Shown here in pieces: positions 1-34,826 of a DNA stretch of 34,826 bases. Below the pieces are notes generated by a model. The model did not search any database. It had not been told where the DNA came from and saw only the letters and a list, made by a program, of their open reading frames with translations. Every line of letters starts with the position of its first letter. Position 1 is the first letter of the stretch. Origin of the DNA: Acidobacteriota bacterium (lineage in GTDB: Bacteria; Acidobacteriota; Terriglobia; UBA7540); the NCBI GenBank assembly GCA_003224695.1, contig QHZO01000040.1:49027-83852 (forward strand). Reading direction: 5' to 3'. A program made the position numbers and the translations under genes.

Positions 1-231
1 AAGCTCGCGGACGATATCCGCGCCCACGGCGGGCGCGTGCTGCTGTTCACCGACATCGCGGGCAAGGTCGGGCCCGAGTTAAGCCTTGTCCGTGTTGAGC
101 CCCTTCGTTTGGGCCTCGGGACGCTGGTGGATTCCGTGTATCTTCAGCTTCTTGTCCACGAGCTCGCCCTGCGCGCCGGCCTCGAACCGGGAAAATTCTG
201 GATCGCGCAGGACGTGACGCGGGAAGAATGA
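1..231 (+). CDS. C-terminal part of a SIS-domain (GlmS-like sugar isomerase) protein, partial
   Basis: The reading frame is open from base 1 to the TGA at 229-231, so the start lies outside the window. The visible 76 residues end in a segment resembling the last helices of SIS-domain sugar-phosphate isomerases and deglycases: a V-x-LQLLVHELAL-RAGLEP pattern followed by a short tail ending in VTREE. In the GlmS-like family the equivalent stretch (LQLLAYHLAL...G.NPD.P..L.KVT.TE) lies beside the active site and carries C-terminal substrate contacts. The preceding GGRVLLFTDI strand fits the last beta strand of the SIS fold. No glutaminase domain can be assessed. The family call rests on a short segment and could be another SIS protein. 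The next gene is convergent. Confidence 0.6.
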   Translation, partial: KLADDIRAHGGRVLLFTDIAGKVGPELSLVRVEPLRLGLGTLVDSVYLQLLVHELALRAGLEPGKFWIAQDVTREE

Positions 232-293
232 TCCCGCGTGAGCGAGCTTGCGATGAACGAAAGCGTCAGCAAGCTGCCGCACTCCAGGGCCCA

Positions 294-1969
294 CTATTTC
301 TTGAAGGGCCGCGTGGCGAGAATCTTGCCGCCTTCCTGGAGCGTGTACGTCGCTCCGGCGGCGAGGTTGTGGAAGGAGTCGTGCTGCCCGCTCGGCCAGG
401 TGATTTCGATTTCTTGGGCCTGTGCGGCTCCGCCAAGTCCAAAGGTCAGCGTTAATTCGCTTTGGGAGCAGTAGCTCGAGCCGGAGTGGACGGTCTGCCA
501 TTGCTCGCCGTTTGCAGCCTTGACGCGCACCACCGCGCCAAGGCCGTCGCGGTTCGAGCGCACGCCCGTGGCGCGGATACGTAGGGCGTGGTTGTGCACG
601 CCGCCGAGGTTCTTGAAAAGGTACGCCGGGCCTCCGTTGGTTGTGAGCAAAATATCCGGCGCGCCATCGTTATCGAAGTCCGCGGTGGCCGCGCCGCGCG
701 CCACAAGCTTTTTCGCAAACCCGAGCTCCTTGCCTACCTCCTGAAATTGGCCTTTACCGAGGTCGTGGAACACCAGCGGCAATTGGGCGTAGGTGACCTG
801 GGGCTGAATCTTGTTGATATCGGGCTCGATGTGGCCGTTGGCGACGAAGAGGTCCGCGCGGCCGTCGAGGTCGTAATCGAAGAAGAAAAGTCCAAATGAC
901 AGGGAGAGCAGCGACGCCCGGCCGACCGTCGAAGACGGCGCCATATCCAGAAACAAATTCCCTTCGTTGTGGTAAAGGCCGAGCATTTCGTTCGAAAAGT
1001 TGCCGATGGCCAGGCTCGCGAGGCCGGAATGGTCGTAGTCGAGCGCGTCAATGCCCATGGCCCCGCGGACTTTGCCGTCTTCGTTGAAAGCGATGCCTTC
1101 TTGAACGGCCTGCTCGGTAAACGTCCCGGTGCGGTTGTTATGATAGAGCTTGTTCGGCTGCGTGTCGTTTGAAACGGCGATGTCCGGCCAGCCGTCGCGG
1201 TCGTAGTCAATCACGGCAGCGCCCAGAGACTTGCCGGTGGGGTCGAAGATGCCGGCCTTGCCGGTAACAGCCGGCAAGTGTCGCCCGGATACGCCTCGGG
1301 CGTGCAATAGGATTTGTGAACGCCGTCGAGCTTGCAGACGATGTCGCTTTTCTCGGACCATTTCACGTAGTTGGTCACGAACAGGTCCAATTTTCCGTCG
1401 CGGTCGTAGTCGAGCCAGGCGGCGCTCGCGCCAAAGCCCGTGTTGTTGACCCCCGCTTCCTTCGTCACATCCTTGAACGATCCGTTATGTTGGTTATGAA
1501 ACAGGTGCGCCCCGCCGAGCCCGGTGACGTAAACGTCGTCCCAGCCGTCGTTGTCGTAGTCGCCCACCGCCACGCCCATGCCGTACATCTCAACGTCAAG
1601 ACCGGAATGCGTGGTGACGTCCTTAAAGGTCGCGTCGCCGTTGTTGTGGTAGAGCTTCAGAGTCGTTCGCCGGCCCTTGTGTCCTGGGAAATCCGAACCA
1701 TTCACTAGCAAGATGTCGAGGTTGCCGTCGTTGTCGTAGTCGAGGAATGCGCAGCCGGAGCCCATGGTCTCGGGGAGATACCTTTTTCCGAAAGCGCCTG
1801 TGTTGCGGACGAAATGAATCTTCGCCGCGGCGGTCACATCCTCAAAGCGCACCGCAGCTTGTGCAGGAAGGCCGCCTGAGGCGGGGGTACCCTCTAACCC
1901 GCCAAGAAGACACGCCACGAGGAGCGCGCTGAGGCAGATTCGGCCGAGCAGAGTTTCCCGCTTCCTCAC
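294..1969 (-). pseudogene. CRTAC1-family FG-GAP/VCBS repeat protein with ASPIC/UnbV domain, frameshifted
   Basis: Two minus-strand frames together give one secreted beta-propeller protein. The N-terminal part (1969 to about 1270) starts at a GTG overlapping the upstream TPR gene as GTGA. It has a hydrophobic signal with a possible lipobox (LVAC), then FG-GAP/VCBS units with the calcium-loop pattern DYDNDG-x-DD/DI. The C-terminal part (about 1270 to 294) carries more propeller units and an ASPIC/UnbV domain ending in an ITWPSGQHD motif. The frame breaks at 1257-1278, an inverted repeat with 8-bp arms. Family members normally have about a dozen residues (a YRN.G.G.F.DVT unit) between GDTCRL and KAGIFD, so a short stretch appears deleted there. 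It is third in the cytochrome-TPR operon. It may be a real pseudogene or an assembly collapse at a hairpin. The exact function of the family is unknown. Confidence 0.8.
1257..1278. repeat. Perfect inverted repeat at the CRTAC1 frameshift
   Basis: Arms CTTGCCGG and CCGGCAAG flank a 6-base loop. The reading frame of the CRTAC1 gene is lost exactly here. The hairpin may have caused the deletion in vivo or during sequencing. Confidence 0.85.
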
Positions 1970-3528
1970 CGCAAGGCTCCCCTCTGCCTCGATTCGCCGC
2001 CATTCGACGGGGCCACTTGGTCTGCCGTGCGCTTCCTTGTGGCTTCTGACTCCTGACTCCTGGCTCCTGGCTCCTGCTTTCTGCCTTCTGCATACTGCCT
2101 TCTGCCTTCTGATTTACCGAGCGCCACCGAAACGTGCTCGTGGATGGGCTGCGCCTCGTTGTTGTCTTCCGGGTGGGCGAGCTTGAAGGGCCCGGTAATG
2201 GCGTCGGAAGATTCATCCGCCATGAAGCGCCGGTAGAGTTTTTCTTCGTGCGCGGCGTCCGGCATGTCGCCAAGGCCGCGGTAGCAGAGCATCAGGTTGT
2301 AGTGGGCCTCGAGGTCTTCCGGGTCCACGGCGAGCGTGTGGCGGTATTCGTCCAAGGCCTCGCGGTAGTGACGCTCAAGGAAAAGCATGCGGCCCATCTG
2401 GTTGCGAACCACGCGGTCATAGGGATAGCGCGCCGCCGCTTTCGCAAATTCGTCGTAAGCCCCCCGGTAGTTCCCGTCGTCCTTGAGAGCCAGCCCCATG
2501 AAGTAGTGCGCGCTGCCAAGGTTTGGATTCAATTCGAGAGCCTTCGAGAGCAGGGGCTTGGCGGCGTCGCTCGACCCCTCAAGGACGCGCGCGCGCGCCA
2601 CATTCACCCAGCCGTCCGCGTATTTCGGATCGAGCTTCGTCACGGTTTCAAATGCCCGCTCGGCGCCTTTCAAATCGCCTTCGAGGAGCAGCCCGATGCC
2701 GTAATCGTTCCAGCGCTCGCGGTCCTCGGGATCGAGCTGAAGCTGTTCGGCGAAGGGCGTAGGGCCGGATCTATGACCGGCCCCCACTCCCTCAACCGGA
2801 AGCGTCACGGAATTTTCGGCAATGACAACGATAGGGACATCGGGAATCCGGTGGGGATTGGCCGAAACGCCGGAAAGATCACCTGTGAAAACCCAGTGGC
2901 CGTCGTCGTAATCCTTGCTCACCGCAGGGCGGGGCTGGCTTGGGTCACGAACACCCGCGAAGGCCCACTGCGTATTCCACCAACTAAATTTGCGGTAGTT
3001 AAGCTTGGCGGTGATCGTGATGCGGTCGCCCGGGTTCTGGGGGATTTTCAACCGAAAGTGGGCGGTATTCGCCGCGCCGGGCGGGATGAGGCGCGTGTAC
3101 ATGAGCGCGCGGGTGGACCAGGCGTTGCGCTTGTTGATGGGATTGCCGTGCGCGTCGAGCTGGAGCGAGCGGTAAAAATGCGCGCCGGGCTCGACGGGCC
3201 CCTTCCCGTTGTCCGCGACTTCACCGCTCCAGAAAATCACGCGGCCATGCTCGTCCTGAGCCTTGAGCTCGACCCAGCAATCGAACGCATCCACGGTGCC
3301 GCCGGGGAAAAAGTGGCCAAGCTTGCGAGTGCGCACCACCACTTCGACGCGCACGGTCTCGCCGCGCCGGAGGATTGCGCTGACGCGGCCGAGCGGCGCG
3401 ACGAGTTTCGTCGGCGGGCCAACCGCAGCGGGCGCGCCCCCAAGGCCTGCCACGGATTCTTCGCCCACCGCAAAGGTGCTCTCGAGTTGCGGCGTTTCCT
3501 GGTCCGTCAGCTGACGGACGGCCGTCAT
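1966..3528 (-). CDS. TPR-repeat protein with cytochrome-associated beta domain
   Basis: This 520-residue protein has two parts. Residues ~1-230 are a beta-rich region with a VVVRTRKLGHFFPGGTVDAF motif and a WVELKAQDEHGRVIFWSGE stretch, like the domain that follows the haems in many multihaem cytochrome c proteins. Residues ~250-460 contain about five tetratricopeptide repeats (DPEDRERWNDYGIGLLLEGD, DPKYADGWVNVARARVLEG, NPNLGSAHYFMGLALKDDGN and others). There is no signal peptide. The start ATG overlaps the stop of the cytochrome gene (ATGA, 3525-3528), so the protein is probably made by coupling or was once fused to the cytochrome. The stop overlaps the CRTAC1 start (GTGA). The last ~25 residues are a repetitive AEGRRQ/AEGRKQ-type tail encoded by a run of ten heptamers and look like a repeat-derived extension. 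It is probably a scaffold for the cytochrome. Confidence 0.82.
   Translation of the reverse strand: MTAVRQLTDQETPQLESTFAVGEESVAGLGGAPAAVGPPTKLVAPLGRVSAILRRGETVRVEVVVRTRKLGHFFPGGTVDAFDCWVELKAQDEHGRVIFWSGEVADNGKGPVEPGAHFYRSLQLDAHGNPINKRNAWSTRALMYTRLIPPGAANTAHFRLKIPQNPGDRITITAKLNYRKFSWWNTQWAFAGVRDPSQPRPAVSKDYDDGHWVFTGDLSGVSANPHRIPDVPIVVIAENSVTLPVEGVGAGHRSGPTPFAEQLQLDPEDRERWNDYGIGLLLEGDLKGAERAFETVTKLDPKYADGWVNVARARVLEGSSDAAKPLLSKALELNPNLGSAHYFMGLALKDDGNYRGAYDEFAKAAARYPYDRVVRNQMGRMLFLERHYREALDEYRHTLAVDPEDLEAHYNLMLCYRGLGDMPDAAHEEKLYRRFMADESSDAITGPFKLAHPEDNNEAQPIHEHVSVALGKSEGRRQYAEGRKQEPGARSQESEATRKRTADQVAPSNGGESRQRGALR
2044..2113. repeat. Heptamer tandem repeat, ten units, inside the end of the TPR gene
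   Basis: Ten consecutive 7-base units of pattern T(T/C/A)CTG(A/G/C)N run without interruption. Seven is coprime to three, so the reading frame comes back into phase every three units. The repeat therefore encodes a seven-residue periodic tail (AEGRRQY, AEGRKQE, PGARSQE) at the C-terminus of the TPR protein. Confidence 0.9.
3502..3519. repeat. Perfect 18-bp palindrome at the cytochrome/TPR junction
   Basis: GTCCGTCAGCTGACGGAC is self-complementary over all 18 bases. On the coding (minus) strand it begins six bases after the TPR start codon, so as RNA it can form a 7-bp stem with an AGCT loop immediately downstream of the AAAAATGA overlap. That position suits a frameshift stimulator, but no activity is proven. 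Confidence 0.85.
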
Positions 3529-4928
3529 TTTTCGACGGCCTGGACCTGCTCCTTATCTCCGTACGAAGCGGGCACGGCCGTGTTGGCCGCGGCAAAACGG
3601 TGCGAGTGAACGAAGCCGTTGAGGTTCGCAAAATCCTTCGACGGCACCAGCGGCATGTGGCAATCCACACACATCTGGGGCTGGGGAGGGTAATAAAAAG
3701 AGCGGGCGCCGAGGCCCGAGACGCCGCTGGCCTGCCAGTTGTCGTAATCGTCAAAGCCGCGGATCCAACGGTAATGGTTCACGGGAACGTCCAGGTGCAC
3801 TTTGTGGCAGGCCGAGCAGAATTCCGGCACCAAGCGCGGGTCCTTGTGAAAAGGCTTCAGGAAAGCATTGCGGTGTGGCTTCGGGTCGAGCAGCACAGCG
3901 TAATTGTGCAGCCAATGGAGGACGGGGTTCTTGCTCGAAGCGAGCTCGTCGAGCGGGGGATACTCCATCACAAACCCGCCCTGGCCCATCGAGTCCTTGA
4001 CGTGGACGATCGAGTGGCACGACATGCACCCGAGGCCGTTCTGCCCCTCGGGCGTGCCCTCGATTTCGCGGATGGGGCGCTTCTGCATCAGGTCGGCGAA
4101 AGCCAGCGCGTGGTCGTGGCATCCTGCGCACCACATCGAAGAGCGGATGCCGATCGTATCCTGCATGTACTCGATGGACTTCCGGTACCACTGATTGTTG
4201 AACGAGGCGAAATGGTGCATCGAGCTCTTCCACTGCGCGTAGATGTCCGGATGACATTTCTGGCAGGACTCCGAGTCCATAAAAAATTTCGACTTGATGG
4301 GCCGGTCATCCACGGTGGTGGCCGAGCTTGGAAACAGCAGACTCGTTGGCCCGCCGCCCTCGCCGTCCATGCTGAGTGGAGCCGTCGAAGGATTTTGAAT
4401 CTGGAATTCGGAATCCGGATGCAGGTGGTGATAGGCCGCGAAGGTCAAGTAGAAAAAGGCGGAGACCATCATCACGCCGGCTGACAAGCTGTAGACCCGG
4501 GGATCGAAACTCGCGGCATCTGAAGTAGGGGCGAGGCGTCGCCCCGCCCTCGCCGCCTTAGCCAGTTTCCTCAGCCGCAAGAGAATGAAAAGAACCGCCG
4601 CCAAGCCAGTCGCCACGTGCGCGTAGAGCGCCAGGCTGTGCGGCCGCGTCATGCCTGCGAGGGCGAGAAAAATTCCGAAGCCAGCCGAAATATAGAACAA
4701 ATACATTCCCGGCTCGGCGAGCCGGAACTTCGAGCCTGACTTGAAAATGTAAACGATGACGGCTGCGAGCGCGGCACCGCCCAGGAGGGGATGGATCAAG
4801 GCGTTGGCGACGTAAAATAGGTTTGCATCGCCAAAGGCGGCGACATAGGCGCTGTTCGCCACCAGCAGCAGGCCGAGGATGACGGCAATTCGGCCCGCGC
4901 GTCCGCCGCTTTGGGATTTATCAGCCAT
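3525..4928 (-). CDS. Membrane-anchored pentahaem cytochrome c
   Basis: I take the ATG at 4928 as start (467 aa), because the upstream 20 codons to 4988 cross a palindromic repeat. The N-terminal half holds five hydrophobic segments (for example IAVILGLLLVANSAYVAAF and LYAHVATGLAAVLFILL). A periplasmic part follows with five CXXCH haem c sites: CQKCH (about residue 220 from this start), CAGCH, CMSCH, CSACH and CVDCH. Distal histidines abound (MHHFASFNNQW, FVHSHRF). The architecture suggests electron transfer from the membrane to a periplasmic partner. It is first of a three-gene operon and overlaps the TPR gene by ATGA. The last codons are GAA AAA TGA, where one extra A would fuse it to the TPR protein. 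A palindromic element (4528-4545) lies inside the linker between the fourth and fifth membrane segments. The electron donor is unknown. Confidence 0.85.
   Translation of the reverse strand: MADKSQSGGRAGRIAVILGLLLVANSAYVAAFGDANLFYVANALIHPLLGGAALAAVIVYIFKSGSKFRLAEPGMYLFYISAGFGIFLALAGMTRPHSLALYAHVATGLAAVLFILLRLRKLAKAARAGRRLAPTSDAASFDPRVYSLSAGVMMVSAFFYLTFAAYHHLHPDSEFQIQNPSTAPLSMDGEGGGPTSLLFPSSATTVDDRPIKSKFFMDSESCQKCHPDIYAQWKSSMHHFASFNNQWYRKSIEYMQDTIGIRSSMWCAGCHDHALAFADLMQKRPIREIEGTPEGQNGLGCMSCHSIVHVKDSMGQGGFVMEYPPLDELASSKNPVLHWLHNYAVLLDPKPHRNAFLKPFHKDPRLVPEFCSACHKVHLDVPVNHYRWIRGFDDYDNWQASGVSGLGARSFYYPPQPQMCVDCHMPLVPSKDFANLNGFVHSHRFAAANTAVPASYGDKEQVQAVEK
4528..4545. repeat. TAGGGGCG-type palindrome inside the cytochrome gene
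   Basis: GGGGCGA and TCGCCCC flank GGCG, preceded by TA. The element sits in frame and encodes part of an Arg/Ala-rich cytosolic linker between predicted membrane segments. It resembles the elements at 4963, 18256 and 21722. Confidence 0.7.
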
Positions 4929-4962
4929 CCTGACGACTACAATGCCGCGCCCGACGACTGTA

Positions 4963-4983
4963 GGGGCGCAAGGTTTGCGCCCC
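4963..4983. repeat. TAGGGGCG-type palindrome upstream of the cytochrome
   Basis: GGGGCGCAA and TTGCGCCCC form a perfect 9-bp stem with a 3-base loop, preceded by TA. It lies just upstream of the chosen cytochrome start (4928). It is one reason to reject the longer start at 4988. Confidence 0.8.
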
Positions 4984-5301
4984 CGCAAAAGAGCAGCGGC
5001 AAACTAATCGCACGCCCGACGCTTGAGAAGAGGCTCCGCCCCGTTGCAGCAAGCGATAAAGATACCAGAGGGAACGCTCTCAAGGGCCTCGTATATTTGT
5101 ATTACTTCGAGGACTTTTTTTGATTAGGGCGAAGAGGCTGGCGAAACCACGCTTAGGGCACCGGACGCGGCCAGGAAGGGAGTATAAGTGTTACAGACAG
5201 AACGGTGAATGCACGGGCTTTGGAGGCGCGGGACGGAATGGAACCACGGATCAAGGTTTTCGAGACCTTTGCCTTACCAGTTGGCGACCACGCTGAAAAA
5301 A

Positions 5302-5329
5302 GTGGCAAGTGACAAGTGGCGAGTGGCAA
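5302..5329. repeat. Heptamer repeat, four GTGRCRA units
   Basis: Four successive 7-base units: GTGGCAA, GTGACAA, GTGGCGA, GTGGCAA. The run is in the gap upstream of the S53 gene. The same motif recurs at 7447, downstream of that gene, so it brackets the S53 gene. Confidence 0.85.
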
Positions 5330-5423
5330 GAGGTTAGAAAAAGATTCCGCTCAAGGTCGAACTGGTTGTCTACCTTCCCAGTGTCCTGTAACTGAAGTAA
5401 ACGACGTATCTGGTCGGGATCGT

Positions 5424-5501
5424 GTCATGCTGAGCGGAGCGAAGCATCCCTGCATTTCATTGCAAGGAAATGCCGAGACCCTTCGCTCCGCTCAGGGTGA
5501 C
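5424..5501. repeat. Nested palindromic element (GTCAYSCTGAGCGGAGCGAAG type)
   Basis: Outer arms of about 25 bases (5424-5448 and 5475-5501) share TGAGCGGAGCGAAG in inverted order. An inner stem GCATTTC/GAAATGC lies at 5452-5473. This is a dispersed palindrome type often met in environmental bacterial genomes. It could fold into a long RNA stem or act as a REP-like element. No coding function is visible. Confidence 0.8.
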
Positions 5502-5704
5502 AAGCCCGCGACTTCGTGAATCCTCTTTCGTTACACCACACTAAGGAATGAAAAAACCTCTCCTCCGCTCGAGCGCATCTATTCTTTTTGATCCCGGCCT
5601 GGGCACCGATCACGAACCCTTCTTTTTGTCGCACAGCCCATGCTAGCATGGCGCGTCGGGCGGGCTTAAAGTGAGGTGGGAAACTCCGGTTAAGGAGGAA
5701 AATT

Positions 5705-7411
5705 ATGGCAGCGCAGAAAAAACGTATCAGTCTTTTGGGGAGCGACCGCCCCGCGCCACCGGAAGCCCGGGCCATCGGCCCGGCCGAAGCGAACGAGCGT
5801 ATTCAGGTCACGGTGTTTTTGCGCCGCCGGTCGGCGCCCGCTTCGTTCCCGGCCGTTGAGACGATGGGCGCCCGCCCGCTCAGCCAACGGCGTAACCTGA
5901 GCCGAAAACAATTTGCCGCAGCGCACGGAGCGGCTCCCGGCGATTTGAAGAAAATCCGGGCGTTCGCGGCCCAGCATAACCTGAAGGTGATTGAGGAGCG
6001 GCCGGAGCGCCGCTCGGTTGTGCTGGCGGGAACGCTCGGCGACTTCAGCGCGGCGTTTGACGTTCGTTTCAAGCGCTACGAGCATCCCAAAGGGAATTTC
6101 CGCGGGCACGATGGCCCGCTGCGGATTCCGGCGGAGCTGGCCAACATTGTCGAAGGCGTTTTCGGGCTCGATAACCGGCGGCAAGCCGAGCCCCACTTCC
6201 GCCGGTTGGAATCGAACCCGGCGGAATTCACTCCCCGTGCGGCGGGCAGGACGTTTACGGCGCCGCAAGTCGCCGCGCTTTACCAATTCCCGGCCACCGC
6301 CAATGGCGCGGGGCAGTGTATCGGCATTCTGGAATTGGGCGGCGGGTACCAGAGCTCGGACTTAGAGGCTTATTTCGGCCAGCTCGGACTGGCGACGCCC
6401 ACGGTTGTGGAAGTGGATGTGGATGGCGGATCCAATCAGCCGACCGGCGATCCAAATAGCGCCGACGGCGAGGTCGCCCTGGATATCGAAGTGGCGGGCG
6501 CCGTGGCGCCGGGCGCAAAGATTGCCGTCTATTTTGCGCCCAACACCGACCAGGGATTTCTCGACGCGCTCACGACCGCCGTCCACGATTCCGCCAACAA
6601 CCCGTCGGTGATCTCCATAAGCTGGGGCGGGCCGGAATCCACCTGGACGGCGCAGGCGCTCGACGCCTTCAACAGCGCCTGTCATGATGCGGCGGCGATG
6701 GGCGTGACGGTCTGTGCCGCCTCGGGTGACGACGGCTCCTCGGATGGAGTCAGCGATGGCCAGCCTCACGTGGATTTTCCCGCCTCGAGCCTCTACGTGC
6801 TCGGCTGTGGCGGGACGACTCTCTCGAGTTCCGCCAACCGCATCACCGAAGAGGATGCGTGGGACGATCTGGCGAATGGCGGCGGGGCGAGCGGCGGCGG
6901 CGTGAGCGTGCATTTCCCCTTGCCCACCTGGCAGCAGGCAGCCTACGTCCCCCCGGCGCCAAACAACCGGCCCGGACGCGGCGTTCCCGACGTGGCCGGC
7001 GACGCGGCTCCTTCAACCGGCTACCAAATCACCGTGGACGGCGCATTCGGCGTCGTGGGCGGCACCAGCGCTGTGGCGCCGCTGTGGGCAGGCCTCGTCG
7101 CCCTGCTCAACCAAATTGTCGGCCAGCCAGTGGGGTTCTTGAACCCGCTCCTCTATTCGAAGCTGCCTCAGGGAATTTTGAATGACATCACGCAGGGAAA
7201 CAACGGGCAGTACAGCGCCGGCCCCGGCTGGGACCCCGTCACCGGTCTCGGCTCACCGAACGGCGCGAATATCGTGTCTGCGCTTCAGCCGCCAAGCAAG
7301 GTCACGCCGCAGCGAGGCGCCAAGCGCCGCCGCCCCGCTCCGAAGAGGCGCACGACGAAGGTCAAACCCAAGCGCGGCAAAAAAACCAAGCGGTCAAAGA
7401 AGAAACGATGA
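5705..7411 (+). CDS. S53 family serine-carboxyl peptidase (kumamolisin/sedolisin type)
   Basis: The product is 568 aa. The start ATG follows a strong AAGGAGG six bases upstream. Residues ~30-175 form the activation propeptide of pro-kumamolisin type (FLRRR..., LSRKQFAAAHGA, VFGLDNR). The mature domain begins near residue 190. The sedolisin catalytic set is visible: Glu256 and Asp260 four residues apart (GEVALD), Asp342 in ASGDDG, and Ser455 in GGTSAVAPLW. The calcium-site region LNDIT...GWDPVTGLGSP is present near residues 495-520. These enzymes are acid endopeptidases that mature by cutting off the propeptide. No classical signal peptide is seen, as in kumamolisin. After the catalytic domain there is an extra tail of about 32 residues that is almost all Lys, Arg, Pro and Thr. 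The next gene is a convergent TonB receptor. Confidence 0.93.
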   Translation: MAAQKKRISLLGSDRPAPPEARAIGPAEANERIQVTVFLRRRSAPASFPAVETMGARPLSQRRNLSRKQFAAAHGAAPGDLKKIRAFAAQHNLKVIEERPERRSVVLAGTLGDFSAAFDVRFKRYEHPKGNFRGHDGPLRIPAELANIVEGVFGLDNRRQAEPHFRRLESNPAEFTPRAAGRTFTAPQVAALYQFPATANGAGQCIGILELGGGYQSSDLEAYFGQLGLATPTVVEVDVDGGSNQPTGDPNSADGEVALDIEVAGAVAPGAKIAVYFAPNTDQGFLDALTTAVHDSANNPSVISISWGGPESTWTAQALDAFNSACHDAAAMGVTVCAASGDDGSSDGVSDGQPHVDFPASSLYVLGCGGTTLSSSANRITEEDAWDDLANGGGASGGGVSVHFPLPTWQQAAYVPPAPNNRPGRGVPDVAGDAAPSTGYQITVDGAFGVVGGTSAVAPLWAGLVALLNQIVGQPVGFLNPLLYSKLPQGILNDITQGNNGQYSAGPGWDPVTGLGSPNGANIVSALQPPSKVTPQRGAKRRRPAPKRRTTKVKPKRGKKTKRSKKKR

Positions 7412-7446
7412 AACGGTTTCTGCTTGGGCAACCGCGCCGAGACACA

Positions 7447-7474
7447 GTGACAAGTGACAAGTGACAAGTGGCGG
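7447..7474. repeat. Heptamer repeat, three GTGACAA units plus GTGGCGG
   Basis: Four tandem 7-base units lie between the convergent S53 and TonB receptor genes. They are near-identical to the units at 5302-5329. Confidence 0.85.
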
Positions 7475-7516
7475 AAAAAACCCCGCGCTAGGACGTAATC
7501 GCTACATGCCAAGGTG

Positions 7517-10500
7517 TTAGAACACGATGCGTCCACTCAACTGAACCTCGCGGCCGGGCGTGCTCGCCATGGTGATGGTCCCGAATTGCGGTGTGTTGAC
7601 GAAGCGGTTGGGCGTCATGTAATTGCTGTGATTCAAGGCGTTGAACATCTCGCCGCGCATTTGTAAATGGAGCCCTTCGGTAAGTCGGAACTCGCGGGTC
7701 AGCGATACGTCCATAAGCTGCAAGCCGGGCCCCTCGACGGTATTTCGGCCGGCGGTGCCAAACTGGAAGGCCGGCGGCGTGGCGAAGGCGGAAGGGTTGA
7801 ACCATGCAGCGGTCGTGCGCGTTCCGGCAGGAAACATCGGCTGGCCAGTGACGTTCGCACGAATGGGGTTTTCACCAAGCAATGTTCCGGCGTTGGCGGT
7901 ATCGCCGAAGACCGAGACGGTGAAAGGAAATCCGCTCTGGGCCTGATAGACCGTAGCGAGCTGCCAATTTGAAGTCAGGCGAGCAAACGCCGGCCGTGTT
8001 TTCCAACCCGGAAGTTCGTAAACGAGGCTCGCGACAAACCGTCTGCGCAGATCGCACGCCCGGCCTTTTTCGGCGTCGAGCAGCGAATTGTTCTGTGGGA
8101 TCGCCGATTCATCCATCGGCGAGCGAAAATCCGGCGAGTTGGTCAGGCTCTTCGCCCAGGTAAAATTGCTAAGCAGTGTCAGGCCGTGCTGGTATCTCCG
8201 GCGCACGTCCACCCAGCCCGCGTCATACCAGCTTCGCGCCGAGTCCTCGAGGAGATTAATCGCGGAAACGGGGGAGACATCGCTTACGACCGCAACGCCA
8301 CTCGGAATCAGGGTGCCCGGGACAAAACTGAGCGTCTTGTAAGGCCGCCGAGGATTGATCGGCCCGGGCCCCGGCGGGGCGTTGTTAATCAAGTGGGCGC
8401 GCTGCAAATGGTATCCGCGCGCGCCTTGGTAGCCCAATTCAACAACGGTATTTCCCGGAAGCGCTTTCTGAAGCGAAAGGCTCCATTGATTCACGTATTG
8501 GGGCTGGCTGTGCGGATCGAACGCCGCAAAGCTGACGCGAGTTTGTCCAAGGACCGGCGATCCGAAATTGAAGCCGCTCAGGCTGGAGATGAAATTGTCG
8601 CTCTGTTGCGTCTCCGGGAATACAAACGGGATGTTGTGCCGCTGGTTGCACCAGGTATTCATATCCACCGGCGTGAAGAACGTGCCGAACGCCGCTCTCA
8701 TGACGAAGCCGTACTTACCGCCGACGGCGTGGGTGAGGCCAAGTCGAGGTGCGAAGTCGAACGCGTTCGGATACATCAAGCCGTTGGGCATGCCCGCCTC
8801 GCCGCCTATGAAAATCGCGGGCACGCCGTTCATAAAGACGAGGTTCGATCCCCGTTTGTAGGAGCGCACGTCGTAAAGCGCGCTCATGTATTCGTAACGC
8901 ACGCCGAGGTTGAGCGTCGTCCGATCGCTCACCCGCCAATCGTCTTCGATGAAGGCGTCGCCATACCACTGGCGCAGGTCCATGTCCGGAATGCCTGCCT
9001 GACGCTGCTTCACCACCGGCAGGCCCAGCAGGAAGCTTGCCAGGGCGGAGCCCGTCCCGTCGTTCGTCGCCGTCTGAGTCGTAAAGCCGTTGGTAAACTG
9101 ATAGTAGCCGCGATTCTGGAAAAAGCCCCACATCGGCCAGAAGAAGCGCCGATAGTCCCCGCCAGCTTTCAAAGAGTTGCGGCCCAATTGCCGGCTCCAA
9201 ATGTTCTGTCCCTGAAAGACGGTGTCCCAATCCTGGACCGGCGTGGCGGCGAATGAGTCCCCGATGCCGTCGTAGCCCTGGAGCGCGAACCAGGGCATTC
9301 CCCAGGCCCCTTTGCCTCCGTACCCCACGCCTTGAATGCCGAGCTGGGTAATGTAGTCGTTGGTGAAATTATTTTGCGAGTAGCGGTGCATCGAGAGCCG
9401 CGACATTCCAAACCAAGCGGTGTTCACCGACAGCGCAGACAGAATGTGTGTGTAGCTCACGGTGAGGTTTTGCGCCACGTTGTTGTCGAAGGCGCCGAAG
9501 CCGGGAAGATTCTGAGGTGTGAAATCCCGCTCGGAGAGAATCGAATAGCGGGCGAAGAGCGCGTCTCCACCCCTGAGGTTGCGGTCCACGCGAAACGTAC
9601 CCTGGTCGGATGAATTGAGGTTCCTCCGTTGATCCAGATAGTTATTCGAGTCGGACCCGCCCCCCATTCCCATTCCTATCCCCATGGCGGCGCCAGGGCC
9701 AAGGTTTGGAGGTGGCAAGAGGCTGAGGACGGTCAGCGCGACCGGGGAGAGGGGGCTGGTGATGACGTTCCCCGAAAAGGCATCGCGCAGGACGGCCGGA
9801 TTTGTCGGGCTGACCGGCTTCGATGGGTCGTAATTAGGGTTGGGATGAGTGGTGCTGGGGTCGTAGATCATGGCGCTCGACTGGCTGAAGTCCCCGGCTC
9901 GCTCCCGCAGGGTCGGGACCGTCTCGGTGTTCGTCATGATATTGCTCAGGCGAAACCCTTCGTAATTGGCGAAATAGAAGGTCTGGTTCTTCTGAATCGG
10001 GCCGCCCAGGGAGGCCCCGAATTGGTTCTGAGACAGGTGCGGGGTATTGTCCGGCACGTTGAAGGCGCGGGCGTCAAACACACTATTGCGGAGGAATTCG
10101 TAAACGTCGCCGTGCACCTTATTGCTTCCCGACTGGGTGACGATATTGATTTGCGCGCCGCCGGCTCCCCCGAACTCCGCCGAATAACTTCCGGTCTGGA
10201 CTTTGAACTCTTGGACCGCGTCGGGCGATGGGCTTAGCGCCAGGGTGTTGAACGTCGGATCGGTGTCCGTCGCGCCGTCCAGTAGAAAGTAGTTGGCGTT
10301 CGGCCGGGCGCCGCCGACGCTCAATGCGGAATCCTGCTGTGGCCGCCAGTAGAGAGGATTCGTGCTGCCCGTCGCGGCACCTGAGCCCGCATGAACGCTC
10401 GGCGCAAGCATCGCCAGATCCAGTAGGTGCCGGCCGTTGAGCGGCAGCTCCTGGGTCATCTTGGGCTCGATCACTTCGCCCAGGCTGGCGTCGCCCGTCC

Positions 10501-10879
10501 GCAGCAGCTCCGACGAGCCCACCACTTCCACGGTCTGGGACAATTCCCCGACGGCAAGCGTCAGGTCGAGGCGGACGGACTGGTTCACTTCCAGCGTCAA
10601 CTGGGGCGTCGCGGGCGCAAAGCCCTTTGCGGATGCCACAAGCTCGTAGGTGCCCGGGTTCAGGCCCACAAACTGGTAAGCGCCCTCGCTCGATGTTTCA
10701 ACAACCCGCGAGAGCTTGGTCTTGACTTCCGTTAGGACTACTCGGACGCGCGGGACCGCAAGCCCTTGCGCATCGCTGATCATCCCGTCCACACGCGCGG
10801 CGTTGACTTGCGCGAGAAGTGGGGCGTGAACCGCCGCGATTAAGAAGGCGGCACCCGGCCATCCGAGCAATTTTTTCAT
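7517..10879 (-). CDS. TonB-dependent receptor with carboxypeptidase-regulatory N-terminal domain (Oar-like)
   Basis: This is a 1120-residue outer-membrane protein. Residues 1-24 are a signal peptide ending LLAQ. Residues ~27-110 are a carboxypeptidase regulatory-like beta domain (VDGMISDAQGLAVPRVRVVL ... GAYQFVGLNPGTYELVASAKGF). Next comes a plug domain (about 125-250), with ELPLNGRHLLDLAMLAPSV and the NIVTQSGSNKVHGDVYEFLRN motif. The rest is a long beta barrel that ends in Phe (GRIVF), the usual outer-membrane assembly signal. A short Gly/Met-rich stretch sits near residue 400. The length and domain order match the large receptor family expanded in Acidobacteriota, thought to import oligosaccharides or peptides. 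No TonB-box is obvious. It stands alone, convergent with the S53 peptidase, so peptide uptake is conceivable but is inference. GGAG precedes the start. Confidence 0.92.
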   Translation of the reverse strand: MKKLLGWPGAAFLIAAVHAPLLAQVNAARVDGMISDAQGLAVPRVRVVLTEVKTKLSRVVETSSEGAYQFVGLNPGTYELVASAKGFAPATPQLTLEVNQSVRLDLTLAVGELSQTVEVVGSSELLRTGDASLGEVIEPKMTQELPLNGRHLLDLAMLAPSVHAGSGAATGSTNPLYWRPQQDSALSVGGARPNANYFLLDGATDTDPTFNTLALSPSPDAVQEFKVQTGSYSAEFGGAGGAQINIVTQSGSNKVHGDVYEFLRNSVFDARAFNVPDNTPHLSQNQFGASLGGPIQKNQTFYFANYEGFRLSNIMTNTETVPTLRERAGDFSQSSAMIYDPSTTHPNPNYDPSKPVSPTNPAVLRDAFSGNVITSPLSPVALTVLSLLPPPNLGPGAAMGIGMGMGGGSDSNNYLDQRRNLNSSDQGTFRVDRNLRGGDALFARYSILSERDFTPQNLPGFGAFDNNVAQNLTVSYTHILSALSVNTAWFGMSRLSMHRYSQNNFTNDYITQLGIQGVGYGGKGAWGMPWFALQGYDGIGDSFAATPVQDWDTVFQGQNIWSRQLGRNSLKAGGDYRRFFWPMWGFFQNRGYYQFTNGFTTQTATNDGTGSALASFLLGLPVVKQRQAGIPDMDLRQWYGDAFIEDDWRVSDRTTLNLGVRYEYMSALYDVRSYKRGSNLVFMNGVPAIFIGGEAGMPNGLMYPNAFDFAPRLGLTHAVGGKYGFVMRAAFGTFFTPVDMNTWCNQRHNIPFVFPETQQSDNFISSLSGFNFGSPVLGQTRVSFAAFDPHSQPQYVNQWSLSLQKALPGNTVVELGYQGARGYHLQRAHLINNAPPGPGPINPRRPYKTLSFVPGTLIPSGVAVVSDVSPVSAINLLEDSARSWYDAGWVDVRRRYQHGLTLLSNFTWAKSLTNSPDFRSPMDESAIPQNNSLLDAEKGRACDLRRRFVASLVYELPGWKTRPAFARLTSNWQLATVYQAQSGFPFTVSVFGDTANAGTLLGENPIRANVTGQPMFPAGTRTTAAWFNPSAFATPPAFQFGTAGRNTVEGPGLQLMDVSLTREFRLTEGLHLQMRGEMFNALNHSNYMTPNRFVNTPQFGTITMASTPGREVQLSGRIVF

Positions 10880-11037
10880 GGCATCTCCGCGAGAGGACTC
10901 CCGCCCGAAGACCGGCGAGAGTCACTTGGCCCAACCGACGCAAAGGGAGAAGTTAAAATTCAAGAAACTTCGAGCGCCCCGATAAGACGCTGCCAGTCTA
11001 AGAAGGCCGCGCGATAGACGTCAATAATTGGAATCCA

Positions 11038-11127
11038 TTAGTGGAAGGGAAAAAATCCATCATCCTCGTCGAGCGCGTCCAGTTCTTTCTGCGCGGAGGG
11101 TTTGATGAGGAGGGCGTAATCAGCCAC
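11038..11127 (-). pseudogene. Truncated RelE/ParE-type toxin remnant
   Basis: A GTG at 11127 overlaps the end of the antitoxin-like gene by eight bases and opens a 29-codon frame. It begins VADYALLIKPSAQKELDALD, the opening strand and helix of RelE/ParE toxins (…Y.L.IKPSA.KELD.L…). After about 20 residues it leaves the family pattern and stops at 11038. The body of the toxin, with its catalytic and mRNA-binding residues, is missing, so this is a decayed toxin. The overlap with the upstream gene is typical of a toxin-antitoxin operon. Confidence 0.7.
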
Positions 11128-11311
11128 GGCGGCGCTTCCGCCGGTTCGCGCGGTATTGCTCGTAGGGAATGCCTTTTTCGTTACGGCGGGATTCCGAGAT
11201 CAACCCATCCCAAAAATCCTCCAGCAGCGCGCCGTACCTTTTCAGGTCAATTTGAACGGCCACCTTGCGACCCTTCTCGTCCGTCACAAACTGAATTCCA
11301 GTCATCGGCAC
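11120..11311 (-). CDS. Small antitoxin-like protein, orphaned
   Basis: A 63-aa protein (GTG start at 11311; an ATG at 11305 is equally possible, with AAGGAG upstream). The sequence TGIQFVTDEKGRKVAVQIDLKRYG, then LLEDFWDGLISESRR, then a basic tail, resembles small antitoxins that precede RelE/ParE toxins. I cannot assign the exact antitoxin family. The following gene on the same strand is the remnant of such a toxin, overlapping by eight bases, which supports the call. The promoter side is interrupted by the IS element, whose left end (11347) lies 36 bases upstream of the GTG. The antitoxin may therefore be expressed from the element or not at all. Confidence 0.55.
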   Translation of the reverse strand: MPMTGIQFVTDEKGRKVAVQIDLKRYGALLEDFWDGLISESRRNEKGIPYEQYRANRRKRRRG

Positions 11312-11338
11312 GGCTCTCCTTAGCTTCCTGTTCCCAAT

Positions 11339-11346
11339 CTAGTTTG
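11339..11346 (+). repeat. Left target-site duplication of the IS1595 element
   Basis: CTAGTTTG, identical to 13451-13458 on the other side. Eight bases is the target duplication length of the IS1595 family. Confidence 0.88.
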
Positions 11347-11371
11347 GGCATCAATATAGTTGGCTAACCAA
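11347..11371 (+). repeat. Left terminal inverted repeat of IS1595 element
   Basis: It matches the reverse complement of 13426-13450 at 23 of 25 positions. The outer 16 bases are identical. Confidence 0.9.
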
Positions 11372-11392
11372 GTGTGTTAGCATACGGGAGAC

Positions 11393-12214
11393 ATGGGAAA
11401 GAAGCATAGAAAGAGCAAAGCAGCACCTAGAGCAGCCGATCAACTCCCTGTCGTTACGCCAACATCAAACTCCCTTCCGCCGATTCAGGCGCTTTGGTAC
11501 GAAAGCAACCGTCTATGGGGCGGGGCAAGCATATTTTCCGCCATCACTCTTACAGTGATGGCGAGCATGAATAAAGACCTCCGCTGGATGCTCCTTCTTG
11601 CATGGCCATTTGCTGCTTTTACGATATGGACGGCAACGGCTTTACTCCACCATAAAGGCCATAGAATTCGCCTCGCCATTGTGGGCACGGCGCTCGTTGG
11701 AGCGGGACTCTACGGCCTTTACCTATGGCTTAGGCCGAATCAGCAACAATCAGGCTTTATGCAGTTCACTGAGATGAAGCCGGTCTATCCACTTTTCACG
11801 CTCGGCAAGCCGTTAATGTTAAATGTATATTACCAAAACAAAAGCACATTCCCAGTGGTCGGCGTAAAGCAGGATGCTGCTTTAGGATTTATATACGGAC
11901 CTTCTGCACAGGCCAAGTCAGGGTATGTACGTCAGACCTTCGCACGGCAAATGCTGAATGACTTGAAGGCGACTTCCTCATACGGTGACGTGGGAGTGGG
12001 CGGAACAATATGGACTACAGTTCAGAGCGATCACGATTTAACTACAAATGATGTGAATAGCCTCATCGAAGGCAAGGTCACACTGTATGTCATATCTCAT
12101 ATTGAATGGACAGAGCACCCAAAGGGGTTTAATCTCTGCCTGTATATGGATAGGCCGCCCGGCCCACGCGTAGAAGATTTTAGTCAGCTTTCATGGCATG
12201 TATGCGAGCAATAA
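11393..12214 (+). CDS. IS cargo: membrane protein of unknown function
   Basis: A 273-residue protein not recognised as a known family. Residues 1-40 are polar with a basic start (MGKKHRKSKAAPR). Three hydrophobic segments follow (about 43-58, 65-85 and 93-113). The remaining ~160 residues form a soluble domain with mixed beta/alpha character (PLFTLGKPLMLNVYYQNKS, GKVTLYVISHIEW, NLCLYMDRPPGPRVEDFS). The LGKPLMLNVYYQNKS...PV segment looks like a beta-sandwich strand pair, as in proteins that describe a partner's environment, but this is only an impression. The gene lies inside the IS1595 element, 21 bases after the left inverted repeat, in the same direction as the transposase. A GGGAG lies very close (2 bases) to the ATG. 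Composition is less GC-rich than the host genes, which fits transfer. The role is unknown; defence, immunity or regulation of the element are guesses. Confidence 0.8.
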   Translation: MGKKHRKSKAAPRAADQLPVVTPTSNSLPPIQALWYESNRLWGGASIFSAITLTVMASMNKDLRWMLLLAWPFAAFTIWTATALLHHKGHRIRLAIVGTALVGAGLYGLYLWLRPNQQQSGFMQFTEMKPVYPLFTLGKPLMLNVYYQNKSTFPVVGVKQDAALGFIYGPSAQAKSGYVRQTFARQMLNDLKATSSYGDVGVGGTIWTTVQSDHDLTTNDVNSLIEGKVTLYVISHIEWTEHPKGFNLCLYMDRPPGPRVEDFSQLSWHVCEQ

Positions 12215-12255
12215 AAGTGGTTTGTAAGCGATTGATACCACCAGGAATAAAGTAC

Positions 12256-12284
12256 TTGACAAACCACGCTGTTTAAGGTACTAT
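12256..12284 (+). promoter_or_regulatory. Strong sigma-70 promoter of the transposase
   Basis: TTGACA (12256-12261), a 17-base spacer, and TACTAT (12279-12284). The -35 box is consensus and the -10 box matches five of six. A start seven bases after the -10 box would be at or beside the A of the ATG at 12292, implying a leaderless message. Confidence 0.75.
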
Positions 12285-12291
12285 GCTAACC

Positions 12292-13239
12292 ATGAGAGAG
12301 AGACATGATAACCCGAAAACGCTGCTGGAAGCGGTGAAATTCTTTGCCGATTACGAGAATTGCCGCAAGTTCATGATTGAGGCGCGATGGCCTGATGGCG
12401 TTGTCCGCTGCCCGCTCTGCGACTCCGACCACGTAATCTATATGGAGCGAACGCGCCGCTGGAAGTGCTACGGCAAGCACACCCGCGCACAGTTTACGCT
12501 CAAGGTCGGAACCATCTTCGCGGATTCTCCCATTCCCCTTGAAAAGTGGCTTCCGACCCTCTGGCTGCTTGTGAATTGCAAGAATGGGATTAGCTCTTAC
12601 GAAGTGGGGCGTAACCTTGGCGTTACCCAAAAGACTGCTTGGTTTATGCTCCACCGGCTTCGGCTTGCTATGCAGACGGGCTCGATCATGAGGCTGCAAG
12701 GCGAAGTTGAGGTTGACGAAACCTTCATCGGCGGCAAGGCTCGGAACATGCACGCTGAGAAAAGGCGCACCCGGATTACGGGCACGGGCGGGAAAGACAA
12801 GGCCGTGGTCATGGGATTCTTGCAGCGTGGCGGAAAGGTCTGCGCGGAAGTCATCGGCACCCGGAAGAAGCGCGAATTGCAGGCGGAAGTGAGAAAGCAC
12901 GTCGCGGCTGGCTCTGCGCTCTACAGCGATGCCCTGCAATCTTACGATGGCTTGGAAGCAGAGTACGCCCACAAAGTGATTGACCATGCAGTTATTTACG
13001 TTGATGGCCTGGTTCATACGAGCGGCCTCGAAAACTTTTGGAGCCTCTTGAAGCGGGGCCTTAAGGGAACCTACGTCAGTGTCGAACCGTTTCATCTGTT
13101 CCGTTATCTTGATGAACAGAGCTTCCGCTATAACGAACGGAAGGACGAAGAAGGCGACTTTGGCAGGTTCCAAACCGCATTTTCTCAGATAATCGGAAAG
13201 CGGCTCACCTACGACCAACTGAGGGGAGTCACGAATTGA
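12292..13239 (+). CDS. IS1595 family transposase (ISXO2-like domain)
   Basis: The product is 315 aa from the ATG at 12292. The upstream ATG at 12283 overlaps the promoter -10 box and cannot be transcribed from it. The N-terminus has a zinc-ribbon (CPLC at residues 40-43, Cys59 and His63 in KCYGKH) and the FMIEARWPDGVVRCP block of IS1595 transposases. A helix-turn-helix region follows (EVGRNLGVTQKTAWFMLHRLR, about 104-124). The ISXO2 catalytic domain shows Asp142 in VDETFIGGK, Asp213 in YSDALQSY and Glu247/Asn248 in LENFWSLLKRGLKG. The enzyme would cut and paste the element bounded by 11347 and 13450. Its stop overlaps the start of a small basic ORF by four bases. The gene appears intact, so the element may still move. 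Confidence 0.93.
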   Translation: MRERHDNPKTLLEAVKFFADYENCRKFMIEARWPDGVVRCPLCDSDHVIYMERTRRWKCYGKHTRAQFTLKVGTIFADSPIPLEKWLPTLWLLVNCKNGISSYEVGRNLGVTQKTAWFMLHRLRLAMQTGSIMRLQGEVEVDETFIGGKARNMHAEKRRTRITGTGGKDKAVVMGFLQRGGKVCAEVIGTRKKRELQAEVRKHVAAGSALYSDALQSYDGLEAEYAHKVIDHAVIYVDGLVHTSGLENFWSLLKRGLKGTYVSVEPFHLFRYLDEQSFRYNERKDEEGDFGRFQTAFSQIIGKRLTYDQLRGVTN

Positions 13240-13394
13240 GGGCAAAGCTCGACAAGTTTAAAGTCGAAAACTCGAAGCAGGCTATGGACAATTTCCGTAA
13301 AGCCCTGGCCCAGGTCGTAAACGTTCCCAAGGCTCACGTTGACCAGAAACGGAAGCAGGCCAAAGCCAGAAATAAACGAAAGCGCCAGCGTTAA
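13236..13394 (+). CDS. Small basic protein coupled to the transposase
   Basis: A 52-residue frame starts at TTG 13236, overlapping the transposase stop (TTGA), with GAGGGG about nine bases upstream. An ATG at 13284 is a shorter alternative. The sequence has FRKALAQVVNVPKAHVDQKRKQ followed by an almost entirely Lys/Arg/Gln/Ala tail. Short proteins with an F.k.l..v..VpK motif and a basic tail are, from memory, common next to transposases; I cannot name the family. It probably binds nucleic acid or the transposase and may tune transposition. It lies wholly within the element and ends 31 bases before the right inverted repeat. Confidence 0.6.
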   Translation: MRAKLDKFKVENSKQAMDNFRKALAQVVNVPKAHVDQKRKQAKARNKRKRQR

Positions 13395-13425
13395 ACGACG
13401 GCGCACACGGAACCAAACATGCACG

Positions 13426-13450
13426 TTGGTTATTCAACTATATTGATGCC
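13426..13450 (-). repeat. Right terminal inverted repeat of IS1595 element
   Basis: Reverse complement reads GGCATCAATATAGTTG, then AA, then TAACCAA. It pairs with 11347-11371. Confidence 0.9.
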
Positions 13451-13458
13451 CTAGTTTG
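13451..13458 (+). repeat. Right target-site duplication of the IS1595 element
   Basis: CTAGTTTG, identical to 11339-11346. Confidence 0.88.
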
Positions 13459-13526
13459 GCCGCCTATCCCCGTCAACCCAAGAGACGAGGCCCGCAGACC
13501 GCCGCGCGTGCGATCCGAGTCTGCAC

Positions 13527-14540
13527 TTACCTGGGCCCCTTTTCTAGCGTCAGAGGGGGCATGGCGGCCCGGCAGGCGGCGTGAAGAGCCGAATAAATGG
13601 CGCCGAAGGTTTGAGCCTGATCGCCAAGCGCGCTCAACTCGACGGGCGGGGCTTCGGGATGAATCTTGCGGACGACTTTGCGCACCGTTGAAACCACGAA
13701 CCGGGGCGCGCCCGTGACCACACCGCCGCCGAGCACAATCAGGTCCGGGTCGAGAATGGCGACCAGGTCCGCCACGCCCACACCCAGCATGGTAAATATT
13801 TTTTCGAGCACGTCGCGCGCTTGGGGATTGCCGCGACGCATGGCGTCGAAAACGAAGCGCGCGTCGCGTATTTCAATCAAACCCGTCCCCTGGTGAAGCG
13901 ACTCGGTGCCGAGCACCCGTCGGCCTTCGGCGGCAATGCCCATCCCCGAAACGTAATTTTCAAAATAGCCTGTGTCCGGAAATTCTTCACTCCAGCGAGG
14001 CCATTCGACTTGCAGCCGGAACAGTTCCCCGGCCGACCCGGTGCGGCCCTCATAGAGCCGGCCATTCACAAACACCCCGGAGCCGATGCCGGTGCCGACC
14101 GCCACGAAGACAAAGTTGTCCTTGCCGCGCGCGATCCCTCGCCAGTGCTCGCCGATGGCCGCCATGTTGGCGTCGTTCTCGATGGCCACGGGCAGGCGGA
14201 ATTTCCTTTCCAGTTCGCGCCGCAGGTCAATATTTTTCCAGCCGGGCAGATTATTGGCGAAAGTGGCGACGCGCGTTTTGGGATGGACGGGACTTGGAAC
14301 ATCCATGGCGATGGCGGCGAGCGGAAGCCTCGCGCGACGGCGGGCGAGGCGCTCGATGCCTTTTTGGATTTGGCGGATGGTCTTTCGCGGGCCGTCTTCC
14401 GGGCGAAGCTTTTCTTCCCTCCGAGCCAGGACCTTTCCCGTAAAGTCCGCCAGTGCGAAGCGCACGTTTGAGGCGCCCATGTCCACACCGACGACACTGC
14501 CTCTCTGGGTGTTGGGAGTCGCTCGGCCGCCGCGGGTCAT
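13527..14540 (-). CDS. ROK family sugar kinase-like protein (glucokinase-like)
   Basis: A 337-residue protein whose ATG (14540) overlaps the stop of the GMC gene as ATGA, so the two are translationally coupled. The ATP-binding phosphate-1 motif is GVDMGASNVRFAL (Asp20), the catalytic aspartate is Asp123 in ENDANMAAIGEHW, and the phosphate-2 motif is VAVGTGIGSGVFVNG followed by GRTGSAGE. A C-terminal GGGVV adenosine motif follows LDPDLIVLGGG. ROK kinases phosphorylate glucose or related sugars, and some members are repressors. There is no helix-turn-helix, so this should be an enzyme. The zinc-binding cluster (CxCGxxGCxE) seen in most ROK proteins is absent; the region reads RLQVEWPRWSEEFPDTGYFENYVSG. 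The substrate is unclear. The upstream half of the long open frame here (beyond 14540) is only the shadow of the GMC gene. Confidence 0.88.
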   Translation of the reverse strand: MTRGGRATPNTQRGSVVGVDMGASNVRFALADFTGKVLARREEKLRPEDGPRKTIRQIQKGIERLARRRARLPLAAIAMDVPSPVHPKTRVATFANNLPGWKNIDLRRELERKFRLPVAIENDANMAAIGEHWRGIARGKDNFVFVAVGTGIGSGVFVNGRLYEGRTGSAGELFRLQVEWPRWSEEFPDTGYFENYVSGMGIAAEGRRVLGTESLHQGTGLIEIRDARFVFDAMRRGNPQARDVLEKIFTMLGVGVADLVAILDPDLIVLGGGVVTGAPRFVVSTVRKVVRKIHPEAPPVELSALGDQAQTFGAIYSALHAACRAAMPPLTLEKGPR

Positions 14541-16204
14541 CCGAGGTTCCCGCGCTTCATTTCTTCGGCAATGTGATCGGCGGCGCGCATGGCGAGCGTC
14601 ATGATGGTCAGCGTGGGATTCTTTTCCGTCGAGTTCACGAACGCGGCCGCGTCCACCACGAATAGGTTCTTGACGTCGTGGCACTGGTTGAATTTGTTCA
14701 ACACGGATTTTTTCGGGTCGTCGCCCATGCGCGCCGTGCCGGCCTCGTGAATGGACCAGCCGGGCGGCAGCGGTTCGGTGCGCTCGCTCATCACTTCGAT
14801 TCCGGCGGCCTTGAACATTTCGCGCTGCGTCTCCACCATGTCCTTCGCCATCGCCAGCTCGTTCGGCCCCCACTCGACGTTGATCTTGAGCACGGAAATG
14901 CCCCAGGCGTCGCGGACCACGGGATCGAGTTCGACGAAGTTTTCCGGCCGCGCCAGTATTTCGCCGAACGATCCGATGCTGACCACCGCGGCGTAATTCT
15001 TTTTCACTTCCTCCTTGAACTTCGCCCCGAAGCCCGGGATTTTGCGGGCAAACCCGGGAAATTCCGAACTTCCGCCGCCGCCCTCGAAGCCGTAGCCGCG
15101 AATGAAATCCCGCTGCTTGTCTTTGAGGTTGCGAAAGCGCGGAATGTAGATGCCCGCGCCGTCGGGCTTGGCGTCGCCGCCGCGGTTGGTGTCGCCGCGC
15201 AATTTCGGGATGACGCCCATAATGTCGCTGGCCATAATTTGCTCGCAGAAATACTTCCCGAGGACGCCGCTCGAGTTGGCGAGCCCGTTCGGGTATTGTT
15301 CGTTTTTCGAGTTGAGCAGGATGCGCGTGGACTCCAGACACCCCGCGCCGAGCACGATGACCTTTCCGTAGGCTTCCTCGGGGACGCGCGTCACCCGGTC
15401 GAGAAACAAAACGCTCTTCGCTTTGCCGTCGCCGCCCATCAAGACTTTCCACGCCACGGCGTTTGGACGGAGCGTCAGGTTGCCGGTCTTTTCGGCAATC
15501 GGGATGAGCACGCCGACGGAGCTGAACGCCGCCGCGACGTTGCAGACGCGCCCGCAGTGGCCGCAATAGTGGCAGGGCGCGCGGCCGTTCACGGGTTCCG
15601 TCGCGGTCGCCGAGCGGCCGTGGATGACGTGCCGGTCAGCAAAATTCTTTTCCACTCCGCCCTTCAACACCCATTCCGGACAAGTCAGCGGGACAGGCTT
15701 CAAGAAAAAGCTGTCCGGATTGTTTTCGAGATGCTCGGCGTGCCCGCAGACACAAACCATCTTCTCGGTGCGCGTGTAATAAGGCTCGACGTCCTCATAG
15801 GTGATGGGCCAGTTTTCACCGAACCCGTCGTGGCGTGCCGCCTGGAAATCGCGCGGGCTGAAACGCAGTGAGACCAGCCCCCAGTGCAGCGTCTTCCCAC
15901 CCACACAACGGGCGCGCACCCAAACGAATTTCTTTCCCGTATAGGGATGTTCGAGTTCGTTGACGAAGTGCGGTTTGTTCCACTCGTTGGCGGTGTAGTT
16001 GTATTTGGCGCGTTCGAGCGGGCGAATGCGGCCGCGAAAAGGTAACTCGTAAGGCTTCTTGTGGTGCTGGAAATCCGTGGCGATGTCGAGGTGCGGGCCG
16101 GCTTCGAGCAGCAGCACCTTGAGCCCTTTGAAGCACAGCTCGGTCGCGGCCATGCCGCCCGCCGCGCCTGAGCCGACCACCACCGCGTCATAGACTTCGG
16201 ACAT
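14537..16204 (-). CDS. GMC family oxidoreductase (FAD-dependent sugar dehydrogenase), first copy
   Basis: The product is 555 aa. The N-terminal FAD-binding Rossmann motif is [21 protein letters not shown] with LLLEAG at about residues 30-37. [12 protein letters not shown] cluster (CX2CX2CX3C) near residue 215 suggests an iron-sulfur centre, as in the catalytic subunits of membrane-linked gluconate and glucose dehydrogenases. The C-terminal GMC signature is [12 protein letters not shown] (about 482-493), then [25 protein letters not shown]. The enzyme should oxidise an alcohol or sugar and pass electrons to a cytochrome. No signal peptide is present, so periplasmic export would need a partner; subunit 3 with its Tat-like signal lies 2.4 kb away with the second GMC gene. 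It is first in a two-gene unit with the ROK protein. Confidence 0.9.
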
Positions 16205-16290
16205 GGTGAAGCCTCCGCACTCGGGATTAAAGGGAGAGAGTTTAACGCGGAATCGGGAAGAAGAAAACGTCCGTTGTCTGCGGAAAGGTC

Positions 16291-16393
16291 GAAAGTTAAA
16301 AGTCTAAACTCGAAAGTCTTCGCTCTCAACCTTTGACTCTCGACTTTCGACTGTTCTTTCCGCGTCAGACCACGGACAACCGACCACGGACGC
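16291..16393. repeat. Heptamer-phased repeats between the GMC and CYTH genes
   Basis: A run of 7-base units at 16291-16353 begins GAAAGTT, AAAAGTC, TAAACTC, GAAAGTC and continues in degenerate inverted form (TTGACTC, TCGACTT, TCGACTG). A second run of four units with CGGACAA/CGGACGC lies at 16366-16393. It is non-coding. Confidence 0.7.
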
Positions 16394-16408
16394 CTTTTTG
16401 CCTTTGTT

Positions 16409-16945
16409 TCACGGAGGCGTTTTTCTGAGAATTAAGTCGGAATAAGACTCCGGAACAATCTCTGAGTCGGCAATCCCAAATCGCCGCTGAAATTCCAAGG
16501 CCTGCCGTCGGAGCGCTCTGGCCTTCAACTTTTGACTTTCGACTTTGGACTTCTTCATCGCCTCAACCTCCACGAACCGTCCGAGGCCGTGCACGCGGTC
16601 GAGATGGATTTTGACGTTCTTCCAAAAATAAATTTCACGCCGCTTCTCGACCACCGCCAGGACTCCGAAAACCGCGCCGAGGATTTTGCGCATCGAGTTT
16701 CCGGGCGCGAGCTTTACGAGAAGGACTTGTGAGCTCCGCGCGCGGCGCTCGTTCGTGCGTCGATAGAAGATCAGCGCGTTCTCGATTTTCCCTTCGCGCA
16801 CTTTCAGGCGGCCCCGCGGCACGCGGAAGTAGGTGTCCACCTGGCGGTCCAGGCCCGCGAACCGCGCGCGAAGTTTCCTGAGTTCCGCCCGGACACGCCT
16901 TTCGCTTTTCAGCCGGGCTTTAAATTCGTAGTTGAGGATTCGCAC
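16409..16945 (-). CDS. CYTH-domain protein (class IV adenylate cyclase/thiamine triphosphatase fold)
   Basis: A 178-aa protein with a GTG start (16945). It opens with NYEFKARL, the family's N-terminal E-x-K-type metal motif, then a QVDTYFRVPRGRLKVREGKIENALIFYRR stretch of alternating charged residues typical of the CYTH tunnel. KRREIYFWKNVKIHLDRVHGLGRFVEVEA is the last strand pair. Proteins of this fold bind triphosphates with metal ions and may be adenylate cyclases or triphosphatases; the sequence does not decide. After FVEVEA, where relatives have a short helix, there is an extra ~17-residue KKSKVESQKLKARALRRQ segment encoded by four heptamer units (16524-16551). It looks like an inserted repeat that is tolerated in frame. 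Confidence 0.75.
   Translation of the reverse strand: MRILNYEFKARLKSERRVRAELRKLRARFAGLDRQVDTYFRVPRGRLKVREGKIENALIFYRRTNERRARSSQVLLVKLAPGNSMRKILGAVFGVLAVVEKRREIYFWKNVKIHLDRVHGLGRFVEVEAMKKSKVESQKLKARALRRQALEFQRRFGIADSEIVPESYSDLILRKTPP
16524..16551. repeat. Heptamer repeat, four units, inside the CYTH gene
   Basis: TTCAACT, TTTGACT, TTCGACT, TTGGACT. The units encode the KSKVESQKLK stretch of the CYTH protein. Confidence 0.85.
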
Positions 16946-17017
16946 GCTTGACTGTTCGCCCGAGGGGCCGGTTTGAAATCCGCCCCGAGAGCCCTTTGTA
17001 AGCTAGAATTCCCGCCG

Positions 17018-17743
17018 ATGAAAGCGGTATTGCGCACGCGCTGGGACCTTGCGCCCCGCGCGGCGATGCGGTTGCAGGAGCGGCTGCGCGAGCGGGTTAT
17101 CCTTGAAGACCGGCACGGAGAAATCCGCTTCGTCGCGGGCGCGGACCTGGCATTTGAACCGGAGACGAACGAGGCAGTGGCTGGCGTGATTGTCTTCAGC
17201 TTCCCCGAGATGAAAGAAGTCGAACGCCGGCACGCTTGGCGGAAGCTCCGCTTTCCCTACGTTCCGGGTCTGCTTTCATTTCGCGAGACTCCGGTGCTGA
17301 TGGCGGCTTTTCGAAAACTTCGCACGGAGCCCGACCTGATATTGATTGACGGCCACGGCCTCGCGCATCCGCGCCGGTTCGGCATCGCCTGCCACGTTGG
17401 GGTGATTTTCGATAAGCCCACGATCGGCTGCGCCAAATCGTTGCTGGTCGGCGAGCACCGCGCGCTCGGCCTGAAGAAGGGTTCGACGGCGCCGCTGATG
17501 CACCACGGCGAGCGCGTCGGTGTGGCGCTCCGCACGCGCGACGGCGTGAAGCCGATTTATGTTACGCAGGGGCACCGGGTGTCGCTTGCCAGGGCCGTGC
17601 GCATTGTCGGCCAGTCGCTCGACGGCTTCCGCATCCCCAAGCCCACGCGCGAAGCCGACCACTACGTTCGTGAGCTCCGCCGCCGCGACACCGATGTTAT
17701 AATCCAGCGCCCCTTAAGCGTTTGGGAGGGAAGAAAATTATGA
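17018..17743 (+). CDS. nfi: Endonuclease V (deoxyinosine repair)
   Basis: The product is 241 aa from the ATG at 17018. The ATG at 16973 adds 15 residues that do not fit the family. Catalytic residues are clear: Asp43 in AGADLAF, Glu90 in PYVPGLLSFRE, and Asp111 in DGHGLAHPRRFG, corresponding to Asp35, Glu89 and Asp110 of the E. coli enzyme. GCAKS (about 136-140) matches the conserved wedge region. Endonuclease V cuts the second phosphodiester bond 3' of deoxyinosine and starts alternative excision repair of deaminated adenine. A DinB-like gene follows 10 bases downstream on the same strand, so they are probably cotranscribed. Confidence 0.93.
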   Translation: MKAVLRTRWDLAPRAAMRLQERLRERVILEDRHGEIRFVAGADLAFEPETNEAVAGVIVFSFPEMKEVERRHAWRKLRFPYVPGLLSFRETPVLMAAFRKLRTEPDLILIDGHGLAHPRRFGIACHVGVIFDKPTIGCAKSLLVGEHRALGLKKGSTAPLMHHGERVGVALRTRDGVKPIYVTQGHRVSLARAVRIVGQSLDGFRIPKPTREADHYVRELRRRDTDVIIQRPLSVWEGRKL

Positions 17744-17753
17744 AGGAGGCTGT

Positions 17754-18239
17754 ATGAGCAATCGGGAATTCTTCATCAAGCGGTGGGAGGCGGAAGGTCC
17801 GCCGACGTTGCGCGTGCTGAAAGCGCTGCCGGCGGATAAACTCGATTACCGCCCGCATCCAAAGTCCATGTCGGCGGGCGAGCTTGCGGCGCTCCTTGCC
17901 GACGAGGCCACAAGCCTCATCGAGCTCTGCGACAAAGGCAGCATCACCTGGGGCGGGCCGCCAAAAAACAAAAAGCTCGGCGAGTTGGTGAGCGAGTTCG
18001 AGCACGCTTCCAAAACTGTTTCTGAAAAACTCCGCAAGTTCAGCGATGCGGCGTGGGATAAAAAGGCGCCGTTTTACGTGGAGGGCAAGGACGCTATCGG
18101 CGAAACCGCCGGAGGCCTGTGCTGGCTGTGGCTATTCGATTCCATCCATCACCGCGGCCAACTCAGCACGCACATCCGGCCCATGGGGGGGAAAGTGCCT
18201 TCCATTTATGGGCCCTCAGGGGATGATCCGGGAACATAG
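17754..18239 (+). CDS. DinB/YfiT-family protein
   Basis: A 161-residue four-helix protein with a good ribosome site (AAGGAGG, 5 bases from the ATG). The pattern DYRPHPKSMSAGELAALLADE and the C-terminal FDSIHHRGQLSTHIRPMGGKVPSIYGPSGDDP are typical of the DinB superfamily. Family members usually bind one metal through three histidines. The two C-terminal ligands are visible in IHHRGQ, but the first-helix histidine seems replaced by Ala in LAALLADE, so metal binding may be altered. Many such proteins are small-molecule thiol or detoxification enzymes; the specific job here is unknown. It is cotranscribed with endonuclease V and convergent with the dehydrogenase subunit gene. Confidence 0.82.
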   Translation: MSNREFFIKRWEAEGPPTLRVLKALPADKLDYRPHPKSMSAGELAALLADEATSLIELCDKGSITWGGPPKNKKLGELVSEFEHASKTVSEKLRKFSDAAWDKKAPFYVEGKDAIGETAGGLCWLWLFDSIHHRGQLSTHIRPMGGKVPSIYGPSGDDPGT

Positions 18240-18255
18240 CCGTAATCCGCCGGCT

Positions 18256-18302
18256 GTAGGGGCGGACGGCGTCCGCCCAGGGCGCATGCCATGCGCCCCT
18301 AC
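18256..18302. repeat. TAGGGGCG-type palindrome between convergent genes
   Basis: Arms GTAGGGGCG (18256-18264) and CGCCCCTAC (18294-18302), with inner stems GGACGGCGTCC and GGCGCATGCC. The right arm supplies the TAG stop codon of the minus-strand subunit 3 gene (18299-18301). It could also terminate transcription from both sides. Confidence 0.85.
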
Positions 18303-18928
18303 GCCGGACGGCTCTTCTCTTCGTTCTGGCGAATCTTCTCCAGGACTTCGGCTGGGCAGCCGGGCCACTCCGCGAGCATTTGGTTGCCGAGGTAGGGCAA
18401 ATCGGCGACACCCATCTTGCTCGAAAAAAATCCCGAAACCACCAGGTTGCGCAGGTGGTTGAAGAAAGTGACGCCGGCCGCGTCTTCGGGCGCGGCGGTT
18501 TTTGGATAGGCGACGCGGTCGAGCATCTGCTTCTGCTGGTCCGCGGAGCAATCCACGAAATCGCGGCTCCAGGCCCGCTGGCACTCGAGATCCAGCCATA
18601 TCAGGCCGCCGCGAATGGCGGGTAGCGACTGCGGGTTGAATGCCAGCCAGTCGTCCATGAACTCCGGCACGCTGGCTTCGGTGGCGCTGCCGCTGCGCTC
18701 GTCACGCGGAATGATGGTATCGGAGAGCACGCGGACGGTCTTCCATTCGTGCTCGTCAAAGGTCTGCCGCTTGGTTTCGCCCGCCTTCTCGCCCGCCGGC
18801 GGCCGCACTTGGCGCTTCGCTTCCTGCGCTTCGGCCCGTCCGCTATTCGGCACGAGCGCCGCCGGCACGGTGGAGATGACTTTCAGAAGATCGCGGCGGT
18901 TTAATCCGGTTTCACGGTCTTTGTCCAT
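18299..18928 (-). CDS. Gluconate 2-dehydrogenase subunit 3 family protein (GMC small subunit)
   Basis: The product is 209 aa from the ATG at 18928, which has GGAGG five bases upstream. The longer frame to 18985 enters a heptamer repeat and is rejected. A twin-arginine-like signal (NRRDLLKVISTVPAALVP) is followed by an Ala/Lys/Gln-rich linker. The domain then has the family pattern VLSDTIIPRDERSGSATEASVPEFMDDWL, later LRNLVVSGFFSSKMGVADLPYLGN and a short tail. In known complexes subunit 3 escorts the signal-less FAD subunit through the Tat system and stabilises it. Here it lies downstream of the second GMC gene with the four-helix-bundle gene between them. Its stop codon lies in a palindromic element. 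Confidence 0.85.
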   Translation of the reverse strand: MDKDRETGLNRRDLLKVISTVPAALVPNSGRAEAQEAKRQVRPPAGEKAGETKRQTFDEHEWKTVRVLSDTIIPRDERSGSATEASVPEFMDDWLAFNPQSLPAIRGGLIWLDLECQRAWSRDFVDCSADQQKQMLDRVAYPKTAAPEDAAGVTFFNHLRNLVVSGFFSSKMGVADLPYLGNQMLAEWPGCPAEVLEKIRQNEEKSRPA

Positions 18929-18943
18929 AAGTCCTCCCTCGAG

Positions 18944-18971
18944 GCATGTGGTATGTGGCATATGGCATGTG
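18944..18971. repeat. Heptamer repeat, left border of the four-helix-bundle gene
   Basis: Four units: GCATGTG, GTATGTG, GCATATG, GCATGTG. A matching inverted copy lies at 19366-19393 on the other side of the gene. Confidence 0.85.
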
Positions 18972-18986
18972 GCGAGGCGCCTCAAA

Positions 18987-19340
18987 CTAGCTGGGCACGG
19001 ACCGGATGAGTCCGGTCAACATGCGGCCCACGCGCTCGATGCAATCGGGCAACGATTCAGCGCGCAATTGGAATCCCAAGTCGCGGCAAAGAATCAAGTA
19101 GTACCTCAGATCTTCGAGCGAGCTTTGAGCTATGTTGTAAAAATGCTTTTTGTCCGCCCCGCCTCTCCGCTTGAATCCTTCAGCAATGTTGCCCGGCACT
19201 GAAACGGCAGCCCTACGCATTTGCGAAACAAGTCCGAACTTCTCCTCCGAGGGCAATTTCGATGTGACCTTGTAAATTTCCAGAACTACTTGGTGCGCCT
19301 CGCGCCAGACTTCCAGTTGCTCAAACCGTTCGATGCTCAT
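18987..19340 (-). CDS. Four-helix-bundle protein (23S rRNA intervening-sequence protein family)
   Basis: The product is 117 aa from the ATG at 19340 (MSIERFEQLEVW). The start at 19382 lies in the repeat and is rejected. The pattern FEQLEVWREAHQVVLEIYKVTSKLPSEEKFGLVSQMRRAAVSVPGNIAEGFKRR, then FYNIAQSSLEDLRYYLILCRDLGF, is diagnostic of the S23/IVP family, first found in intervening sequences of 23S rRNA and also related to the avd proteins of diversity-generating retroelements. Its biochemical role is unclear; it probably binds nucleic acid. There is no rRNA or reverse transcriptase in the window. It sits between two genes of a dehydrogenase operon and is bounded by inverted heptamer repeats, so it may have been inserted as a small mobile cassette. 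Confidence 0.88.
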   Translation of the reverse strand: MSIERFEQLEVWREAHQVVLEIYKVTSKLPSEEKFGLVSQMRRAAVSVPGNIAEGFKRRGGADKKHFYNIAQSSLEDLRYYLILCRDLGFQLRAESLPDCIERVGRMLTGLIRSVPS

Positions 19341-19365
19341 TGCGAAAAAGCTCTTGTGCGACCCC

Positions 19366-19393
19366 CATATGCCACATTCCACATACCATCTGC
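19366..19393. repeat. Heptamer repeat, right border of the four-helix-bundle gene
   Basis: Units CATATGC, CACATTC, CACATAC, CATCTGC. The reverse complement resembles 18944-18971, so the two runs are inverted with respect to each other around the gene. Confidence 0.8.
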
Positions 19394-19403
19394 CGCCTAC
19401 CGA

Positions 19404-21062
19404 CTACACATTTCCCTTCTTCACCTGCTCCGCAATATAAGCCGACGTTCGCCAGGCGAGCGCCATAATGGAAAGCGTCGGGTTCTTGTCGGCGTTGGAG
19501 ACAAACGGCCCGCCGTCGGTGACGAACAGGTTTTTCGAGTCCCAGGCCTGGCAGTTCGAATCGAGCACGGAGGTCCGCCGGTCGTCGCCCATGCGCGTGG
19601 TGCCCACCTCGTGGATGATTTCTCCGCCTTTGGAGATTCCCCAGTTGTCGTCCGCGCTGAAATGCGAGAGCACTTCGCCGCCTGCGGTCAGGATGATTTC
19701 CTCGAAGATTTCGCGGGAGTGCTTCGCCATCAGGATTTCGTCTTGTGAAAACTTAAAATGAAATTTCAGGACGGGAATGCCCCAGGTGTCCACGACGTTC
19801 GGATCGATTTCGCAGTAGCTGTCTTCGTTCGGAATCATTTCGCCGCGGCAGGAGAAGCCGACGAAGGCGCCGTGAAGCTTGCGCACGCCGCGCTTGAGCT
19901 CCACGCCGTAGCCGCCGCCTAAGAAGCGCTCCGTGCCGTAGCCCGAGTACGGCCCGGGCATGTCGCGTCCGCCGCCGAACTCAATGTGGTAGCCGCGCGC
20001 GAAAGGCAACTCGCGGCGCAACTGCTTCTGGTAATTCCACCACGGCATGTAGAGGTGCATCCCGCCCACGCCGTCGCAGTTGTGCGCGGGCAGGTCCATC
20101 AACATGGGCAGAAATCCGTCGCTGCCGTCCGCGCCGACGGTGTCCATCAAGTATTTGCCGACCAAGCCCGAGGAATTCGCCAGGCCGTTCGGGTGCCGCG
20201 GGCTCTTGGAATTGAGCAGCAGCCGCGCGGACTCACAGGCGCTCGCCGCCAGCACCACCACCTTGCCGCGCACCTGGACTTCCTTGCGCGTTTTCTTGTC
20301 AATGTAGGAGACGCCGGTGGCGCGGCCCTCGCGGTCCACCAGCACCTCGCGCGCCATGGCGCCCGTGCGGATTTCGAGGTTTCCAGTCTTGAGCGCCGGC
20401 GGCAGCAAAACCGTGGGCGAAGAAAAATTCGATCCGGTGGCGCAACTGCGCCCGCACTGCCCGCAGTAGTGGCACGCCGGGCGGCCGTTCAACGGCTGGG
20501 TGATGATCGAAAGCCGCGCCGGAACGCACGGGATGGCGAGCTTTTGACAGGCCTTCTGGATCACCAGCTCGTAGCAGCGCGGCTTCGGCGCGGGCTGGAA
20601 CTTTCCGTCGGGAGTGTTCTCGAGCCCTTCGGCCGAACCGAAAACGCCGATCAGCTCTTCGGTCTTGTCGTAGTAGGGCGCGAGGTCTTCGTAGGTGATG
20701 GGCCAATCGAAGCCCTTGCCGTCGCGGCGGTAGGGTTTGAAATCGTACGGCCCCATGCGCAGCGAAATGCGGCCCCAGTGGTTCGTCCGCCCGCCAAGCA
20801 TCCGCGAGCGGAACCAGCGGAATTCCTGGCCGGGCGCGCTCAAATACGGCTCGCCCTCCACCTGCCAGCCGCCCACCGCCGCGGCGAAATAACCGAAGGC
20901 GATCATTTTCGATTGCTTGGCGGTGTCGTACCAGTCGCCCGCTTCGAGCATCAGGCATTTCGCCCCAGCCGCCGTCAGCACATAAGCCGCCATGCCGCCG
21001 CCGGCGCCCGAGCCCACAATCACTGCGTCGTAAATTTCGGGAGAAGGAATCACTTCAGGCAT
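19404..21062 (-). CDS. GMC family oxidoreductase, second copy (gluconate 2-dehydrogenase-like FAD subunit)
   Basis: The product is 552 aa. An FAD-binding motif AVIVGSGAGGGMAAYVLTAAG begins near residue 13, with LMLEAGDWY. A CHYCGQCGRSC cluster (CX2CX2CX3C) lies near residue 200, suggesting an iron-sulfur centre. The family C-terminus is IHEVGTTRMGDDRRTSVLD, then NLFVTDGGPFVSNADKNPTLSIMALAWRTS. It is related to the GMC protein at 14537-16204 but clearly diverged. It would oxidise a sugar or sugar acid in the periplasm, exported with subunit 3 (18299-18928), which is encoded downstream in the same direction. The electron acceptor is not encoded nearby; the multihaem cytochrome at 3525-4928 is too far to assume a link. 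Confidence 0.9.
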   Translation of the reverse strand: MPEVIPSPEIYDAVIVGSGAGGGMAAYVLTAAGAKCLMLEAGDWYDTAKQSKMIAFGYFAAAVGGWQVEGEPYLSAPGQEFRWFRSRMLGGRTNHWGRISLRMGPYDFKPYRRDGKGFDWPITYEDLAPYYDKTEELIGVFGSAEGLENTPDGKFQPAPKPRCYELVIQKACQKLAIPCVPARLSIITQPLNGRPACHYCGQCGRSCATGSNFSSPTVLLPPALKTGNLEIRTGAMAREVLVDREGRATGVSYIDKKTRKEVQVRGKVVVLAASACESARLLLNSKSPRHPNGLANSSGLVGKYLMDTVGADGSDGFLPMLMDLPAHNCDGVGGMHLYMPWWNYQKQLRRELPFARGYHIEFGGGRDMPGPYSGYGTERFLGGGYGVELKRGVRKLHGAFVGFSCRGEMIPNEDSYCEIDPNVVDTWGIPVLKFHFKFSQDEILMAKHSREIFEEIILTAGGEVLSHFSADDNWGISKGGEIIHEVGTTRMGDDRRTSVLDSNCQAWDSKNLFVTDGGPFVSNADKNPTLSIMALAWRTSAYIAEQVKKGNV

Positions 21063-21407
21063 GAGTGGACCCCCGGATGGAGTTTCAGTTCAAGCGCCGC
21101 AGTCTAGCACAAAACGCCATGGGCGGTGCCAGCGCTGTTGGTACGGGTGCTGGTGTCATTTGCCGGACATCGGCGCAGCAACGCGCCGTCATTCCCGCGA
21201 AAGCGGGAATCCAGCTTGCCCGCAACGCGCTCCCAAAGGCTTGCCAGGTGGATTCCCGCTTTCGCGGGAATGACCGCGGGAAGTTGGCAGGCCAGCGATC
21301 TTTGGGAATGACGACGGGAAGGTTATGGGATAACAATCCTCAAATTGGTCCAGCACGATCGGCTGTGGTCCGTTGACCGCCCTTTGGCCGCAGCGTAAGA
21401 TCCCCGC
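21063..21407. other. Divergent intergenic region with a long palindrome
   Basis: No gene is visible. The region holds one long inverted repeat (21188-21274) and a partial third copy of the motif (GGGAATGAC near 21303). Promoters for the second GMC gene (minus) and the small gene at 21408 (plus) should be here, but none stands out. Confidence 0.55.
21188..21274. repeat. Long palindromic element, CGCGAAAGCGGGAAT type
   Basis: Two perfect 26-base arms (21188-21213 and 21249-21274) are inverted around a 35-base centre. Each arm contains its own small stem (TTCCCGC..GCGGGAA). This is a repeat type widely dispersed in unrelated bacteria, apparently non-coding. Confidence 0.9.
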
Positions 21408-21725
21408 ATGACGCTCGGCGAGGCACTGGTTGAGGTCTGGCGGCAAGCGCTTGAAAACGGCAAAGATACGGTTGAGCTGGATGGCGAGCGTTTTCGCGTG
21501 AACACGACCCGCGGCAAGGGCCTGAGGATTGTGAGCTTCAAGGTGGGCTCGCACGGCTTCGACGGGATCGAGCAGAACCCGCAAACAAGCTCCCGCTGGG
21601 CGGAGCTCGCGCGCGAAGGCAAACGCATTATGCAATTCAGCGTCAGCCGGCGCTACGTCGCGAATGTCTGCGAAGGGAAGCTCTTGCGCTATCCCGCCTG
21701 GAAGTCGCTAGGTCTGCCGGAGTAG
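21408..21725 (+). CDS. Small protein of unknown function
   Basis: A 105-residue protein I do not recognise. It opens MTLGEALVEVWRQALENGKDTVELDGERFRV, an amphipathic helix then a beta hairpin, continues with a K/R-rich loop (TTRGKGLRIVSFKV), and ends with EGKRIMQFSVSRRYVANVCEGKLLRYPAWKSLGLPE. It has no membrane segment and no cysteine motif (one Cys). The ribosome site is weak. The TAG stop is the first part of a TAGGGGCGC palindromic element, so the C-terminus may have been set by that repeat. Codon use matches neighbours, supporting a real gene, but there is no operon partner to hint at function. Confidence 0.6.
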   Translation: MTLGEALVEVWRQALENGKDTVELDGERFRVNTTRGKGLRIVSFKVGSHGFDGIEQNPQTSSRWAELAREGKRIMQFSVSRRYVANVCEGKLLRYPAWKSLGLPE

Positions 21726-21731
21726 GGGCGC
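21723..21731 (+). repeat. TAGGGGCGC half-element at the stop codon of the small gene
   Basis: The stop TAG is immediately followed by GGGCGC, as at 18299-18301 on the minus strand and at 4961. Only one arm is seen here; no second arm was found. Confidence 0.6.
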
Positions 21732-21751
21732 AATCCCACAGCTGACGGACA

Positions 21752-21774
21752 CCCTCTCCCCGAGGGGGAGAGGG
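21752..21774. terminator. Hairpin between convergent genes, possible bidirectional terminator
   Basis: CCCTCTCCC and GGGAGAGGG form a perfect 9-bp stem with a 5-base loop, between the ends of the small gene (plus) and the GIDE-domain gene (minus). There is no T tract, so it is not a classical intrinsic terminator. The CCCTCTCCCC/GGGGAGAGGG type is also a common dispersed repeat. Confidence 0.5.
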
Positions 21775-21838
21775 CCGGGGTGAGGAGAGAGAGGCCTGAC
21801 GGCACGGATGAATCTGCGCCCTGGCCCGAGCCTCGACT

Positions 21839-22750
21839 CTACAAGAGCCCAAATGCTCGCAGCAGCCAATGGGCGAAGAGAAGCGCGAGCGCCAGCCCGC
21901 CCACAATTCGAACCAGCGCTGAGCGCCGCAGCTTCCTCTCGATGTCGGCTTCGGCGCGCCAGGAGATGAGAAATGTCGGGTCGTTCTCGCCCTTGGCGAT
22001 GAGGTTCGTGACGCCGGCCGATAATTGCGATGCCGCTGAATTCGAGAAACACGTTCCCGTCACGTTGTACCAGCGGCCCGGCAGGAGGCAATATTCCTTG
22101 ACGTGATACTTGGGCCCGGATGGCTGTTTCTGATCCGCGAAGCTCAAGCCTTCAAGGTGAAACTCTTTTTGCGGGCTCAGGCGCTCTTTCAGCGCTTCGA
22201 GCTTCCTGGTCAGCGGGCCTGATTTCATCGCGCTCTGTTTTTCGAGAACCGAATCCGCGTACGCGGCAACGGCCCCGTCAGCCACCTGCCCTGGCAAGGC
22301 GGTGAAAGGATCGCCCTCGCCCCAATACTTCTGCCGAAATTGGCCGAATCCTTCGGATGCAATCTTTTCGAACGTAGGTTTCAGGTCGAGCTCGGCGCCG
22401 CGAGCGTCCAGTGCCACTCGGCCGCTCTTGTCCTCGAGGAAGAACGGAACCGAGTCCTCATCGCTCGCGGAGTTCCACTCGGTTTCGAAACCCAGTATGG
22501 AGGCGCCGCGATGGACCTCGGTCCTCCAATATACGCAAGGCGTCGAGGTCAGGGGCGACTTGGTCAACTTGTCTGCGTGAACTTTTCCGTGGAAGCGCAC
22601 GCGGCCCATCGGGAGGCTCGAGATCGGCTGCTCGGGTGTATCGGCGAGAAGACGGTATTCGCCGTAAACGCGAAAGCCTCGCAGGAAAACCAGCACGCCG
22701 ACTACCGCGCCTCCGACCAAGATGGCTGCATGGAAAAAACTAGGTTCCAA
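21839..22750 (-). CDS. GIDE/BAM-domain membrane protein (MULAN-like, no RING)
   Basis: The product is 303 aa, TTG start at 22750 with AAGG nearby. It has an N-terminal membrane segment (about 7-25) and a C-terminal one (about 282-300). Between them is a domain with RVRFHGKVHADKLTKSPLTSTPCVYWRTEVHR and FFLEDKSGRVALDARGAELDL. This matches the GIDE, or beside-a-membrane, domain first named in the mitochondrial E3 ligase MULAN. Bacterial versions lack the RING finger, as here. Their role is not established; the topology suggests a membrane-stress or envelope function. A dispersed palindrome (22809-22915) lies just upstream. Confidence 0.7.
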   Translation of the reverse strand: MEPSFFHAAILVGGAVVGVLVFLRGFRVYGEYRLLADTPEQPISSLPMGRVRFHGKVHADKLTKSPLTSTPCVYWRTEVHRGASILGFETEWNSASDEDSVPFFLEDKSGRVALDARGAELDLKPTFEKIASEGFGQFRQKYWGEGDPFTALPGQVADGAVAAYADSVLEKQSAMKSGPLTRKLEALKERLSPQKEFHLEGLSFADQKQPSGPKYHVKEYCLLPGRWYNVTGTCFSNSAASQLSAGVTNLIAKGENDPTFLISWRAEADIERKLRRSALVRIVGGLALALLFAHWLLRAFGLL

Positions 22751-22808
22751 AGGATGCCTTCAGCAGTTTCCCTGTAGTCTATTCAAATGCCCTTCCTTCC
22801 CTGGGTAC

Positions 22809-22915
22809 GTCATTCCGAGGAGTCCCGATTCACTGCATCGGGACGACGAGGAATCCTGCACGGCCCCAACTACCAGAGCGAGATTGCTCTCCGTCGGCTG
22901 ACGGATCGGAATGAC
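22809..22915. repeat. Composite palindromic element, GTCATTCCGA arms
   Basis: Outer arms GTCATTCCGA (22809-22818) and TCGGAATGAC (22906-22915). Inner stems are TCCCGAT/ATCGGGA (22823-22843), AGAGC/GCTCT (22875-22890) and CCGTC/GACGG (22891-22904). It lies between the GIDE-domain gene and the end of the enolase-family gene and could fold as a multi-stem RNA. Confidence 0.75.
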
Positions 22916-22933
22916 ATTGTTGTTTTGCTCGCG

Positions 22934-24151
22934 CTACCAATTCGTGAACGAGCCGTCGGGGCGATGGAAGATGGGAACCGGCCGGAACTGCTCCGTGATT
23001 TCCGCGAGCAGTTCCAAGGGTTTTGTGTCGAGCTCCACGCCGAGGCCCGGCCTCCGGTTCGGCCACATCTTGCCGTTCTTAAAATCGTAACACACCGGCA
23101 AATGCGGCTGGCTTTCGCCGCCCGCGCCGAGCATTTCCATCATCACCGGCCCGGAGAACGCGCCGCAACAATGGACCAGCGCGGCCTCCGCCACGGGCCC
23201 CGTGAAGTGGGGAATCAGGCCGACATAGTGCGTCTCGGCGAGCGCCAAGATTTTAATGTACTCGGTGATGCCGCCGACGTTTGGGAGCGTCACGCGCGAG
23301 TAATCAATGAGCTGGTTTTCGATCAGCCAGCGGACGTCCCACTTCGATCCAAACTGCTCGCCCACGGCAATCGGCACTTTGACGTGCTCGCGCAGCTCGC
23401 GGTAAACGCCCGGGTCTTCCGAGCGCACCAGGTCCTCCGCGAAGTAAGGCTCGAGCGGCTCGATGAGCGTCGCCAAGCGCACGGCGTCCGGGAAATCGAA
23501 GCGCGTGTGGAAGTCGAGCGCCCAATCGCCCTCGGGGCCAACGCCTTCACGGATTTCCTGGCACTCGTCGAAAGTCTTCCGCACCGCCTTGTGGGAATTG
23601 AACGGCTCGCCTTTCCCCGGGTCGGCCGTCGCCCAGCGGAAGGCGCGGAAGCCGGCTTCGATACAGGCGCGCGCGGTCTCTTTGAGGCTGCCGCGGCCTG
23701 GGAACCCGGTCGAATAACATTCCACGTGGTCGCGCGAGAGCCCGCCGAGCATCTCAAACACCGGCACGCCTAGAGCTTTGCCTTTGATGTCCCATAGCGC
23801 CAAGTCCTTTTCTCGCCCCGCGGGATAAAACATTCCGCGGAACATGATTTGCCAAAGGTGGTCAATGCGCGAAGCGTCCTCGCCAATAATCATTCCCGCG
23901 CACTGCTTCACAGTGTCGGGTGAGCCGCCTTCGCCGATGCCCGTAACCCCCTGGTCGGTTTCAACGGTGACGATGTGGAAGCTTTGGTTAAAGTGCGCGG
24001 GGGAGCGCGGATTGCGGTAGAAGCGGACGCGGGTGATTTTCGTCCCCAGCGGCTTCTCAGCCGCGTAAGCATGTGTGGGCGCAGGCGAGCCGACGGCCAG
24101 CGCTCCCGCTCCTCCCAGGGTCGCGCTCTTCAGGAAAGAACGCCGTTCCAT
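22934..24151 (-). CDS. Enolase-superfamily enzyme, mannonate/galactonate dehydratase-like, Tat-exported
   Basis: The product is 405 aa. A Tat-like signal (ERRSFLKSATLGGAGALAVG) precedes the capping domain. Metal-binding residues fall in the 26-residue spacing of the enolase superfamily: Asp213 (ALDFHTR), Glu239 (FAEDLV) and Glu265 (AVGEQFG). His215 follows Asp213 as in D-x-H sugar-acid dehydratases, and His315 (IPHFTGP) is placed like the second catalytic histidine. Enzymes of this group remove water from aldonic acids such as galactonate or mannonate; which acid cannot be told. Export to the periplasm is unusual for dehydratases. It fits an oxidative periplasmic sugar route with the GMC enzymes. 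GAGGAGG precedes the start. Confidence 0.85.
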   Translation of the reverse strand: MERRSFLKSATLGGAGALAVGSPAPTHAYAAEKPLGTKITRVRFYRNPRSPAHFNQSFHIVTVETDQGVTGIGEGGSPDTVKQCAGMIIGEDASRIDHLWQIMFRGMFYPAGREKDLALWDIKGKALGVPVFEMLGGLSRDHVECYSTGFPGRGSLKETARACIEAGFRAFRWATADPGKGEPFNSHKAVRKTFDECQEIREGVGPEGDWALDFHTRFDFPDAVRLATLIEPLEPYFAEDLVRSEDPGVYRELREHVKVPIAVGEQFGSKWDVRWLIENQLIDYSRVTLPNVGGITEYIKILALAETHYVGLIPHFTGPVAEAALVHCCGAFSGPVMMEMLGAGGESQPHLPVCYDFKNGKMWPNRRPGLGVELDTKPLELLAEITEQFRPVPIFHRPDGSFTNW

Positions 24152-24542
24152 AAGGCCTCCTCACGACGAAAGCAGGCTCGAGCCCGATCGGGCGCAACGT
24201 ATTCCTCCTTCGCAAAAATTTCAAGTGGGAGTCAATCCGGTCTTGTAGGAGATGAGTTTGAAAAGGGCTTGCGAGCATAAACGAGATGGACTATTCAGGA
24301 TGCTTTCGAGCCCAAGTATGGGGAAAAACATTTAGCCTAGATTCAGGACTTTACCTGATTGACTTTTGTTTAAGGTTTGGTTAGCTTATCGTTCGTTGGG
24401 GGTTGTTGTCTATCTTTAGTTAGATTGACTTTATCGAACCATTTTGGAGCGCGGCAAACAAATTGTCCAGATGGATCGTGTTTCCGCCAGTCAGATGTTG
24501 AGCAACTCCGGAATCTGGCTGTCAGGAAGGTAAGGATTTTTT
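24152..24542. other. Divergent intergenic region upstream of the first receiver-TTR gene
   Basis: No gene is seen. The DNA is less GC-rich than its surroundings. The decamer GATTGACTTT occurs twice (24357-24366 and 24423-24432) and once more at 27043-27052, upstream of the third paralogue. It contains a TTGACT -35-like core. No convincing -10 box follows at each copy. Confidence 0.5.
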
Positions 24543-25361
24543 ATGCCATTCGAGAGCGGACACGGAGCGAAGGTCCTCATCGTCGCGGATGACGCGAATG
24601 GGGAGCGGCCTCTCCAAACGTTTCTTTCCAGCATGGGTTGCTCTTGCACTGTGGCCACGGCCAGGGAGCTTGCCACCGCCGAAGCCGCTCGCCGTACGTT
24701 TGACGCAGTGCTTCTCGATTTGCGTTATTCCGCCCGCCCCGCGGAGCGACTCACTTCGTTCGTCGAAGGAATGCCCCTCAGTCTGAAGGAACGCACCCTG
24801 TTGATCAGCAGTGACCGCCCTGACGCCCAGACGATGAATCTGGCCGACCGTTACAGCCTTCCTCGGCTTACTGAAAATCGTTTGATCTTTGGGGTGTGGG
24901 ATAACATCCAAAAATTATTGGCCCTCCCGCGAATCGAGCACCCGGCCACGAAGGGTGAGCGGATTGCTTGGATCCTATTTGACAGCTTCCGGCGGCCGGC
25001 GCCGCCGGGAACGCGCGGGTCGTCCGGTTCCACTCGCCAGTTCGCCTACCAGCATGATGACGTGATTGTGGACATTGCGATTGAGCCCGTGGCCGAGTCA
25101 GGCCGGATATCGCTGGTTGGCCAAATCATGGATAGGCGGTCCGGGAAGGGCCCGAACATAAGCCTGCCCGTGACCCTCACCAGCCGCAAGGGCCCTGTGG
25201 CTCGGGCCCAGACGAACCCGATGGGTGAATTCGTGTTCGAGTTTGAATTCGTGCCGGACGTCGAGATGGAGTTTCAGACCGACGCGGGGACATGGGTGCT
25301 GATCCAGTTGCCGAGCTTAAATTGGATTAGGGAGCGTTTGCCGTTGTGGGCGGCCGGGTAA
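24543..25361 (+). CDS. Receiver-like/transthyretin-like fusion protein, paralogue 1
   Basis: A 272-residue protein of no named family. Residues ~9-125 look like a response-regulator receiver: VLIVADD (Asp16, Asp17), then a FDAVLLDL strand with Asp59 at the phospho-acceptor place. The threonine and lysine sites are not convincing. Residues ~140-165 have a conserved FDSF-R-P-PPG-RG-S-G-TRQ linker. Residues ~180-260 are a beta domain, RISLVGQIMDRRSGKG...VTL..., ARAQTNPMGEFVFEFE, resembling carboxypeptidase-regulatory/transthyretin folds, and end with LNW-x-R....W. Two more copies follow (25973-26782 and 27129-27941). Proteins with the C-terminal domain occur in Acidobacteriota near signalling genes, from memory. 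It lacks a signal peptide or helix-turn-helix, so it is more likely an adaptor than a transcription factor. Confidence 0.8.
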   Translation: MPFESGHGAKVLIVADDANGERPLQTFLSSMGCSCTVATARELATAEAARRTFDAVLLDLRYSARPAERLTSFVEGMPLSLKERTLLISSDRPDAQTMNLADRYSLPRLTENRLIFGVWDNIQKLLALPRIEHPATKGERIAWILFDSFRRPAPPGTRGSSGSTRQFAYQHDDVIVDIAIEPVAESGRISLVGQIMDRRSGKGPNISLPVTLTSRKGPVARAQTNPMGEFVFEFEFVPDVEMEFQTDAGTWVLIQLPSLNWIRERLPLWAAG

Positions 25362-25972
25362 GGGCGCCGAGCTTCCCAATCTGTAAAACGGGAAGACTGA
25401 TTTTTTGCTTCTGCGGTTGCCGCTTAGCCGGGCATAGTCACGTACAAAATTAAAAGTTAGTATATAGTTGGATTGTCGCTCTTATATGTAATCAGTCGAC
25501 CGCATGATGCTCGAAAAAGCGTAGATATTCCTTAACATCGCAGGCCCAAAATTAAAAGCGCGTAGGGTGGCGGCTTCCATCCCTGGCCACACTTACGCGA
25601 CCGCGCCATGAGCCCAAACGGCGATGGCATGCATATAACTTTCGGTGTATGTCCACACTGACCTTACGCTCAATTGACAGCTTTCAAGAAACAAGGTATT
25701 TGATTCACACCACTCTAAGGCGACTCGGGTAGCTTTCCGGCGCGAGGGCAATAGCCTCGGCCAGCGCACAGGAAGTTCCGATGCTCAGCCGCAGTCTCAA
25801 CTATGTAGGTTGGGCTGTCTCAAGCTGACCGGAAAAATTCAGTGCGAAATCAGGCAAGCCCCTGATAGCCCATGGATTACGTGTGCTTTAAGGACGGCAT
25901 AATGGATTGGTTCATGCCATTTCCGTGTCGAGGACCGAGGGGCACCCAAAACCCCAAGAAAAAGGAGGAGGA
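25362..25972. other. Intergenic region between paralogues 1 and 2
   Basis: Six hundred bases without a believable gene. Near the left end is a terminator-like stem (25372-25406). At 25674-25702 TTGACA is followed 17 bases later by TATTTG, a weak sigma-70-like promoter about 270 bases upstream of the ATG of paralogue 2. At the right end is a strong ribosome site (AAGGAGG, 25962-25968). The middle is featureless; I see no tRNA or repeat. Confidence 0.5.
25372..25406 (+). terminator. Candidate intrinsic terminator after paralogue 1
   Basis: CTTCCC (25372-25377) pairs with GGGAAG (25390-25395) across a 12-base loop, followed by ACTGA and six T residues (25401-25406). The stem is short, so confidence is modest. 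It lies ten bases after the stop codon. Confidence 0.4.
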
Positions 25973-25975
25973 ATG
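25962..25975 (+). promoter_or_regulatory. Strong ribosome site and ATG of paralogue 2, ahead of an amber codon
   Basis: AAGGAGG (25962-25968) is followed four bases later by ATG (25973-25975). The frame has a TAG at codon 8 (25994-25996). A site this good argues that the ATG was the original start and that the TAG is a later nonsense change, rather than the gene beginning downstream. Confidence 0.75.
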
Positions 25976-26782
25976 AATAGGGTGCTGATTATTTAGGACA
26001 ATGAGGGCAGACTGGAAGAGCGCCGATTGTTCCACACATATCTCTCCAGTTTGGGGTGTTCCTGCACCACGGTTCAAAGCGCGGAGGATATCGTTTCGTC
26101 GGTCGCGGATGGCAAGCTCGATGCGGTGTTAATGGACTTGCGTTTTTCCAGAGTCCCTCAGGAACGGCTGGCATGCATCATCGATAAAATCCCTCCCAGC
26201 CTGATGAAACACACTCTGGTGATCACGCGGGACGCCTTTGACGCGAAGACAAACGAACTGCTGGTTCAGCGCTCTCTCCACACCCTCCCTCAAGGCCGCT
26301 TGGTTCAAGGGATGTGGGAAATTTTGCAGAGGATATTTGCGGCGCCATGGTTCGAAGGCTCGGTCTTGCGGGGTATGCGAGTCGCCCAAATGATATTCGA
26401 CAGCTTTCATACGCCGCTTCCCGCGGGAGTGCGCGGCTCGTTCGGTTTCAGCCGGCACCTCTCCTCCTGGCTTGAAAACATCATTGTGGATGTCTCCATC
26501 GAGCTGTTGGCGGGGTCGGGCCGGATATCCTTGGCCGGCCAGTTCACGGATTACGCTACCGGCGAAGGCCCGCGCGAGAACTTTCCCGTTGCCGTCAACG
26601 GCGCCGCGGGTCCACTGGCCCGCGCCAGGACAAACGGGTTTGGGGAATTCAAATTGCAGTTTGATTCGGTGAAGGATCTGGAGCTGGAAATTTGGGCCGC
26701 CAGAGGCTCTTGGCTGGCTGTTCCCATGCCCGAAATGAACTGGCCCAGATCGTCTGTGTCGTCCTGGGGCGCGACAGGCTAA
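25973..26782 (+). pseudogene. Receiver-like/transthyretin-like fusion protein, paralogue 2, with amber stop at codon 8
   Basis: From the ATG at 25973 the frame encodes MNRVLII, a TAG (25994-25996), then DNEGRLEERRLFHTYLSSLGCS and on without further damage to 26782, giving 269 residues if the TAG is read. That length matches the siblings (272 and 270). Receivers typically have E-D-(N/D) after a VLII strand, so the lost codon was probably GAG. The rest keeps the phospho-acceptor strand (DAVLMDL, Asp55), the FDSF linker (MIFDSFHTPLPAGVRGSFGFSR), the RISLAGQF beta domain and the LNW-like C-terminus (EMNWPRSS). A TTG at 26027 would allow a shortened protein without the first strand. I judge a recent nonsense mutation most likely; readthrough or reinitiation is possible. 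Confidence 0.75.
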
Positions 26783-27128
26783 CCGAGGGCCGGCTCTCAT
26801 GGCGCCGTGTCTAAGGTACCGCCTCCGCCTCCGTCTTCGTCGCTGAATCTCCCAAAGACACCTCTCGCGCAACCGGGCATTGTGAACACCGAGCCGGGCG
26901 TGACGCGCAGAGTTCTGCAGTAACACACACAACCGCCCTGAGCGGGATAACCCCTGCAACTTCTGTCAAATAACCTTAGCGAGACTTATTTGGGTTGCCT
27001 GCGCCATCCGGTCCCATGGCCCTAGAATTCAGGTGTCTTCCCGATTGACTTTCGGATCGCCTGAGGTTTATCAAGGGGCTGTCGGGTTTACTTACTGATG
27101 ACGGAGGCCGCTCATTCAAGGATTAAGT
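26783..27128. other. Intergenic region between paralogues 2 and 3
   Basis: No supported gene. A proline-rich 38-codon frame (GTG 26807 to TAA 26923) has no ribosome site and is not counted. GATTGACTTT (27043-27052) matches the decamer found twice upstream of paralogue 1, and 18 bases after its TTGACT lies TATCAA, a possible -10 box. AAGGA (27118-27122) precedes the GTG of paralogue 3. Confidence 0.5.
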
Positions 27129-27941
27129 GTGCAGTTCGGAAAGAAGACGACGATCCTCGTCATTGGAGCGGGAGAGTCAACGCGCTCTTTCGTTCACACC
27201 TTTCTCTATAGCCTCGGATACTCGACCACGGAAGTCTCGAGCGAGAAAGAAATCCTCGCTGCCTTCGGGCAAGACGCTTTCGACCGGATCGTGGTGGATC
27301 TGCTCGGCTCTGCCGCCCCTGGTAAGCGGCTGGCCTACGCCCTGAAAAGAATTCCTCCCAGCTTCCTGAAGCACACCCTTGTGGTCAGCGAGAATTCCGA
27401 CGAAGCGGCCATGAGCCTCATCGCGAGGCACAGCCTTCATCACCTTTCTCCAGGGCACTTCTTTTTCGGACTGCTGCGAGGCATTCCGAATTTATCTTCC
27501 AGCCCCCGGCCGGAGCTCTCGGCGAGGGAGAAGGGACGGATGGCTGAAATAGTATTCGACAGCTTCACCCGGCCCCAACCCGCGGGAGCGCGCGGCGTGT
27601 CCGAGCATACCCGGCAGCTCACCTACCGCAATGGGAACCTCATTGTAGCTGTCTCCATCGAACCCGTAGCGGGTCAAAACCGGGTTTCGCTGGTCGGGCA
27701 GCTCATGGACTATGACACCGACAGGGGTCAGTTGGAGAACGTTCCCGTACTTGTCAACGGCGAAGCCGGTTTCATGGCTTGGGCGCGGACCAACCAGTTT
27801 GGTGAATTCGCGCTGGAGTTTGGTTCGAGGAAGGATATTGAATTGGAAATATGGACCGATCAGAATTCAAGGTTGGTTGTTCGTCTGCCCGATTTGGGCT
27901 GGACAAGGAGGCCATTGCAATGGTGGGACGCTGCGAGCTAG
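27129..27941 (+). CDS. Receiver-like/transthyretin-like fusion protein, paralogue 3
   Basis: The product is 270 aa, GTG start with AAGGA six bases upstream. It has the same plan as paralogues 1 and 2. The receiver-like domain runs to about residue 115, with phospho-acceptor-position Asp57 (FDRIVVDLLG), but the usual acidic pair after the first strand is replaced by GAGE, so magnesium binding is doubtful. The linker VFDSFTRPQPAGARGVSEHTRQL is followed by a beta domain (RVSLVGQLMDYDTDRG, then ARTNQFGEFALEFGSRKDIELEIWTD) and a C-terminal LPDLGWTRR..WW. The three copies are strongly diverged in the receiver half and better conserved in the linker and beta domain, which suggests the beta domain does the shared job. 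The subtilase gene begins 86 bases downstream. Confidence 0.8.
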   Translation: MQFGKKTTILVIGAGESTRSFVHTFLYSLGYSTTEVSSEKEILAAFGQDAFDRIVVDLLGSAAPGKRLAYALKRIPPSFLKHTLVVSENSDEAAMSLIARHSLHHLSPGHFFFGLLRGIPNLSSSPRPELSAREKGRMAEIVFDSFTRPQPAGARGVSEHTRQLTYRNGNLIVAVSIEPVAGQNRVSLVGQLMDYDTDRGQLENVPVLVNGEAGFMAWARTNQFGEFALEFGSRKDIELEIWTDQNSRLVVRLPDLGWTRRPLQWWDAAS

Positions 27942-28027
27942 CGGGGATGGCCGCGTTCAGCGAAAGGTTGGTCCATGCCGGGGAACGACGAAGGAAGAGC
28001 TTGACCCTCTCGAGAATAAGGAGGCGT

Positions 28028-29377
28028 ATGTTCCGACGGCATTGGATTCTATGGCTGGCTTTCTTTTTCATCGCCCTCTCCACCCGGCCCGCGGCCGCGC
28101 AAACCCGGTTTATCGTGCGCGACCGTTCTGGTCGACCGGCGCTTCACCACATCTGTGCGCGCCTGGGTTGCTCCGTCCAGAAACAGATAGATGACGCTGG
28201 CGTCGTCTTCCTGGTGACGACCCCAACCACCTCCGTGAATTTTCTGGAGGCGATTAAGGGCATGCCCGGGATCGCCAACGCGGAGCTGGATGTGAATCTG
28301 CAAGTGGAGACTTTCGAGACCCAGGCCCTTCCGAGCGGGTTGAACGATACGACCATGGCCAATTATTTTGGCCAGTCCGTTTGGGACGGCTACGCCAACC
28401 AACCCGCGGTAGGCGCAATCAGTCTCCCGCTCGCTCAATCCTCCTATGGTGTGACGGGCACCGGCATTGTCGCCGTGATTGATACGGGCGTGGACCCAAA
28501 TCACCCCGTGCTCCAATCGGTGCTCCTGGCAGGATACGACTTTACACGCAACCAGTCGGGCGGCTCGGAACTTGCGGACGTGAATCAGTCCACGATGGCG
28601 GTCGTGGACGGAGACGACGTTGCCCAGGTGAACCAATCCACCATGGCGGTGGTGGACAGCGATGATGTGGACACGCTCTCCGAATCGCAGCTTGCGGCGT
28701 TCGGGCACGGCACCATGGTCGCCGGCATCGTTCACTTGGTGGCCCCCACGGCATCCATCATGCCGCTCAAAGCATTCCAGGCGGATGGCACCGCACACAT
28801 GTCCGACGTCTTGCGGGCCATCTATTACGCGACGCGAAATAACGCGAAAGTATTGAACATGAGTTTTGACTTCACCGGAAGTTCTCGGGAGCTCCACGCC
28901 GCCATCGATCATGCGACGTCGAAAGGCGTCGTCTGCGTGGCGGCGGTTGGAAACGGCGGCCAGCCCCTGGTGGTCTATCCGGCCGGTTTTCCCAATGTGA
29001 TGGGCGTCGCCTCCACCAGCGACGACCAGACGCTCTCCTCGTTTTCGAACTACGGCCAGCCTCCGGTTTGGGTTGCGGCGCCGGGCGAAGGGATCATCAC
29101 CACCTACCCGTTTGGCACATACGCCGCCGGGTGGGGCACTTCCTTCAGCGCGCCGTTTGTTTCGGGTACGGTCGCGCTGCTGAGGAGCGTCAATTCCAAC
29201 CTGAACCAGCAGTCAGCCGCGCAAGCCATTTCGAACGCCGATTACATAACCCCCGACTTAGGCCACGGCCTCCTCGATGTTAACCAGGCCGTCGGCGCTT
29301 CGAATCAGACCGTCCAATCCGCACCCCACTCGGACGACGACGACGACTTCGACCAGTGGTTCCCACCCCGGCAGTAG
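28028..29377 (+). CDS. Secreted S8 family serine peptidase (subtilase)
   Basis: The product is 449 aa from the ATG at 28028, which has AAGGAGG four bases upstream. The longer frame from 27851 overlaps paralogue 3 and is rejected. It has a signal peptide (HWILWLAFFFIALSTRPAAAQ) and an inhibitor-like propeptide (about 26-115). The catalytic triad is Asp152 (VIDTGVDPNHP), His227 (FGHGTMVAG) and Ser372 (GTSFSAPFVSG), with the oxyanion Asn in AAVGNGG. Between Asp and His lies a 16-residue tandem repeat, VNQSTMAVVDGDDVAQ and VNQSTMAVVDSDDVDT (residues 185-216). The C-terminus is strongly acidic (SDDDDDFD). Repeats of the xQSTxAxxD type between Asp and His are known to me from acidobacterial subtilases. 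It follows the receiver-TTR genes on the same strand and may belong to the same transcription unit. Confidence 0.92.
   Translation: MFRRHWILWLAFFFIALSTRPAAAQTRFIVRDRSGRPALHHICARLGCSVQKQIDDAGVVFLVTTPTTSVNFLEAIKGMPGIANAELDVNLQVETFETQALPSGLNDTTMANYFGQSVWDGYANQPAVGAISLPLAQSSYGVTGTGIVAVIDTGVDPNHPVLQSVLLAGYDFTRNQSGGSELADVNQSTMAVVDGDDVAQVNQSTMAVVDSDDVDTLSESQLAAFGHGTMVAGIVHLVAPTASIMPLKAFQADGTAHMSDVLRAIYYATRNNAKVLNMSFDFTGSSRELHAAIDHATSKGVVCVAAVGNGGQPLVVYPAGFPNVMGVASTSDDQTLSSFSNYGQPPVWVAAPGEGIITTYPFGTYAAGWGTSFSAPFVSGTVALLRSVNSNLNQQSAAQAISNADYITPDLGHGLLDVNQAVGASNQTVQSAPHSDDDDDFDQWFPPRQ
28580..28675 (+). repeat. 48-bp tandem repeat in the subtilase gene
   Basis: Two in-frame units of 48 bases (28580-28627 and 28628-28675). 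They encode VNQSTMAVVDGDDVAQ and VNQSTMAVVDSDDVDT. Many third-position differences show that the duplication is not recent or is under selection at the protein level. Confidence 0.88.
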
Positions 29378-29470
29378 TATTTCCAGGAGTTGGGGAACGT
29401 TGGCGTCGGAAAAAACCCGAAGGCGAGTGCGGTTTGTCGAACCGCAAATGGGAGCGTGGGGAAGGCCGGA

Positions 29471-29833
29471 TCAGGGAAGCTTCATCATGATGTACTCGCC
29501 GCCGCACTCGAACAGTGAGAGCACGCGCGTCACTTGGAAGAGCTCCCGGATCTGCTTGCTCAAATGGACCACCTGCAATTCTGAGCGCGCCGCCTTGGCC
29601 GAAATATAAAGGGCGACGATCGTCCCCAGGCCGCTGCTGTCCATAAAAACCACTTGGCTCAAGTCCAGGACGATGCGCTTGATGTCCGGCAAAATTTCCC
29701 GGACGTAAGCTTTCAATTCCGGCGCGTAGGGAGCGGTCAGAAAACCCGAGCATGTGACGACGGTTGCATCTCCGCTCACGATTTTACTGAGGGTGAGGCG
29801 CGGCGGCGGCGTGCCGGAAGCAGGCGGTGACAT
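29471..29833 (-). CDS. STAS-domain protein (anti-sigma factor antagonist-like)
   Basis: The product is 120 aa, with AAGGAG upstream of the ATG at 29833. After a Pro-rich start the STAS fold shows ATVVTCSGFLTAPYAPELKAYV, IKRIVLDLSQVVFMDSSGLGTIV (with Ser66 and Ser67 at the phosphorylatable position) and AARSELQVVHLSKQIRELFQVTRV. Such proteins are reversibly phosphorylated partners of anti-sigma kinases. No kinase or phosphatase gene lies beside it. It is transcribed against the subtilase, so its link to the receiver-TTR cluster is unproven. Confidence 0.88.
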   Translation of the reverse strand: MSPPASGTPPPRLTLSKIVSGDATVVTCSGFLTAPYAPELKAYVREILPDIKRIVLDLSQVVFMDSSGLGTIVALYISAKAARSELQVVHLSKQIRELFQVTRVLSLFECGGEYIMMKLP

Positions 29834-29935
29834 AATTCTCCTTCGGTCGGGCTGTCCTGACGAGTTCGAAACATCAAAGCCGTGAAGAAGTTATCCCGCC
29901 CTCGCCAGGTTTCGAAGCCTCGGCTCCAGGTTGCC

Positions 29936-29956
29936 GCACGACGGACAACGGACGTC
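29936..29956. repeat. Short heptamer-phased repeat upstream of the CCA gene
   Basis: Three 7-base units (GCACGAC, GGACAAC, GGACGTC), related to the CGGACAA units at 16366-16393. It is short and degenerate. Confidence 0.5.
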
Positions 29957-30000
29957 TTTAACTTGTCTTCCTCCCGATGAGTCGGTTCTAATAGCCGGGG

Positions 30001-31326
30001 ATGGACGCCAAGCGCGAAGTGGCCGCTCAAATCGCCCGGCGCCTTCGGGAAGCGGGCTTCCAAGCCTACTTTGTAGGCGGCTGCGTCCGCGATCTGGTGA
30101 TGGGCCGAGAGCCCGCCGACTACGACCTCGCGACGGACGCGACGCCTCAACAGGTGGTCGGGTTATTTCCCGAAAGCCTGACGGTGGGCGCGCAATTCGG
30201 CGTGGTGCTGGTACCGCGTGCGGATGGCAACGTGGAGGTTGCGACGTTCCGGTCCGATGGCCGCTATGCGGATGGACGGCACCCGGCGGAAGTCCGCTAT
30301 GCGAAGACGGCGCGAGAAGACGTTCGCCGGCGCGATTTCACCATCAACGGCCTGCTGCTGGATCCCGGCACCGATGAGGTCCTCGATCACGTCGGCGGGC
30401 AAGCCGATATTCGCGCGCGGCGCGTCCGGACGATCGGCGACCCGTTCGAGCGGTTCAGCGAAGATCGGCTGCGCATGCTCCGCGCCGTGCGTTTCGCCGC
30501 GCGCTTCGACTTTACGCTTGACCCGGCAACGCTTGAAGCCATCAAGAAACTTGCCCCGGCCATCGCTGACGTGAGCGCCGAGCGCGTGCGGGACGAAATC
30601 CTCAAAATCCTCACGGAAGGCCGGGCGCGGCGCGGATTCGAGCTGCTCGACCGATGCGATTTGCTCAAAGAAGTCTTGCCGGAAATTAAGGCTTTGCAAG
30701 GCGTGGCGCAGCCGCCGGAGTTCCACCCCGAAGGCGACGTTTGGACGCACACGCTGATGATGCTCGAAGGGCTTGGCGCAGGAGTTTCGGCGACGCTCGC
30801 GCTCGGTGTGCTCCTCCACGATGTGGGAAAGCCTCCGACCTTTACCGTTCGCGAGCGGATCCGCTTTGACAACCACGTGGAAGTGGGGGCGCGCATGGCG
30901 GAGGAAATCTGCCGCCGCCTGCGACTGCCGACGAAGGACACGGAGCGCGTCTTTGAGCTGGTCAACAATCATCTGCGCTTCAAGGATTTCCCCAAAATGC
31001 GCCGCTCGACCGAATTGCGCTTCATCCGCATGCCGGGCTTCGAAGAGCACCTGGAGCTCCACCGGCTCGACTGCCTGTCGAGCCACGGCAAACTCGACAA
31101 TTACGAGTTGGCGCGGAAGATGCTTGCCGAGACTCCGCCCGAGGAAGTCAAGCCCGCGCCGCTCGTCACCGGCCACGACTTGATTCGAGCCGGCTACAAG
31201 CCCGGCCCGCGCTTCAAGCAAATCCTTCGCGCCGTCGAGGACGCGCAACTCGAAGGCAAGCTTCACAGCCGTGACGAGGCCATGAGCATGGTCGCCAAGC
31301 AGTTTCCCGCCGGTGCCACAAGCTGA
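30001..31326 (+). CDS. cca: CCA-adding enzyme / tRNA nucleotidyltransferase with HD domain
   Basis: The product is 441 aa. The class II nucleotidyltransferase motif is FVGGCVRDLVMG (about 24-35) with catalytic carboxylates Asp40 and Asp42 in ADYDLATDA. EDVRRRDFTINGLLLD and the ERFSEDRLRMLRAVRFAARF RNA-binding helices follow. The C-terminal half has an HD-type motif, LLHDVGK (His273, Asp274), usual in bacterial enzymes of this class. It adds or repairs the 3' CCA of tRNAs; A-adding versus CCA-adding cannot be separated here. There is no operon partner. The shadow frame on the other strand is not a gene. Confidence 0.93.
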   Translation: MDAKREVAAQIARRLREAGFQAYFVGGCVRDLVMGREPADYDLATDATPQQVVGLFPESLTVGAQFGVVLVPRADGNVEVATFRSDGRYADGRHPAEVRYAKTAREDVRRRDFTINGLLLDPGTDEVLDHVGGQADIRARRVRTIGDPFERFSEDRLRMLRAVRFAARFDFTLDPATLEAIKKLAPAIADVSAERVRDEILKILTEGRARRGFELLDRCDLLKEVLPEIKALQGVAQPPEFHPEGDVWTHTLMMLEGLGAGVSATLALGVLLHDVGKPPTFTVRERIRFDNHVEVGARMAEEICRRLRLPTKDTERVFELVNNHLRFKDFPKMRRSTELRFIRMPGFEEHLELHRLDCLSSHGKLDNYELARKMLAETPPEEVKPAPLVTGHDLIRAGYKPGPRFKQILRAVEDAQLEGKLHSRDEAMSMVAKQFPAGATS

Positions 31327-31469
31327 AATCATCGCTCCGCGGCCATAAGAAATTTTTATGAACGGTATTCAAATTAGTTATTTGACTCCACCGCTGTGCT
31401 ATAACGATTTCGGTTGATTTATGAGGGGCCGAACGAGCACCCCGGTTTCTTGGGTTCACGTTCCGGTGA

Positions 31470-31880
31470 ATGGCCAACCGATCTGGCGCACGAGGCGAGC
31501 TTCGGAAATTGGAGTTGCGGTATCGCCTTTACGGAAGATTGCTGGAAACCATCGCTGGAATCATACATAAGGTAACACCATGGGCTGCGGGCATCGTAAT
31601 AGCCTATTACGCCCATTCCTCGATTCAGTCGCTTGCCGGACACGCGACCTTCGCCGATATTGGCATAAAATTTTTGGCGGATTTCCGCATATCTGAAGTT
31701 GTTTCGTATGCAGTTGGGGCGGGTGGGGTCATATACGGGGCTCGTATGGGGAAGCTTAAGAAGGACGCCATAGAACGAATGGCAGGGCGAATCAAGGAAC
31801 TAGAGACAAAAATGGATCCCGGGAGGAGTTCAAGCCGCTTAACTCCGAGGGGAGAGACGAGGTCGGAGGATAAGCCATGA
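31470..31880 (+). CDS. Small membrane protein of unknown function, first of a coupled pair
   Basis: A 136-residue protein I do not recognise. Residues 1-30 are basic and amphipathic (GELRKLELRYRLYGRLL), two membrane segments lie at about 35-56 and 74-92, and a charged helix then runs to the C-terminus (KLKKDAIERMAGRIKELETKMD). The stop overlaps the ATG of the next gene (ATGA, 31877-31880), so the two are probably made together and may form one complex. The pair is less GC-rich than neighbours, which suggests recent arrival. No mobile-element ends were found around it. Confidence 0.65.
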   Translation: MANRSGARGELRKLELRYRLYGRLLETIAGIIHKVTPWAAGIVIAYYAHSSIQSLAGHATFADIGIKFLADFRISEVVSYAVGAGGVIYGARMGKLKKDAIERMAGRIKELETKMDPGRSSSRLTPRGETRSEDKP

Positions 31881-32485
31881 CGTCTCTCGAGAATGTTTCT
31901 GCGTCTCTACATTTGGCGCTTGCGCTTTCCCTCTTACTGGTCTTGGCTTCCTATTTCTGGCGGCAATACCGCGTTGATCGTCTCCGCGAGACCTTATTTA
32001 AGCTACGGGCTGAACTGTTTGACTACGCGGCGAGCGGACAAATTTCGTTCGCCGATCCTGCTTATACGAAGCTTCGAGTCATGATGAACGGGATGATTAG
32101 ATTTGCTCACAAGTTTACATTTTCACGCATCGCCTTGGTGATATTGTTTCGGAAACAGCTCGAGCGCCTGAGTACCAGAGACCACCTTGCGGAATGGCAA
32201 GAAGCATTGGTAGACCTTCCCGAGAAAGCACAGGAAAGACTTCGTGAAATCAACGATAAGATGGTTGTCGCTATAGTTTGGCATTCTACGACAGGTTCTC
32301 CGATTCTTTTGGCGGCCGTCATTTTCATGTTCGTTCGTTCCAACTTATCCGGACAGGTCAAGAAACTAGACGAAGTCAGCGCGCAACTTCCAGGCGTTGA
32401 TGTGGTGCAAAGGCAAACTCTTAATGCTGAACTTGATGATCGACAAGAGTGTACGTACAACGAACCCACCCTCGCGCATTCGTAG
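31877..32485 (+). CDS. Membrane protein of unknown function, second of a coupled pair
   Basis: A 202-residue protein with an N-terminal membrane segment (about 10-27) and a second near 148-170. Between them is a distinctive soluble stretch: LRETLFKLRAELFDYAASGQISFADPAYTKLRVMMNGMIRFAHKFTFSRIALV. I recall a family of unknown function with the pattern L-R-ELFD....G.I.F..PAY..LR...NG.IRFAH, but I cannot name it. Translation is coupled to the upstream small membrane protein. The C-terminal ~35 residues are polar. Together the two look like a two-component membrane module; defence, signalling or transport are all open. Confidence 0.65.
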   Translation: MTSLENVSASLHLALALSLLLVLASYFWRQYRVDRLRETLFKLRAELFDYAASGQISFADPAYTKLRVMMNGMIRFAHKFTFSRIALVILFRKQLERLSTRDHLAEWQEALVDLPEKAQERLREINDKMVVAIVWHSTTGSPILLAAVIFMFVRSNLSGQVKKLDEVSAQLPGVDVVQRQTLNAELDDRQECTYNEPTLAHS

Positions 32486-32611
32486 CCTCTGGTTTCCACC
32501 TGTGTTATAGGCAACAGGCTCTTCGGGCACGACCCCCTGCCTCCCCAACTTGACAGATGGCCTATAGTTAAACTCCGAAAGGGAGTCATCGGGTTCGGCG
32601 GGACATACTGA

Positions 32612-33655
32612 ATGGCCGCTTCCAAGCGTGTCGGGTTTGCGGTAGTGGGGCTCGGGCACATCGCCGAGCCGGCGATTCTCCCCGCCTTTCGCCATTCGAA
32701 GAAATCGCGTCTCGTGGCGCTGGTGAGCGGCGACGAAGCCAAGGCCAAGCGCTTGGCGCGGCAATTCGGCGCGGAGGACTTTTTCAGCACCGAGGATTTT
32801 GCCTTCTGCTTGAGCCACCCCAGAGTCGAGGCGGTTTTCATCGCCACCGCCAACCAGCCTCATGCCCATTTGACGGAGTGCGCCGCGGCCGCCGGCAAGC
32901 ACGTCCTGTGCGAAAAGCCCATGGCCACCTCGGTGGATGGCTGCCTCGCCATGATTCGGGCCTGCCGCGCGAACGACGTGCGCTTGATGATTGCTTACCG
33001 GAAATACTTCGAGCCGGCCAGCCTGGCGCTCAAGAGGCTGGTCGAAAGCGGCAAGCTGGGCAGGCTTAAGTTCATGCATTCGGCGTTCAGCTTCGTTCTC
33101 CGGCCCAGGGAAAAGGGAACAGATTGGCATCTGGATAGGATGCTATCGGGCGGCGGGGCACTGGTGGACGTCGGTGTCTATGCGGTGAACACCGCCCGCT
33201 GGCTGACCGGCCTCGATCCAGTTGAAGCATCCGGTTACACTTGGACGGCGGACCCGGAGCGCTTCGACCAGGTCGAGGAAAACATCTCCTTTCGGTTGAA
33301 CTTTCCCGGGGGACTGGTGCTTCAGGCCACGGCCAGTTATGGCGCGGCGAAGGCATCATTTCTTCAAATTTCGGGCGAGAAGGGGTGGGCGGCACTCAAT
33401 CCCGCATTTGCTTACGATGACGAGCGGCGGTTGTTCGGGAAAATTCAAGGGCGGTGGTTCGAAAAGCGATTCCGGGTCATTGACGAGTTTCGAGTGGAGC
33501 TCGACGCCTTCGCCGACTGCGTTCGCAGAAAGAGGGAGCCCGCGCCGAACGGCGTTGAAGGCTTGAAAGACGTTGTGGTGATGCAAACCATTTATCGCGC
33601 CGTGCGAGAATCCCGCGCCGTCGCGGTAAGTTATCCCCCTGTTCCGGCGCGTTAA
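32612..33655 (+). CDS. Gfo/Idh/MocA family NAD(P)-dependent oxidoreductase
   Basis: The product is 347 aa. The N-terminal Rossmann motif is FAVVGLGHIAEPAI (Gly13, Gly15 region). EKP (Glu101-Pro103) in LCEKPMATS is the family signature that places the nicotinamide and contains the catalytic-region Lys. The C-terminal domain has GGGALVDVGVYAVNTARWLTG, with the family D-x-x-x-Y pattern. Substrates of this family are sugars, inositols or bile pigments; the exact one cannot be told. It stands alone; the next gene downstream has its own promoter. It could serve the same sugar metabolism as the GMC and enolase-family enzymes. Confidence 0.9.
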   Translation: MAASKRVGFAVVGLGHIAEPAILPAFRHSKKSRLVALVSGDEAKAKRLARQFGAEDFFSTEDFAFCLSHPRVEAVFIATANQPHAHLTECAAAAGKHVLCEKPMATSVDGCLAMIRACRANDVRLMIAYRKYFEPASLALKRLVESGKLGRLKFMHSAFSFVLRPREKGTDWHLDRMLSGGGALVDVGVYAVNTARWLTGLDPVEASGYTWTADPERFDQVEENISFRLNFPGGLVLQATASYGAAKASFLQISGEKGWAALNPAFAYDDERRLFGKIQGRWFEKRFRVIDEFRVELDAFADCVRRKREPAPNGVEGLKDVVVMQTIYRAVRESRAVAVSYPPVPAR

Positions 33656-33809
33656 GCCGGCCCGGGCAAGCAGAAGGTTCTCAGCTTTCGTTCGAGCTTT
33701 CGTGGAATTTTTTCCAACCGACCCGGCTTCTTCTTCCCACCTCCACGGACACCCTTCCTGGCAGCCGTGACTAACAAACTGAAAATAAAAGGCCAATCTT
33801 CGCTCCAGG

Positions 33810-33825
33810 CTGGCATCCTTCTTGC
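33810..33825 (+). promoter_or_regulatory. Candidate sigma-54 promoter
   Basis: CTGGCATCCTTCTTGC matches the TGGCAC-N5-TTGC consensus, with GG and GC exactly 12 bases apart as needed for -24/-12 contacts. A start near 33837 would leave a ~65-base leader that carries the hairpin at 33868-33888. No enhancer-binding protein gene is seen here. Confidence 0.65.
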
Positions 33826-33867
33826 GGGGAGAAACGCCTACAGGTAGATGAAGAGGATTGAGCTGCT

Positions 33868-33888
33868 GCCAAGTTCGTCAAACTTGGC
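33868..33888 (+). promoter_or_regulatory. Leader hairpin before the ribosome site
   Basis: GCCAAGTT and AACTTGGC form a perfect 8-bp stem with a 5-base loop, ending three bases before the ribosome site GGGAGG (33891-33896). It might modulate translation or be an operator for a dimeric protein. No function is proven. Confidence 0.6.
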
Positions 33889-33903
33889 GTGGGAGGTTTC
33901 AAC

Positions 33904-34818
33904 ATGGACGAACGAGATGATGAATACAAAGGCCGGCCAATATCTCAACCCGCAATCGTCACCACGGCGCTCGTTGCGTTTGCGTTTCTATGCTTGGCCG
34001 TGGTGGGCCTTTACTACGCGATGCGTTATCGCGGGCAGGTGAACGAGTTGACGGCACAAAATGACCAGACGTCCGCCTCGCTGGCGCAAGCCCGCGGCCA
34101 GCTTGATGAGCTTTCCTTGAAGGTGGCGTCCCTGACGGCTCCCCCTGCAACGTCGGCCACAACCGCCGTCAAAGGCGTGGAAGAGAAGACCGCAGCAACC
34201 TCGGCCAGCTCAGAGCCCAAAGCGGTCCATTCACGCGCCAAGCACGTCGCGCGTACGGATCCGCGCTGGAAGCAGCTCCAGGATCAGTTGGCCGAGAATC
34301 AAAAGGAAATCCAAACGACCCACCAAGACCTTGAGCAGAACCGCACCGACCTCGAGGGTGATATCAACAAGTCGCACGACGAGCTCAACGGCACGATCGC
34401 CCGGAACCACGACGAGCTGGTGGCGCTTGAAAAGCGAAGCCAGCGGGATTACACGGAATTTGAACTGAACAGGTCGAAGGACTTCCACCGCGTCGGCCCG
34501 CTCAGCATCGCGGTGCGCAAAGTGAACGCCAAGCACGATTACGCCGACCTCGAAATCCTCGTGGACGACAACCGCATCACCAAAAAGCACGTCAACTTGA
34601 TGGAGCCTGTGATGCTCTACCCCGCGAACTACTTGGCGTCCGTCGAGATCGTCCTGAACCACCTCGGCAAGAACCGCGCCACGGGGTACGTCAGTGTTCC
34701 CAAGTTCAAGCAATCCGAACTCTCCACCAATGGCGGTACCAGCAATAGTTTGACTCCGGCAACCGGCGCTGCCCAACCCGGCGCTGGTTTAATCAGCCGG
34801 CCGGCCCAACAACCATAA
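33904..34818 (+). CDS. Single-span membrane protein with coiled coil, function unknown
   Basis: The product is 304 aa from the ATG at 33904, chosen because GGGAGG (33891-33896) lies seven bases upstream. A start at 33889 would overlap that site. After a short acidic cytosolic start there is one membrane segment (about 18-40), then a heptad-rich region (VNELTAQNDQTSASLAQARGQLDELSLKVASL), an Ala/Thr/Ser-rich linker, and a second helical region (WKQLQDQLAENQKEIQTTHQDLEQNRTDLEGDINKSHDELN). The C-terminal domain (about 200-285, DFHRVGPLSIAVRKVNAKHDYADLEILVDDNRITKKHVNLMEPV) looks beta-rich. I do not recognise the family. A candidate sigma-54 promoter and a leader hairpin suggest it is conditionally expressed. 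The gene is complete, ending eight bases from the window edge. Confidence 0.75.
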   Translation: MDERDDEYKGRPISQPAIVTTALVAFAFLCLAVVGLYYAMRYRGQVNELTAQNDQTSASLAQARGQLDELSLKVASLTAPPATSATTAVKGVEEKTAATSASSEPKAVHSRAKHVARTDPRWKQLQDQLAENQKEIQTTHQDLEQNRTDLEGDINKSHDELNGTIARNHDELVALEKRSQRDYTEFELNRSKDFHRVGPLSIAVRKVNAKHDYADLEILVDDNRITKKHVNLMEPVMLYPANYLASVEIVLNHLGKNRATGYVSVPKFKQSELSTNGGTSNSLTPATGAAQPGAGLISRPAQQP

Positions 34819-34826
34819 AGTGTAGG

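Follow-up and report, generated by a model that had tools for sequence, protein, structure and literature searches.

A degenerate receiver domain fused to a predicted β-sandwich and paired with an exported subtilase in an acidobacterial genome

The window analysed here, a stretch of 34,826 nucleotides from the genome of a soil acidobacterium (GenBank assembly GCA_003224695.1, contig QHZO01000040.1), contains three tandem copies of a gene for a fusion protein, in which a receiver-like N-terminal half precedes a predicted all-β C-terminal half, followed directly by a gene for an exported subtilase of the S8 family. In relatives the C-terminal half usually sits behind an anti-sigma-like HxxxCxxC module (the zinc head), in a cassette that also encodes an ECF sigma factor, a TPR-CHAT protein and a subtilase. 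The same genome carries such a cassette on a different contig, and the pair of fusion and subtilase recurs in other genomes. We consider it likely that the window locus is an offshoot of this acidobacterial sigma/CHAT/zinc-head/subtilase cassette without the sigma and CHAT genes. The features of the locus, in window coordinates, are as follows.

24152..30000, unstranded: accessory block, flanked on one side by a gene of the mandelate-racemase family and on the other by one of poly(A) polymerase/CCA-adding type
24341..24366, + strand: 26-nt sequence upstream of copy 1; contains GATTGACTTT
24543..25361, + strand: fusion copy 1, 272 residues, intact; pseudo-receiver at approximately residues 9–126, conserved flexible segment at 146–158, β-sandwich domain ending at approximately residue 257
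24978..25016, + strand: conserved FDSFxxPxxxGxR segment of copy 1 (residues 146–158)
25973..26782, + strand: fusion copy 2, interrupted; ATG at 25973, TAG at 25994–25996
27129..27941, + strand: fusion copy 3, 270 residues, GTG start, intact
28028..29377, + strand: exported S8 subtilase, 449 residues (Peptidase_S8, E = 2.6e-37)
28583..28657, + strand: two NQSTMAVVD units in the subtilase, lying between its catalytic Asp motif and its His motif
29471..29833, − strand: STAS-domain (anti-anti-sigma-like) gene inside the accessory block

The other copies are 37–41% identical to copy 1 (37% for copy 3 in a full-length alignment) and the shared plan described in an earlier note on this DNA is borne out, including the FDSF..P...G.RG linker and the ISLxGQ, TN..GEF and LNW motifs. 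A profile built from the three copies recovers dozens of relatives with E values down to 1e-56, and the common pattern thus reflects real homology. The same note counted three same-strand genes of 269–272 codons, which is correct for copies 1 and 3 and has to be amended for copy 2. The frame of copy 2 begins with an ATG preceded by a strong Shine–Dalgarno sequence (aaggagg) and is interrupted by an in-frame TAG at codon 8, inside strand 1 of the receiver; its intact remainder is a TTG-started open reading frame of 251 residues without strand 1. Past the TAG the frame is open and contains all of the common motifs, so that the stop is either recent or an assembly error, and copy 2 is either a pseudogene or the product of such an error. 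No Pfam or NCBIfam family spans the whole fusion protein, and no paper was found in which this architecture is described. The fusion has no signal peptide or other export signal, whereas the subtilase has one, and no DNA-binding domain was found in it with Pfam.

The C-terminal half of copy 1, modelled alone with AlphaFold, is predicted to be a nine-stranded sandwich (pLDDT 84.8). A Foldseek search with this half gave no match below an E value of 0.001, the best (8e-3) being to other β-sandwiches, and a short match to the small subunit of pyrogallol transhydroxylase was also seen. Carboxypeptidase-regulatory/transthyretin-like Pfam domains matched four of the 15 C-terminal halves scanned, weakly (best 3e-4) and below the curated cut-offs; the window copies gave no match to these domains (PF13620 and PF13715). 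For the transthyretin-like β domain proposed earlier, an all-β sandwich is predicted, but the Pfam matches are weak or absent and no PDB fold is matched with confidence; 'transthyretin-like' is a reasonable guess at the fold class and not a finding. The predicted sandwich and the four weak matches are what the C-terminal half has in common with PF13620/PF13715 domains, from which it differs in its own motifs (FDSFxxPxxxGxR, GQ and GEF) and in that copy 1 is unmatched. Arg158 and Gln194 are invariant in all 56 aligned C-terminal domains, which include those of fusions and zinc-head proteins, and Asp147 and Gly156 are each present in 55 of the 56. The FDSFxxPxxxGxR segment, which precedes the second strand, is the most conserved part of this half. 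In the AlphaFold models Arg158 falls in a loop of low confidence that connects two predicted strands, and the mean pLDDT of the segment is 56 in the model of whole copy 1 and 62 in that of the C-terminal half alone. Low model confidence at this position is as would be expected of a flexible docking or cut site.

The cassette of the window genome lies on contig C112 and comprises genes for an ECF sigma factor, a TPR-CHAT protein (959 residues), a zinc-head protein (239 residues), a subtilase and an HD-domain protein. Its zinc-head protein has a C-terminal half of the fusion type, and its subtilase contains NQSTMAVVD units and is 59% identical to the window subtilase. The same cassette order recurs across the class, and genes for a TPR-CHAT protein, a zinc-head protein and an S8 protease, assigned by sequence motifs and length without Pfam, are found in a row in a gp6 acidobacterium (L172). 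Among the cassette neighbours scanned, sigma-70 region 2 was detected in 12 of 12 candidate sigma factors and CHAT together with TPR in 17 of 17 large proteins. Three zinc-head loci (L071, L072 and L078) have a CHAT gene and no subtilase gene, and in a tandem paralogue at L062 a zinc ribbon takes the place of the HxxxCxxC head. The head itself carries an H-x3-C-x2-C motif and, at L061, a faint match to the anti-sigma factor RsrA (E = 0.048), which together make an anti-sigma role of the zinc-head protein plausible. In the window fusions this head is absent and the receiver is found in its position.

According to a review (PMC8999054, citing Casas-Pastor, 2021), carboxypeptidase, subtilase and CHAT proteins are conserved in the neighbourhood of ECF54 sigma factors, for which a proteolytic mode of regulation that needs no anti-sigma factor has been suggested. 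The acidobacterial cassette is probably an ECF54 neighbourhood, with its sigma factors placed only as far as the ECF superfamily (TIGR02937). The window locus resembles that neighbourhood in its subtilase gene and in a β-domain protein homologous to the zinc-head protein of the cassette, of which the same genome has a full version on C112; it differs in lacking the sigma factor, the CHAT protein and the zinc head, and in the fusion of its β domain to a pseudo-receiver. The view that no named system has this layout overlooks that the C-terminal half and the subtilase very probably both belong to the ECF54 neighbourhood outlined in PMC8999054, with a copy on C112. The HxxxCxxC head is a feature of the cassettes seen here and is not in the list of neighbours given in that review. 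Since ECF54 is counted there among groups without an anti-sigma factor, the zinc-head/β-domain protein is a candidate for the missing regulator.

The receiver fold of the N-terminal half, suspected earlier from the sequence, was confirmed both by profile and by structure prediction. A profile of 14 fusions matches PhoP in the PDB with an E value of 1.5e-6, the AlphaFold model of copy 1 shows the β–α order of a receiver (pLDDT 79), and Foldseek aligns its N-terminal half with receivers such as DivK and BfmR at TM scores of up to 0.75 (normalized by target length). The window copies score 15.9, 14.4 and 13.9 bits against PF00072 (E = 0.015–0.06), below the gathering threshold of 30.2 bits, which a stand-alone relative (L007) passes with 34.6 bits. 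The lysine at the end of strand 5 of receivers, a position on which the earlier note was silent, is replaced in 44 of 44 sequences, by Leu in the window copies and by Val, Ile or Ala in relatives. Of the acidic pair that follows strand 1, neither residue remains in copy 3 (G-A), as had been noted, and only one remains in copy 1 (A-D); copy 2 has the stop codon followed by D. Nearly all fusions of a second family of genomes (f6, see below) have lost the pair as well, with mostly G/C and A/E in its place. Outside the fusions, the N-terminal half is most closely related to stand-alone receivers encoded in genomes of the same family; in these receivers the acidic residues, the phospho-acceptor Asp and the Thr are kept and the Lys is absent. 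The N-terminal half of the fusion is thus a pseudo-receiver, a true receiver fold that has decayed beyond its stand-alone relatives. Receivers that lack the aspartate are a known class (ALR; PMC4395418); these share with the fusions a receiver fold with phosphorylation residues lost, whereas the window copies retain the Asp and have a β domain fused to them, which is not a known receiver output in the libraries searched.

The secreted subtilase reported downstream of copy 3 is confirmed, with the catalytic motifs DTGVD (Asp), HGT (His) and GTSFSAP (Ser) all present, although its likely start is the ATG at 28028, with a Shine–Dalgarno sequence at 28018–28024 and the signal-peptide-like sequence MFRRHWILWLAFFFIALSTRPAAAQ, and not position 27851, where the longest open reading frame begins. 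In the subtilases of relatives the NQSTMAVVD units are expanded to tandem arrays of eight-residue repeats. Within the 39 genomes of the window's own family the fusion occurs in the window genome only. Among 399 genomes of the class, however, 27 further fusions were found in 15 genomes, all of the one other family (f6), so that the fusion is not unique to this contig; these 27 include near-copies (e.g. L112 and L116), and the independent cases are accordingly fewer. An S8 subtilase gene lies directly downstream on the same strand of 25 of the 27, in many cases at a distance of −3 to 80 nucleotides, which upholds the gene order proposed for the window as recurrent. No CHAT or sigma gene is present at the window locus or, among the f6 fusions whose neighbourhoods were listed, within approximately 4.5 kb, and the link between fusions and CHAT is thus one of co-occurrence in genomes only: a CHAT gene is found elsewhere in 14 of the 15 f6 genomes with a fusion, and the window genome has just two, on contigs C112 and C96. 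In genome G228 the fusion–subtilase pair lies approximately 6 kb from a sigma/CHAT/zinc-head cassette without a subtilase of its own.

The phylogenies of the three parts differ. The C-terminal halves of the window and f6 fusions group together (SH-aLRT 87), and joining the window C-terminal halves with that of the cassette of their own genome (L008) is not rejected (p = 0.31). In the receiver tree the window copies fall beside the stand-alone receiver of their own genome (L007; support 85), and a single clade of fusions is not rejected (p-AU = 0.38). The window subtilase groups with cassette subtilases of family f1 (support 90), and a clade with the subtilases of the f6 fusions is rejected (p-AU = 0.0003); the fusion and its subtilase therefore did not travel as one unit. 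Judging from these trees, the fusion would have arisen either twice from local cassette parts or once, followed by a swap of its subtilase partner.

A partial parallel to the cassette is provided by Craspase/CASP (Cas7-11, Csx29, Csx30 and CASP-sigma; PMC10028731), in which Csx29 cuts a sigma inhibitor. Both couple a TPR-CHAT protein, an ECF sigma factor and a putative sigma inhibitor, but no CRISPR component was seen in the cassette and its inhibitor-like proteins are of another architecture. The C112 TPR-CHAT protein matches the Csx29 model NF041237 with 46.2 bits (E = 3e-12), far below the cut-off of 300, and the window locus is without all three components.

We propose that the constant module is the β domain together with the gene for the exported subtilase, and that the anti-sigma-like HxxxCxxC head was exchanged for a receiver stripped of its phosphorylation machinery. 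The fusion would serve in the cytoplasm as a switch based on protein interaction, its pseudo-receiver binding a partner in a manner mostly independent of phosphorylation; its β domain would, through FDSFxxPxxxGxR, dock on or be cut by a TPR-CHAT protease encoded elsewhere in the genome; and the state of the fusion would govern the output of the co-encoded subtilase. The docking or cutting step is possible by analogy with Csx29 and Csx30 (PMC10028731), and cleavage by CHAT at Arg158 in particular is doubtful. Taken as a whole, with offshoot ancestry, a pseudo-receiver as binding head, a β domain read by CHAT and control of the subtilase, the model is a tentative one. The receiver-headed version shows that the head is exchangeable while the β domain and the subtilase stay, and this makes the β domain with its FDSFxxPxxxGxR segment a candidate for the element that CHAT binds or cuts. 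Several observations speak against the model: CHAT and sigma genes are absent from the window locus and from the f6 fusion neighbourhoods listed, the subtilase is exported and the fusion has no signal peptide, which the model does not account for, the C-terminal half has no confident fold match, and the window subtilase does not group with those of the f6 fusions. It is unlikely that these loci form a modular, CRISPR-free protease circuit, in which a single β domain with an invariant cut or docking motif would carry interchangeable heads, with a TPR-CHAT protein as reader and the exported, repeat-bearing subtilase as output; the heads in such a circuit would be the anti-sigma zinc finger, the zinc ribbon and the pseudo-receiver.

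An alternative that we regard as rather unlikely is that the β domain is a direct partner of the neighbouring subtilase, as a cytoplasmic chaperone, inhibitor or substrate, with the head timing its release. No pair other than the β domain and an S8 gene is constant in both the zinc-head and the receiver-head forms, and at several loci the reading frames overlap or nearly overlap. This alternative is, however, difficult to reconcile with the signal peptides of the subtilases, which also have pro-region-like N-termini of their own, with a fusion that has no export signal, and with the three zinc-head loci that have CHAT and no subtilase.

The copies could also be accessory duplicates in the course of decay, without a current function at the window locus, which we judge improbable. 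The block is indeed accessory: its two flanking genes, 5.8 kb apart here, are separated by only ∼240 bp in a genome of the same genus (G001), which has no fusions, subtilase or STAS gene at the syntenic site, and the window genome is the only one of the 39 of the family that has the block. The interruption of copy 2 would also fit decay. On the other hand, the frames of copies 1 and 3 and of the subtilase are uninterrupted and their motifs complete, and with only ∼40% identity between copies this argues that frames and motifs were kept over a long divergence; the pair is, moreover, maintained in another family. The intergenic gaps contain no remnants of subtilase or fusion above chance. The poly(A) polymerase-type gene, ∼0.6 kb past the subtilase, is 82% identical to its counterpart in G001 and 60–64% identical to those of f6, which places the contig in this genus and rules out misbinning.

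About as improbable, in our assessment, is that the fusions are ordinary response regulators which, controlled by phosphorylation, switch subtilase expression through a β-domain output. All three window copies have the phospho-acceptor Asp that follows strand 3, as the earlier note had observed, and so do 19 of 26 f6 fusions; the Thr/Ser position is mostly kept, and the stand-alone relatives retain the acidic residues, Asp and Thr. Nevertheless, the remaining seven of the 26 have Glu for Asp, the Lys is absent throughout, the acidic pair is for the most part gone and the fusion has no DNA-binding domain. Least probable of all is that the fusion and subtilase form the effector branch of a Craspase-like circuit that serves defence or suicide without CRISPR, for although a TPR-CHAT protein beside an ECF sigma factor and an anti-sigma-like protein mirrors Csx29/CASP-sigma/Csx30 and the block is present or absent in the manner of an accessory element, the fusions were not matched by PADLOC, whose hits to the subtilase and CHAT were weak and generic, and no defence neighbour was recognized at the fusion loci listed.

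The STAS-domain gene was considered as a partner of the fusion and rejected, as it shows no recurrent association with fusion loci elsewhere. Across the block, terminators and promoters of the sigma-70 type are predicted no more often than in shuffled sequences. The 26-nt sequence upstream of copy 1 is repeated, with 81% identity, at 27027–27052, upstream of copy 3.

The subtilases of the group to which the window enzyme (28028–29377, + strand) belongs carry an eight-residue repeat, resembling [ND]QST[VAM][AS]xL, after the motif of the catalytic Asp and before that of the His. Some relatives have it as a tandem array in which six to eight exact NQST units follow one another. The repeat region of the window enzyme and the relatives concerned are listed below.

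28583–28657, repeat region in the window subtilase
L065 13491–15098, repeat-bearing relative
L066 6463–8016, repeat-bearing relative
L068 7840–9465, repeat-bearing relative

The cassette (ECF sigma factor, TPR-CHAT protein, zinc-head C-half protein and subtilase) on contig C112 of the same genome (L008) contains a subtilase (1737–2992) that appears to be split in frame between its signal/pro-region and its catalytic domain, and a second match has one TGA inside. This split may be either an assembly error or a real break. At the locus L062, a tandem pair of C-half proteins (1448–2966) precedes a subtilase; one carries the HxxxCxxC head and the other a different, zinc-ribbon-like head, and the pair is a further case of head exchange. 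In several cassettes an HD-type gene follows the subtilase, those outside L008 being candidates identified through sequence similarity alone.

L008 1033–1731, HD-type gene (HD_5)
L128 1374–2075, HD-type candidate
L129 8498–9154, HD-type candidate

Fusion copies 1 and 3 are each preceded by a 26-nt sequence (24341–24366 and 27027–27052; 81% identical to each other). Within the window there are just three exact occurrences of the 10-mer GATTGACTTT (24357, 24423 and 27043), each of them upstream of copy 1 or copy 3.

The accessory block (24152–30000) also includes an anti-anti-sigma-like STAS gene (29471–29833), encoded on the strand opposite to the fusions, whose relatives in the ten genomes searched are at most 46% identical. 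Elsewhere in the window are another protease of the S8 type (5705–7411), which carries a pro-kumamolisin activation domain and is unrelated to the subtilase at 28028–29377, and an IS1595-type transposase gene (12283–13239; DDE_Tnp_IS1595, zinc ribbon), ∼11 kb away from the fusion block.
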